Shown: positions 1 through 46,020, counted from the first letter of the stretch. The stretch is DNA of 46,020 nt from Terriglobia bacterium (GCA_036496425.1 DASXLG010000240.1:1-46020); one strand, 5' to 3'. The notes: generated by a model from the letters alone, not told the origin. Numbers and translations are program-made.

Positions 1-1192
1 CGAGGGCTTCGCTTTCGGTGCCTTTGGTATTCTTGTCGCGATAGCCGACTCCCGCGGCGAACAGCAGCGCATTGTTTCCGTCTTTGGTGTTCAGTTTCGG
101 ATCGGCGCCGTTTTCCAGAAGAAGCCGCATCATCGCCGCGTCGCCCGAGCGGGCGGCGCGCATGAACGGCGTCGAGCCCTCGGTCAATGTGATATCGCCG
201 GTATCCATGCCGCTGCGTCCGGGCAGATTTTTGGTCAGGGCTGTATTGGGCCGCGCGCCGCGCGCGAGGAGCGCTTTCGCAAGATCCATGCTTGGCAACG
301 GATCGTCGCTTTTTCGTTCCGGTAAAGCGGACCAATCTTCGTTCCGGATGTCGATGACGGCATACAGCGGCGCCCGGCCGTACACGTCGACGGTGTTCGG
401 ATCGGCGCCGCGATCGAGGAAAAATTTCGCGAAGCTGTACTGTTTGTTCATGATCGCGACCACCATGGCGCTGGTGTTATCGATGTCGCCGTAGTTGATG
501 TCGACTCCGGCATCGAGCATCACTTTCGCGGATTCGATGTCGCCTTCCCGTGCGGAGAATGAAAGAGCGGTGAACCCGCCGCGGGCGATCGGAGATATGG
601 AAGAAGCGGCGCTCAACCGCGGCGCCTTCGTTTCGCGATCGATCGACCGGGCTTTCCAGTCGGCTCCACGAGCGAGCAGCAATTTTACGACTTGGGGATG
701 GCGTTCCGCGGATGCCCACATCAACGCGGTTTGTCCTTTGTAGGTTTCTCTGGCATTCACATTGGCGCCCCGATCAATCAGGACTTTGACGGCATCGACG
801 TTGCCGGCGCGCGAAGCCGTCATGAGCACGGTTTCACCGGCTTCGCCGGTAACCGTGTCCGGGTTCGCACCCGCTTTCAACAGGACCTCGATCATGGCGC
901 CGCTTCCGGAGACGACGGCCTCGGATAAGGGTGATGCGCCATAGCGGTTAACGGCTTTGGCGTTGGCGCCGGCGCGCAGCAGCAGGTTGACGGCTTCGAG
1001 ATCGTTGAAATGGGCTGCCCAATGCAGGGCCGTTGTGCCGTCCGGTTGCGCGGCGTTCACGTCCGCGTGCTCTTTGAGGAGCGCGCGCAATGCCGGCATA
1101 TCGCCGCTCGCCGCCACATCGGCGGCGGTCAAACCTGCGCTGTAGCAGGGCAGAGAACACAAAAGGCACAAGAGGCCGAAGAATCGCTTCAC
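1..1192 (-). CDS. Secreted ankyrin-repeat protein (3' part outside window)
   Basis: Translating the minus strand from a GTG at 1192-1190 gives an open frame of about 397 codons that runs off the left edge, so the gene is partial. It begins with a hydrophobic signal peptide (MKRFFGLLCLLCSLPCYSAG) and continues with successive ankyrin repeats of about 33 residues, recognisable by TALHWAA, LLLRAGAN, TALMWAS and LLLARGAD type helices. Ankyrin arrays bind proteins; the signal peptide implies a periplasmic or extracellular site. The start lies 2 bp after the stop of the upstream DUF1552 gene, so the two are translated as one operon with the cytochrome-like gene before them. It is clearly paralogous to the ankyrin gene at 29550-31067. 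The partner ligand is unknown. Confidence 0.85.
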   Translation of the reverse strand, partial: MKRFFGLLCLLCSLPCYSAGLTAADVAASGDMPALRALLKEHADVNAAQPDGTTALHWAAHFNDLEAVNLLLRAGANAKAVNRYGASPLSEAVVSGSGAMIEVLLKAGANPDTVTGEAGETVLMTASRAGNVDAVKVLIDRGANVNARETYKGQTALMWASAERHPQVVKLLLARGADWKARSIDRETKAPRLSAASSISPIARGGFTALSFSAREGDIESAKVMLDAGVDINYGDIDNTSAMVVAIMNKQYSFAKFFLDRGADPNTVDVYGRAPLYAVIDIRNEDWSALPERKSDDPLPSMDLAKALLARGARPNTALTKNLPGRSGMDTGDITLTEGSTPFMRAARSGDAAMMRLLLENGADPKLNTKDGNNALLFAAGVGYRDKNTKGTESEAL

Positions 1193-1194
1193 GA

Positions 1195-2544
1195 TTACAC
1201 CCCCGATAAAAAGCCCGTGCTGTCGCCGACGCTTTCCTGTGGAATTCCCGCTTTGTCCAATATCGTCATCAGAAGATTCGCCATCGGCGTATTTTCCGGA
1301 TATTTAATATGCCGTCCGCCTTTGAGCCTTCCCGCGGCACCGCCTGCAATCAGTACCGGCAGCGGTCCATGGTTATGAACATTGCTGTTACTCATCGCGC
1401 TCCCATAAAGAAGGAGCGAATGATCGAGCAGGTTGCCGTCGCCGTCGGGAGTGGCCTTGAGTTTTTCGAGTACGTACGAGAACAACTCGACGTGGTAGGC
1501 ATTGATTCTGGTCAACGCCGCCAGCCGCTCCGGATTGTTCTGGTGATGCGATGCCGGATGGAAGCTTTCGGAAATGCCCAGCCGCGGAAACGTGCGGTAG
1601 CTGACCTCGCGGGCCATCATGAATGTCGAGATGCGCGTGATGTCGGCCTGAAATGCCACCGTCATCAGGTCGAACATCAATTTCGTGTGTTCATAATGAT
1701 CGTCGGGAACGCCGCTGGGAGAGACGGGCAGGCTGAGGTTCGAGTTCGTGTTCTGCTTTTCGGAGAGCTGGATGCGTCGCTCGATCTCGCGCACCGTGTC
1801 GAGGTATTCCGCCACGCGATTGCGGTCCGTCGGACCGAGATTGCCCTGCAGCTTTCGGATCTGCCCGGTGACGGCATCGAGGATGCTGCGTTGGGTCTCG
1901 ATGCGCTGCAATCTTTCGGCGGGGGTGGCGCCGTCGCCGAACATCCGGTCGAACACGACGCGCGGATTGATTTCCATCGGCATCGGTGTCGTCGGCGTAC
2001 TCCACGAAATCGTGTTCATGTAGGTGCAGCTGAATCCGACGTCGCAGGAGCCGACGAGGCCGCTGTAGTCCTCGATCGCCAGTTCAAGTGAAGGCAGCAG
2101 CGTGTCCTGGCCAATCTTCTTTGCTGCGATCTGGTCGATGGTGACGCCGGCGCGGATATCCGCGCCATCCGTCCGTTTCGGGTGCACGCCGTTGAGGAAG
2201 ACGGCCGGACAGCGCGTGTGATCGCCGCCGTTGTCGCCGGGACCTTGAGGGCCGGCCATCGCGTGGGCGAGATTCGTCAGCACGACCACCTGGTCCTTGT
2301 ATGGTTCCAGCGGTGTCAATATCGGCGAGAGCTGGAGCGCGCCTTCTTCTTTAGGAGTCCAGTTGTTCATGACGCCGCCGTGCGGCATGAAGCAAAGCCC
2401 GAGCCGAATTCGGGGATTCGCGGCGGTTCGCGCGAGGGGCGTCTGTGCCGGAAGCATGGATTCCAGGAACGGCAGCGACATCGTCACTCCCGCGCCTCTT
2501 ATAAAGGTCCGGCGGGACAAGTGCTTTTTCGTAATGAAGCTCAA
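1195..2544 (-). CDS. Tat-exported DUF1552 family protein
   Basis: A 449-residue protein with a twin-arginine signal (SRRTFIRG at about residues 10-17, followed by a hydrophobic stretch ending near ...SMLPAQ), so it should be exported folded by the Tat system. The body matches the DUF1552 family, which is abundant in Acidobacteriota and Planctomycetota and normally sits next to DUF1592-type cytochromes; its reaction is unknown. The start is a TTG that overlaps the TGA stop of the upstream gene by four bases (TTGA), a translational-coupling arrangement. No in-frame ATG precedes the Tat motif. The paralogue at 33436-34761 has an ATG in the same place. A role in secreted catabolism of polymers or sulfated/phosphorylated compounds is only inferred. 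Confidence 0.88.
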   Translation of the reverse strand: MSFITKKHLSRRTFIRGAGVTMSLPFLESMLPAQTPLARTAANPRIRLGLCFMPHGGVMNNWTPKEEGALQLSPILTPLEPYKDQVVVLTNLAHAMAGPQGPGDNGGDHTRCPAVFLNGVHPKRTDGADIRAGVTIDQIAAKKIGQDTLLPSLELAIEDYSGLVGSCDVGFSCTYMNTISWSTPTTPMPMEINPRVVFDRMFGDGATPAERLQRIETQRSILDAVTGQIRKLQGNLGPTDRNRVAEYLDTVREIERRIQLSEKQNTNSNLSLPVSPSGVPDDHYEHTKLMFDLMTVAFQADITRISTFMMAREVSYRTFPRLGISESFHPASHHQNNPERLAALTRINAYHVELFSYVLEKLKATPDGDGNLLDHSLLLYGSAMSNSNVHNHGPLPVLIAGGAAGRLKGGRHIKYPENTPMANLLMTILDKAGIPQESVGDSTGFLSGV

Positions 2545-4937
2545 TTGGCCTCCTGTTTTGCCTGCGCTTCACGCAACTGAAACGGAGCGCTTTTCACAAT
2601 TCCCATCACGATGGACGAGAACCGGTAATTCGTGTTCCGGCTGTCGTGCACGATTTTGCGCACGGCCGGCATGTTGTAGTATTCGACGCCTCGCCCGAGG
2701 GCATAGGTCAGCATCTTTTCCGTCATCACCCCGACGAAAACTTCCGGCTGCCTGACCAGCGCCTTGCGCAGCGCATTGACGCCGTCCAGCGGCGTGCCGT
2801 CGAAGAGCGTGCCGGCCGGATCGATCTTCGCTCCGTCGTCCGCGGTTCTCCAGTGCCCGACAGCGTCAAAATTTTCAAGCGAAAAACCGATCGGGTCCAT
2901 GACCCGATGACAACCCGCGCACACGGGATCTTTCCGGTGCAGTTCCATGCGCTCGCGCAGCGTCTTCGGCTGTCCGGCGCCGGCATCCTGGAGCGGCGGA
3001 ACGTTTGGCGGTGGCGGAGAAGGAGGGACACCCAGAAGGTTGGTTAAAATCCATTTCCCTCTTTCGACCGGTGATGTGCGATTCGGATAAGAGGTGACTG
3101 TGAGGATGCTCGCCTGGCCGAGAAGACCTCGCCGCGCCTCGTCGGCTACCGTGATGCGGCGGAACCGGTCGCCGTAAATGTCCGGGATTCCATAGTGCCG
3201 CGCCAGCCGTTCGTTGACGAACGTGTAATCGGCATTCAAGAGATCGATGACGCTGCGGTCTTCTCGCATGATGCTGTCGAAGAACAGCCGGGTTTCTTCT
3301 TTCATCGCGCTACGCAGGTTGTCGTCGAAATCCGGAAAGGTTTCAAGATCCGGCGCGGAGTTCTTGAGGTTGCGCAGGAACAGCCACTGCTCGGCAAAGT
3401 TTGAGATCAAGGCGCTCGATCGCTTGTCGGCCAGCATCCGTTTGACCTGCTGCTCGAGGATGGCCGGATCTTTCAATTTCCCCTGCGCGGCGGCGGTCAA
3501 CAGCGTGTCGTCCGGGATGCTGCTCCAGAGGAAGAACGACAGGCGCGAAGCCAGCGCGAAGTCGTCCACCCGATATACCGCGTTCGATGCGAGAATCGGA
3601 GGATCCTGCTCGAAGCGGATGAGGAATTCCGGGCTGGCCAGAATGAACTGGAGCGCCGATTCGATTCCATTGTCGAAGGTTCCGTTGCCTTCGCGGCCGT
3701 GCTTGTAGAAGTTCAGCAGCGTTTGCATCGTCGCATTATCGACGGGCTTGCGATAGGCGAGCCGCGCGAGCGACGAAAGAATCTTTGTGGCGCAGCTCAA
3801 TTCGTCTTTCGGAGCGGCCGGCTTGCAGATGAATATCTTCTTTCGCGAAGGCGTATCGCCGGGACCGGTTGCACTGAACGGTCCTTCAACGGTCAGGCGG
3901 TCGACCGATGGGTCGCCCATGATGTCGAGTCCGTCAACCGTCGTTCGCATGAACGGCTTGATCAGATCGTCTCGGACCGCGTGGCTCTTCAGTACGGTGG
4001 TTGCGGAGAGCGTATGGATGCCTGCCTTCACCGGAATGCGCACGGTGAGCCGGCGGTCGAGATCCGCTCCGAACGTGCCGGGGTTGGCGGCCATCGAGCG
4101 GAAATCTTCCGTGCCGCCCGCGGTGACGAGGCGCAGGCGAACGTCGTCCATTGCGATTTCGATGTCATGCGGGTCTTCCATTCCCCGCATCAGGTCGAAC
4201 GTATTCCTCCAGAGCCGAAGCTTGATGACATACTCGCCGTCCAGAGGGAAAGTGTGGCGCGCCAGAATCCCGCCGCGAGTGCCCAGCGGCAGTCCGTCGA
4301 GATGCTGATCCTGCGAAAGGTCGGGCCGCACACGATACGTTGCCGTGCTGGACGCAATGGCGAGATCACCGACGGCCATCCGGCTGATATTCCAGGAAGC
4401 GGACAGATAGCGTTCCATCAATGATGGCGAGACTTTCAGGACGTCGGCAATGTTGTCGAACCCGCTGCTTTCGTCGTCCGGAGGAAGATATGCCGACGGA
4501 TCGATGTCGAGGCCAAGGAGATCGCGAATCGCGTTCGCGTACTCGGTGCGATTCAAGCGATGCATCGTCGCGCGTCCGGGTCTTGGCCGGGCGGCGGCAG
4601 ATTCATCGAGGGATGTTTCGAGATACGAAGCGAAGCCATCGAGCGCCGGTTGTTCAGGCCGCTTCATTCCGGATGGAGGCATCATCCCGGCCCGAACTTT
4701 GCGGATCACTTTCTCCCAGGTTTCGGCCGACTTCGGAACGTTGGTGAGATCGGCGTGCTCGAGTGACAAGCCGGCCGTGCGCGCCTTGTCGTTATGGCAG
4801 GTGACGCAGTAGGTGTTGATCAGGCTGGATTGCGCCGCAGCGTTCTGTCCCGCGGACGCCTGCACAGCCCCCGCCGTGGTTAGAGCCGTCGCCATAAAAG
4901 CGGCGGCTGCACCGGCCATCATCGCTCGAACGACCAA
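2541..4937 (-). CDS. Dihaem c-type cytochrome of the DUF1587/DUF1592/DUF1588/DUF1585 family
   Basis: A 798-residue exported protein. After a signal peptide (about residues 1-30) comes a class I cytochrome-like segment with CVTCH at 44-48, then the long multidomain body of the DUF1587-DUF1595-DUF1592-DUF1588-DUF1585 type. A second haem motif, CAGCH, lies in the C-terminal part just before MDPIGFSLENFDAVG, a family hallmark. Each CxxCH should bind one covalent haem c, so a periplasmic redox role is expected, but no substrate is established for this family. The TTG start at 4937 follows a good GGGAGGT site with 5 nt spacing; an ATG 5 nt upstream is in another frame and terminates quickly. First gene of an operon with DUF1552 and ankyrin genes. 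Confidence 0.87.
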   Translation of the reverse strand: MVVRAMMAGAAAAFMATALTTAGAVQASAGQNAAAQSSLINTYCVTCHNDKARTAGLSLEHADLTNVPKSAETWEKVIRKVRAGMMPPSGMKRPEQPALDGFASYLETSLDESAAARPRPGRATMHRLNRTEYANAIRDLLGLDIDPSAYLPPDDESSGFDNIADVLKVSPSLMERYLSASWNISRMAVGDLAIASSTATYRVRPDLSQDQHLDGLPLGTRGGILARHTFPLDGEYVIKLRLWRNTFDLMRGMEDPHDIEIAMDDVRLRLVTAGGTEDFRSMAANPGTFGADLDRRLTVRIPVKAGIHTLSATTVLKSHAVRDDLIKPFMRTTVDGLDIMGDPSVDRLTVEGPFSATGPGDTPSRKKIFICKPAAPKDELSCATKILSSLARLAYRKPVDNATMQTLLNFYKHGREGNGTFDNGIESALQFILASPEFLIRFEQDPPILASNAVYRVDDFALASRLSFFLWSSIPDDTLLTAAAQGKLKDPAILEQQVKRMLADKRSSALISNFAEQWLFLRNLKNSAPDLETFPDFDDNLRSAMKEETRLFFDSIMREDRSVIDLLNADYTFVNERLARHYGIPDIYGDRFRRITVADEARRGLLGQASILTVTSYPNRTSPVERGKWILTNLLGVPPSPPPPNVPPLQDAGAGQPKTLRERMELHRKDPVCAGCHRVMDPIGFSLENFDAVGHWRTADDGAKIDPAGTLFDGTPLDGVNALRKALVRQPEVFVGVMTEKMLTYALGRGVEYYNMPAVRKIVHDSRNTNYRFSSIVMGIVKSAPFQLREAQAKQEAN

Positions 4938-4979
4938 TTCATACCTCCCTCAAAGGAATTGAATTTACCCGCAGTATAA

Positions 4980-5056
4980 CTGAACAAAGGAGATTAGCCA
5001 CAAAAGGCACATAAGGGTCCTTTTTGTGCCTTTTGTGGCTAATCTCCTTTGTTCAG
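4980..5056. repeat. Perfect 32-bp inverted repeat with 13-nt loop
   Basis: Bases 4980-5011 are the exact reverse complement of 5025-5056, with a 13-nt loop at 5012-5024. It lies between two minus-strand genes, just after the stop of the CE15 gene (5067) and 43 bp before the start of the cytochrome gene. The transcript would fold into a very stable hairpin and could end or attenuate transcription, although no clean U-tract follows the stem. The arm contains the motif GCCACAAAAGGCACA, a type of low-complexity repeat seen between genes in many environmental bacteria; a 19-nt piece of it recurs in the signal-peptide region of the gene at 31064. Confidence 0.95.
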
Positions 5057-5066
5057 GACTGGTTTC

Positions 5067-6575
5067 TCAGTTGAAGTAGCGCGTCGCGAACTCCAGGAAC
5101 ACCGGCCAGTTCGGACCCGGCGTATGTCCGGATGAATGCTGGCGGAACCCGATATCTCCCGTCACGACTGCGGTTTCGATCTGCGGAAACTCGGTTGTCC
5201 CGAGGTCCTTCTTTCCCAGCAGCCGGTACACCGGCCCCGCGCCGACGCCGGCGAGAAACGTGCCTTTAGGATCGACCCACGCATCGTTGATGCTTTCCGC
5301 CTGCTGCCCGATGGGTCCGCGGCTCGCCTGGAAGCGCGGGTCGCCGGTGGCCATCAGCTTCACCGTCCCGTCCGGATTCAAATCCGGTCCCTTGCCGGTG
5401 CTCAGGAATACGGGCCGAGGCGCGACCAAGGCAACAAGTTCGTGAGAGTCCACCGGAAGGGTGTCCCAGCGTCCGGCATATTTCAGGTAGTTGCCGGCCA
5501 TCCAGTGATACTCGTTGGTTGCGGCAATATTTTCGATCGCTTCGCCGTACTTGCGGCGATGGAGTTTTGCGCCGCTCTGGCCTGAAGAGCTGATGAAGCC
5601 GGTGAGGAAGCGCTCGTCATAGGCGAGCGCCACCAGCGCCGCCTTGCCGTCGCGCGAATGGCCTTGCACAGCGACTTTCTTCGCATCGACCGCTTTGTCC
5701 GTTTCGAAATAGTCGAGCACTTTGCTCATGCCCCAGCCCCAGGCGGAAAGGACGCCCCAATCGTCGAGACTGCGCGGCTGTCCTTTATTAAACAGGCCGA
5801 TGATGCCGCACGTCAGTCCCTGGCCGTTGTCGGCCTGAATGCTGGCAGTCGACACGCTGGCATAGCCCCATCCACGCTTCGCGATCTGTTCCTGCGCCGA
5901 CGGCGGCGCATTCGGATTCGCGGGCGGAGCGCCGCGGCCGGCAAGTGCTGCCGGAGGCGGCCCGCCCGCGCCTCGTCCTTGCGGAGCGGCGCCGGGGAGG
6001 GTGCAGAGCGTCGTTGTTGGAACTCCTTCGGGCGCGCGGCCACCGCCTCCGAACATCAGGACAACCGGAACCGGTTTCGCCGCGTTCTTCGGCGTGCTGA
6101 GCGTGGCTAGGATCGTGACGTTCAACTCGGGATAACCGGCGTTATCGACTCGGCCGATGAGTTGTTTCGTGATCACCGGAATACTGCCGGCCTTATCTTC
6201 GGTCGTACTTGCCACAGTCCAAGTTACTTTCGGAATGTTTTTCGGCCTCCGGCCGTAGACCTCGCGATCGAACAATTCGACAATCTCCGCGCGGCGTTTG
6301 CGCCACTGCGCCGGCGTCTTCACCTTGGAGCCGTCGTTGAAGGTCAGCGGGTCCGGCAAGTTCGGATATGGATTCGCGGTGCTTTCATCATATGTCGATG
6401 CGAGGTAAGCGCCCGGCCCGCTCGGGAACAGCGTGATCTTCAATTGATCCATGACACGCTGCCGGTCCTGCTGGCTGCTCATCACGACATGCGTGGGAAA
6501 GGAGTGCGCGGCCAGCATCGCCGCTGCGATCAGGCCCAGCAATGGAATCGTTTTCAGCCACCCTCGTTGAGTCAT
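5067..6575 (-). CDS. CE15-type glucuronoyl methylesterase (alpha/beta hydrolase)
   Basis: A 502-residue exported protein with an N-terminal signal peptide (hydrophobic about residues 9-25). The nucleophile motif GHSRDGK (Ser at about 307) is the bacterial form of the CE15 elbow, and the later EYHWMAGNYLKY and HELVALVAPRPVF segments are also characteristic. A His in the C-terminal HSSGHTPGPNW is the likely catalytic base. CE15 enzymes cut ester bonds between 4-O-methyl-glucuronic acid of xylan and lignin alcohols. An unusual Gly/Ala/Pro-rich insert at about residues 194-228 looks disordered. No carbohydrate-active neighbours support a polysaccharide locus, so a related carboxylesterase activity cannot be excluded. 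Confidence 0.82.
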   Translation of the reverse strand: MTQRGWLKTIPLLGLIAAAMLAAHSFPTHVVMSSQQDRQRVMDQLKITLFPSGPGAYLASTYDESTANPYPNLPDPLTFNDGSKVKTPAQWRKRRAEIVELFDREVYGRRPKNIPKVTWTVASTTEDKAGSIPVITKQLIGRVDNAGYPELNVTILATLSTPKNAAKPVPVVLMFGGGGRAPEGVPTTTLCTLPGAAPQGRGAGGPPPAALAGRGAPPANPNAPPSAQEQIAKRGWGYASVSTASIQADNGQGLTCGIIGLFNKGQPRSLDDWGVLSAWGWGMSKVLDYFETDKAVDAKKVAVQGHSRDGKAALVALAYDERFLTGFISSSGQSGAKLHRRKYGEAIENIAATNEYHWMAGNYLKYAGRWDTLPVDSHELVALVAPRPVFLSTGKGPDLNPDGTVKLMATGDPRFQASRGPIGQQAESINDAWVDPKGTFLAGVGAGPVYRLLGKKDLGTTEFPQIETAVVTGDIGFRQHSSGHTPGPNWPVFLEFATRYFN

Positions 6576-6627
6576 ATGGCGGCAGTATAAGTCGAGACCG
6601 TCTCTGATTGCGAGTTTGCTGGAGTGT

Positions 6628-7266
6628 TTACGGGATGCCCAGAATCTTGTGGGTTTGGAGACTGAGCCGCCACCGGGGGTGCGCCAGGCAGTAGTTCATG
6701 GCGAGCCTGGTATTTTCCGCGCGCAAGGGGCCGTCCATCGGCTGCAGGAAGAACCACCGGAAGTCGAGACCTTCGAATAGCTCCGGCACCGCGCCGGATT
6801 GCGGAAAGACGAGCTTCAGTTCGTCACCGGACTGGAGCACCAGGCCGGCGCCGGCTTTCGGGCTGACGCAGATCCAATCGATTCCGTCCGGAGCCCGCAT
6901 CGTGCCGTTGGTCTCGATGGCGATTTCGAATCTCTGCTTGTGCAGTTCGTCCACCAGGGGCTGGTCCAGTTGAAGCAGCGGCTCGCCGCCCGTGCAGACG
7001 ACGAGCGGGCGCGCTTGCGGTGTGATTGCGGCGGGCCACGCCGATGCAATCTTTCCGGCGAGAGCCGCAGCCGAAGAAAATGTGCCACCACCGACGCCAT
7101 CCGTTCCGACGAAATCTGTATCGCAGAATTGGCAGGTCGCTTTCGCGCGATCCTGCTCGTGTCCCGACCACAGATTGCAGCCGGCAAAGCGGCAAAAGAC
7201 GGCGGGGCGCCCGGCATTGGCGCCTTCGCCCTGTAATGTGTAGAAAATCTCTTTGATCGAGTACAA
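6628..7266 (-). CDS. queE: 7-carboxy-7-deazaguanine synthase QueE (radical SAM)
   Basis: A 212-residue radical SAM enzyme that converts 6-carboxytetrahydropterin to 7-carboxy-7-deazaguanine in the preQ0/queuosine pathway. The N-terminus YSIKEIFYTLQGEG is the family signature. The iron-sulfur cluster cysteines are C30, C45 and C48, giving CX14CX2C rather than the canonical CX3CX2C, a variant known from characterised QueE proteins such as that of Burkholderia multivorans. The SAM-binding GGEP is at about 93-96. I place the start at a TTG at 7266, which gives the usual family N-terminus. A longer frame to 7392 would add an atypical, basic 42-residue leader reaching into the promoter region of the divergent gene. 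No other queuosine gene is nearby. Confidence 0.88.
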   Translation of the reverse strand: MYSIKEIFYTLQGEGANAGRPAVFCRFAGCNLWSGHEQDRAKATCQFCDTDFVGTDGVGGGTFSSAAALAGKIASAWPAAITPQARPLVVCTGGEPLLQLDQPLVDELHKQRFEIAIETNGTMRAPDGIDWICVSPKAGAGLVLQSGDELKLVFPQSGAVPELFEGLDFRWFFLQPMDGPLRAENTRLAMNYCLAHPRWRLSLQTHKILGIP

Positions 7267-7410
7267 CTTTAGAACCGGTAGTGCATACCGGATTGCATGA
7301 TTATATCTATGAAAACCGCAGCCACGCGTTTTGGATTTACTGTAGTTATCCGGGCGAATAGAATGCGGAGGCGGCAATTTAATGTCGTGCAATCTTTTGA
7401 AAGGAATCTG

Positions 7411-7887
7411 ATGAGAAAAATTTCGATTTTATCGGTGGTGCTGGCATTGGCGTGCGGCGTCGCAATGGGCCAACGAGGCCGCGGAAGAGGTGCCCCGCCA
7501 CCGCCACCGCCGGCCCCGATGATGGATCTCGCAAATAAGGTCGTCGATGCCGTCAACAAGCAGGACACCATGGCGCTTCAAAAGCTCGTTACTGCCGATG
7601 CCGTCTATCTCGATGAAGACGGACATCAGCCGCCGGTTTCCGCCTGGATCATGAGGCTGACCACCGGCACGCCGGCCAAGAAGATGGAAGTCACTGGTAT
7701 CCGCGGCCAGATGTGGGACGACGGCGGCTGGTTTTCCTTCAACTACACGCTGAGCGAAAACTTCAAGGAAAAGCCCGTAATGATCAAAGGTACGGCGAGC
7801 TTTGTCGTCAAAAAGAACGGGCCGGACTGGCAGATCACGATGGTTCACGGGGCTCTGGAACAGCATATTGCCGGAATGACGCAATAG
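7411..7887 (+). CDS. Small secreted NTF2/SnoaL-like protein
   Basis: A 158-residue protein with a signal peptide (MRKISILSVVLALACGVAMG) and then a short RGRGRGAPPPPPP linker. The rest has the pattern of an NTF2-like/DUF4440 cone fold: an initial helix with VVDAVNKQDTMALQKLVTAD, followed by alternating beta segments ending in WQITMVHGALEQH. Such domains bind small ligands or serve as dimerisation modules; no catalytic residue can be assigned. The start at 7411 is preceded by GAAAGGAA at a suitable distance; upstream in-frame starts would read into the intergenic region shared with queE. Divergent from queE, with about 144 bp between them. Confidence 0.75.
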   Translation: MRKISILSVVLALACGVAMGQRGRGRGAPPPPPPAPMMDLANKVVDAVNKQDTMALQKLVTADAVYLDEDGHQPPVSAWIMRLTTGTPAKKMEVTGIRGQMWDDGGWFSFNYTLSENFKEKPVMIKGTASFVVKKNGPDWQITMVHGALEQHIAGMTQ

Positions 7888-8118
7888 CAGCATTGCCGAA
7901 TTGCGATTGCCGGGAGGAATAGATGAGAAGGCCGGTGCCGCTGCCGGTTCTTGCGCATCTGGTGTATTCGAGTCTATTTCTTCCGAAATCGCTCTCCACC
8001 GCCGCGCACTCCGCCTGCTCGTTAACGAATCCCAACGTTTACGAATCTAATCATTCCGCTGGATTTGATCGCTGGAAGGGACCTCCGCTGTCCAGGATGC
8101 GGATGGACTATAATCCGC

Positions 8119-8886
8119 ATGGCGAAAGCCTCGATGAGTCCGATCTTTCTGGATAAAGCATCATATTGGGTCAATCTCGCCTACATCGGTTCGGTTTCTC
8201 TGACACTGGTTGTTTCCGTTCTTGCTGTTTTCATTTCGCAGCAACGCGCCGCCGTGCGGGACGCCGAACTTAAGAAGGTCCAGGCGGACTCTGCCCAGCA
8301 GGTTGCGCTGGCGAATGAACGCACGGCTTCGGCGGCCCAACACACCGCGGAAGCCAATGTGGTTGTCGCCCAGGCAGAGTCGCGCACCGCGGCCGCCACT
8401 CGGGCGCAGGAAGAGTTGCGTAAGCAGAACCTGGTTCTCTCCGTTCAACTGGAACAGGAAAGAAAGCTTCGCGCCGAAGCGGAGGAACGAGCCGCTCGCG
8501 AAGCCGCGGCAAGGACGGCGCGTACGTCGGCCCCGCGGAAACTGACTGCCAATCAAATGCAGGTCATCGCTTCCACCCTGCGTCCCTTCGCTGGAAAACA
8601 CGTCACGATTGTGGAGTTGGTGGATCCCGAAGCCGGTCCCCTCGCTCAACAACTCACCGCCGCACTGTCGCAAGCGCAATGGTCTCCTGTCGTCAGCCGC
8701 TTCGGCGCCCTGACGCCTCCGCAATTCGGCATCGTCTGCACCCACAGCGGCACCGACAAGGCGGCGATCGCCCTGGTCGAAACCCTCCGCTCGTTCAACC
8801 TCACCGTTTACGAGCGCAAAGCCGAAGGCAACTCCACGCTGGAACTGCTCGTCGGCCTGAACGGTCCTGCCAATTCCGCCCAGTAA
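8119..8886 (+). CDS. Membrane-anchored coiled-coil protein of unknown function
   Basis: About 255 residues. One transmembrane helix lies near the N-terminus (YWVNLAYIGSVSLTLVVSVLAVFIS), followed by a long Ala/Glu/Arg-rich coiled coil (about residues 40-145) and a globular C-terminal domain containing PFAGKHVTIVELVDPEAGPLAQQLTAAL. That tail resembles domains of other predicted soil-bacterial membrane proteins, but I do not recognise a named family. ATG codons at 8119 and 8134 both precede the helix; neither has a convincing Shine-Dalgarno sequence, and a TATAAT lies only 5 nt before the first, so the exact start is uncertain. It stands alone, separated from both neighbours by about 200 bp. Confidence 0.72.
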   Translation: MAKASMSPIFLDKASYWVNLAYIGSVSLTLVVSVLAVFISQQRAAVRDAELKKVQADSAQQVALANERTASAAQHTAEANVVVAQAESRTAAATRAQEELRKQNLVLSVQLEQERKLRAEAEERAAREAAARTARTSAPRKLTANQMQVIASTLRPFAGKHVTIVELVDPEAGPLAQQLTAALSQAQWSPVVSRFGALTPPQFGIVCTHSGTDKAAIALVETLRSFNLTVYERKAEGNSTLELLVGLNGPANSAQ

Positions 8887-9088
8887 GCTTCCTGACACGG
8901 GATTGCCCGGACGGCTTCAGAATGCTCCACGTTTCGTTTCGCATGCAAGACGGCTACAATTTCAAGCGGTACCGTGGAGCGATAGACGATCATGAATTCA
9001 TAGGGAAATGCGCGATAGAAGAGAACGGGGGCTTTGGTCAAATCTTCACGCCGATGTCCCAGGCGTGGACTAGCTGCAAGGCGCTCGG

Positions 9089-9907
9089 TTAGTTCGCCGA
9101 GGGCCGCTCCACATGATCGATGACGATAACCTCCACGGGAACTTTGGCAGATTCCAGTTTCAGTCCGAGTTGTTCGGTAACGGCGGTGAAGATGGAAGGA
9201 CGATCGGATACATCCGGATTTGGGATGTTCATGGGGGCCTCGGTCCATTCCAGATGGAGATCGTAGGCTCCGGTCAATCCGGTCTTGTCGATGACCGCCC
9301 TGCGCACGGTTCGGGCAATGTTTCCGGCCAGCGTTGCCATGCTCACGCCCGTGCCATCGATGGCACGGTTCGTTCCCGCTTGCGTTAAATGAGGAAATCC
9401 GCAAAAAACGGTGCCGGGCGCCCCTGGGGCAGGAGGAGGTGGGGCAGGCGCAGCCAGGGAATAAGTGGTGCAGCTGCCGTCTTTCGTCAGCTGCAGTTTT
9501 GCATTGGTGTTGGACCGAGTCAGTTCGTACACGGGAAGCTGCTGGGTCTCGCGATGAAATGCCAGCTTGAATCGCTCGACCAGAAGCGACTGAAGCATCG
9601 GTCCTTCCATCTGTTGAACCGTGGCATTGCCCTCCGCCTTGGCCTGAACATCGAAGCGATCCGAACCGATCCAGGATGGGCCTCCGGCGACTTGATAGTC
9701 GCCGACGCCGTAAGCCAGAACGATCAGCGTCCGCGGAGCGAAGTTCTCCATCAGCAGCCGGCCCGGAACCGCTTGAATCAACGCCCGATCGGAAGCGCTC
9801 GCGCTCGGTTTGACGGATGCGACCTCAAACGCAGCCGTCCCGGGCGTAGTCGCCTGGCCGAGCAGACTGCAGCAAAAAGCCAAACAGATGAACGCCAGTC
9901 GTTTCAC
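9089..9907 (-). CDS. TIGR03435 family secreted protein
   Basis: A 272-residue exported protein with a signal peptide (VKRLAFICLAFCCSLLGQA) followed by the acidobacterial TIGR03435 domain. Hallmarks are FEVASVKPS near the N-terminus, LIVLAYGV, MLQSLLVERFKLAFHRE, the VIDKTGLTGAYDLHLEW segment, and the C-terminal LGLKLESAKVPVEVIVIDHVERPS. The family is strongly expanded in Acidobacteriota and its function is unknown. I choose the GTG at 9907 because GGAGGAA sits 3 nt upstream; the TTG at 9919 would include that ribosome-binding site in the coding region. It is divergent from a second TIGR03435 gene at 10151, across about 240 bp holding both promoters. Confidence 0.87.
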   Translation of the reverse strand: MKRLAFICLAFCCSLLGQATTPGTAAFEVASVKPSASASDRALIQAVPGRLLMENFAPRTLIVLAYGVGDYQVAGGPSWIGSDRFDVQAKAEGNATVQQMEGPMLQSLLVERFKLAFHRETQQLPVYELTRSNTNAKLQLTKDGSCTTYSLAAPAPPPPAPGAPGTVFCGFPHLTQAGTNRAIDGTGVSMATLAGNIARTVRRAVIDKTGLTGAYDLHLEWTEAPMNIPNPDVSDRPSIFTAVTEQLGLKLESAKVPVEVIVIDHVERPSAN

Positions 9908-10150
9908 AATTTCCTCCAAAGGCGTTTATAGACACCGCAATATGTCTTTTGTTCCGTCATACAATCTGGCGGTTGATTCTATGCGCTAGTGTGGAGGCGC
10001 GATTAAGCTGCTGGTTAGACTCAAAAGGATCGACAGATCTGAGCTCTTGATTGGCCTCAACCAAGTTGGCATAATCCGCTTAAATTTCTTATCATTTACC
10101 TGTGCTCGGGAACCATAAATGGAAATTCCGCTGAATTTGCTTGAGGCCAC

Positions 10151-11284
10151 ATGAAGAGTCATATCTTGCGAGTTCTGTTGTTGTCGCCCGTCTTCTCCCT
10201 CCTGGCGATGGCCCAGTCCCTCGAAGGAGTCTGGCAAGGGAACGTCACGATGCCGAATGCAGCTGAAAGTCGCGCTGCGATCCGAGTCACGCGCGCCGAT
10301 GGCTCTCTCGCGGGTGTCATGTTTCTGTTGGATATCAACCTACAACTGCCTGTCGCCAATATCTCGCTGCAAGGCGCCACCGCGAAGATGTCTATCGCAG
10401 GCATGACGTATGAAGGCACGCTGAGCGCTGACGGCAACTCCCTGGCCGGCAAGCTGACGATGGGAGGCAATACCATGCCTATGCCATTAAAGCGCGCTAC
10501 ACCGGAGACGGCCTGGGAGCTGCCGAAGCCGCCCGCGATCCTCGCGAAAGATGTGCCGCTCGAATTCGTGGTCGCCACCATCAAACCCGCTCCCGTCACC
10601 AACATCCCTTCCGGAACTTATGGCATCGGGCCTGGTAGCTACCAGGCCCACGGAGCCTCGCTGATCTACCTGCTGACCTTTGGCTACAACATGCACCCCA
10701 AACAATTCGCCGGTCTTCCCGCATGGGCAACCTCCGATCGCTACGAAGTCAATGCAAAGCTCCCTGAAGGAGGCAGGCCTACCGATGCCCAATTGCGCAT
10801 CATGGTTCAGAACCTGGTGAAGGACCGCTTCGGGATCACCTTGCATATCGAAAAACGCGAACTCTCGGCCTACACGATTAATGTTGGCAAGGGCGGTCTG
10901 GCGGGCATCAAGATGACGAGGAGCGAATCTCAGGCGAGCAATGGCGCCGGCACCTTCGCGGGTTCCGTTCCCGGCACCGGCCTCATGACCATGAACAACG
11001 CCACCATGACCGATATGGCCAGTCTAATGCAACGCGTCATGCTCGACCGTCCGGTGGTCGACCAAAGCGGACTCACTGGGCGCTACAACGTCGCTCTCAA
11101 ATGGGCTCCGGACGAAACGCAGTTCACCCAAATGAACCTCATGCTCGCCCCGCCTCCGGGAGCCGATCCTCTACCCGACCTCGTGACCGCCTTCCAGGAG
11201 CAACTCGGCATGAAACTGGAATCAACAAAAGCGCCTGTCGATGTCATCGTCATCGATAAAGTTTCGCGCCCGTCGGAGAACTGA
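10151..11284 (+). CDS. TIGR03435 family protein with an extra N-terminal beta domain
   Basis: A 377-residue secreted protein. A signal peptide (to about residue 21, MAQS) is followed by a roughly 100-residue beta-rich domain starting SLEGVWQGNV, of the kind that reports 'added value' lipocalin-like or calycin folds. A full TIGR03435 domain follows from LEFVVATIKPAP onward. Diagnostic segments are YLLTFGYNM, MVQNLVKDRFGITLHIEKRE, VVDQSGLTGRYNVALKW and LGMKLESTKAPVDVIVIDKVSRPSEN. The C-termini of this protein and the divergent one at 9089 are closely similar, so they are paralogues with different N-terminal architecture. The function of the domain is not established. Confidence 0.85.
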   Translation: MKSHILRVLLLSPVFSLLAMAQSLEGVWQGNVTMPNAAESRAAIRVTRADGSLAGVMFLLDINLQLPVANISLQGATAKMSIAGMTYEGTLSADGNSLAGKLTMGGNTMPMPLKRATPETAWELPKPPAILAKDVPLEFVVATIKPAPVTNIPSGTYGIGPGSYQAHGASLIYLLTFGYNMHPKQFAGLPAWATSDRYEVNAKLPEGGRPTDAQLRIMVQNLVKDRFGITLHIEKRELSAYTINVGKGGLAGIKMTRSESQASNGAGTFAGSVPGTGLMTMNNATMTDMASLMQRVMLDRPVVDQSGLTGRYNVALKWAPDETQFTQMNLMLAPPPGADPLPDLVTAFQEQLGMKLESTKAPVDVIVIDKVSRPSEN

Positions 11285-11315
11285 CTATTGGTAAAAGCGT
11301 GGCCCCCAGGCATTG

Positions 11316-12035
11316 ATGACGAATAGACGACTGCTGTTACTGAGCAACGGTTCGGAGCTGATAGGCCAGAAGCCCAGTGAGTTTGCGCGTGGCGCGCTGA
11401 CAGACTTTCTTGGCGCGGCGGTGAAGCGCGTGCTCTTTGTGCCTTTCGCGACGGTGATGTATTCGGAGGACGAGTATCTTGCGAGCGTTCGCCGGCATTT
11501 CGGCCCGCTGGGCTATGACGTCGAGTCGCTCCACACCGCCGCCGACGCGTCCGCGGCGGTCGAACGGGCGGACGCAATAGCGGTTGGCGGCGGTAACACT
11601 TTCCACCTCCTTCGCGGCCTCTACCGCGCCGGTGTGGTCAAACTCATTCGCGAACGTTCCCATGGCGGTATGCCATACGTCGGCTGGAGTGCGGGCTCGA
11701 ATATTGCCTGTCCAACGATCCGAACGACCAACGACATGCCGATCGTCGAACCGCCAACCTTGGACGCTCTCGGCCTCGTTCCATTCCAGATAAACCCTCA
11801 TTACACGGACGCTAAAATTGAGGGTCACATGGGAGAGACCCGGGACGAGCGGCTCATGGAGTTCACGCACGCGAATCCCGGCGTCCCCGTCCTAGGCATA
11901 CGCGAAGGCACGATGCTGCGAATCGATGGTTCGGAACTGAGGCTTTTAGGCGGCAAACCTGCCCGGCTCTTCGTTAAAGGGGAACTACCACGCGACATCG
12001 CGCCCGACGAGTCTTTCAGCTTTCTCTTACACTAA
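11316..12035 (+). CDS. pepE: Dipeptidase E (alpha-aspartyl dipeptidase)
   Basis: A 239-residue cytoplasmic serine peptidase of family S51, which hydrolyses dipeptides with N-terminal aspartate. The nucleophile elbow GWSAGSN places Ser at 125; Asp140 (RTTND) and His162 (INPHYTD) complete the triad with the same spacing as in the E. coli enzyme. GGGNTFHLL, near 91-99, forms part of the oxyanion/active-site loop. The ATG at 11316 is chosen over an adjoining TTG at 11313; a weak AGG precedes it. It starts 31 bp after the TIGR03435 gene on the same strand and may be cotranscribed with it, without any obvious functional link. Confidence 0.92.
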   Translation: MTNRRLLLLSNGSELIGQKPSEFARGALTDFLGAAVKRVLFVPFATVMYSEDEYLASVRRHFGPLGYDVESLHTAADASAAVERADAIAVGGGNTFHLLRGLYRAGVVKLIRERSHGGMPYVGWSAGSNIACPTIRTTNDMPIVEPPTLDALGLVPFQINPHYTDAKIEGHMGETRDERLMEFTHANPGVPVLGIREGTMLRIDGSELRLLGGKPARLFVKGELPRDIAPDESFSFLLH

Positions 12036-12082
12036 AACGAACGGCGGATGGACAGACGGCTTTCTGATTTTTCGGCGATCGA

Positions 12083-12384
12083 TTACTCTTCCAGTTTTTG
12101 TTGAACGCTTCGGACCTTTTCGTCCATCGTCTGCTGGCGGTCGATTCGTGTACCGAATCGCAAGGTCGATGAAACTCTTGGAGTCCCCATGGCGTGCACC
12201 ACCTCATGGCATCGCTTGATGGCTGCGAACACGTCATCCCACTCCCCTTCGATATTCGTGCCATAGGCGTGTAATCGAGTTTTCAGCCCGGTTTCCGCAA
12301 GCACACGTTCACAAGCAGCGATTTCTTTGGAAACCGAGACGCCGATCCCGATCGGAATAAGGCAAAATCTGCAATGACCTTCAT
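12083..12384 (-). pseudogene. Frameshifted MTH1187/UPF0045-type thiamine-binding protein gene
   Basis: The downstream part, from about 12304 to the TAA at 12083, reads as the C-terminal two thirds of the MTH1187 (YkoF-like) small thiamine-binding family: GTNIEGEWDDVFAAIKRCHE and VVHAMGTPRVSSTLRFGTR. The matching N-terminus MKVIADF...LIPIGIGVSVSKEIAACE is present upstream from an ATG at 12384, but one base short: the run of four T (minus strand; 12364-12367) would need five to keep the frame. With that single base restored, a complete gene of about 100 codons results. It is either a recent one-base frameshift or a homopolymer error in the assembly. Family members bind thiamine-like ligands or act in thiamine-related transport. 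Confidence 0.75.
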
Positions 12385-12423
12385 GTCGACCAGTCTATTG
12401 CAAACCCGGCCGACTTCAGCGCG

Positions 12424-12498
12424 ATGAACAAGAAAGAGCTGACGGAAGCCGATATCCGCACGGCCCGATTTTTGTCTGCCGGCCTAATCTCGAGTTAA
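12424..12498 (+). other. 24-codon fragment resembling the N-terminus of type I restriction HsdR
   Basis: An ATG at 12424 opens a 24-residue frame, MNKKELTEADIRTARFLSAG..., ending at TAA 12496-12498. The first dozen residues look like the conserved start of HsdR subunits (an MNKKxLSExDIxTKFI pattern), but the similarity stops at once and nothing else of a type I system is nearby. It overlaps the last codons of the TonB-receptor gene on the other strand. Probably a decayed scrap, or chance. Confidence 0.25.
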
Positions 12499-15305
12499 CG
12501 GCGTCCGATCGTGAACTTCAAGCCGCCAAAGACGGTGAAAGGGGCGCCGGGGGAGACGAAGGTCGTATTGCGGACAGGGATGTCTCCGCTGGGGTAGGCG
12601 GTAAACTCGCGGGCGATAAAAGCGCCGCTGTCGCTATAGGGTGAGGTAGCGAGCTGGCCGGTGGTGTAATACTTCCGGTTGAGCAGGTTATCCATCTGCG
12701 CAAAGAGCTCGAGGTGCGGGCTGAATGTGTAACGGGTGCCGAGGTTGACCACGCCATAGGATGGGACCTTGCCGATGCCGAGGTAGTACTGGCCGTCCGC
12801 CTGGTACTGGTTATTTTCGTTGCCCTTGACGTATGAGCTTCCAAGCGCCTGGATGTCGGCGCTGATGCCGAGCTTATTCAATGGATGGCAGTCTCCATAG
12901 AGCTTGAGCATGTGCTGCGGCACCTGCGGGATCTGGTTGCCGGGAGAAATGGTGATATTGCCGCCATCGGTCACCCCCTTTTCGCCGGCGTGTGCATTGG
13001 TGTTGCTGCTGTTGCTGCCGGAGCCGATGATCTGCGTACTCTGGTAGGTCGCCTGGAGGAAAGTGTAATCGACGCCCGCGTCCAGCTTGCGCAGACGCGC
13101 AAGAACCGAAGCTTCAACACCCTGGCGGCGGGTCTGGCCGAAGTTCTGGAAGTAGCCGAAGCCGGTCTGCTGCGATGCGACGAAGAGAAGGTCGTCGTTG
13201 TTAATAGTGTGGAAGTAGCCTGCGGACCAGCTGTAGCGGCCGTCAGGATTGCCACGGACGCCGAACTCGTAGGTGCGGCTGACAACCTGCTTAAGCGGCG
13301 GATCGCTGACGAGCGCGTTGGGCAGCGAGCAGGGGAAGTTGAGATCGGCGCAACCGAGTTCAGTGGAGGTCGGGGCACGGCTCGATTCGCCGTAATCAAA
13401 GTAGGCGTTCAGCAACGAGCCGGCCTTGTAGACAACGCCGGCGGTTGGATTGAAGCGCTGGAAGACGTTGTCGGCCGTCAACCCGGGCCGGCCGGATGTC
13501 GCCGGAGGCAGCCGGTCTGTGTTGTTGACGCCGGTGTGGTTGTAACGGCCGCCGGCGTTGAAGGCCCAGTTGCCTGTGCTGTAGGTATCGGTGACGTAGA
13601 CACTGGGGGTGGTCGTGACGCCGTGAAGGTTGACGCGGTTGTCATCCAGTGTTCCATCGTCGTCGCGCTCGCTGCCATCCTCGAAGGAAGGAACACGGGT
13701 GATGCTGATGCCGTCGCTGTTCAGGTAGCCCCACTGCGAGTTCTGAACGTAGGTCAGGCTGCCACGGTCAAGACCTGCACCCAGGGTCAGCTTGTTCTGC
13801 GCGGTGTTCCAGGAGATCGCCGCAGTTACCCCATAAGCATGTTGGCGGTTGACCGTGTCGGTATCGACGCCCGTGCACTTTTCCGCAGGCTCACCAGCGC
13901 CTCCCGAGTTGAGCTCGAGGCTCGCGGCGATGCAGCGCAGATAAGGAAATGGCGTGTTGGCTGCCGTGATGGCTGTGCCTGGAAACGGAATGCCGGCATT
14001 GCTGAGAGCCGTTTTATCGGCTGCGCTCAAGGTATAGAGTGACTGCGTAAAGCTGTCGTCATTGACGTCGCCGTTGGCTGTGTTGGTGCGTGTATAGCGG
14101 ACGTAGGCGTTGGCGTTGATTGCGAGGCCATGGCTGAGCGCCTGGGCCGCGTTGATCGTCAGGAACGGCTGGTGCTGATCGGTGGCGTCGGGAATGGAAT
14201 AGACGCTGCTATAGCCGTGATTGAGGCCAACGTTTCTGCTGATGGCGCGGAGGTCCTGTGTGCCGTTTCCGATAAGGCTGTTGATGGCGTAGCCGCCCGA
14301 GACCGACACGATGGTATTGCTTTTGGCGTAGCCGAATTTGGCGAAGCTTTGCCTGACGTCGGAGGGCGACTGCACGCGCCAGCCGTCATCGTGAAAGAGG
14401 GTACCGGCTGCGAACCAGTTCCATGCACCATGACTGCCGCCGTACTGGCCTTCGACGGCGCGCCGGCCGAATTGGCCGCCGTAGCTGCTGATGGAGAGGC
14501 CGCTGTCGGTGAGGCCGCTCTTGGTCTGAACCGTGATTGCGCCGCCGAGGGTGTTCAGTCCATAAACCGGATCAGACCCGGGGATGAGTTCCATGGTGTT
14601 GATAGCAATTTTGGGGATGAGATCCCATTGGACGACGTCGCCAAAGGGTTGGTTCTGGCGGACGCCGTCCATGTATACCGACAGGCCCGCAGGTGCGCCC
14701 ACGAGCGGGGACGCAGTGAAGCCGCGATAGTTGATGTCGGGCTGGAACGGGTTGTTCTGATTCTCGTTGACGTAGACGCCGTTGAGGCGGCGTTTTATGG
14801 CGTCGCTGAGATCGATGGCGTTGGTGTCGACGACGGTCTGGGCGGAGAGCGCCTGCACCGGCACGGGGACATCGGACAACGGCACATCCAGTGTGCCGAT
14901 CGGTGTGGATGCGATTACATTTACGCTTGTCGATATCCCGCTCACCAGCAATGTCACATCGCGAGTGAGAGGAGTCGAAGATTGCACCTGGAAGCTGATG
15001 GTCTGCGAGGCGAAGCCGGATTGGGCGATGGCCAGCTGGTAGTTGCCAAAAGCGAGATCGGGAATGGTCAACAATCCGTCGGCGGCGCTTTCGACGGGGC
15101 GGCCGCTGCCGGCGGCTGGACCGGACAGCGTGCCATGGGCTTGCACCGAACGCCCTGAGGAGTCCATGACGTGCACCCGGATCTCACCTGTCCTGGCGGC
15201 AGTACCGGAGTTCTGGGCGAAGCCGGAATTGGTTGCGAAACCTGCAATGCAAAGCGCTATAACGAGGATGATGGCCTTCCGGACTGAACAGAAACAGTGC
15301 AGCAT
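12495..15305 (-). CDS. TonB-dependent outer-membrane receptor
   Basis: A 936-residue outer-membrane protein. A signal peptide (hydrophobic about residues 10-30, ending GFAQ) is followed by a carboxypeptidase-regulatory-like beta-sandwich (about 40-125, typical of SusC-like or acidobacterial receptors). The plug domain is at about 145-255, with LSDAIKRRLNGVYV, YMDGVRQNQPFGD and PVYGLNTLGGAI. The 22-strand beta-barrel then extends to the C-terminus (GGLKFTIGRR). It would import a large or scarce substrate using TonB energy; the ligand cannot be told from sequence. The start ATG has AGAAGAAAGG upstream. It is monocistronic as far as can be seen, and its stop overlaps a small fragment on the other strand. 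Confidence 0.9.
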   Translation of the reverse strand: MLHCFCSVRKAIILVIALCIAGFATNSGFAQNSGTAARTGEIRVHVMDSSGRSVQAHGTLSGPAAGSGRPVESAADGLLTIPDLAFGNYQLAIAQSGFASQTISFQVQSSTPLTRDVTLLVSGISTSVNVIASTPIGTLDVPLSDVPVPVQALSAQTVVDTNAIDLSDAIKRRLNGVYVNENQNNPFQPDINYRGFTASPLVGAPAGLSVYMDGVRQNQPFGDVVQWDLIPKIAINTMELIPGSDPVYGLNTLGGAITVQTKSGLTDSGLSISSYGGQFGRRAVEGQYGGSHGAWNWFAAGTLFHDDGWRVQSPSDVRQSFAKFGYAKSNTIVSVSGGYAINSLIGNGTQDLRAISRNVGLNHGYSSVYSIPDATDQHQPFLTINAAQALSHGLAINANAYVRYTRTNTANGDVNDDSFTQSLYTLSAADKTALSNAGIPFPGTAITAANTPFPYLRCIAASLELNSGGAGEPAEKCTGVDTDTVNRQHAYGVTAAISWNTAQNKLTLGAGLDRGSLTYVQNSQWGYLNSDGISITRVPSFEDGSERDDDGTLDDNRVNLHGVTTTPSVYVTDTYSTGNWAFNAGGRYNHTGVNNTDRLPPATSGRPGLTADNVFQRFNPTAGVVYKAGSLLNAYFDYGESSRAPTSTELGCADLNFPCSLPNALVSDPPLKQVVSRTYEFGVRGNPDGRYSWSAGYFHTINNDDLLFVASQQTGFGYFQNFGQTRRQGVEASVLARLRKLDAGVDYTFLQATYQSTQIIGSGSNSSNTNAHAGEKGVTDGGNITISPGNQIPQVPQHMLKLYGDCHPLNKLGISADIQALGSSYVKGNENNQYQADGQYYLGIGKVPSYGVVNLGTRYTFSPHLELFAQMDNLLNRKYYTTGQLATSPYSDSGAFIAREFTAYPSGDIPVRNTTFVSPGAPFTVFGGLKFTIGRR

Positions 15306-15405
15306 GCTGCCTTTCTTCTAGCGAAAAAGCGAATTTTGACCGGGCAGATACCTGCCACTCTCCTGATATATTCCTCCCAGGGTGATTTTGTTCAAAAAAA
15401 TGTGT

Positions 15406-15717
15406 TTACTCCTGACGAAGCGCCTGCATGGGATCGACGCGCGAAGCTCGCCAGGCGGGGATCGCGGCGGCTCCGAAAGCAGTCACGAGCAGGACGAGCG
15501 TGACTGCGGCGGAGGATTCGAGGTTGGGCGCGAAGAAGCTGAACCCGCCGTCTCCTCCCGAGCCGGCGGCGCGAGTTCCGGCGATGCTCAGGATGAGGCC
15601 GAAGATCAGCCCGAGCGCAAACATCGGCGCCGCGTGCTTCAGCACGGACTTCACGACGTGTGCACGTTCGGCGCCGAGGGCCATGCGGATTCCGATCTCG
15701 CGCGTTTTCCGGCTGAC
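15406..15717 (-). pseudogene. C-terminal remnant of an FtsX-like (ADOP) ABC permease
   Basis: The minus-strand reading from 15717 to the stop at 15406 gives about 104 residues identical in layout to the end of acidobacterial orphan permeases: RKTREIGIRMALGAERAHVV, two transmembrane helices, and the closing IPAWRASRVDPMQALRQE. The intact relative at 39204-41882 ends the same way. Everything upstream (about 700-800 residues with the MacB-like periplasmic domain and the first permease domain) is missing. The frame runs on into unrelated sequence to about 15801, so this is a truncated remnant rather than a small gene. Confidence 0.85.
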
Positions 15718-15833
15718 CTGATCACAGGAAGAGCCGTTGGGCAGAAATGCGCAAAGGAAAGACAAAAAAGCATTGAAGGCCCAGGGGAAAGTCGTCATCA
15801 CTGTAGATCACTGAATTGTGTGATGATATCGGC

Positions 15834-16883
15834 GTGAAAATCACCGGGCTTACAACGGCATTATTGATTTTTACCGCAGCGGTAACGGCCGGCGCGCAGG
15901 GACGCGGCGGCGCTCCGCGGGGCGGAGGGGGCGGCGCGGGCAATGGACCGCGCGCAAGTACCATCGAGCGCGTTACCGTTCACGGCAAGGCGCTCGAAGG
16001 CAATCTCGAAGGCGACTCGCCGGATCGGCAGGTCGCGGTTTACCTGCCTCCCAGCTATGCCGCCGATCCGGCGCGCCAGTTCCCCGTGGTTTACTTCCTG
16101 CACGACTATGGAACGCACAGCAACCCCATCGATCAAATCAAAGAGTTCGCCGACAGGTACGCCGCGATGCAGGGGTTCAGCGAGCCGGTCGTCGTGGTTC
16201 CCGACGCCTATACGTTGCACAAAGGAAGCATGTATTCGAGCTCGGTCACGACGGGAGATTGGGAAAGTTTTGTCGCGGAGGATCTTGTCGGTTACATCGA
16301 CACCCACTACCGCACGCTCGCAAAACCGATCAGCCGCGGCCTGGCAGGCTACTCGATGGGCGGCTACGGCGCGCTGCGAATCGCGATGACACATCCCGGA
16401 GTGTTTTCCAGCCTGTACATCATGAGCGCATGCTGCCTCTCCGCGATGAATCCAACTCCGGACGCCATGCTTCCGGCCTCCCCGTCCGACAAGGAAATGA
16501 CAATGGCGGCAGCAGCCGCATGGTCTCCGGATCCGAATAATCCGCCGCTTTTTCTCGATCTGCCGGCAAGCGATGGCAAAACGCGGCCCGACATCGCCGG
16601 GAAATGGGCAGCGAACTCCATTCTCACGATGCTCGAACAATATGCTTCGACTTTGAAGAAGTACTACTCGATCGCAATCGAGACCGGAACGAAAGATCCG
16701 TTTATCGCATCGAATAAACAGTTGCACGAGGCCATGGTCCGCCTCGGCATTCCGCACGCATTTGAAGCATACGACGGCGATCACACCAACATGCTGAACG
16801 ACCGCATCGAGCGGAATCTCATCCCGTTTTTCTCGAAGAATCTGGCAGCGCCGGCCAACCCCACGTCGCCCGGCGTGCACTGA
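15834..16883 (+). CDS. Secreted esterase D/feruloyl-esterase-like alpha/beta hydrolase
   Basis: About 349 residues with a signal peptide (VKITGLTTALLIFTAAVTAG) and a Gly/Arg-rich linker (GRGGAPRGGGGGAG). The catalytic domain belongs to the esterase D (PF00756) group: YLPPSYAADPARQFPVVYFL, the nucleophile motif GYSMGGYGA, and a C-terminal Asp/His region with YDGDHTNML, where His is the probable base. Members act on small esters such as S-formylglutathione, enterobactin or feruloyl esters; export favours an extracellular ester or xylan-linked substrate. The GTG at 15834 gives a clean signal peptide; a TTG at 15816 would add six polar residues. It converges with the membrane gene at 16913. Confidence 0.83.
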   Translation: MKITGLTTALLIFTAAVTAGAQGRGGAPRGGGGGAGNGPRASTIERVTVHGKALEGNLEGDSPDRQVAVYLPPSYAADPARQFPVVYFLHDYGTHSNPIDQIKEFADRYAAMQGFSEPVVVVPDAYTLHKGSMYSSSVTTGDWESFVAEDLVGYIDTHYRTLAKPISRGLAGYSMGGYGALRIAMTHPGVFSSLYIMSACCLSAMNPTPDAMLPASPSDKEMTMAAAAAWSPDPNNPPLFLDLPASDGKTRPDIAGKWAANSILTMLEQYASTLKKYYSIAIETGTKDPFIASNKQLHEAMVRLGIPHAFEAYDGDHTNMLNDRIERNLIPFFSKNLAAPANPTSPGVH

Positions 16884-16912
16884 CAGGTTTCGACAGCTGA
16901 TCGCGATTCGAT

Positions 16913-17314
16913 TCACTCGTGCAGGAATGCTTCTGCGAGACGATCGATATACTTGCCGACCGGCGTATAGGAAACGACCACCGACAAGGCAAAGGCGCCG
17001 AGGCCGGTCAGGGCGGCCTCCGCATAGTCCCCGGAATAGTGGGACCCATGGATTATCGCATCTGCGGCGAAGGCACAGATGCCAAGGAACGCGGATGACG
17101 TCCAACGATTGGCGAGGTGCCGCGCGTGACGCGTCAGCGTGACGCCGAGAACCGGGGATACGGCAAGCAGGCCGGTCTTGGACGCAATCAACAGATGGCC
17201 CAAGGCGATGTCTCCAAGATGGCCTTGCACCATCAGAATCAGACACACCGCTCCCGCTTCAACAGCTTTGTGACTGCAGAGCAGTAATCGAAATTGGTGC
17301 TTCTCAGGTAACAA
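16913..17314 (-). CDS. His-rich polytopic membrane protein at the end of the bufferin operon
   Basis: A 133-residue frame beginning at a TTG (17314), 8 bp after the stop of the DoxX gene and on the same strand. It predicts three or four transmembrane segments (about residues 18-30, 38-60, 72-90 and 98-117). Histidines cluster at membrane borders: HLGDIALGH at 32-40, RHARH at 62-66 and HGSH at 89-92. I do not recognise a family. The GGGGG before the DoxX stop could act as its ribosome-binding site, but the start is weak and uncertain; the longer frame to 17434 overlaps DoxX and is not credible. Its position makes a metal-handling or DoxX-partner role plausible, as an inference only. Confidence 0.55.
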   Translation of the reverse strand: MLPEKHQFRLLLCSHKAVEAGAVCLILMVQGHLGDIALGHLLIASKTGLLAVSPVLGVTLTRHARHLANRWTSSAFLGICAFAADAIIHGSHYSGDYAEAALTGLGAFALSVVVSYTPVGKYIDRLAEAFLHE

Positions 17315-17322
17315 CCGGGTGA

Positions 17323-17793
17323 TTACCCCCGCTTCGCCAGATATCGCTCGATGAGATGATCGAGCGACAACGCGCCCGGACCACGCGTCAGCAGGAAGAT
17401 CAGAATGGATCCCCATAGCACGTGATCGGTCCACGCCTGAGGGTACACGAATATCTGGATGACGGTGATCATACCCAGCAATGGCAACGTCGCAAAGCGA
17501 GTGGCCAGGCCCAGGAACAGAAGTGTGGAAAAAGTCAGTTCATTGAACATGGCCAGACGGGCGGCAACGGCCGGCGCGAGCACGGGCACTTTGTATTCTT
17601 CTTCGAACAGTTTCACGGCAAATTCAAACGAGTTGTACTTCAGCAGACCTGCCGTGAAGAACACGGCTCCGACGCCGATCCGCATCAACAACTGGATGAT
17701 CGACAGCGGAAAACGGCCCAGTAGTTCGCGCGCCGATACGAATAATTGCCGCAGAGGCGGCCCGTGTGTAATGGTATGTTCGGAAGCGCTCAT
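17323..17793 (-). CDS. DoxX family membrane protein of the bufferin operon (BufD-like)
   Basis: A 156-residue integral membrane protein of the DoxX family with four predicted helices: PLSIIQLLMRIGVGAVFFTAGLLK as the first, then segments around 75-95, 100-115 and 125-145. The KYNSFEFAVKLFEEEYKVPV loop between helices 1 and 2 is typical of DoxX proteins associated with DUF692/DUF2063 loci. In bufferin operons the DoxX member is thought to serve redox or export functions at the inner membrane. The ATG at 17793 follows GGAGAAATGTT and overlaps the TGA of the upstream DUF2063 gene by four bases (ATGA), so translation is coupled. Confidence 0.88.
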   Translation of the reverse strand: MSASEHTITHGPPLRQLFVSARELLGRFPLSIIQLLMRIGVGAVFFTAGLLKYNSFEFAVKLFEEEYKVPVLAPAVAARLAMFNELTFSTLLFLGLATRFATLPLLGMITVIQIFVYPQAWTDHVLWGSILIFLLTRGPGALSLDHLIERYLAKRG

Positions 17794-18575
17794 AACATTT
17801 CTCCTTTGCCGCTCTCCTGGATAGCGATGACCAGACCGGCGCCAATCAGCATCGCCAAAGCACGGCCCGCATCGAAGGCAGAGTCCGCATCGAGAGCGCA
17901 CTCGGCGGCCTCACCGACGGAACGGCCTTCCGAAATAGATTTGCGAAAAATAAATTCGGCAGCATCGAGCCGGTGAATGTTGAATTCACCACGAGACCCG
18001 CGGATTTCAAGCCAGACTTCCGCAGGTTCAAATGACAATCGCTCCGGCGCGCTCTCCGATAAATACAGCTTGAGCAGTTCATCGATCGGCCATGATGCCT
18101 TGAGATAGCGGACTCCCGCCTGCAACAACAGCGGCGTCTCGAAAATCTTCGCGGCATGAAGTGACATCAGTTCGTCCCAGAGAACTGCCGCCTCATCCGC
18201 CGCAACCGTGACATGACCTGCATGCCATTCCAACTCCGCGAACTCGCCAACATAAGGCGCACGACCGGCGGCGGGAGTTGCCGACAGGTATCGGGGAAAC
18301 GCTTCACCATATTCTGCGATACACGGCGCGAAGGGCGGATGCTCGAGAACAAACCGTTTCGCGGCTTCGGTAACGAACGGCGATCCAATCAGCCACACGG
18401 TTGCCGGAAACTTGGCCAATAGGGCCATCACCAGGCTGGTTTCGTAGTTTCTTCGGTGAATCTCGAGCCTTCTCTGGGGATACTTTCCGCCGGTAAGCAG
18501 CTTACCGGCAGCCGCAGTTTCACCCCCGACAACCGCGCCGCGAAGGAGTTCCTGGATATCAGCCAGCGTTGGCAC
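17790..18575 (-). CDS. bufC: DUF2063 partner protein of the MNIO enzyme (BufC/HvfC-like)
   Basis: A 261-residue protein of the DUF2063 (HvfC) type. The N-terminal helical DUF2063 domain (about residues 1-95) carries the conserved RLEIHRRNYETSLVMALLAKFPATVWLIG and FVLEHPPFAPCIAEYGEAFP segments; the C-terminal half (about 100-255) is the wing-like second domain. Such proteins bind the RiPP precursor and present it to the DUF692 oxidase. Its ATG lies inside the end of the DUF692 gene (17-bp overlap), and its stop overlaps the DoxX start, giving a tightly packed operon. Assignment rests on this conserved order plus the domain pattern. Confidence 0.88.
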   Translation of the reverse strand: MPTLADIQELLRGAVVGGETAAAGKLLTGGKYPQRRLEIHRRNYETSLVMALLAKFPATVWLIGSPFVTEAAKRFVLEHPPFAPCIAEYGEAFPRYLSATPAAGRAPYVGEFAELEWHAGHVTVAADEAAVLWDELMSLHAAKIFETPLLLQAGVRYLKASWPIDELLKLYLSESAPERLSFEPAEVWLEIRGSRGEFNIHRLDAAEFIFRKSISEGRSVGEAAECALDADSAFDAGRALAMLIGAGLVIAIQESGKGEML

Positions 18576-19434
18576 GGAATGCCTCCCCGGTCAGAGTTTC
18601 CGCGGTAATCGCATCGGCGCGCAGAGCTTCGCCAAGCAAGTTTGAGAGCGGTGGCAGATCATTATCCCATTCGATCAAAGCGGGCCTGGATCCGAAACGG
18701 CGAAGAGCATAGGCATAAAGATCCCATGTGGGTCCCGCAATGGAAGCCGCATGAGTGTCGATCAATATCTCTCCGCCGTCATTGGCCTCGTCCTTTTCCG
18801 GCGTAAAGCCGCCCAGGTGCAGTTGAGAGATGGCTTCCGCCGGCAGGCTATCGATGTACTTCTTCGCGTCATAACCCATGTTATGCGCGCTCAGATAGGT
18901 ATTACTGATATCCAGCAGCAACCGGCATCCGGTGCTTCCGGCGAGCTCCGAAAGAAATTCGGCCTCGTTCATCGTCGATGAGCGGAAGCCGACATAGCTC
19001 GCCGGGTTCTCGACGAGATACGGCCGTCCCAGGACATCCTGAACTTCCTGAACGTGAGATTGGACCACCTGCAGCGCCTCCTTATTAAAAGGAAGAGGCA
19101 ACAAATCGTTCAGGTACTCATTGCCGAACGTGGACCAGGCCAGATGGCCGGAGACGAAAATGGGATCGACCTGCTCCACCAGTTCGCGCATGCGCTTCAG
19201 GTGCGGGCGATCGATCCCATTTGCGCTTCCAACAGAGACTCCGACGGTGTGAATGGAAACGGGGTAATGATGAGATATCTCCATCAGCAGTTCTTTCGCG
19301 TGAGGATTGGCGAGGAAATTCTCGGGATGAATCTCGAACCATCCCACGCTGGGGCGAGTGGCCACCACTTCCGCAATATGGGGAAGTCTCAACCCAATGC
19401 CTGCCCGCTCCGGTATCCGGCGATTCGGTTTCAT
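18559..19434 (-). CDS. bufB: DUF692 multinuclear non-haem iron oxidase (MNIO), bufferin-modifying
   Basis: A 291-residue TIM-barrel enzyme of the DUF692/MNIO family. Likely metal ligands sit at the conserved places: His62 (SIHTVG), His97 (SGHLAW), Glu142-Asn143 (VENPAS), Asp175/Asn178 (LLDISN), His206 (LHLGG), Asp226/His228 (DTHAA) and Glu255 (IEWD). Members use a di- or tri-iron centre and O2 to convert cysteines of a precursor peptide into oxazolone/thioamide or thiooxazole groups. The substrate here is almost certainly the DUF2282 peptide encoded 27 bp upstream. The N-terminus (MKPNRRIPERAGIGLRLPH) is typical, so the ATG at 19434 is accepted. Confidence 0.92.
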   Translation of the reverse strand: MKPNRRIPERAGIGLRLPHIAEVVATRPSVGWFEIHPENFLANPHAKELLMEISHHYPVSIHTVGVSVGSANGIDRPHLKRMRELVEQVDPIFVSGHLAWSTFGNEYLNDLLPLPFNKEALQVVQSHVQEVQDVLGRPYLVENPASYVGFRSSTMNEAEFLSELAGSTGCRLLLDISNTYLSAHNMGYDAKKYIDSLPAEAISQLHLGGFTPEKDEANDGGEILIDTHAASIAGPTWDLYAYALRRFGSRPALIEWDNDLPPLSNLLGEALRADAITAETLTGEAFRANAG

Positions 19435-19461
19435 GCGATGACCACTCTTACAGCGATAACG

Positions 19462-19728
19462 CTATTTCGGCATCTTGCTGCCGCCGACGATACGCTCGCA
19501 GTAACCTGCCGGAACGTAGATCCATGCTTTCGGATCTCCGTTTATCTTGGATGTGCCGCCACAGGAATTCGCTCCAGTGGACGCGCAATCGTTCTTTCCG
19601 GCCTTTGAAATTCCGTAACACTTTTCCGCTTTGAAAGTTGGTGCGGGAGCCGGCTTCTGGGCTGAAAGAATGGCGGGACCCGCGACTGCCGCAGCCAGGG
19701 CCGCAGCGACAACGAAACGTTTGTTCAT
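19462..19728 (-). CDS. bufA1: Bufferin-type RiPP precursor (DUF2282, BufA1-like)
   Basis: An 88-residue precursor. Residues 1-23 form a Sec signal peptide ending ILSAQ. The mature part has the DUF2282 core with four cysteines at 37, 48, 56 and 77: [27 protein letters not shown] and [15 protein letters not shown]. These are the exact landmarks of class 1 bufferins, periplasmic copper-sequestering RiPPs whose cysteines are modified by the DUF692/DUF2063 pair before export. GGAGGAC (19733-19739) lies 4 nt before the ATG. The gene heads the bufA-B-C-D order and has its own predicted ECF promoter. Copper binding is known for the family; it is inferred here. Confidence 0.93.
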
Positions 19729-19749
19729 GAAAGTCCTCCGAATGGTGTA

Positions 19750-19765
19750 GCCCGGCACGCCGGGC
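19750..19765 (-). other. GC-only hairpin in the bufA leader
   Basis: The predicted leader contains GCCCGG-CGTG-CCGGGC, a perfect six-pair GC stem with a four-base loop, about 10 nt upstream of the Shine-Dalgarno sequence. An overlapping CCGGGCCCGG palindrome could form an alternative fold. It may stabilise the highly expressed precursor mRNA or tune access to the ribosome-binding site. No known riboswitch pattern is apparent. Confidence 0.55.
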
Positions 19766-19785
19766 CCGGTGTTCTCGTCGAGAAG

Positions 19786-19815
19786 TATATGCCCGCTGGG
19801 TTTTCGGATATTCCC
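19786..19815 (-). promoter_or_regulatory. Predicted ECF-sigma promoter of the bufferin operon
   Basis: On the minus strand, GGGAATAT (19815-19808) is followed after 12 nt by CGGGCATATA (19795-19786), about 58 nt upstream of the bufA start. The same elements, GTTTC-Y-GGGAATAT-N12-CGGGCWTWTA, occur with identical spacing upstream of the sigma gene (21413-21442). The surrounding sequence is otherwise unlike, so the shared blocks are likely -35 and -10 elements read by that sigma factor. Transcription should start near 19779. Confidence 0.7.
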
Positions 19816-19864
19816 GGAAACCCGTCTCAAGTACCTTTTTTTGCGGATTTTCTTCGGGAAGCGT

Positions 19865-20767
19865 TTACAGCCTCTGCAGGAACTGAGAAACGGAAGGGGC
19901 AAGGTCTGCTGCGACTTTGAGATTCCCGTCACGGTCAAGGTTGGATACGACAAACGCCAGGAAACGATTTGTCTCAAAGCCGGCGATCTCCAACTGATCC
20001 TGATTGTCCCTGTACACCCGGACACCGGACGCTTCCATCGTGGCCGCCACCTGGGCGCGCGTGAAGGCTTCCCCCTTCTTCTCCGTGATGACGAGCGAAA
20101 GAATTGCGCCATTCCCGCCGGTTGCAATCAGGTGCACATAGTCGCGCCCATTGAACGTGCAGCGATGCCCCTGAATGAGCTGGAAATGGGGTCCCAACTT
20201 TTGTTTCACCACAGGAACCAGATCGATGAACTCCGGGCCCAGCGCGGTCTCTCCGGTCGCCTGCTTCATATGGTCGAAGGAGAGCAACTGCTTCCATCTC
20301 CCAAGTTCCAGAGTGCAGTGAACATGATCCGCCAGCCCGATCCGCAGAATTTCCCTGGCCTGGGTGGAGATAGTCTGGAATACGCCTTGACCGCCACCGG
20401 CCTCCCGGGTTCTCAAACCAATCATGCGCACGGCAAGCACTCCACCTACGGCCAGGACCAGCAGAGCCGCCACCGCAAGACCCCACTGCCGGGGCTCCGG
20501 CGCGAAAAAACCGCCGCGTTTTCCTTCGCGAATTGTCTTCTGAACGCCTGCGAGCAGACCGGCGGGCGGCTCCTCCAGCATTACGGCCTGCCTGACCGCC
20601 TTCTTCAAGCGGCCGCGTTCTTCAAGGAGGCGCGTGCAATCTGCACAAACGGCAAGGTGGCGCAGCACCTCATGGTTCGTCTCCACGAGCAACTCGTTGT
20701 CTAAATACGAATCGAAGTACCTCCGAACCTTTTCGCAGGCTTTGTCATTGAAATGAATTACGTTCAT
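19865..20767 (-). CDS. Membrane anti-sigma factor with zinc-finger (zf-HC2) domain
   Basis: A 300-residue predicted anti-sigma factor. The N-terminal cytoplasmic zf-HC2 domain has C11 and H37-x3-C41-x2-C44 (HLAVCADC), the ligands of ZAS-type anti-sigma domains. One transmembrane helix spans about 95-113. The remaining roughly 185 residues are extracytoplasmic and contain metal-ligand-like motifs: DHVHC (147-151), DHM (165-167) and GHRC (200-203). Its ATG overlaps the sigma gene's stop by four bases (ATGA), as expected for a cotranslated sigma/anti-sigma pair. It lies directly upstream of the bufferin precursor gene. Sensing of periplasmic copper or redox stress by the outer domain is an inference from the motifs and context. 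Confidence 0.85.
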
Positions 20768-21321
20768 GACTCTTGCACCTCATTGTGCGGGCCGGTGAGG
20801 CGCAACTCTCTTGCGTAACCGGCCAACGACAGCCGAAGCTGTTTTCTGCCGCGGCTCAGGCGGGACATTACGGTTCCTACGGGGATATTCAGCGTCTCCG
20901 CGATCTCCTTGTACGCAAATTCGTGAACGTCGGCCAGCAGAACAACTTCCCTGTACTCCGGCGGCATCGCGTCCAGAGCCTGCAGGATATCTTCATCCCG
21001 CACCTCCTCAGGAATGGATGGCTCATACGCCAGTGTCTCTTCGAATGGCTGTTCGCCCTCGGGAACGACCCTGTTTCTGAACCACCGACGCCGGTAGTGA
21101 CGCACCTCATTAAAGAGAATCTTGAAGAGCCATGCCCGGCAGTTGGTTCCCGGTTCGAACCGGTGGAAAGACTTCCAGGCCTGCAAATATACGTTCTGCA
21201 CCAGGTCCTGCGCTTCGCCACGATCGCGCACGAGATGGACGGCCGTACGATACAGATCGTTCAGATGCGGAACAGCAGCTGCCTCGAACTCTCCCGCCTG
21301 GGCGTTCTTTCGGAAAAGCAC
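20764..21321 (-). CDS. ECF RNA polymerase sigma factor
   Basis: A 185-residue sigma-70 family ECF factor. Region 2 is at about residues 15-85 (DLYRTAVHLVRDRGEAQDLVQNVYLQAWKSF, then NCRAWLFKILFNEVRHYRRR). Region 4 is at about 110-170 (LDAMPPEYREVVLLADVHEF, the helix-turn-helix YKEIAETLNIPVGTVMSRLSRGRKQL). The start is a GTG at 21321, with GGGAG about 10 nt upstream. The gene overlaps the anti-sigma gene that follows. A promoter-like motif upstream is repeated in front of the bufferin operon, implying autoregulation and direct control of that operon. Confidence 0.92.
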   Translation of the reverse strand: MLFRKNAQAGEFEAAAVPHLNDLYRTAVHLVRDRGEAQDLVQNVYLQAWKSFHRFEPGTNCRAWLFKILFNEVRHYRRRWFRNRVVPEGEQPFEETLAYEPSIPEEVRDEDILQALDAMPPEYREVVLLADVHEFAYKEIAETLNIPVGTVMSRLSRGRKQLRLSLAGYARELRLTGPHNEVQES

Positions 21322-21412
21322 AGTCGCTCGACTCCCTGTAATTCCTATCAGCCGCTCACGGGTCCGGCCTCAACCTTGCCGCAACCTGAAAAACAGTAGT
21401 GCATTCAAGATA

Positions 21413-21442
21413 TAAAAGCCCGGCCGTAAGCCAAATATTCCC
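21413..21442 (-). promoter_or_regulatory. Predicted autoregulated ECF promoter of the sigma/anti-sigma operon
   Basis: GGGAATAT (21442-21435) and CGGGCTTTTA (21422-21413), separated by 12 nt and preceded by GTTTCT, match the element before bufA in sequence and spacing. Predicted transcription start is around 21405, leaving a leader of roughly 85 nt before the GTG. GGGAAT-like -35 elements are common for ECF sigma factors. Confidence 0.7.
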
Positions 21443-21491
21443 AGAAACGGTTTTTTGTCGGGAGGCAGGGAAACGAACGGATTTTCTTGCG

Positions 21492-22724
21492 TCACCGGGC
21501 TACGGGAATTCCCATCTTCCAGACGCCTGTCACCCTGGTGGAATCGCCAAGCACTGAAATATTTTCGAGCGGATCGGCATCAAGAGTAATCACGTCGGCA
21601 TCGTAGCCGGGAGCCAGCAGGCCGGATTGCGGCGCCTGGGGACCGAGGGTGGCGGGACCGTTGGCGGTGGCGGCTTCGATGGCCTGCAGCGGCGTCATCC
21701 CGGCTTTCACGAGGTTCGCGGCTTCCAGGCCGTTTTTCCCCCACATGGCGGGACCGCTCACGAAGATGTCGGTGCCGGCCGCGATTTTCACGCCGCAGCG
21801 GATGGCAATTTTGATCGCCTCCAGGTGGCGTTCGGCGAGCGCGTTGAGTTTGCGGAAGGCATAGTCGGGCATGGAGCCTTTCATGGCCATCAGCCCCTCG
21901 ACCACGAACCGTGTGGGAACCAGCATGACGCCGTGTTTCGCCATGAAATCGGCGCCCTCCTCGTCCAGATAGGAGCCATGCTCGATCGTCTTCACACCGG
22001 TACGGAGCGCCGCCATGATCCCCGGCTTCCCGTGGCAGTGCGCCGCGACGATACGATCGGCACGGGCAGCCTCTTCGACGATGGCGCGCATCTCCTCGTC
22101 GCTGAACTGCTGATGGATGGGATGATCCACCTCGCTCATAACTCCACCTGAGGCGCAAATCTTGATGAGCTTCGCGCCGAGCCGAAGCTGACGCCGGACC
22201 TGATAGAGACAGGACGGCACGCCGTCGCAGAGCGCGAGCAACGACGAGGCGCCTTCGGCCGAGTGAAGCACGTCGAGGGGGAAGGCGTGAATGTCCGCAT
22301 GGCCGCCGGTCATGCTCAGGACTGCTCCGGCAGCATAGATATGGGGGCCGGGGATCGACCCTTCCGCGATCGCCCGGCTGAGGAAGATGCCCAGCCCACC
22401 GACTTCACGTATGGATGTCACTCCCGCGATCAATGCCCGCTCCGCATCCTTGACGGACCGCGCCGTGGCAACGGGAATCGCCTCTGAAACGAGCACCGAA
22501 AGATCCGGACGAGTCATTCCGAAAAAGTGCGCATGGCAATCCCAGAGACCGGGCATCACGACTTTCGCCTCGGTTACTGTTGCGCCAGGAGTCGAGGGCG
22601 CTTTCGCGGAAGGTCCCGCATAAGTTACTTTTCCGTTCTCCATGATCACGCAGCCGTGCTCGATGGGTTCGCCTCGTCCGGGAATCAGCCGGTTCGCTTC
22701 AATTCGGGTTAATTGGATTTTCAT
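21492..22724 (-). CDS. Metal-dependent amidohydrolase (Xaa-Pro/Xaa-Arg dipeptidase-like)
   Basis: A 410-residue amidohydrolase of the group that contains imidazolonepropionase-like prolidases. Metal ligands are recognisable: HxH in WDCHAHF (64, 66), the likely carboxylated Lys188 (LIKICASGG), His229/His231 (AAHCHG), His249 (IEHGSYL), and the Asp of AAGTDIF. The C-terminal QSGLLAPGYDADVITLD is the usual beta-sandwich return strand. Members hydrolyse N-acyl amino acids or Xaa-Pro/Xaa-Arg dipeptides; substrate is not predictable. No signal peptide is seen, so it is cytoplasmic. The ATG at 22724 (MKIQLTR) is preferred over an in-frame upstream start at 22745. It lies downstream of, and transcribed toward, the sigma gene's promoter region. 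Confidence 0.86.
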   Translation of the reverse strand: MKIQLTRIEANRLIPGRGEPIEHGCVIMENGKVTYAGPSAKAPSTPGATVTEAKVVMPGLWDCHAHFFGMTRPDLSVLVSEAIPVATARSVKDAERALIAGVTSIREVGGLGIFLSRAIAEGSIPGPHIYAAGAVLSMTGGHADIHAFPLDVLHSAEGASSLLALCDGVPSCLYQVRRQLRLGAKLIKICASGGVMSEVDHPIHQQFSDEEMRAIVEEAARADRIVAAHCHGKPGIMAALRTGVKTIEHGSYLDEEGADFMAKHGVMLVPTRFVVEGLMAMKGSMPDYAFRKLNALAERHLEAIKIAIRCGVKIAAGTDIFVSGPAMWGKNGLEAANLVKAGMTPLQAIEAATANGPATLGPQAPQSGLLAPGYDADVITLDADPLENISVLGDSTRVTGVWKMGIPVAR

Positions 22725-22787
22725 ATAAACCGCTTCTGACGGCATACTACCGGATCAGGAGAGGCAATGCACCTTGAGGAGGGGACA

Positions 22788-23573
22788 ATGTCGGCACGCG
22801 TTCGCGCAAGATCGATTCGAATTCTGCTCTATCTTATCTTAGTGGCGGGTCTGGCCCGTCAAGCCAATGCCCAAAACCTGGTCGAATACAGCTCGGAAGC
22901 CAGATTCCAGCTGGACCTGCACGTCCCGGATGCTGTGCTGGCCACGTTTCTACCGAAGGGCTGGACACCCAATATTGCCGCGCAGGGCGCCGCCAAGGAT
23001 TGCAATCTTCGCGCGGTGTTCATCGATCGTGTGACGATCAACGGGCCGGACGGGAAACCGGTGGGCAAGGGATCGAACCGCCTGGTATATCTGGTGGCTC
23101 CGGTCAAGGACCCGTCCGGCGCGACGGCGCAGCTGGTGATCGGCGGGCTGAGCGAAGATCCGGGCGACGCGCCGGGCCCATTCGGCAATTACCTTCATGC
23201 CGCCATGCATACCATGCAGCGGACGACCTCCGACACCGCCGGCGGAATTGCCGATTCCCAGGATTGGGTTTTCGCCGCCGCGACAGGTGAACGCCTTGAA
23301 ATGCACATCAAGTATGAACGAGGCGTCGCGAACAAAACCAACCCGGCTGAAGTGAAGTTCTACTCGGCGAAAAACCCGGCTTTCTACCAGATTTCGAAGC
23401 AGGAGCAGGTGCTGGATATCCTGCGGAATGCCACAACCAATCCGCCCGACCGGGTAAAAGAGTTCTCATTCAAGGCCGGCGGCGGCAGCTATGCGAAGCT
23501 CTTAGACGGCAGCGAAAAGCTGCTGAGCTGGGACAACATCCTCTGGATTAATCGATCCGTCAGCGTGCCGTGA
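22788..23573 (+). CDS. Secreted protein with acetoacetate-decarboxylase-like pattern
   Basis: About 261 residues with a signal peptide (hydrophobic LLYLILVAGLARQANA). The mature part starts with VEYSSEARFQLDLHVPDAVLATFLPKGW, a pattern like the start of acetoacetate-decarboxylase-superfamily or DUF2071 domains, and continues with beta-rich segments (LRAVFIDRVTIN, RLVYLVAPVK). No catalytic lysine motif can be assigned with confidence, so function is open. The ATG at 22788 follows GAGGGGAC; the in-frame start at 22767 lacks this. Its 3' end faces the convergent amidohydrolase at 23676, with a perfect palindrome between them. Confidence 0.7.
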   Translation: MSARVRARSIRILLYLILVAGLARQANAQNLVEYSSEARFQLDLHVPDAVLATFLPKGWTPNIAAQGAAKDCNLRAVFIDRVTINGPDGKPVGKGSNRLVYLVAPVKDPSGATAQLVIGGLSEDPGDAPGPFGNYLHAAMHTMQRTTSDTAGGIADSQDWVFAAATGERLEMHIKYERGVANKTNPAEVKFYSAKNPAFYQISKQEQVLDILRNATTNPPDRVKEFSFKAGGGSYAKLLDGSEKLLSWDNILWINRSVSVP

Positions 23574-23596
23574 TAATGGACTAAGACGTAATTCAA

Positions 23597-23662
23597 ATTG
23601 CATCATTGCAAGTTTCTTCATTTCTTCAATTGAAGAAATGAAGAAACTTGCAATGATGCAAT
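23597..23662. terminator. 66-bp perfect palindrome between convergent genes
   Basis: Bases 23597-23629 are the exact reverse complement of 23630-23662 with no loop base left over. It sits 24 bp after the stop of the plus gene and 13 bp before the stop of the minus gene, where a bidirectional terminator is expected. The arm contains TTGCATCATTGCAA and TTCTTCATTTCTTCAA. A long perfect palindrome is stronger than a terminator needs to be, so it may also be a repeat-family member. Confidence 0.75.
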
Positions 23663-23675
23663 GATCCAATAGTGC

Positions 23676-24854
23676 TTAAATCTGTTTCCCGCCCAGAACC
23701 GTCATGCTCGGAAAGAGTCTCTGGCGGCCCATCCGTTTGTTCCCGTAATTATCAACAAACTCGAACATTCCTCCCCGAAGCTCGAGGATGGCCACATCCG
23801 CCGGCGCCCCCACGTTTAGAGTGCCGCGGCCGCGAAACACCGGAAAAACGCGCGCGGGGTTGACTGTGGCGCGCGCGATGACCTGATCGAGCGGCATGCC
23901 CGGGATCAGAAACTTGGACATCACGTTCGGGAAGTTGATGACCTGTGCGGTCCGCGCCTCCACCGTCCAGTCGGTGGAAAACGTGTCCGGGAGAAAACGT
24001 TCGCGTAAAACGCTGTCGACAACATCCCATCGCAAGTGGCCGGTGCGGCCATTGCCGAGATCGAAGAACACACCGCGGCGCCGCGCTGCGATGACTTCAG
24101 GCAGTATGCGTCCGTTCTCATCAATGATGCTGTTGGGCGGAGGCGCGAACATGTGCGTCACGACATCGCCCGGCTTGAGAAGCGCGAGCAGCCTGGGCAG
24201 CGGCGTCATCGTCTGCCCCATGTGGATCATTACCGGAATCCTGTAAGCGGTGGCGGTTTCCTGGGCGCGCCGGAGCACTTCATAATCATTCGGGCCGGCG
24301 ACGTCGCGTGAAAGCCGCGCCTTGATGCCGGCAATCATGCCGCGGTTCTTTTCGATCGCCGCGCGAAGAAGCGCGACGTCCGCACGATTGAGATCCATCG
24401 TATCGCCTTCGGGCAGAATGCCTGCCCGGCCGATGTTGATCAAAACCTTCGCGGCCTGCGGGGCCGACTTCGCTACAGCGATCGTATCCTCGATGTGGTC
24501 TGCGCCCTGCGAGCCGGCATCGATCCAGCCTGTCACGCCGTCCGCGAGGCAAAGCCCCGGGCCTTCTTTGGTACGCGCCGCATGAGTATGGATATCGATC
24601 AGACCGGGAACGACCAGCTTGCCCTTCGCATCGATGATCTTCGCTGCATCCGAGTTCAGGTTGGCTCCGACCGCCGCGATCCGATCACCGGCGATGGCAA
24701 CGTCACGGACGCCGTCGATTTTCCGCGACGGATCGATCACGCGGCCGCCTTTGATGATGAGATCGTATTTCGCTGCCGCGGATCCCAGGGCGACGGGCAG
24801 TCGGGCCAGCATCCCGGCCCCTGCCGCTGTGAAGACAAATTGCCGCCTATTCAT
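23676..24854 (-). CDS. Exported amidohydrolase/deacetylase (dihydroorotase-like superfamily)
   Basis: A 392-residue amidohydrolase close to the deacetylase subgroup typified by Atu3266/EF0837. It starts with MNRRQFVFTAAGAGMLARLP, a twin-arginine-like or Sec signal, so a periplasmic location is likely. Catalytic landmarks are HxH in DIHTHAA, the Lys of GIKARLS (probable carboxylysine), MIHMGQ, THMF and the Asp of STDWTV. Related enzymes deacetylate N-acetyl amino acids or their esters. It is divergent from the metallo-beta-lactamase gene with only 59 bp between starts, so the two could share control. I chose the ATG at 24854; upstream extensions overlap the divergent gene. Confidence 0.85.
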   Translation of the reverse strand: MNRRQFVFTAAGAGMLARLPVALGSAAAKYDLIIKGGRVIDPSRKIDGVRDVAIAGDRIAAVGANLNSDAAKIIDAKGKLVVPGLIDIHTHAARTKEGPGLCLADGVTGWIDAGSQGADHIEDTIAVAKSAPQAAKVLINIGRAGILPEGDTMDLNRADVALLRAAIEKNRGMIAGIKARLSRDVAGPNDYEVLRRAQETATAYRIPVMIHMGQTMTPLPRLLALLKPGDVVTHMFAPPPNSIIDENGRILPEVIAARRRGVFFDLGNGRTGHLRWDVVDSVLRERFLPDTFSTDWTVEARTAQVINFPNVMSKFLIPGMPLDQVIARATVNPARVFPVFRGRGTLNVGAPADVAILELRGGMFEFVDNYGNKRMGRQRLFPSMTVLGGKQI

Positions 24855-24913
24855 GATTGGCAAACCTATCACAGTTCCGGTATTGTTCCCTTCTTCCATA
24901 AAAAGAGGACCCA

Positions 24914-25756
24914 ATGTTGCAATTATTTCTACTTGCCTTCCTGGCGATGTTTCCTGCGCCGGCCGCGCAGACACCAAAAGCGCAGCCACCGAAAACCGTC
25001 CGTCTATACGTGTTCGATTGCGGGACGCTGGATATTCCGGACACTTCACCGTACCGGTTCAAAAAGGAAGAACTGGCGACGAAGGACATGTCCGCGCCGT
25101 GTTTCCTGGTGGCGCATCCGATGGGCACGTTGATGTGGGATGCCGGCCCGGTTCCGGATAGCGCTTTCAAGCCGGGCGGCGGGCCGGGAACCATGCGGTA
25201 TGCGACGGCGAAGAAGACCCTGACGTCGCAACTGGCGGAGATCGGATATGCCCCCGGGGACATCACGTATCTCTCCATCTCGCATTTCCACTGGGATCAT
25301 GTGGGAAACGGCAACCTTTTCGCCCGTTCAACATGGCTGGTACGTCCGCTCGAACGCGATATCATGATTATGGATCCTCCGTCACCCCGGACGGAGCCTC
25401 AGAATTACAGCGCGCTCAGGAACAGCAAAACGGTGATTGTCACCAGAAGCGATTACGATGTCTTCGGCGATGGAACGGTGGTCCTGAAGTCGGCGCCGGG
25501 ACATTCGCCGGATCACCAGGTGCTGTTTCTGAAACTGGAGAACACCGGGCCGGTGGTCCTGAGCGGGGACCTCTATCACTATCCGGAGGAGCGCAAACTG
25601 AAGAAGATTCCGACCACGGAATTCAATGCGGCGCAGACGGTCAAGTCGAGGGCGGCGATCGAGGATTTCCTGAAAAAGTCGAAAGCCCAGCTGTGGATTC
25701 AGCATGACCTGATCGCGAACGCCAAGCTTAAGAAGTCGCCGGCATATTACGACTGA
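24914..25756 (+). CDS. Metallo-beta-lactamase-fold hydrolase, N-acyl-homoserine-lactonase-like
   Basis: A 280-residue exported enzyme with a signal peptide (MLQLFLLAFLAMFPAPAAQ). The zinc-binding HxHxDH is present as SHFHWDHVGN, with further ligands His in APGHSPDHQ, Asp in LSGDLYHYP, and the late His of WIQHDL. The N-terminal VRLYVFDCGTLDIPD is shared by AttM/AiiA-type lactonases, which open lactone rings of acyl-homoserine lactones; other MBL lactonases and arylesterases look similar. RBS AGAGGACCC precedes the ATG. A dienelactone hydrolase follows 58 bp downstream, so the pair may act on lactone or ester compounds. Confidence 0.82.
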   Translation: MLQLFLLAFLAMFPAPAAQTPKAQPPKTVRLYVFDCGTLDIPDTSPYRFKKEELATKDMSAPCFLVAHPMGTLMWDAGPVPDSAFKPGGGPGTMRYATAKKTLTSQLAEIGYAPGDITYLSISHFHWDHVGNGNLFARSTWLVRPLERDIMIMDPPSPRTEPQNYSALRNSKTVIVTRSDYDVFGDGTVVLKSAPGHSPDHQVLFLKLENTGPVVLSGDLYHYPEERKLKKIPTTEFNAAQTVKSRAAIEDFLKKSKAQLWIQHDLIANAKLKKSPAYYD

Positions 25757-25814
25757 GGCGACGTCTTCCAAAAAATGCTTGTTCCCGTGGAGTACGGGCG
25801 ATAGAAATAACTTC

Positions 25815-26495
25815 ATGATGATTACGTTCAAAAGACCCGATGGAAAAGAGTGCTCCGGCTTTTATGTGGAGCCGAATACCGGAAATCATGCTCCCGCAGT
25901 TGTTGTGATTCAGGAATGGTGGGGACTGAACGACCAGATCAAAGGAGTGGCGGATCAGCTCGCGGCAAGCGGCTATCGCGCGCTCGTGCCCGACCTTTAT
26001 CGCGGCAAGCTGGGCCTCGACGCGAAGGAAGCGGAACATCTGATGACCAATCTGGATTTCGCCGACGCGGCCACACAGGACATTCGCGGCGCGGTGCAGT
26101 ATCTGAAGGAACACAGTTCGAAAGCCGGAGTGACCGGTTTCTGCATGGGAGGCGCGCTGACGATTCTTTCCGCCGTCAACGTCCCTGAAAGCGATGCCGT
26201 CGTTTCGTGGTACGGATGCCCGCCCCTCGACTACGTCGATGCTTCAAAGATCAAGGCCCCGTTGATGGGTCACTGGGCGTTGGACGATACGTTCTTCCCG
26301 ATCAGCCAAGTCGACGGCCTCGAACAGAAACTCAAAGAGGCCGGCGTGAAGTACGAAGGCCACCGCTACAAAGCCAAACATGCCTTCGCCAATGAAACGA
26401 ACGAAGATCCATCCGCACCGATTGCCTACAATGCCGCCGCAGCTGAAGCCGCCTGGGGGCGAACGCTGGAGTTTTTCGACCGGTACCTGCGCTGA
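25815..26495 (+). CDS. Dienelactone hydrolase family protein
   Basis: A 226-residue cytoplasmic alpha/beta hydrolase. The dienelactone-hydrolase active site is intact: Glu34 (IQEWWGLN), the nucleophile Cys110 in GFCMGG, Asp158 (LDDTFFP) and His189 (AKHAFAN). Enzymes of this family open dienelactones in chloroaromatic degradation, but many members are general carboxylesterases. No aromatic-degradation genes are adjacent. The ATG at 25815 is used; an upstream in-frame TTG at 25779 gives a non-conserved leader. It follows the MBL-fold gene on the same strand and is probably cotranscribed. Confidence 0.9.
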   Translation: MMITFKRPDGKECSGFYVEPNTGNHAPAVVVIQEWWGLNDQIKGVADQLAASGYRALVPDLYRGKLGLDAKEAEHLMTNLDFADAATQDIRGAVQYLKEHSSKAGVTGFCMGGALTILSAVNVPESDAVVSWYGCPPLDYVDASKIKAPLMGHWALDDTFFPISQVDGLEQKLKEAGVKYEGHRYKAKHAFANETNEDPSAPIAYNAAAAEAAWGRTLEFFDRYLR

Positions 26496-26570
26496 AAGCG
26501 GGGAATAGCCACACAGATTTAACAAAATCGCCGTTCAATCCGTCTCTCCAAGCTTGCATACTGGGCTCGG

Positions 26571-27461
26571 ATGTTGCGGAAAATCATACTGATGATCGCG
26601 GCAGCGGCGGGATTGCAACAGACTCCGCCGCAAGCGCCGTTACGGGTCAATGTCGATCTGGTGAACGTGTCGTTCACCGTCACCGATCGCACCGGCCGTT
26701 TTGTGTCCAGCCTTAAGCAAGACGACTTCACGCTCGAAGAGGACGGGAAGCCGCAGGAAATCCAGCGCTTCAGCCATGAGAACGAGAGACCACTCACGAT
26801 CGGCCTTTTAATCGACAAGAGCCTGAGCGTGAGTCGTGTCCTGCCCGACGAAAAAGCCGCGGCAACCTCGTTTCTGGATACGACGCTGAAAACGGGCGAC
26901 CTCGCCATGGTCATCAGTTTTGACCGCTCCGTCACGCTGGAAGAGGACTTCACCGAAAATAAGAGCCGGCTTCGGACCGCCATCAACGGGCTGACGGTTG
27001 GAAACGGCACCGCTGTCTATGACGCGATCTACCTTGCCTGCAAAGAGCAGTTTCCGAAAGAGGGCGGCCGCAAGGCGATCATTCTCATCACCGACGGCCA
27101 GGACACGATCAGCAAAGTGCAACTGAGCGGAGCGCTCGTCGCCGCGCATCAGAGCGATGCCGTGATCTATTCGATATCTAACCGAGTCGGCGGATTTTTC
27201 GGTAACCGCGGGAGCGGCAACCCGGAAACGTTGAAGCGCTTTTCACTCGAAACCGGCGGAACGGTTTTTTTCGTCGGCGGACGCAGCGACCTCACGGAAG
27301 TCTTCTCCGAAATTTCCGACGAGCTGCGGAGCCAATACAGCCTCGGTTATGTTTCAACGAATACTACCCGCGATAACAGATACAGGCAGATTCGCATCGT
27401 CCCGAAAGATCCCACTTATAAGGTGAAGGCCCGGGAGGGCTACTACGCGCCAGGAAGCTAA
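26571..27461 (+). CDS. Acidobacterial VWA-domain protein (TIGR03436-like)
   Basis: A 296-residue protein with a short hydrophobic N-terminus (MLRKIILMIAAAAG) and a beta-rich region with VNVSFTVTDRTGRFVSSLKQDDF. The von Willebrand A domain (about residues 75-245) carries MIDAS residues: DKSLS (82-86), a Thr in GNGTAVYD and Asp in LITDGQD. The end has SLGYVSTNTTRDNRYRQIRI and REGYYAP, signatures of the VWFA-related family widespread in Acidobacteriota. It probably binds a protein partner at the cell surface or in the periplasm through a divalent metal. Its stop overlaps by 4 bp that of the convergent gene at 27458. Confidence 0.87.
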   Translation: MLRKIILMIAAAAGLQQTPPQAPLRVNVDLVNVSFTVTDRTGRFVSSLKQDDFTLEEDGKPQEIQRFSHENERPLTIGLLIDKSLSVSRVLPDEKAAATSFLDTTLKTGDLAMVISFDRSVTLEEDFTENKSRLRTAINGLTVGNGTAVYDAIYLACKEQFPKEGGRKAIILITDGQDTISKVQLSGALVAAHQSDAVIYSISNRVGGFFGNRGSGNPETLKRFSLETGGTVFFVGGRSDLTEVFSEISDELRSQYSLGYVSTNTTRDNRYRQIRIVPKDPTYKVKAREGYYAPGS

Positions 27462-27907
27462 TTCCGCACGATAACCTGCGCGTCGAGCTCGTCGCTGTGT
27501 GGCCGGTGGATGGCAGTGATCGTGACGTGATCGCCCGATTTCAAGTCGGAGAATTGAAGAGGGTTGGAAAGCCCTTTCACCCTCGTGGCATCGGAAACAA
27601 AAACTTTCACTTCCTTGGAATTGTCGGACGCCGCATTCGGAAACGGAGTTCTTCCCGGGAATCCGCCGCCCCGGCCGCGCCGGCCGCCGCCCCGGCCCGG
27701 ATACGGAGCATTCTGCACCGGACGCCGGGCGCCATCCCCGGCATCCATCGTGAATTTGAACTGAAAAGTTTTGTGCTTGGTATCGATTTTTTCGACGCGC
27801 CCGGTCGTGACGAGCTTTATGGAATCCGTATCATCGGCGGCGATCGTCCAGATTTCTGCCAGGGATAAGGTAATCGTAAAAGCGAGAATGGCACAAAGCC
27901 TGTGCAT
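27458..27907 (-). CDS. Small secreted beta-domain protein (DUF5666-like)
   Basis: A 149-residue protein with a signal peptide (MHRLCAILAFTITLSLAEI...A). The mature part looks like a small OB-like or DUF5666-type beta domain: TTGRVEKIDTKHKTFQFKF at the start and VKVFVSDATRV...FSDLKSGDHVTITA at the end. A disordered Gly/Arg-rich insert (GRGGGRRGRGGGFPGR) lies between. DUF5666-like domains are small extracytoplasmic modules of unknown role. The ATG at 27907 overlaps the upstream intergenic region of the divergent gene by a few bases. No partner gene is obvious. Confidence 0.68.
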   Translation of the reverse strand: MHRLCAILAFTITLSLAEIWTIAADDTDSIKLVTTGRVEKIDTKHKTFQFKFTMDAGDGARRPVQNAPYPGRGGGRRGRGGGFPGRTPFPNAASDNSKEVKVFVSDATRVKGLSNPLQFSDLKSGDHVTITAIHRPHSDELDAQVIVRN

Positions 27908-27967
27908 CCAGATTTTTATATACGAGATGAGCCCACTTCACAAGGTAGAATGGCGCCGAGGTGGGGC

Positions 27968-29008
27968 ATGAGAGCGCTCCTGACAACCGGGTTGTTGATT
28001 TGCATCGTGGCTGCAGCGGTGTTTGCCCTGCCGGTTTCCTCGGATCTGCAGACCTTCCTGAAAGACCGGCTGGCATTCACGCCGCTCGAACTCGGCCAGC
28101 TGGATCACGGGCAGATTGTCGTCAAACTGCCGCCGACAATGGAACAGCGGGAAGTGGCGGCATTTGCCATCATGCAGCTTCGCGTTCCGGCGGACTACTA
28201 CATCAGCAAGTTTCAGGACATCGTCAATTTTAAAAAGAGCGATAACGTTCTGGAGATTGGAAAGTTCAGCAATCCGCCGAAACTGGAAGACATGGCCGAT
28301 CTGTCGCTCGATGCGGCCGACATCGAAGCCATCCGGCAATGCCACCTCAACAAATGCGATGTGAAGATGCCGGCGTATTTCATCGAGGAGTTCATGACCG
28401 ACCTCGACTGGAAAGCGCCGAATTACCGCGAACGCGCCAACGCGGTGATGCGGCAGAAATTGCTGCAGTACCTCAAAGGGTATTTGCAGGGCGGCAACGC
28501 CGCGCTCGCGGAGTATCGCGACAAATCCTACCGGCTGCGCCTGGTCGATGAATTTCATTCTCTGCTTCAGCCGGCGCCTTACACGTATGGCTATACGCCG
28601 GAGTTTCAAACCTATCTGGAAGCGTTCCCCCGCTCGCGCCCGAAAGACTCGCAGGACTTTATCTACTGGTCGAAGGAGAAGTTCGGCCTGAAGCCCGTGA
28701 TCAGCATCACGCATGTCATCATCTACAAGCGGGTCCGGCCGGAAGCAACCGACGTCCTGATCGCATCGAAGGGAATCTATGCCAGCCATTACTTCGAGGC
28801 ATCGCTCGGTCTGACGGCGCTGGTCCACGGGCCTGGATCGGACCTTTCGCACTCCTACCTGATCTATCTCAATCGTTCCAGAGCCGACGGCCTGCGCGGC
28901 CCGCTGTCGGGTATGAAACGGGCGCTGATCAGCAGCAGCCTGCGGGACGGAGCCAAGAAGAATATGGAATTGGTCCGGCAGCGGTTGGAGTCGCAGTACC
29001 ACCCGTAA
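27968..29008 (+). CDS. Secreted protein of unknown function with a CHLNKC motif
   Basis: About 346 residues with a signal peptide (MRALLTTGLLICIVAAAVFA). No family is recognised. The sequence is mostly helical at the start (LQTFLKDRLAFTPLELGQLDHGQIVVKLPP) and contains a tight Cys pair, CHLNKCDVKMP, that could form a disulfide or bind metal. A later beta-rich part ends near SHSYLIYLNRSRADGLRG. I prefer ATG 27968, which has GAGGTGGGG upstream and gives a clean signal peptide; ATG 27950 is an alternative adding six residues. A hairpin follows 2 bp after the stop, so this is a single-gene unit. Confidence 0.75.
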   Translation: MRALLTTGLLICIVAAAVFALPVSSDLQTFLKDRLAFTPLELGQLDHGQIVVKLPPTMEQREVAAFAIMQLRVPADYYISKFQDIVNFKKSDNVLEIGKFSNPPKLEDMADLSLDAADIEAIRQCHLNKCDVKMPAYFIEEFMTDLDWKAPNYRERANAVMRQKLLQYLKGYLQGGNAALAEYRDKSYRLRLVDEFHSLLQPAPYTYGYTPEFQTYLEAFPRSRPKDSQDFIYWSKEKFGLKPVISITHVIIYKRVRPEATDVLIASKGIYASHYFEASLGLTALVHGPGSDLSHSYLIYLNRSRADGLRGPLSGMKRALISSSLRDGAKKNMELVRQRLESQYHP

Positions 29009-29010
29009 GT

Positions 29011-29040
29011 GAGATCTATTGCAACATTGCAATAGATCTC
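29011..29040 (+). terminator. 14-bp perfect hairpin after the 27968 gene
   Basis: GAGATCTATTGCAA (29011-29024) and its exact reverse complement (29027-29040) are separated by CA and begin two bases after the TAA stop. There is no T-run, so it is a weak intrinsic terminator or a transcript-end stabilising hairpin. The ATTGCAA/TTGCAAT core also appears in the 66-bp palindrome at 23597-23662. Confidence 0.65.
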
Positions 29041-29058
29041 CCGTGCTAAACTGCCCAG

Positions 29059-29493
29059 ATGCCATATCCAGAAATGCTCGTTAAACCTATGCGTGAGGAC
29101 CTGACGCGTTTCGGCGTCGAGGAGACCCGCACGCCTGAAGAAGTCGACCAGGTTATCCGGAACACCAAAGGCACCGTCATGGTCGTCGTGAATTCGGTCT
29201 GCGGCTGTGCCGCCGGGCTCGCACGGCCTGCAATCGGCATGGCTCTCAAGCATGCGGCCGTGCCGGACAAAGTAGTGACCGTCTTCGCCGGCGCGGACGT
29301 CGCCGCCACCGATCGGGCCCGAAGTTATTTCAAGGGCTACTTTCCATCTTCGCCGTCGGTCGGGATCCTGCAGAACGGGCAGATCGTATTCATGCTCGAA
29401 CGGCATCAGATCGAAGGCCGGGATCCCAACTCCATTGCCAAGGATCTGACCGAGGCTTTCGACCGGTTCTGCGTACCGACCGTCCAAAGATAA
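29059..29493 (+). CDS. BrxA/BrxB family bacilliredoxin
   Basis: A 144-residue thioredoxin-fold protein of the BrxA/BrxB (DUF1094, YphP/YqiW) family. The active site is CGC: Cys48 and Cys50 in VVNSVCGCAAG, the characteristic CxC of bacilliredoxins. In Firmicutes these remove bacillithiol from S-bacillithiolated proteins; in Acidobacteriota the low-molecular-weight thiol may also be bacillithiol, which is an inference. The length and the FPSSPSVGILQNGQIVFMLERHQIEG region match the family over its whole extent. An intrinsic terminator follows immediately, so the gene is monocistronic. It lies between two unrelated secreted-protein genes. Confidence 0.93.
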   Translation: MPYPEMLVKPMREDLTRFGVEETRTPEEVDQVIRNTKGTVMVVVNSVCGCAAGLARPAIGMALKHAAVPDKVVTVFAGADVAATDRARSYFKGYFPSSPSVGILQNGQIVFMLERHQIEGRDPNSIAKDLTEAFDRFCVPTVQR

Positions 29494-29498
29494 AAAAG

Positions 29499-29530
29499 GG
29501 CGCGGATTCCGTGTAATCCGCGCCTTTTTT
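29499..29530 (+). terminator. Intrinsic terminator after the bacilliredoxin gene
   Basis: A ten-pair stem GGCGCGGATT / AATCCGCGCC with loop CCGTGT is followed by TTTTTT (29525-29530). The stem is preceded by a complementary A-run, so it could work in both directions. It lies 5 bp after the bacilliredoxin stop. Confidence 0.92.
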
Positions 29531-29549
29531 GTATAAACTTCATCCACTT

Positions 29550-31067
29550 ATGCGCGCCAAGAATCTGGGTCTGTTCCTGGGGGTATTCCTCTGCAGTCTC
29601 AACGGGTTCGCTGCCGGAGGCGATGCGCGTCTTGCCGATGCGGTGATGAAATCCGACCGGAGTACCGTCCGGTCTCTGCTCCAGCAGAAAATCGACGTCA
29701 ACGCCGCCCAGGCCGACGGGATGACCGCGCTTCATTGGGCGGTGCGCTCGGACGACGCCGATCTGGCTCAACTCCTGATCCGATCCGGCGCAAAGGCCGA
29801 TACCGTCACTCGTTATGGAGTGACGCCTCTCTACCTCGCATGCGTGAACGGCAATGCAGCGATGATCGACATTCTGCTGCGGGCCGGCGCGGATGCGAAT
29901 TCCGCGAACCCCGGCGGAGAGACCGCGCTGATGACCGCTTCGCGGACCGGCAAAGCCGACGCGGTAAAATTGCTGCTGGATCGTGGCGCGGATATCAATG
30001 CCAGGGAGAGCGTCCGCGGCCAGACGGCCCTCATGTGGGCGGTTCTCGAAAATCATCCCGATGTCGTGAAACTGCTTCTGGATCATGCCGCGGATATCAA
30101 TGCTCAAAGCACCGTCGTCATTCCAGACGGCACCACCGGTACTCCGCAAGCCACATCCGCCGACATTGGCGCGCACGGGCCGGGAATTTATCGGTCCCGG
30201 GCCGTGCCAAGTCCTTCGGGCGGCATGACGGCTCTGCTGTTCGCCGCCCGCGACGGCAATCTCGAAATGGCCCGGATTCTCGTCGATGCGAAAGCAGATC
30301 TGGAAAAGCCGGCTGCCAACGGCACGCATCCCCTGGTTGCGGCAATCACGAACAATCATATCGAGCTTGCGCTGTTCCTGCTCGACAAAGGCGCCGATCC
30401 GAACGCCGCCGACAACTTCTATAAGCGGACACCCCTGTTTGCCGCCGTCGAAATGCGCAATCCGGACTTTACCCGCGACACGCCGCCGCCGCTTCCCGAC
30501 AAACGCGATCCGATGGATTTGATCAAAGCGCTTCTTGCAAAAAACGCAGCTCCTAACGCCCGAGTCAACACCACGCCGTTCCGCGGGTTCTATCAGGTGA
30601 GCGCCAACTGGGCGAACTTTGACGGCCAGACCGCGTTCATTCGGGCCGCCCTCAATGGCGACGTCACACTGATGCGCCTGCTCCTGCAACACGGCGCCGA
30701 TCCCAACATGGCAACGAACGATGGCTCCACAGCCCTGATGGCTGCAGCCGGAATCAATTGGGTCGTAGCCCAGACCTACAGCCGGCCGGACGGCGAATAT
30801 CTGGAAGCCGCGAAGCTCTGTCTCGAAAAAGGTGCGGATGTGAATGCCGTGAACTCGCAAGGGTTCACCGCAATGCACGGCGCAACCAATCGCGGCTTCG
30901 ACGCGATGGTAAAACTGCTCGCCGAGCACGGTTCCAAGTTGGATGTAAAAGACAAGCAGGGGCGTACACCGATGACCTTCGCGGAGGGTGTGTTCCTTGC
31001 GGTTCAACCCCCGGTCCGAAAGCCGTCGACGATTGCGCTCCTTCAAGAGCTCATGGGTGCAAAATGA
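29550..31067 (+). CDS. Secreted ankyrin-repeat protein (second copy)
   Basis: A 505-residue protein with a signal peptide (MRAKNLGLFLGVFLCSLNGFAAG) and about ten ankyrin repeats in two blocks. The first block (about residues 25-190) has TALHWAV, LLIRSGAK, ILLRAGADAN and TALMWAV; the second (about 225-500) follows a Gly/Thr-rich linker (IPDGTTGTPQATSADIGAHG). It is paralogous over its length to the partial gene at 1-1192. The ATG at 29550 gives the signal peptide; the in-frame TTG at 29529 lies inside the preceding terminator. Its TGA overlaps the ATG of the cytochrome gene (ATGA), so the three genes to 34761 form one coupled operon. The exported ankyrin array may scaffold the other two products. 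Confidence 0.9.
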   Translation: MRAKNLGLFLGVFLCSLNGFAAGGDARLADAVMKSDRSTVRSLLQQKIDVNAAQADGMTALHWAVRSDDADLAQLLIRSGAKADTVTRYGVTPLYLACVNGNAAMIDILLRAGADANSANPGGETALMTASRTGKADAVKLLLDRGADINARESVRGQTALMWAVLENHPDVVKLLLDHAADINAQSTVVIPDGTTGTPQATSADIGAHGPGIYRSRAVPSPSGGMTALLFAARDGNLEMARILVDAKADLEKPAANGTHPLVAAITNNHIELALFLLDKGADPNAADNFYKRTPLFAAVEMRNPDFTRDTPPPLPDKRDPMDLIKALLAKNAAPNARVNTTPFRGFYQVSANWANFDGQTAFIRAALNGDVTLMRLLLQHGADPNMATNDGSTALMAAAGINWVVAQTYSRPDGEYLEAAKLCLEKGADVNAVNSQGFTAMHGATNRGFDAMVKLLAEHGSKLDVKDKQGRTPMTFAEGVFLAVQPPVRKPSTIALLQELMGAK

Positions 31068-33436
31068 AAAAGGGTCTCCTTTTGTGCCTTTTGTGGCTCA
31101 TTTTCCCGCTGCTCATGGAGGCGCAGGGCCCGCAACAACAGCTCGTGACCAAGTACTGCGTGGGCTGCCACAACGACCGGGCAAAAACCGGCGGCCTCTC
31201 GCTCGAAAAACTCGACGCCGATCACCCTTATGAAAACGCGGAGACCTGGGAAAAAGCCATCCGCAAATTGCGCGCCGGTCTGATGCCTCCGAGCGGAGCG
31301 CAACGGCCCGACCGCGCAACGCTCGAAGCATTCCGCGGCACGCTCGAGAACGCGATCGATACGGCATCACTGCAGCACAAGAACCCGGGAGTGACGGCGC
31401 TGCACCGGCTGAACCGGACGGAATATGCGAACGCCGTCCGCGATCTGATCGATGTCGACGTCGATGTTTCCACCATCCTTCCGGCCGACGATTCCAGTGA
31501 AGGCTTGGACAACATCGCCGATGTGCTTGGAACGTCACCGGCTTTGATCGAACGATACGTTTCTGCAGCGGCAAAGATCAGCCGGCTGGCTGTGGGTGAC
31601 ACCGGCATCGGCCCGCTCTCGACAACCTATAAAGTTCGCGGCGATCTCACCCAGGACAATCACATCGAAGGCCTGCCGATCGGAACGCGCGGCGGCATTA
31701 TCATTCGTCACAACTTTCCGGTCGACGGCGAATACCAGTTCAAATTTTCATTGCTCAAGGTGAACTTCGGACCGCAGTACGGCGGCGCCGCCAAGGGCGA
31801 ACAACTCGAGATGAGCGTGAACGGCGCGCGGGTCGCGCTGATGGATCTCAGGTCCGCCCCGTACTACTACATTCGCGGCGGCGCGCAAGGCGGACCGGCA
31901 ACTCCCCTCGAAATCCGGTTGCCAGTGAGGGCCGGGCCACAGACGATCATCGTCACATTTATCAAGAAGACAGCAGCGGGTGTTGATGACCTGTTCCAGC
32001 GCTATGAGGCATCGACGGCCGATCTCCAGACCGGTGTGCAATTCGGATATACAACCGTTCCCCATCTGGCGGGCGTCGAGATCCTCGGTCCCTACAACAT
32101 TCTCGGGCCGGGCGAGACACCGAGCCGGAAGCGTATTTTCGTATGCCACCCGTCGTCTGCCGCCGAAGAGCCGGCTTGTGCCAGGAAAATCATTTCCACG
32201 GTGGCGCGGCGCGCGTACCGGCGGCCGGTTACAGATGCAGACGTCGAGCCCCTGCTAAATTTCTACCGTCAGGGCCGCAAAGACGGACCTTTCGATAAAG
32301 GCGTCGAGATGGCGCTGCGCCGGATTCTGGCCGACCCGCAGTTCGTATTCCGGTTCGAGCGTGATGCCGCAAATGTGCAGGCAGGCGCACCGCACCGGGT
32401 GTCGGATCTCGAACTGGCGTCGCGGCTCTCGTTCTTCCTGTGGAGCAGCATCCCGGACGATGAACTCCTGAGCGTTGCCGAGCAAGGCAGACTGAAGGAC
32501 CCCCAGGTTCTGCAGCAGCAGGTCCGGCGCATGTTGAAGGATCCGAAGTCCGGGGCGCTGGTGACGAACTTCTCCGGACAATGGCTTTACCTGCGCGAAT
32601 TGAAGAACCGGAATCCCGACCTGATCATGTATCCGGATTTCGACGACAATCTGCGGCAGTCCTTCCAGCGCGAGACGGAGATGCTTTTTGAAAGCATCGT
32701 GCGCGAAGACCGCAGCGTTTTCGATGTCCTGAATGCCGACTATACGTTCCTGAACGAGCGGCTTGCGAAACACTACGGAATTCCGAATGTCTATGGCAGC
32801 GACTTCCGCCGCGTCACGGTCCCGGACAACCGCCGCGGACTGCTGGGCCAGGGGAGCTTCCTGACCATCACGTCGAACCCGAACCGGACATCGCCCGTCA
32901 CTCGCGGTTCGTGGATCCTGGAAAATCTTCTTGGCAGTCCGCCTCCGTCTCCGCCCCCGAACGTGCCGCCGTTGCCTGAAAACACCAACGGTCAGGGAGT
33001 TTCAACGGTTCCGACTTCGGTCCGCGAGAGAATGACGGCGCACCGGGCGAATCAGCCGTGCAAAGGGTGCCACCAATTGATGGATCCCATCGGGCTTGCG
33101 CTGGAAAACTTCGACGGCGTCGGCCGCTGGCGCGCGGAGGATTCCGGAAGCAAAATCGATCCTTCCGGCCAGCTGGTCGACGGCACACCGATCGACGGCG
33201 TCGCGACGCTGCGCAGCGCCATCCTCAGCCGTCCGGACGCCTTCGTTCAGACCATGACCGAGAAACTGCTGATGTATGCCGTAGGCCGCCCCGCGCACTA
33301 TTACGACATGCCGGCGATACGCAAAATTACCCACGACGCCGGACGCAATAATTATCGATTTTCGGCGATTGTTACCGGTATCGTGAACAGCGAGCCCTTT
33401 CAGATGAGAGTCAAGAAAGCGGAGGAGACCCCATAA
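31064..33436 (+). CDS. Dihaem c-type cytochrome of the DUF1587/DUF1592 family (second copy)
   Basis: A 790-residue exported protein paralogous to the gene at 2541-4937. The signal peptide (MKKGLLLCLLWLIFPLLMEA) is followed by CVGCH at 32-36 and the same multidomain body, with LHRLNRTEYANAVRDLI, GPGETPSRKRIFVC, LASRLSFFLWSSIPDDELL and TSPVTRGSWILENLLGSPPP. The second haem motif is CKGCH before QLMDPIGLALENFDGVG. It is expected to transfer electrons in the periplasm; substrate unknown. The ATG at 31064 is chosen because it overlaps the ankyrin stop and starts the signal peptide; longer frames extend into the ankyrin gene. The codons for the signal core contain a 19-nt match to the hairpin at 4980-5056. 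Confidence 0.92.
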   Translation: MKKGLLLCLLWLIFPLLMEAQGPQQQLVTKYCVGCHNDRAKTGGLSLEKLDADHPYENAETWEKAIRKLRAGLMPPSGAQRPDRATLEAFRGTLENAIDTASLQHKNPGVTALHRLNRTEYANAVRDLIDVDVDVSTILPADDSSEGLDNIADVLGTSPALIERYVSAAAKISRLAVGDTGIGPLSTTYKVRGDLTQDNHIEGLPIGTRGGIIIRHNFPVDGEYQFKFSLLKVNFGPQYGGAAKGEQLEMSVNGARVALMDLRSAPYYYIRGGAQGGPATPLEIRLPVRAGPQTIIVTFIKKTAAGVDDLFQRYEASTADLQTGVQFGYTTVPHLAGVEILGPYNILGPGETPSRKRIFVCHPSSAAEEPACARKIISTVARRAYRRPVTDADVEPLLNFYRQGRKDGPFDKGVEMALRRILADPQFVFRFERDAANVQAGAPHRVSDLELASRLSFFLWSSIPDDELLSVAEQGRLKDPQVLQQQVRRMLKDPKSGALVTNFSGQWLYLRELKNRNPDLIMYPDFDDNLRQSFQRETEMLFESIVREDRSVFDVLNADYTFLNERLAKHYGIPNVYGSDFRRVTVPDNRRGLLGQGSFLTITSNPNRTSPVTRGSWILENLLGSPPPSPPPNVPPLPENTNGQGVSTVPTSVRERMTAHRANQPCKGCHQLMDPIGLALENFDGVGRWRAEDSGSKIDPSGQLVDGTPIDGVATLRSAILSRPDAFVQTMTEKLLMYAVGRPAHYYDMPAIRKITHDAGRNNYRFSAIVTGIVNSEPFQMRVKKAEETP

Positions 33437-34761
33437 TGTTCATCACCAAGAAGCATCTTTCCCGCAGAACATTTCTTCATGGCGCAGGTGTCACCGTGGC
33501 GCTGCCCTTCCTGGAGTCCATGGTAGGGGCGCAAACCGCACTCCAGAACTCGGCGGCGGCGCCGAAGACGCGGCTGGGCTGCTTCTATGTTCCGCACGGC
33601 GCCACCATGTACAAGTGGACGCCCGCAACGGAGGGTAAAGACTTTCAATTCTCCGAAACGCTCAGCCCGCTCGAAAAATATCGTGATCGTCTGTGTGTGA
33701 TCAGCAACCTGGCGCATCAGGCGGCAACGGGAGCGGACGCCGGAGCCGAGCACGCGCGCTCCGCCGCCATCTTCCTCAGCGGAGGCCAGCCGCAAAAAAA
33801 TTCCGTCCGGGTCGGGGTAACGGTGGATCAGATTGCCGCAGGACGTATCGGCCAGGACACGCCGCTGCCTTCGATCGAGCTTGCGATCGAAGACGTCAGC
33901 TTGAGCTGCGGCGCCGGCTACGGCTGCGCCTACTTCAACACGATTGCCTGGCGCACGCCGACAGTCCCGCTGCCGATGGAAAACAGCCCGCAGGTCGTAT
34001 TCGAAAAGCTTTTCGGCGACGGCGGAACCACGGAACAACGCCTGGCGCGCAAACGCGAGGACCGCAGTATTCTGGACGCGATCATGGAAGAGACCGCCGG
34101 CCTGAAGAAGGACCTGCCGTCATCCGATCGCGCCCGCGTCGACGGCTATCTGGACGACATCCGGGAAATCGAACGGCGGATCAAAACCGTTCTGGATAAG
34201 AATGCTCAGGACGGCGGCGGGCAAAACGTGCCGGACGCGCCTGTCGGAACGCCCGAAGCCTTCGAAGATCACATCAAGTTGATGTTCGACCTCCTCGCGC
34301 TGGCCTACCAGAGTGACATTACCCGCGTCGCGACTTTGATGTACGCGAAAGATCTCAGCCCCGCCAGTTATCCGGCCAGCGGGAACCGGGGCGGCTTCCA
34401 CGGCTCGTCGCATCACGCTAACGTGAAAGCGAACATGGATTCGTTCGCTCTGATCAACAAGTATCACGTGCAGATGCTGGCCTACTTCATCGATAAACTG
34501 TCGAAGACGCCCGACGGCGATGGGAACCTTCTCGACCACTCGATGATTCTTTACGGCAGCAGCATGAGTAACGGTAACCAGCACGATCACGACCCGCTGC
34601 CGATCGTGTTGCTCGGCGGCGCTTCCGGAAAGCTTCAAGGCAATCGCCATATCGTGACGCCGGCACACACACCCATGTCGAATCTGCTCCTGAGCATGCT
34701 CGATAAGCTGGGCGTCCAGAGAGACGCTTTCGGCAACAGCACTGGGCGGCTCGAAATCTGA
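33436..34761 (+). CDS. Tat-exported DUF1552 family protein (second copy)
   Basis: A 441-residue paralogue of the protein at 1195-2544. It begins MFITKKHLSRRTFLHGAGV, a twin-arginine signal, and shares FYVPHGATMYKWTP, VGVTVDQIAAGRIGQDT and LPSIELAIED with the first copy. The C-terminal HDPLPIVLLGGASGKLQGNR and HTPMSNLLLSMLDKLGV segments also match. Its ATG overlaps the preceding stop by one base (TAATG). The conserved His/Asp-rich stretches recall metal-binding hydrolase folds related to DUF1501, but no activity has been established. Export in folded form suggests a cofactor or metal is inserted in the cytoplasm. Confidence 0.9.
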   Translation: MFITKKHLSRRTFLHGAGVTVALPFLESMVGAQTALQNSAAAPKTRLGCFYVPHGATMYKWTPATEGKDFQFSETLSPLEKYRDRLCVISNLAHQAATGADAGAEHARSAAIFLSGGQPQKNSVRVGVTVDQIAAGRIGQDTPLPSIELAIEDVSLSCGAGYGCAYFNTIAWRTPTVPLPMENSPQVVFEKLFGDGGTTEQRLARKREDRSILDAIMEETAGLKKDLPSSDRARVDGYLDDIREIERRIKTVLDKNAQDGGGQNVPDAPVGTPEAFEDHIKLMFDLLALAYQSDITRVATLMYAKDLSPASYPASGNRGGFHGSSHHANVKANMDSFALINKYHVQMLAYFIDKLSKTPDGDGNLLDHSMILYGSSMSNGNQHDHDPLPIVLLGGASGKLQGNRHIVTPAHTPMSNLLLSMLDKLGVQRDAFGNSTGRLEI

Positions 34762-34781
34762 TTTCCCCGGCGGGTGATCAC

Positions 34782-35318
34782 ATGGCGGAACGAGATCATC
34801 TGATTCTGACGGCCACCGGTCCCGACCGGGTCGGCCTCGTCCAGCAGCTGTCCCGGTTCATTTCGAACCACGGCTGCAACATCGAAGACAGCAAGCTGGC
34901 TGTCTTCTGCGGCGAGTTCGCCATCATCCTTCTGATCACCGGCGAAAGCGCCAGCCTTGCGACGATCTCGCAGAATCGCCAACAAATCGAAACGGAGAGC
35001 GGCCTCGAGGTGAAGACCAGGACGCCCTCCGCGAGCAAGCCTTCCGAGTTTTTACTGCCCTACAAGCTGGTGGCTTCCTGCATGGACCATCCCGGGATCG
35101 TCTACCAGATCAGCGGATTGTTGAGCGGGCTGGGCATCAATATTCAATCGCTGGAAACGACCACATACCCGGCTCCGGTCAGCGGCGCGCCCCTGTTTCG
35201 ACTCGAAGCCCAACTCGCCGTACCGGCGCGCATGAATATCAACGACCTCCGCGAGCGTCTGGACCAGCTGCAGCGTGATGAAAACATCGATATCGAGTTG
35301 ACCACGCAGAAAAACTAG
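34782..35318 (+). CDS. Double-ACT-domain regulator (GcvR-like)
   Basis: A 178-residue protein made of two ACT domains: residues about 5-80 (LILTATGPDRVGLVQQLSRFISNHGCNI) and about 92-172 (KLVASCMDHPGIVYQISGLLSGLGINIQSLET). This is the architecture of glycine-cleavage repressor GcvR and related amino-acid-sensing proteins; the TGPDRVGLV motif starts the ligand-binding fold. It probably senses an amino acid and modulates a partner, as it lacks a DNA-binding domain. It begins 20 bp after the DUF1552 gene on the same strand; the link to that cluster is probably only positional. Its stop overlaps the end of a convergent gene by four bases. Confidence 0.85.
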   Translation: MAERDHLILTATGPDRVGLVQQLSRFISNHGCNIEDSKLAVFCGEFAIILLITGESASLATISQNRQQIETESGLEVKTRTPSASKPSEFLLPYKLVASCMDHPGIVYQISGLLSGLGINIQSLETTTYPAPVSGAPLFRLEAQLAVPARMNINDLRERLDQLQRDENIDIELTTQKN

Positions 35319-35743
35319 GTAGCCGTCCAGTTTCCTAGCGCATCGATCCAGCGTTTGGCGTCATCCCGCGCCTGAGCCAATTCGCGTTCGCCCTGCGGCG
35401 TGATGGTAAAGCTGCGGTCGTTTTCCGAGAGGAACTTCCTCTGGACAAGGCGGTGAACAGTGGACCGTATTTCCGGCAACCCGTATCGGCTGGAACTGAG
35501 TTCCATGGCCTTTTCCGCAATGTTGTCGAGGTCGCCGGCGGGCACGAGCAAAACCGCGGCCAACACCAGGGGTTCGAGGGCTCCAGGCCACGGTGGTGGG
35601 CCTTCATTTTCCCTCCGTTCCGCGAGCTCTGCCTGCAACTCCCGGATATCATTACGCAATTGTTCCCGCCTGCGGCCCTGTTCTTCGAGCCGGGGAAGCA
35701 ATTCCTGAAGCCGCCGCCGGAGCTCTTCTTTTTTGTCGTTCAT
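35315..35743 (-). CDS. Coiled-coil winged-helix (PadR-like) protein
   Basis: A 142-residue protein. Residues 1-45 form a charged coiled coil (EELRRRLQELLPRLEEQGRRREQLRND). The rest looks like a PadR-type winged helix: LEPLVLAAVLLVPAGDLDNIAEKA, YGLPEIRSTVHRLVQRKFLSEN, then the wing FTITPQGERELAQARDDAKRW. It lies 7 bp downstream of the sigma gene on the same strand and is surely cotranscribed with it, so it may act as that sigma factor's regulatory partner. No transmembrane segment is evident. PadR-like assignment is moderate because the N-terminal coil is unusual. Confidence 0.7.
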   Translation of the reverse strand: MNDKKEELRRRLQELLPRLEEQGRRREQLRNDIRELQAELAERRENEGPPPWPGALEPLVLAAVLLVPAGDLDNIAEKAMELSSSRYGLPEIRSTVHRLVQRKFLSENDRSFTITPQGERELAQARDDAKRWIDALGNWTAT

Positions 35744-35750
35744 ATCATCC

Positions 35751-36284
35751 TCACAAGATTTCTTCGAGTTTGGCGCGATTTCGTGTCAGGATCGACGACA
35801 CCGTTCCGCGCTTCATATCGAACTCTTTGGCAATTTCCTCAGCGCTGAGTCCGTCGCGAAAGTGCATGATCAGCATCTCCACGATCGCCGGGTCCAATTG
35901 CTCCAGAGCCGCCTCCAGCCGCGCGTTCGCTACATGCCGCAGATCCGGACGCGTGCTGTTATCCATAAATTCCGGACCGGCATGCTTGGGCTTCGGGATG
36001 CGGTCTGCCTGCTTGCGCCTTCTCGCGCGCAACAGGCTGATGGATTCGCGCATGGCCGAGCGGCGCAGGTATCCTCCCGGGTTGTCGCGGATTCCTTCGA
36101 AGGGTTCCCGATGGAGTAGCCGCACAAAAACGGTTTGCGCCACATCCTCCGCATCGTAGTCGTTGCCGGTGACCCGGCGCGCCGAGCGTTGCACCATCTC
36201 ACCGTGATCGACACAGTACTGCTCGATCAGCTTCCACCAATCCGCGAGTTCCATAGTCTGGGTAACCGGTTGAGTATTATTCAT
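35751..36284 (-). CDS. Sigma-70-family (ECF-like) sigma factor
   Basis: A 177-residue sigma factor. Region 2 is recognisable as MVQRSARRVTGNDYDAEDVAQTVFVRLLH with GGYLRRSAMRESISLLR; region 4 contains LEQLDPAIVEMLIMHFRDGL and the helix-turn-helix AEEIAKEFDMKRGTVSSILTRNRAKL. I choose the ATG at 36284 because the only alternative, at 36299, falls inside the hairpin directly upstream. Shine-Dalgarno is weak. No zf-HC2 anti-sigma factor is adjacent; the following winged-helix gene is the sole partner. No promoter repeat like that of the other sigma factor was found. Confidence 0.83.
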   Translation of the reverse strand: MNNTQPVTQTMELADWWKLIEQYCVDHGEMVQRSARRVTGNDYDAEDVAQTVFVRLLHREPFEGIRDNPGGYLRRSAMRESISLLRARRRKQADRIPKPKHAGPEFMDNSTRPDLRHVANARLEAALEQLDPAIVEMLIMHFRDGLSAEEIAKEFDMKRGTVSSILTRNRAKLEEIL

Positions 36285-36291
36285 ATGGTTT

Positions 36292-36328
36292 GCCGGCATA
36301 CTCTCCCGGAAAGGGAGAGTATGCCGGC
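36292..36328 (-). other. 16-bp perfect hairpin before the sigma gene
   Basis: GCCGGCATACTCTCCC (36292-36307) pairs exactly with 36313-36328 around a 5-nt loop. It lies between the FN3 gene's stop (36337) and the sigma start (36284), both on the minus strand. No U-tract follows it, so it fits an attenuator, mRNA processing site or REP-like repeat better than a simple terminator. Read-through past it would carry FN3 transcription into the sigma gene. Confidence 0.85.
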
Positions 36329-36336
36329 CCTCGCTG

Positions 36337-36993
36337 CTAGCGGGCCATACGAGTGGCGTTGCCGTCCCAATCCGACCACCCGGTCTTGCTCAGAACACGG
36401 ACTTCAAACTGATAGACCGTGCCGGGGGTCAGACTGGAAACGGTTGCCGGGGGCTGCGTCGACGGAACCAGAGAACTGGTCCACGCCGGCGCCGCCGTCG
36501 CAGAGGCGCCTGTCGCTACCGGAGCCCAGCGCACTTCATAGCTGAGCGCTCCGGCAACGGCCAGAAGCCATACCAGCAACACACCGCTGTTCGGTCCTTC
36601 CGTGATCTTCCGGATGAACTGGGACAACGGCGGAGTCGCCGTGCGGACTTTCGAGACGGCCTGGAAGCCGCTCGAACTGAAGATCGTCACATCGTCCTTG
36701 CAGGCCGACTCGACATAGTGCGCGAGTTGCCGCAGGATCTGGATCAGAACTTCCCCCTGATGGTTGCGTTCGGTCAGCACCTTCTTGCCTCCATCCAGGG
36801 CCGCTGCGAGTAGCGTGTTGAACGTGTCGATCGCCGTCTTGAAGGTCGGCATATCGACCATGGGATTGGGATAAGCGGCATTGCCGTTCATCCCGTTGTA
36901 GACGGAGCAGGCGAAGGTGTAAAGCACCGCCGGCACCGCCTTAACGAACGTGAGAGACGCTTTAATGGGCGTCACTTTTGTTGGACTCGTCAT
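36337..36993 (-). CDS. Conserved protein with C-terminal fibronectin type III domain
   Basis: A 218-residue protein starting MTSPTKVTPIKASLTFVKAV. The N-terminal helical part has NGMNGNAAYPNPMVDMPTFK, a His- and Gln-rich helix (NHQGEVLIQILRQLAHYVES), and DDVTIFSSSGFQAV, features of a conserved bacterial family of about 200-220 residues. A C-terminal FN3-like domain (about 130-212: LSYEVRWAPVATGA, SLTPGTVYQFEVRVLSKTGWSDW) follows. No signal peptide is seen, so export is uncertain. FN3 domains bind carbohydrates or proteins. An in-frame start at 37062 is rejected in favour of 36993. The sigma operon is downstream, separated by the hairpin. Confidence 0.72.
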   Translation of the reverse strand: MTSPTKVTPIKASLTFVKAVPAVLYTFACSVYNGMNGNAAYPNPMVDMPTFKTAIDTFNTLLAAALDGGKKVLTERNHQGEVLIQILRQLAHYVESACKDDVTIFSSSGFQAVSKVRTATPPLSQFIRKITEGPNSGVLLVWLLAVAGALSYEVRWAPVATGASATAAPAWTSSLVPSTQPPATVSSLTPGTVYQFEVRVLSKTGWSDWDGNATRMAR

Positions 36994-37098
36994 ACTGTCT
37001 GTCTTTCTACGGGAATTACGTCCCGTTCGGTTAATGGTTAACGGTTTATCCGGCATCCACAAATCGTGCCGGGGTGACCCGAAGCTTTTCGCCCCGGG

Positions 37099-37121
37099 GA
37101 GCCGCTGTCAATCAGCGGCTC
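37099..37121. repeat. 9-bp inverted repeat in the 36994-37296 intergenic stretch
   Basis: GAGCCGCTG and CAGCGGCTC flank TCAAT. The roughly 300-bp gap between the divergent FN3 and retropepsin genes holds this hairpin, one copy of dispersed repeat A (37148-37190) and one copy of direct repeat B (37198-37258); I see nothing coding in it. The hairpin has no T-run. It could be an operator or an mRNA-leader structure. Confidence 0.6.
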
Positions 37122-37147
37122 TACTGGTATAACGCTCCAGAAGTCCG

Positions 37148-37190
37148 GTTTGCTGCAATCCGCGAAAATATTTTTTCGGCTGGACCGAAA
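37148..37190. repeat. Dispersed repeat A, copy 1
   Basis: A 43-bp stretch, GTTTGCTGCAATCC...GGACCGAAAT, matches 44150-44192 at all but two positions. It contains a CGAAAA/TTTTCG self-complementary core around TATT. Both copies lie upstream of a minus-strand gene (here the FN3 gene). The unit is too short to be an insertion sequence, so it could be a small non-autonomous repeat or a shared regulatory block. Confidence 0.85.
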
Positions 37191-37197
37191 TTCTTGC

Positions 37198-37258
37198 GAG
37201 GATATGCGAAACAAGGCAGAGTGACGATCTATGGGAAGCGGAAGGGCAACCGGGTGCT
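37198..37258. repeat. Direct repeat B, copy 1
   Basis: GAGGATATGCGAAACAAGGC and the following bases match 38669-38733 in the same orientation. The first 38 bp agree at 36 positions, and similarity continues for about 25 bp with small indels. The two copies bracket the retropepsin-like and HEAT-like genes, 1.4 kb apart. It is 8 bp downstream of repeat A copy 1. Confidence 0.85.
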
Positions 37259-37296
37259 TGACTATGCTGTGCATGCGGCATGCAATAGGAGACATG

Positions 37297-37704
37297 ATGG
37301 GCTTGATCTACACCAAGATCTTTTTAGGCAATCCTTGGGAGACAGAGTTGAAGCAGCTTGAAGTCGAAGCGCTCGTCGATACGGGTTCGATGCTGCTCTG
37401 CATTCCGGAGCATGTGGCGCTGCAGTTAAGACTGAACACGGCTGAAGAACGGGAAGTCACAATCGCCGATGGTTCGATAAGGCTTTGCCGATACGTTGGG
37501 CCGATCGAAGTCCGATTTGACGGGAGAACGTGTTTTGCCGGGGCGTTGATTTTGGGTGATCGCGTTTTGTTGGGCGCCGGGCCGATGGAAGACATAAATT
37601 TGGTGATCAATCCACTCACGCGGACCGTCCAACCGAATCCAAAGAGTCCGAATATTCCTTCCACCATAGTTATGGCGTCCTGGTCGGACGGCCGGTCTTC
37701 GTAG
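37297..37704 (+). CDS. Retropepsin-like aspartic protease (clan AA)
   Basis: A 135-residue single-domain aspartic protease of the retropepsin-like type. The catalytic triad is in ALVDTGS (Asp28-Thr29-Gly30-Ser31), the flap region follows with IPEHVALQLRL, and the second hydrophobic-hydrophobic-Gly strand is RVLLGAGPMEDINLVINP. Such small bacterial proteases work as dimers; their substrates are mostly unknown, and some family members sit in toxin-antitoxin-like or phage-defence islands. ATG 37297 has AGGAG 5 nt upstream; the adjoining ATG at 37294 is less well spaced. It converges with the HEAT-like gene, with 39 bp between stops. Both genes are bracketed by direct repeat B. Confidence 0.8.
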   Translation: MGLIYTKIFLGNPWETELKQLEVEALVDTGSMLLCIPEHVALQLRLNTAEEREVTIADGSIRLCRYVGPIEVRFDGRTCFAGALILGDRVLLGAGPMEDINLVINPLTRTVQPNPKSPNIPSTIVMASWSDGRSS

Positions 37705-37743
37705 GAAGCGATGTCGTACGCTCCCTCGTAATTGAGATCTTTC

Positions 37744-38601
37744 CTATAAGTACTCCTGATCTTCTTCGCCGATGGCGGACTCCATGCCTTCGGCTTCATC
37801 CATAGCTTGCATCGCCGCCTGAGCGATCTCTTCGTCTTTGGATATGGATAAGTCGACCAAGGCAGGCCCGGCCTCTTCCGGACTGACGTAAGCCGCGGCA
37901 CTGATTGCGGCCAGCAGCAGCCGCCGGGGTGTGGTTCGCGAGGCCAGCAGTCCTTCGATATGCGGCCAGGCCTCGCTGACTTCGTGTGCGGCGGCTGCCT
38001 TGATCGCCTGATAGTGGATCTCCTCGTTGTCGCTATTCAGCGATTGAAGGATTTCTTCCTCGAATCCTGGAACATAGCGCATCGCAAACACAGCGGTGAG
38101 CTTCCAATCCTTGTCGGCGCCACCATAGGCTGTACGAATTGCTTCGGCGTGCCAGTCGGCGTCAGCGCGTACGGAGGCTTCGAGGACGTGTCGCCGGACA
38201 AGTTTGCGCGCCGACTCATCCTTATATAAACCATGCAATGTGGCCTTATATAAACCATGCAATGTGGCCTTGATCTTCTCGAAGGTTTCCTCCGTAATCG
38301 GCGGGTTTTCGCCGATGTCTTCCAGGAAGGGGTCGTCGAATCCGTCCATCTCCGTCTGTTCGAGCACCGGCCCGAGCGCGATTGCGGCGGTCGCGCGCAT
38401 TTCATCGGATTCCGTCGAATTGCTCACAATGCCGAGCAAGAGTTCGGCCATCTCGTCATCCATGACCACGAGTTCGCCAGAGAGCTCGGCGGCGATCCTC
38501 CGATCGGATGGCGGGCCGCTGCGCAAGGTTTGTTTCAGCAGGTCTGCCGCATTGTCGGGCCACTCCCATGGGGACGTATCTGCCAGCAATCGTATGTTCA
38601 C
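37744..38601 (-). CDS. HEAT-like repeat protein with an in-frame internal duplication
   Basis: A 285-residue acidic, all-helical protein made of HEAT/Armadillo-like repeats: ESDEMRATAAIALGPVLEQ, DKDWKLTAVFAMRYVPGFE, EEIHYQAIKAAAAHEVSEAW and KDEEIAQAAMQAMDEAEGM. Such solenoids bind proteins or DNA. A GTG start at 38601 is used since no in-frame ATG precedes the first helix. The sequence KATLHGLY occurs twice back to back (about residues 111-126) because of a 24-bp tandem repeat at 38221-38268, so an eight-residue unit was inserted recently between helices. It is bracketed with the protease gene by direct repeat B and converges with it. Confidence 0.78.
   Translation of the reverse strand: MNIRLLADTSPWEWPDNAADLLKQTLRSGPPSDRRIAAELSGELVVMDDEMAELLLGIVSNSTESDEMRATAAIALGPVLEQTEMDGFDDPFLEDIGENPPITEETFEKIKATLHGLYKATLHGLYKDESARKLVRRHVLEASVRADADWHAEAIRTAYGGADKDWKLTAVFAMRYVPGFEEEILQSLNSDNEEIHYQAIKAAAAHEVSEAWPHIEGLLASRTTPRRLLLAAISAAAYVSPEEAGPALVDLSISKDEEIAQAAMQAMDEAEGMESAIGEEDQEYL
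38221..38268. repeat. 24-bp tandem duplication inside the HEAT-like gene
   Basis: Two identical 24-bp units (38221-38244 and 38245-38268) lie head to tail. Being a multiple of three, the duplication keeps the frame and adds eight residues. The lack of any difference between the units points to a very recent event or slippage. Confidence 0.95.
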
Positions 38602-38668
38602 AACATCAATTGTACTCAGTCAAAGTAGTGATGAGGCTGGAAACGTTAATGAAGGCTAAGCGATCGAG

Positions 38669-38733
38669 GAGGATAGGCGAAACAAGGCAGGGTGACGATC
38701 TATGGGACGAACCGGAAGGGCTGCCGGGCGCCT
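38669..38733. repeat. Direct repeat B, copy 2
   Basis: Matches 37198-37258 in the same orientation (36 of the first 38 bases, then lower similarity with two small indels). It lies in the 255-bp gap between the HEAT-like gene and padR, which holds no convincing gene. Together the copies form the boundaries of a 1.4-kb two-gene segment. Confidence 0.85.
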
Positions 38734-38799
38734 TATCAAATGCTTTCTCAAAATGAAAACTTTTCGCCAAAGGCGCCTCCCGCGGGAATTCATTCTTTT

Positions 38800-38848
38800 C
38801 TGTGGCATGACCACACGGCATCTGATAAAACATGTGGTACAGCCACAG
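38800..38848. promoter_or_regulatory. Imperfect inverted repeat upstream of padR (possible operator)
   Basis: CTGTGGCATGACCACA (38800-38815) and TGTGGTACAGCCACAG (38833-38848) are inverted copies with only three mismatches across a 17-nt gap, ending 8 bp before the padR start codon. PadR repressors usually bind palindromes near their own promoters; ATGT/ACAT half-sites are typical, and ACATGT is present at 38830-38835. The assignment as autoregulatory operator is inferred from position and symmetry. Confidence 0.5.
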
Positions 38849-38856
38849 GAGAGTAG

Positions 38857-39207
38857 ATGAACGATAAACTGGATCTATTACAGGGCACGCTCGACCTCAT
38901 GGTGTTGCGCACCCTTGCCGCGATGGGACCGCAGCATGGATACGGTGTCGCACGGCGGATCGAACAGATCAGCGGCGATACTGTGGTCCTCAATCAGGGA
39001 ACAATTTATGCCGCCCTGGTGCGGCTGGTGCAGCGCAGGCTGATCAAGGCGGAGTGGGGCACCTCGGATAACAATCGGAAAGCCCGGTATTACTCCCTGA
39101 CGCCGCGCGGCCGCAAACACCTTGAGGAACGGGCGGAGACGTGGCAGCGGCTGACATCCGTGATGGAACGTATTTTCCAGCAGGATCCGGAGGAATCGCA
39201 GAGATGA
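38857..39207 (+). CDS. PadR family transcriptional regulator
   Basis: A 116-residue PadR-type winged-helix protein: LDLLQGTLDLMVLRTLAAMGPQHGYGVARRIEQ is the family start, followed by LNQGTIYAALVRLVQRRLIKAEWG and the wing YYSLTPRGRKHLEERAETW. In Acidobacteriota this short PadR form nearly always precedes an ADOP permease gene and is thought to repress it. GGAG sits before the ATG. Its TGA overlaps the ATG of the permease gene by four bases, so the pair is one transcription and translation unit. An inverted repeat just upstream may be its operator. Confidence 0.92.
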   Translation: MNDKLDLLQGTLDLMVLRTLAAMGPQHGYGVARRIEQISGDTVVLNQGTIYAALVRLVQRRLIKAEWGTSDNNRKARYYSLTPRGRKHLEERAETWQRLTSVMERIFQQDPEESQR

Positions 39208-41882
39208 TCTCATGGCTGTGCCGGCTATTCGCCCGGCTCCACGCTCTTTTTTTCCAGTCACGGCTGGATCGGCAACTCGATGAAGAGCTTAACATGCACA
39301 TCGAGCTGCTTATCGAAGAGAACATTCAGCGCGGGATGAACCCGGAAACGGCGCGCCGCGAAGCCCGGCTCAAAGTCGGCAGCCGGGACGCCGCCAAAGA
39401 ACTGCATCGCGATGCACGCGCGTTCCGCTTCGTCGATGATTTTCTTCAGGATGTGCGGTACTCGATGCGAGTGCTTGTCCGCAATCCGCTGTTCATCCTG
39501 CTCGCAGCGCTGTCGCTGGCGATCGGCATCGGCGCCGACACCACGGTCTTCTCCGTCGCGAACGCACTGCTTTTCCGCCGGCCCGCCGGTATCCGTGAAC
39601 CGAATCGGCTTATCGACATCAGCCAGGCGAAACCCGGACGGATCGACGTACGCGAAGTTTCGTATCCGCAATACATCGATATTCAAGAACGCGCTTCGAC
39701 TCTGGATGGCGTTTTTCTATATGAGCCCATGCCCAGACCGGTAAGTCTTTCCGGCCGCGATGGCGCCGAATCCATTTTCGCAACCACCGTCTCCGTAAAT
39801 TATTTCGAGGTCCTCGGAGCGCAACCGGCCGCAGGACGGTTCTTCAACTCCAACGACAGCACGAACGGCCGCAGCGAACCGTTCGCAGTAATCAGCTATT
39901 CCCTGTGGCAACAGCACTTCAAGAGAGATACCGGAGCGATTGGTCAGACGATCAGGATCAACCATGAGGCATATGCCGTGCTGGGTGTTGCATCCGAAGG
40001 CTTCCAGGGCTCAAGCATTACGACTCCGGACGTCTGGCTTCCTGTCGGCGGAACTCCCCAGGATTCGCTGCGCCTCACAATGCGTGGAGTCGGGTGGGCA
40101 CTCATGGGCGGCCGATTGAAACCGGGTGCGACAACCGCTCAAGCAGCGGCCGAGTTGAAGGCCATCGGAACGGCACTCGCCAACGACCACCCGAACGAGA
40201 AACGGGGTCTCGAACTCCGCGTGGCGGATCTTTCTCCAATTCCCGGAAATCTTGTGCTTCCCGTTACCGGGATATTCACTCTGATGATCGCATTCGTATC
40301 ACTGGTCCTGGTCATCGCGTGTGCCAACCTCGCGGGAGTCCTGCTGTCGCGGGCAACTAAGAGACGCCGTGAAATCGCCGTCAGGCTTGCCATCGGCGCG
40401 GGACGCTACCGTCTGATCCGCCAACTCCTGACCGAAACACTGATGATCTTCAGCATCGGTGGAGTTGCCGGCCTCCTGCTGTCCCGCGGGCTGACGGCAC
40501 TGCTGATCTCGCAACTTCCGAAGACCGGAATTCCGTTCCATCTCTCGACCGGTCTCGATGGCCGTGTGGCCGCGTTCACGCTCGGGCTGTCGCTGATTTC
40601 GGCTGTGCTGTGCGGACTGGCGCCGGCGCTTCAGTCATCGAAAACCGATGTCATTTCGACCCTGAAAAACGATGCCACGGCCACAACCCATCGTTCGCGC
40701 GCGCAGAACGTCTTTGTCATCGCCCAGGTTGCCTTCAGCATCATTCTGGTCGTTGCGGCAGGCTTATTTATTGGCGCGCTGCGGCGGATGATTTCGCTTG
40801 ATCTGGGATACGATCCGCATAATGTGGAACTCGCGACCGTCGACCTCTCGATGGCCCAGTATGGTGAAACCGGGCGCCCTTTCATACGTGAACTGGACGA
40901 ACGGATCCGGGCATTGCCCGGCGTGCAGGAGTCGACCATAGCGGCGCTGCTTCCAACAGATGCGGGCATCAGAATCGGCCTGCGGGATGTAAAGGCAGAT
41001 TCGCCCCCGCCGGACCCCGACCAGCAGCCTTCGAGCGTGGCCTGGAATTTCGTGGGACCGGGCTACTTTTCAACCATGAAGATTCCCTTTCTCGACGGCC
41101 GCGACTTCGACGCGGGGGATCAAACCGAGTCTCAACCCGTTGCAATCGTGAGCGAGACGGCAGCCCGGAAGCTATGGCTCGGGAGGAACGCGATTGGCCA
41201 ATACCTGCCGGCCGGCGTTCTGGCTTCGGAGGGCGTCAATGCCAGGGCTGCGCTCGTTGTTGGAGTCGTGCGCGACGTCAGATCCATGGGCCGCGACGCG
41301 CGGATCGCTCCGTTAATCTATCGGCCTCTGCAGCAGCAATACTTGCCCCGTGTGACGATCGCGGCCCGAACAACGCCGGGCCATCGGCTGGCAGGTGAGA
41401 TCCGCGCCGCATTGTTTTCAATGAATCCAAATCTGCCGATTCTCACGTCGCAGACACTTGAGGAAGCGGCTGACGCGAATGTCGCGGGACAGCGTGGTGC
41501 AGCTTCGGTGACAGGCGGTCTTGGCCTTGTCGGCCTCCTGCTTGCGTCCATCGGTGTCTACGGCGTCACGGCATATACTGTTGCGCAACGCACGCGGGAG
41601 ATCGGAATCCGCATGGCGCTGGGAGCGCAACGGAGCCAGGTCACGCGAATGGTGCTGCGCCAGGGAATGTCGGTGGTCGGAATCGGCTCAACCATCGGAC
41701 TGGCTCTGGCGTTCATCGCAAGCCGGCTGCTTCAGGGCTCGATGCTGAATATTCCTCCAACGGATGTCGCAACATTCGCGGGAGCCGCCGCGCTCTTTAT
41801 TGTGGTGGGACTGATTGCATGCTGCGTCCCGGTACATCGCGCAACCCGAATCGACGCCATGAGCGCCCTTCGCCACGAATGA
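39204..41882 (+). CDS. FtsX-like ABC permease of the acidobacterial ADOP type
   Basis: An 892-residue permease. The N-terminal part (about residues 1-80) is the ADOP-specific PadR-linked extension with LDEELNMHIELLIEENIQRGMNPETARREARLKVG. Next comes a first MacB-like periplasmic domain beginning with the membrane helix NPLFILLAALSLAIGIGADTTVFSV, then two FtsX permease regions; the central helices are around 380-500 and the C-terminal helices around 800-885. The tail RTREIGIRMALGAQRSQV and IDAMSALRHE is typical. No ATPase is encoded here, which is usual for these duplicated orphan permeases. ATG 39204 is chosen for its overlap with padR and the GGAGGA before it. Cargo unknown. Confidence 0.92.
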   Translation: MISWLCRLFARLHALFFQSRLDRQLDEELNMHIELLIEENIQRGMNPETARREARLKVGSRDAAKELHRDARAFRFVDDFLQDVRYSMRVLVRNPLFILLAALSLAIGIGADTTVFSVANALLFRRPAGIREPNRLIDISQAKPGRIDVREVSYPQYIDIQERASTLDGVFLYEPMPRPVSLSGRDGAESIFATTVSVNYFEVLGAQPAAGRFFNSNDSTNGRSEPFAVISYSLWQQHFKRDTGAIGQTIRINHEAYAVLGVASEGFQGSSITTPDVWLPVGGTPQDSLRLTMRGVGWALMGGRLKPGATTAQAAAELKAIGTALANDHPNEKRGLELRVADLSPIPGNLVLPVTGIFTLMIAFVSLVLVIACANLAGVLLSRATKRRREIAVRLAIGAGRYRLIRQLLTETLMIFSIGGVAGLLLSRGLTALLISQLPKTGIPFHLSTGLDGRVAAFTLGLSLISAVLCGLAPALQSSKTDVISTLKNDATATTHRSRAQNVFVIAQVAFSIILVVAAGLFIGALRRMISLDLGYDPHNVELATVDLSMAQYGETGRPFIRELDERIRALPGVQESTIAALLPTDAGIRIGLRDVKADSPPPDPDQQPSSVAWNFVGPGYFSTMKIPFLDGRDFDAGDQTESQPVAIVSETAARKLWLGRNAIGQYLPAGVLASEGVNARAALVVGVVRDVRSMGRDARIAPLIYRPLQQQYLPRVTIAARTTPGHRLAGEIRAALFSMNPNLPILTSQTLEEAADANVAGQRGAASVTGGLGLVGLLLASIGVYGVTAYTVAQRTREIGIRMALGAQRSQVTRMVLRQGMSVVGIGSTIGLALAFIASRLLQGSMLNIPPTDVATFAGAAALFIVVGLIACCVPVHRATRIDAMSALRHE

Positions 41883-42160
41883 TGCAGGCATGAAACAGCC
41901 TGCCAGATTTTGCTGAACGTCCGGAATTGGCGCTGCCCCGATGGTTTTCCCATGGTGTAGTTCAGGTAAGCAGGATCGAACGTTCCGCGATTGGATTGCT
42001 GCTCTGCCTCTCCCGCGCGAATCCGGCTTCCTGGGTGTTCTGGATCTGCTCAAAGTTGCGCAACACGGTAAAGGCCGGGATATCTACCTTATTCGCTTCC
42101 ACTACATTCCACCGAAGCGGTGTCGTAGCGAAATGAACTTGCGCGAGAAGGCAGTCCGCG

Positions 42161-43066
42161 TTATGAAGAGAATCGGGTTCGAAGCGAGCTGACGCTCGTG
42201 GTGGAGCCGGTGGTGATTGGCGTGGTCGGCGTCCCGGTGAGCGTGGGGTATGCTATTTCCTCGCAGAAATATTCGATATTGTCGGCGTTATACCACGCCC
42301 GCCGCGGACGCCTGGTGGCGAGGATTTTGCAGTCCCCAGTCCCATATGCAGTGCTTCCATCCGGCATGTCATGATCCTTCGTGCTGCACAGATTGTGGGA
42401 CAACTCGTGAACCAGCGTGCCTCCGACACTGTCGAATCCCTTCAATTTCATGCGGGACTGTCCGGTACCGACCTGCTTGGCGAAGAAGAGACTGCACAGT
42501 CCAATCACACTGTTTGAAGTTCCAGCATACGTTTCCGCATACCCGACGACATCGTAGGCGCCGAGATTCCCCGTCTTTCCGGGATAGTCATTGGGCTTTC
42601 CGATGACGCTGTTGTCGCCGCGATAGTACAAGTTGACGTTTCCGGTGAGGAACGCCTCAATCACGCCAAGAATGGTGACGACGCCCAGCCACCAGTCGCG
42701 CTCGTTCACGTTCAGAGGGCTCACCGGACGCGGTCCAAACCAGCGTTCCATGATGGGGAGCACGTCGGTGTTGGAGCCGCTGACGGCCCCGCTGGCGGCC
42801 AGGTAGGCGGGAAGAATCATGGCCTGAGCTTCCGAAACGGCAGTCTGCGCGTCTCTTCGTTTCAGGGCGGCGCCCGGATTCGGCTTCGTTATTGGCGGCG
42901 GCACAATGCCACTTGGAGGCACCGGAGCCGGAGTGGTGATTGTCGGCGTCGGCCAGTAAGACCCTGCCAGTATCACGGTGCCCGTTCCCGTCCGTGCCGG
43001 TTTTGCACCGAATTTTGTCCTTAGATTGTCGAAGTTCGTTGCATCCTGAGACGCGCTTGTACCCAC
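42161..43066 (-). CDS. M35-like (aspzincin) metallopeptidase
   Basis: About 301 residues. The zinc site is HELSH at 220-224 with the third ligand Asp in the downstream HDMPDGSTAYGTGDC region, and the NADNIEYFCEE segment is the usual end of M35/lysine-specific metalloendopeptidases. Before the catalytic domain lies a Pro/Thr-rich region (WPTPTITTPAPVPPSGIVPPP), which looks like a linker. The frame begins at a GTG (43066) just after an in-frame stop and has no signal peptide, although relatives are secreted; an upstream frameshift or a mis-set start is possible. The tail TTPITTGSTTSVSSLRTRFSS is also atypical. It converges with the ADOP gene. Confidence 0.72.
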   Translation of the reverse strand: MGTSASQDATNFDNLRTKFGAKPARTGTGTVILAGSYWPTPTITTPAPVPPSGIVPPPITKPNPGAALKRRDAQTAVSEAQAMILPAYLAASGAVSGSNTDVLPIMERWFGPRPVSPLNVNERDWWLGVVTILGVIEAFLTGNVNLYYRGDNSVIGKPNDYPGKTGNLGAYDVVGYAETYAGTSNSVIGLCSLFFAKQVGTGQSRMKLKGFDSVGGTLVHELSHNLCSTKDHDMPDGSTAYGTGDCKILATRRPRRAWYNADNIEYFCEEIAYPTLTGTPTTPITTGSTTSVSSLRTRFSS

Positions 43067-43203
43067 GCGGCCTATTGTGCCTCAACTTGTCCGTCTTGTC
43101 GTGCAATTTCCCAGCAGCACGTGTCTGTTTATCGCTTTTGGTAACAGACGGAGACTCCGGCGATGTTCCTGCCTCGGGCATGGCTTATCTTACCGTTGTG
43201 GCT

Positions 43204-44043
43204 CTAGTGAGACGCGTACTTCACGCAGGAACTATGGTCGGCAAATGAGGAACCGTCCGCACGGACGAAGTGTTGCCAGCCGTATCCATCGCAATCGCTC
43301 GAACTGAGCGGGACGGCGTGGGCTGGTACGACATGGTAATCGCGTGTTTGCCCATTGGTGGTGGTTCGGATCAGGCGCAACCGGGATTCGTCATATGTGC
43401 CGTGATGTTCCGTGATTTCCTGGACCAGTCCGATTCCTTTCGCGAACCAACGGTCGACCATTGTTCCAGATCCTTCGCGTGCGGAGAAATGAAACGTGGT
43501 GGCTCCGCCGATGCCATAGGGGTCGGCATTGATGCCAATCATGTGCCACACAAAGTCGGGATCGTAACGAGGCCTGTCTGCGACGCGTCCCCAGACTTTA
43601 CCTTGCGTCATCGGAAAGCAGAATTCAGCGGACACCCGGTTGGCCTTCAGATCTTCACGGAACTGTCGAGCAAGTTGATTATTTTCAACCTGAACGTCAT
43701 ACACACAATCTCCGGCAATCAGAATGTATGCCGCCTCGTTTGCCCGAATCGAGGGGATGCGGTGAGCGATAACGGGCAGCGGATCCAACGCTCGGCTACG
43801 CTTTAAAATCAGGATGCCTTCGGGAAGCCGGGCGGAACTCTCAATGGTTTCTTCAACACGCCATCGGCCGGTTTCGGGATTCGCAATGCCGCCGTTTGCT
43901 CCGTCGAGTTCCTCGCGCTCGTACATCCAACTATCGCCCACCCGGCTCGGGTACCACTCACTGACGATGTTTTGGGCCTGAACCTGCGCTAAACAGAGGA
44001 GTAAGACCACCATCGCTTGGAGGCCGAACAGCCGCGCTCGCAT
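43204..44043 (-). CDS. Secreted protein of unknown function
   Basis: A 279-residue protein with a signal peptide (MRARLFGLQAMVVLLLCLAQVQAQ). The mature part is beta-rich (VSEWYPSRVGDSWMYEREEL, TTFHFSAREGSGTMVDRWFAKGIGLVQEITEHHGTYD) with several aromatic and Gly turns; it resembles generic lipid- or metabolite-binding secreted proteins of Acidobacteriota without a recognisable motif. Four cysteines in the mature part, including two near the end, may make disulfides. The ATG at 44043 follows GGAGGTGA. It precedes the M35-like gene on the same strand with a 137-bp gap, so coexpression is possible but not shown. Confidence 0.72.
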   Translation of the reverse strand: MRARLFGLQAMVVLLLCLAQVQAQNIVSEWYPSRVGDSWMYEREELDGANGGIANPETGRWRVEETIESSARLPEGILILKRSRALDPLPVIAHRIPSIRANEAAYILIAGDCVYDVQVENNQLARQFREDLKANRVSAEFCFPMTQGKVWGRVADRPRYDPDFVWHMIGINADPYGIGGATTFHFSAREGSGTMVDRWFAKGIGLVQEITEHHGTYDESRLRLIRTTTNGQTRDYHVVPAHAVPLSSSDCDGYGWQHFVRADGSSFADHSSCVKYASH

Positions 44044-44149
44044 CGCATCACCTCCGACCATCATACCTCTGTTCGACCGCGTTAATTGTCCGCAGGCTTC
44101 TCTGTGCGATCGAGCGCAAATATTGGGAAGGAGACCCTCCAGACCCCCC

Positions 44150-44192
44150 GTTTGCTGCAATCCCCGAAAATATTTTTTCGGCCGGACCGAAA
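44150..44192. repeat. Dispersed repeat A, copy 2
   Basis: Near-identical to 37148-37190 (two mismatches over 43 bp). Here it lies about 107 bp upstream of the secreted-protein gene at 43204-44043 and 45 bp before the minisatellite begins. The internal CCGAAAA-TATT-TTTTCGG can fold into a hairpin. Confidence 0.85.
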
Positions 44193-44236
44193 TCTTCGTT
44201 CCGATGCACCGAAACATAACTTTCCTGGAGGCAAGC

Positions 44237-44760
44237 TTGGATCCCGCAAATCCAAGCCAGAATTTGCCGAACTTCAGTTTGGATTTCCCGAACTCTAGCT
44301 TGGGTTCGCCGGATTCAAGCCTGGATTTCCCGAGCCCTGGCTTGGATTTCCGGTAACCAAGCCTGCTTTTCCCTTAACCAAGCTTGGATTTATCAGACTC
44401 TGGTTTGAATTTCCCAAATCCAGGCTTGGATCTCTCGAAAACCGGGCTTGCTGTTCCAGAAACCAGGCTTGGATTGCCACATTCTGATTTGGATTTTGCA
44501 AACCTAAGCGTGCTTTCCTCAAACCCAAGCTTGGATTTGCCGAACGCCGGTTTGAATTTCCGAAATCCAAGCCTGGATTTGTCAAACCCATGCGTGCTTT
44601 CGCCGGAGCCCGGGTTGGAATTATCGGATTCTGGTTTGGAGTTCCGAAATCCGAGCTTGGATTTGCCGAGGGCAAGCTTGCCTTTGGCAGGATCAAGCCG
44701 GCATTTGCGAGACTCTGGCTGGATTTCTGAAATACAGGCTTGGATTAGCCGAATCCAAGC
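44237..44760. repeat. Minisatellite of about 25 imperfect 21-bp units
   Basis: The region is a head-to-tail array with consensus close to TTGGATTTNCCGAANCCAAGC. Twenty-two units are exactly 21 bp; three differ by one base. At unit junctions CCAAGC|TTGG makes local palindromes, so the strand can fold into a chain of small hairpins. Because 21 is divisible by three, long stretches are open in several frames on both strands, but no single frame spans the whole array (a TAA lies in unit 6 and the 20/22-bp units shift frame), which argues against a protein. It occupies most of the 44044-44855 gap between a minus and a plus gene. Confidence 0.93.
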
Positions 44761-44855
44761 CTGCGCGCTGATTTTTCTCGTCTGAGCAGCATTGGACAAA
44801 AACAGTTGAGCGAAAGAATCGGGAACCCATCGGGACGATCGGTGTCTATCTCTAC

Positions 44856-45323
44856 ATGAGGTATTGGTGGATCTCGGTGCTTTGCGTCATTAGTTCCGTT
44901 TCCGCGTCGAGTTCAGTGCTGAGGATTTCGATCCGCGTCGAAACTCCAGTAATTGTCGGACGCGTGATTTGGATTGAAGCGAATGTGCCGCAAACATCTA
45001 CGCGATTCAGCTGTCTCGACCTCAAACGTGACGGTAAACTCATGCCCCTTTCTCCGATCTGCCCTGACCCTCTACCCACGGGCCCTCCACCGCTTGCATT
45101 GCACCTGATAGCACCCGGTTCACCGGGAATGCGCTACCCCTTATATGCGCGCTACGGAATCGATCGGCCTGGGAAGTATTCCGTTCGCTGGAGGGTTCTG
45201 GAGGTGATTCCGCCGCCACCCCCGATTTCGACTGCAGGGGACAAGAAACCCTTGACCTTTAACAAGATTAGAGAACGTTTGGCGGCTCAGTCCAATTGGG
45301 TTGATTTCACTGTTTCGAAATAA
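44856..45323 (+). CDS. Small secreted protein of unknown function
   Basis: A 155-residue protein with a signal peptide (MRYWWISVLCVISSVSA). The mature part has an Ig-like or beta-sandwich feel: LRISIRVETPVIVGRVIWIEAN, then the Pro-rich stretch PICPDPLPTGPPPLALHLI and KYSVRWRVLEVIPPPPPIS. I do not recognise a family. It follows the minisatellite on the plus strand and stands alone; the 236 bp after it, up to the VOC gene, show nothing recognisable. The start ATG lies about 95 bp after the array, so array-derived structure could affect its promoter or leader. Confidence 0.65.
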   Translation: MRYWWISVLCVISSVSASSSVLRISIRVETPVIVGRVIWIEANVPQTSTRFSCLDLKRDGKLMPLSPICPDPLPTGPPPLALHLIAPGSPGMRYPLYARYGIDRPGKYSVRWRVLEVIPPPPPISTAGDKKPLTFNKIRERLAAQSNWVDFTVSK

Positions 45324-45559
45324 AAATATCTCCGCGCGCCATGCAACGCCACGCGAACGGGAGGCTTATGAACAAAGACTAAACTCTGATTGAGCCGTCA
45401 GCGGAATCGCTCGCAGAGGTCCTTGAGCAGATTTCTCGCGTAACAAGCTGCGCCCGTGAGATGACCGCCCCTACATCTATCAATCAACGCAATACGCGCG
45501 ATCGCCGCGCCTACGGGCCGAATCCCGCCGATTTCATGCCTCTTAAGGCTTTCGCCCGG

Positions 45560-45940
45560 CTACTGCGCCATTTGCGCAATTGAAATCGACAAGCCATCGG
45601 GATCGGTAAAAACAGCGAGCTTGATTCCCTCGCCTTCGCGCTGCATCGGCGGCATCACGAACCGAACGCCTCTGCCCTGCAGTTCAGCGTAGGTCTTATC
45701 CACATCGCTGACATTGAAACCGATCGAACAGGTGCCGGCAGCCTTGTTCTGATCGCCCCCGCCAGAGGCATCACGTTTGACGCCGCCACCGTGCAAAGCC
45801 AGCGTGGTGGTTCCTGTGGAGAACTCGCTCCAGTCCGGCGATTCAAACTTCAACGGAAGCCCTAACCGGTCGCGATAGAACGCCACCGATTGAGCCATGT
45901 CAGAAACGATGATCATCGTGTAGTCCAGATTGCTAAACAT
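45560..45940 (-). CDS. VOC/glyoxalase family protein
   Basis: A 126-residue single-domain protein of the vicinal oxygen chelate superfamily: FSNLDYTMIIVSDMAQSVAFYRDRLGLPLKFESPDWSEF at the start, TTTLALHGG, TCSIGFNVSDVDKTYAELQGRGVRFV, and the closing FTDPDGLSISIAQ. The beta-alpha-beta-beta-beta halves are complete, and such proteins are usually metal-dependent dimers acting as glyoxalase, dioxygenase or resistance enzymes. Substrate is unknown. The ATG at 45940 is chosen because GAGG lies about 8 nt upstream; a GTG at 45949 would overlap this site. The remaining 80 bp to the window end hold nothing I can assign. Confidence 0.85.
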   Translation of the reverse strand: MFSNLDYTMIIVSDMAQSVAFYRDRLGLPLKFESPDWSEFSTGTTTLALHGGGVKRDASGGGDQNKAAGTCSIGFNVSDVDKTYAELQGRGVRFVMPPMQREGEGIKLAVFTDPDGLSISIAQMAQ

Positions 45941-46020
45941 GATATGCACCTCAAGGATGGCGGAAGGATATCACGACGATTCGTGGCCTCGTGCTGCGGG
46001 AATTCAGGTGTGCGCCCCCT

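Follow-up and report, generated by a model that had tools for sequence, protein, structure and literature searches.

The window analysed here is a 46,020-nucleotide stretch of DNA from a Terriglobia bacterium (GCA_036496425.1, DASXLG010000240.1:1-46020), and its minus strand carries six genes that each score above the curated family cut-off in profile searches. The first (20764-21321) encodes a SigR/SigH-like ECF sigma factor of 185 aa with matches to Sigma70_r2 (50 bits, cut-off 24) and r4_2 (70.8 bits, cut-off 25.7), and overlaps by 4 bp the gene for a membrane anti-sigma factor of the ZAS type (300 aa; 19865-20767; zf-HC2, 30.7 against 22.2 bits). There follow bufA1 (19462-19728), encoding a DUF2282 bufferin precursor of 88 aa with a signal-peptide-like N-terminus and four cysteines (78.2 against 22.4 bits); bufB (18559-19434), encoding an MNIO (DUF692) maturase of 291 aa that scores 308.5 against 25 bits for the Pfam family MbnB_TglH_ChrH and 330.4 against 310 for NCBIfam MNIO_BufB; bufC (17790-18575), encoding a DUF2063 partner protein (PME type 1) of 261 aa (53.8 against 27.2 bits); and doxX (17323-17793; 156 aa; DoxX, 47.6 against 23.6 bits). 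The profiles and re-read coordinates thus bear out what a sequence-only reading had described, namely a four-cysteine DUF2282 precursor followed in order by DUF692, DUF2063 and DoxX genes, and preceded on the same strand by an ECF sigma factor and a membrane zf-HC2 anti-sigma factor.

That reading also had all of these genes overlapping or tightly spaced, which holds inside each of two groups, as bufA and bufB are 27 bp apart, bufB and bufC overlap by 17 bp and bufC and doxX by 4 bp, but not between them: a 136-bp interval, which includes a second promoter-like site, separates the sigma/anti-sigma group from the bufA-bufB-bufC-doxX group. The bufferin set had moreover been extended to position 16913, and this we do not uphold. 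The segment concerned (16913-17322, minus strand), 3' of doxX, is not DoxX but an extra open reading frame with hydrophobic segments, whose membership of the operon is unproven. It has no Pfam or NCBIfam match, and since searches of 198 other genomes of the phylum and of related buf loci recovered no homologue, we rejected it as a conserved fifth operon gene.

Type-1 bufferin (Buf1) clusters are defined by a DUF2282 precursor with four cysteines, with a core of MNIO, DUF2063 and DoxX genes (PMC12452194), and by its gene set and order the present locus is such a cluster. The four cysteines of BufA1 (C37, C48, C56 and C77) are invariant in an alignment with the Caulobacter locus and others, the DUF2063 partner and DoxX genes stand in the Buf1 order, and bufC has a length in keeping with the two-domain partner of PMC12452194. 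The whole genome has one MNIO gene and one DUF2282 gene, and DUF2282 is rare in the phylum as sampled (5 of 396 genomes, that of the window counted). In a tree of BufB the window falls within a 13-member clade with support of 100/100 that mixes records of Acidobacteria, Gemmatimonadetes and Alphaproteobacteria (Afipia, Xanthobacteraceae, Devosia), from which we infer horizontal spread of the bufferin operon. The nearest BufB, at 67%, is that of an Acidobacteria MAG; the congeners are absent from this tree, and their BufB stand at 62-63%. An acidobacterial background for the locus, as previously put forward, is therefore plausible.

The sigma factor gives its best NCBIfam score with SigH_actino (TIGR02947; 147.7 bits), below the equivalog cut-off of that profile; at E<=1e-40 the genome has no second gene of this kind. 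Similarly, the best profile for the anti-sigma factor is RsrA (TIGR03988), at 33.1 bits against an equivalog cut-off of 62.5. Its gene lies directly after the ECF sigma gene, as is the case for ZAS anti-sigma factors, and the N-terminal zinc finger, an HxxxCxxC motif with an upstream cysteine, comprises C11, H37, C41 and C44, the positions given for RsrA (PMC2893595). After the finger there is one hydrophobic helix and then a presumed periplasmic domain; all 16 homologues retain its H148, C151, C203 and H212. Almost every one of these homologues belongs to a genome of the phylum without a detected DUF2282 gene, and the conserved His/Cys residues thus suggest that the bufferin recruited a sensor, of metal or of disulphides, that the phylum uses more generally. 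A search of plasmids with the anti-sigma factor gave no match, and structure prediction without an alignment was unreliable (mean pLDDT 40.6).

The sigma gene and bufA are each preceded by the element TTTCyGGGAATAT-N12-CGGGC, as TTTCTGGGAATAT-N12-CGGGC before the sigma gene (21418-21447, minus strand) and TTTCCGGGAATAT-N12-CGGGC before bufA (19791-19820, minus strand), with GGAATA at -120 and -86 from the respective start codons. The 6.16-Mb genome contains two perfect matches to the element, both at this locus, and none with one mismatch, the next best having two. The element emerged from a comparison of the two upstream regions, and the layout of its blocks was chosen after viewing them; a pattern so derived is fairly tested only with shuffles and with genomes that took no part in its definition. 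The two-block score is reached by 0 of 5000 shuffled pairs of the sigma and bufA upstream regions, whereas the 30-base ungapped similarity of the two regions is not significant (19/30, with 259 of 3000 shuffles equally good). Outside the window, 23 genomes that did not contribute to the motif have the homologous sigma/anti-sigma genes or the anti-sigma gene, and GGAATA is present upstream in 12 of them, where shuffles give 1.6 on average and never more than 5; its reverse complement occurs in 5 of these 23 regions. The site in G188, TTTCCGGAATAA-N12-CGGGC, has the CGGGC spacing seen in the window, and G404 and G339 have in common GGGAATAAACC-N6-CCCGTGTC.

The GGGAATA of the window sites equals the published -35 consensus of SigH/SigR-type promoters, given in the form gGGAATa (PMC3489674), and this is the class that scores best for both the sigma and the anti-sigma factor. 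The core is met again before homologous sigma/anti-sigma genes that are not accompanied by bufferins. The -10 half is unlike the GTT (at 16-19 nt) of SigR/SigH promoters, consisting of CGGGC and then TTT or ATA. Taken together, these upstream sites suggest that the ECF sigma factor of the window drives bufA by way of a GGGAATA-type promoter. The proposal that the sigma/anti-sigma pair is the regulator of the bufferin consequently gains backing from a promoter element common to the sigma gene and bufA.

The usual arrangement differs. In Caulobacter the sigmaF promoter is GTAACC-N16-CGAA (PMC3511200), and in close relatives of the present locus the gene next after a sigmaF-like ECF gene encodes a membrane protein of several helices, which in those tested matches NrsF above the cut-off. 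Whole-genome searches find NrsF in G309, G325 and G373 and in the genomes of loci L004, L005, L008 and L014, but not in the window's genome (G000), in G269 or in the genomes of L002 and L003. When up to one mismatch is allowed, GTAACC-N16-CGAA lies upstream of bufA in 12 of 12 loci of the clade with NrsF (one with N15; the neighbour in L007 counted as NrsF from the similarity of its context to that of L006, not from a scan), and in 0 of 4 loci without NrsF, among them the window, whose bufA has no such site upstream. As the genomes are fragmented, missing NrsF genes may in part reflect incompleteness; that of the window is 95% complete. One of these loci, L081 of G269, was considered as a further case of the window's architecture and rejected, its sigma factor being less closely related (E about 1e-36, where G339 gives 1e-71), its anti-sigma factor having a different periplasmic domain and its bufA being preceded by neither promoter type; it may be an independent replacement of the regulator.

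An alternative is that the sigma/anti-sigma pair is a mere neighbour with targets of its own, and that the buf operon has an unrelated promoter. Homologous pairs are indeed found in many genomes without bufferins, beside other genes, and in congeners G404 and G407 the anti-sigma homologue (54% and 40% identity respectively) sits on a separate contig from the buf genes. We nonetheless consider this quite improbable, as the two-block element stands before both transcription units with no other mismatch-free copy in the genome, and as that genome lacks NrsF as well as the usual sigmaF promoter.

In three congeners (G404, G407 and G408) bufA-bufB-bufC-doxX is adjoined by genes for a sigmaF-like ECF factor and NrsF, with the GTAACC promoter. 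The BufA, BufC and DoxX of the window are nearest to those of G408 (82, 57 and 80% respectively), and in a tree of concatenated BufA-D the window groups with the congeners at moderate support (SH-aLRT 97.4, UFBoot 88). Since the congeners keep sigmaF/NrsF and the tree places them with the window, the simplest history would be that the bufferin operon was kept within one genus while its regulator and promoter were exchanged, a SigR/RsrA-like pair taking the place of sigmaF/NrsF. The operon could also have been re-acquired, given that BufB alone is nearest to a protein from outside the genus and that the support of the tree is moderate. In a rival history, the entire sigma-anti-sigma-buf block would have arrived together by horizontal transfer with no swap of regulators in the genus, a course of events that we regard as a real possibility, though the less probable one. 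The affinity of BufB to a protein from outside the genus and the mixed phyla of its clade, the latter implying transfer, are consistent with it, and a search of the flanking genes for synteny with the congeners, in which an empty site was sought, found no common context; however, the affinities of BufA, BufC and DoxX and of the concatenated tree lie with the congeners, the nearest anti-sigma homologue is likewise in one of them (G404), and the combination of the window is in no other genome seen. Of all these results we consider the strongest to be that promoter type matches anti-sigma type in its distribution, with the congeners apparently on the opposite side of the switch.

Among known systems, sigF-nrsF of Caulobacter vibrioides with CC3254-CC3257 resembles the window in having a four-cysteine precursor, MNIO, DUF2063 partner, DoxX, ECF sigma factor and membrane anti-sigma factor, with similar promoters before sigma and operon. 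It differs in that the anti-sigma factor is the six-TM NrsF rather than a single-TM ZAS protein, the sigma factor is sigmaF-like rather than SigR/SigH-like, the promoter is GTAACC-N16-CGAA rather than of the GGGAATA type, and the sigma genes are divergent, whereas those of the window are upstream and co-directional. NrsF and GTAACC-N16-CGAA are frequent but not obligatory where Buf1 clusters carry a linked sigma factor. The rpoE operon of Neisseria (NMB2140-NMB2145, with MseR; gonophorin-type) has a ZAS anti-sigma factor cotranscribed with an ECF sigma factor and DoxX-like genes (PMC2893595), the identities of its MNIO, DUF2063 and precursor genes being those of the MNIO literature (PMC12452194, PMC12668002); it shares with the window this set of gene types and the equivalent ZAS residues, although its precursor is of the EGKCG kind rather than DUF2282 and it forms one operon in place of two promoter copies. 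SigR/RsrA of Streptomyces and SigH/RshA of Corynebacterium provide the best profiles and the GGGAATA -35, and C11/H37/C41/C44 occupy the RsrA (Streptomyces) positions, notwithstanding that neither profile score reaches its equivalog cut-off, that the -10 is another and that the window protein has an extra TM and periplasmic domain. Finally, the gig operons of Cupriavidus metallidurans are termed bufferin BGCs (PMC12452194), and gigPABT is metal-induced and lies beside rpoQ-rsqA, an ECF sigma factor and predicted membrane anti-sigma factor (PMC10304878), in divergent orientation where the window is co-directional.

The earlier reading stressed a self-contained bufferin locus with its own sigma pair, and this point has to be amended: ECF/anti-sigma pairs beside Buf1 are already published (PMC12452194; PMC3511200), sigma factors and NrsF having been reported within Buf1 clusters (PMC12452194), and MNIO clusters have been described across the whole bacterial tree, so a self-contained locus with a sigma pair is not new. 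As a bufferin cluster the locus is ordinary, and it is unusual in its regulation, the lineage of the window being without sigmaF/NrsF and their promoter while congeners keep the usual state. As ZAS control of a related MNIO cluster is known from Neisseria, the locus is a variant rather than the first of its kind. Within the open-licence literature, a limited basis for a negative, we found no description of a DUF2282 bufferin under a SigR/RsrA-like pair and its promoter, nor of a within-genus switch away from sigmaF/NrsF at bufferins.

We propose that the locus is probably a Buf1 cluster under a replaced regulator, in which the ECF sigma factor drives both units from two copies of one promoter. 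BufA1 would carry a signal peptide, and BufB with its partner BufC would modify the two central cysteines, to thiooxazole in the characterised homologue; the modified BufA1 would then be exported and hold excess copper in the periplasm, with DoxX a presumed accessory membrane protein whose role is unsettled. This cysteine chemistry, copper binding and export are predicted from family knowledge, the Buf1 product of Caulobacter being reported to contain thiooxazoles formed from Cys, by which Cu(I)/Cu(II) are chelated (PMC12452194). The sigma factor would transcribe its own unit and bufA-bufB-bufC-doxX from the two TTTCyGGGAATAT-N12-CGGGC copies, and the membrane ZAS anti-sigma factor would hold it until stress, release occurring probably via the cytoplasmic cysteines or the conserved periplasmic His/Cys. 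In relatives and congeners the same role would fall to sigmaF/NrsF acting at GTAACC-N16-CGAA, neither of which the window lineage appears to have.

A different function is conceivable, namely a role in thiol or oxidative stress instead of copper, with disulphide stress answered by an RsrA-like switch and the peptide acting as an export-bound scavenger of thiols or metal. RsrA is not known to have a periplasmic domain bearing conserved His/Cys, so that this part of the anti-sigma factor speaks against such a switch. The meningococcal ZAS factor, moreover, gives no response to oxidants (PMC2893595), and the described Buf1 work points to copper. On the other side are the four ZAS residues at positions listed as redox-active for RsrA (PMC2893595), the SigR/SigH-type -35 element, and the reported connection of a DoxX homologue with oxidative or sulphur stress (PMC12452194). 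On balance we think a thiol-stress role unlikely, if not lightly dismissed. More tentatively still, the anti-sigma factor could be a two-compartment sensor that joins a cytoplasmic RsrA-like zinc/thiol centre through its TM helix to a periplasmic H148/C151/C203/H212 site that binds copper or forms a disulphide. Doubtful as this is, were it true the bufferin output would answer periplasmic metal via a sensor class not previously described.

The His/Cys periplasmic domain of the anti-sigma factor stands out as a candidate sensor. The locus would provide a clean natural case, read from sequence, of a stress operon that changes its sigma factor, its regulator and promoter being replaced while its coding genes are kept and the old state persists in congeners. 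It also suggests that different stress signals can control bufferins, a point relevant to whether copper is their sole purpose.

Two further minus-strand reading frames lie on the 3' side of the window's Buf1 operon. Directly downstream of doxX lies an ORF with hydrophobic segments (16913-17322, minus strand), which matches no family and has no homologue among 198 other genomes of the phylum; perhaps it is a membrane gene peculiar to this lineage, perhaps no gene at all. The short ORF at 15406-15801, also on the minus strand, resembles by eye the C-terminus of a permease of the FtsX/MacB type whose remainder is missing, and judged in this way it is probably a gene remnant.

Several regulatory arrangements are seen beside bufferin genes elsewhere. 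Another genome of the phylum (locus L081, 6000-8000) carries a sigma factor, a ZAS-like anti-sigma factor and Buf1 genes on a single strand; the periplasmic domain of this anti-sigma protein is a different one, rich in Cys and His. A similar Cys/His-rich stretch is encoded by an ORF immediately upstream of the sigma gene. In an Acidobacteria MAG (locus L003, 4723-5582, minus strand), in whose genome NrsF was not found, the bufferin operon adjoins genes for a divergent ECF sigma factor and for a short soluble protein that carries the motif HLxxCxxC, possibly a third type of regulator. At an Oceanospirillaceae bufferin locus (L027, 8047-9377, plus strand), a co-directional ECF sigma gene lies downstream, and the protein encoded after it, with one TM segment, resembles anti-sigma factors of the RskA type.

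Outside bufferin loci, the genes for homologues of the window's anti-sigma factor at L136 in G339 and L137 in G009 both precede genes for a 392-aa protein that looks secreted and for one of >700 aa, so the sigma/anti-sigma pair has other partners there. At L137 and at L181, in the congener G404, no close sigma homologue adjoins the anti-sigma gene, yet this gene has a GGGAATA site of its own, which suggests that the sigma factor acts in trans or that the partner has strongly diverged.
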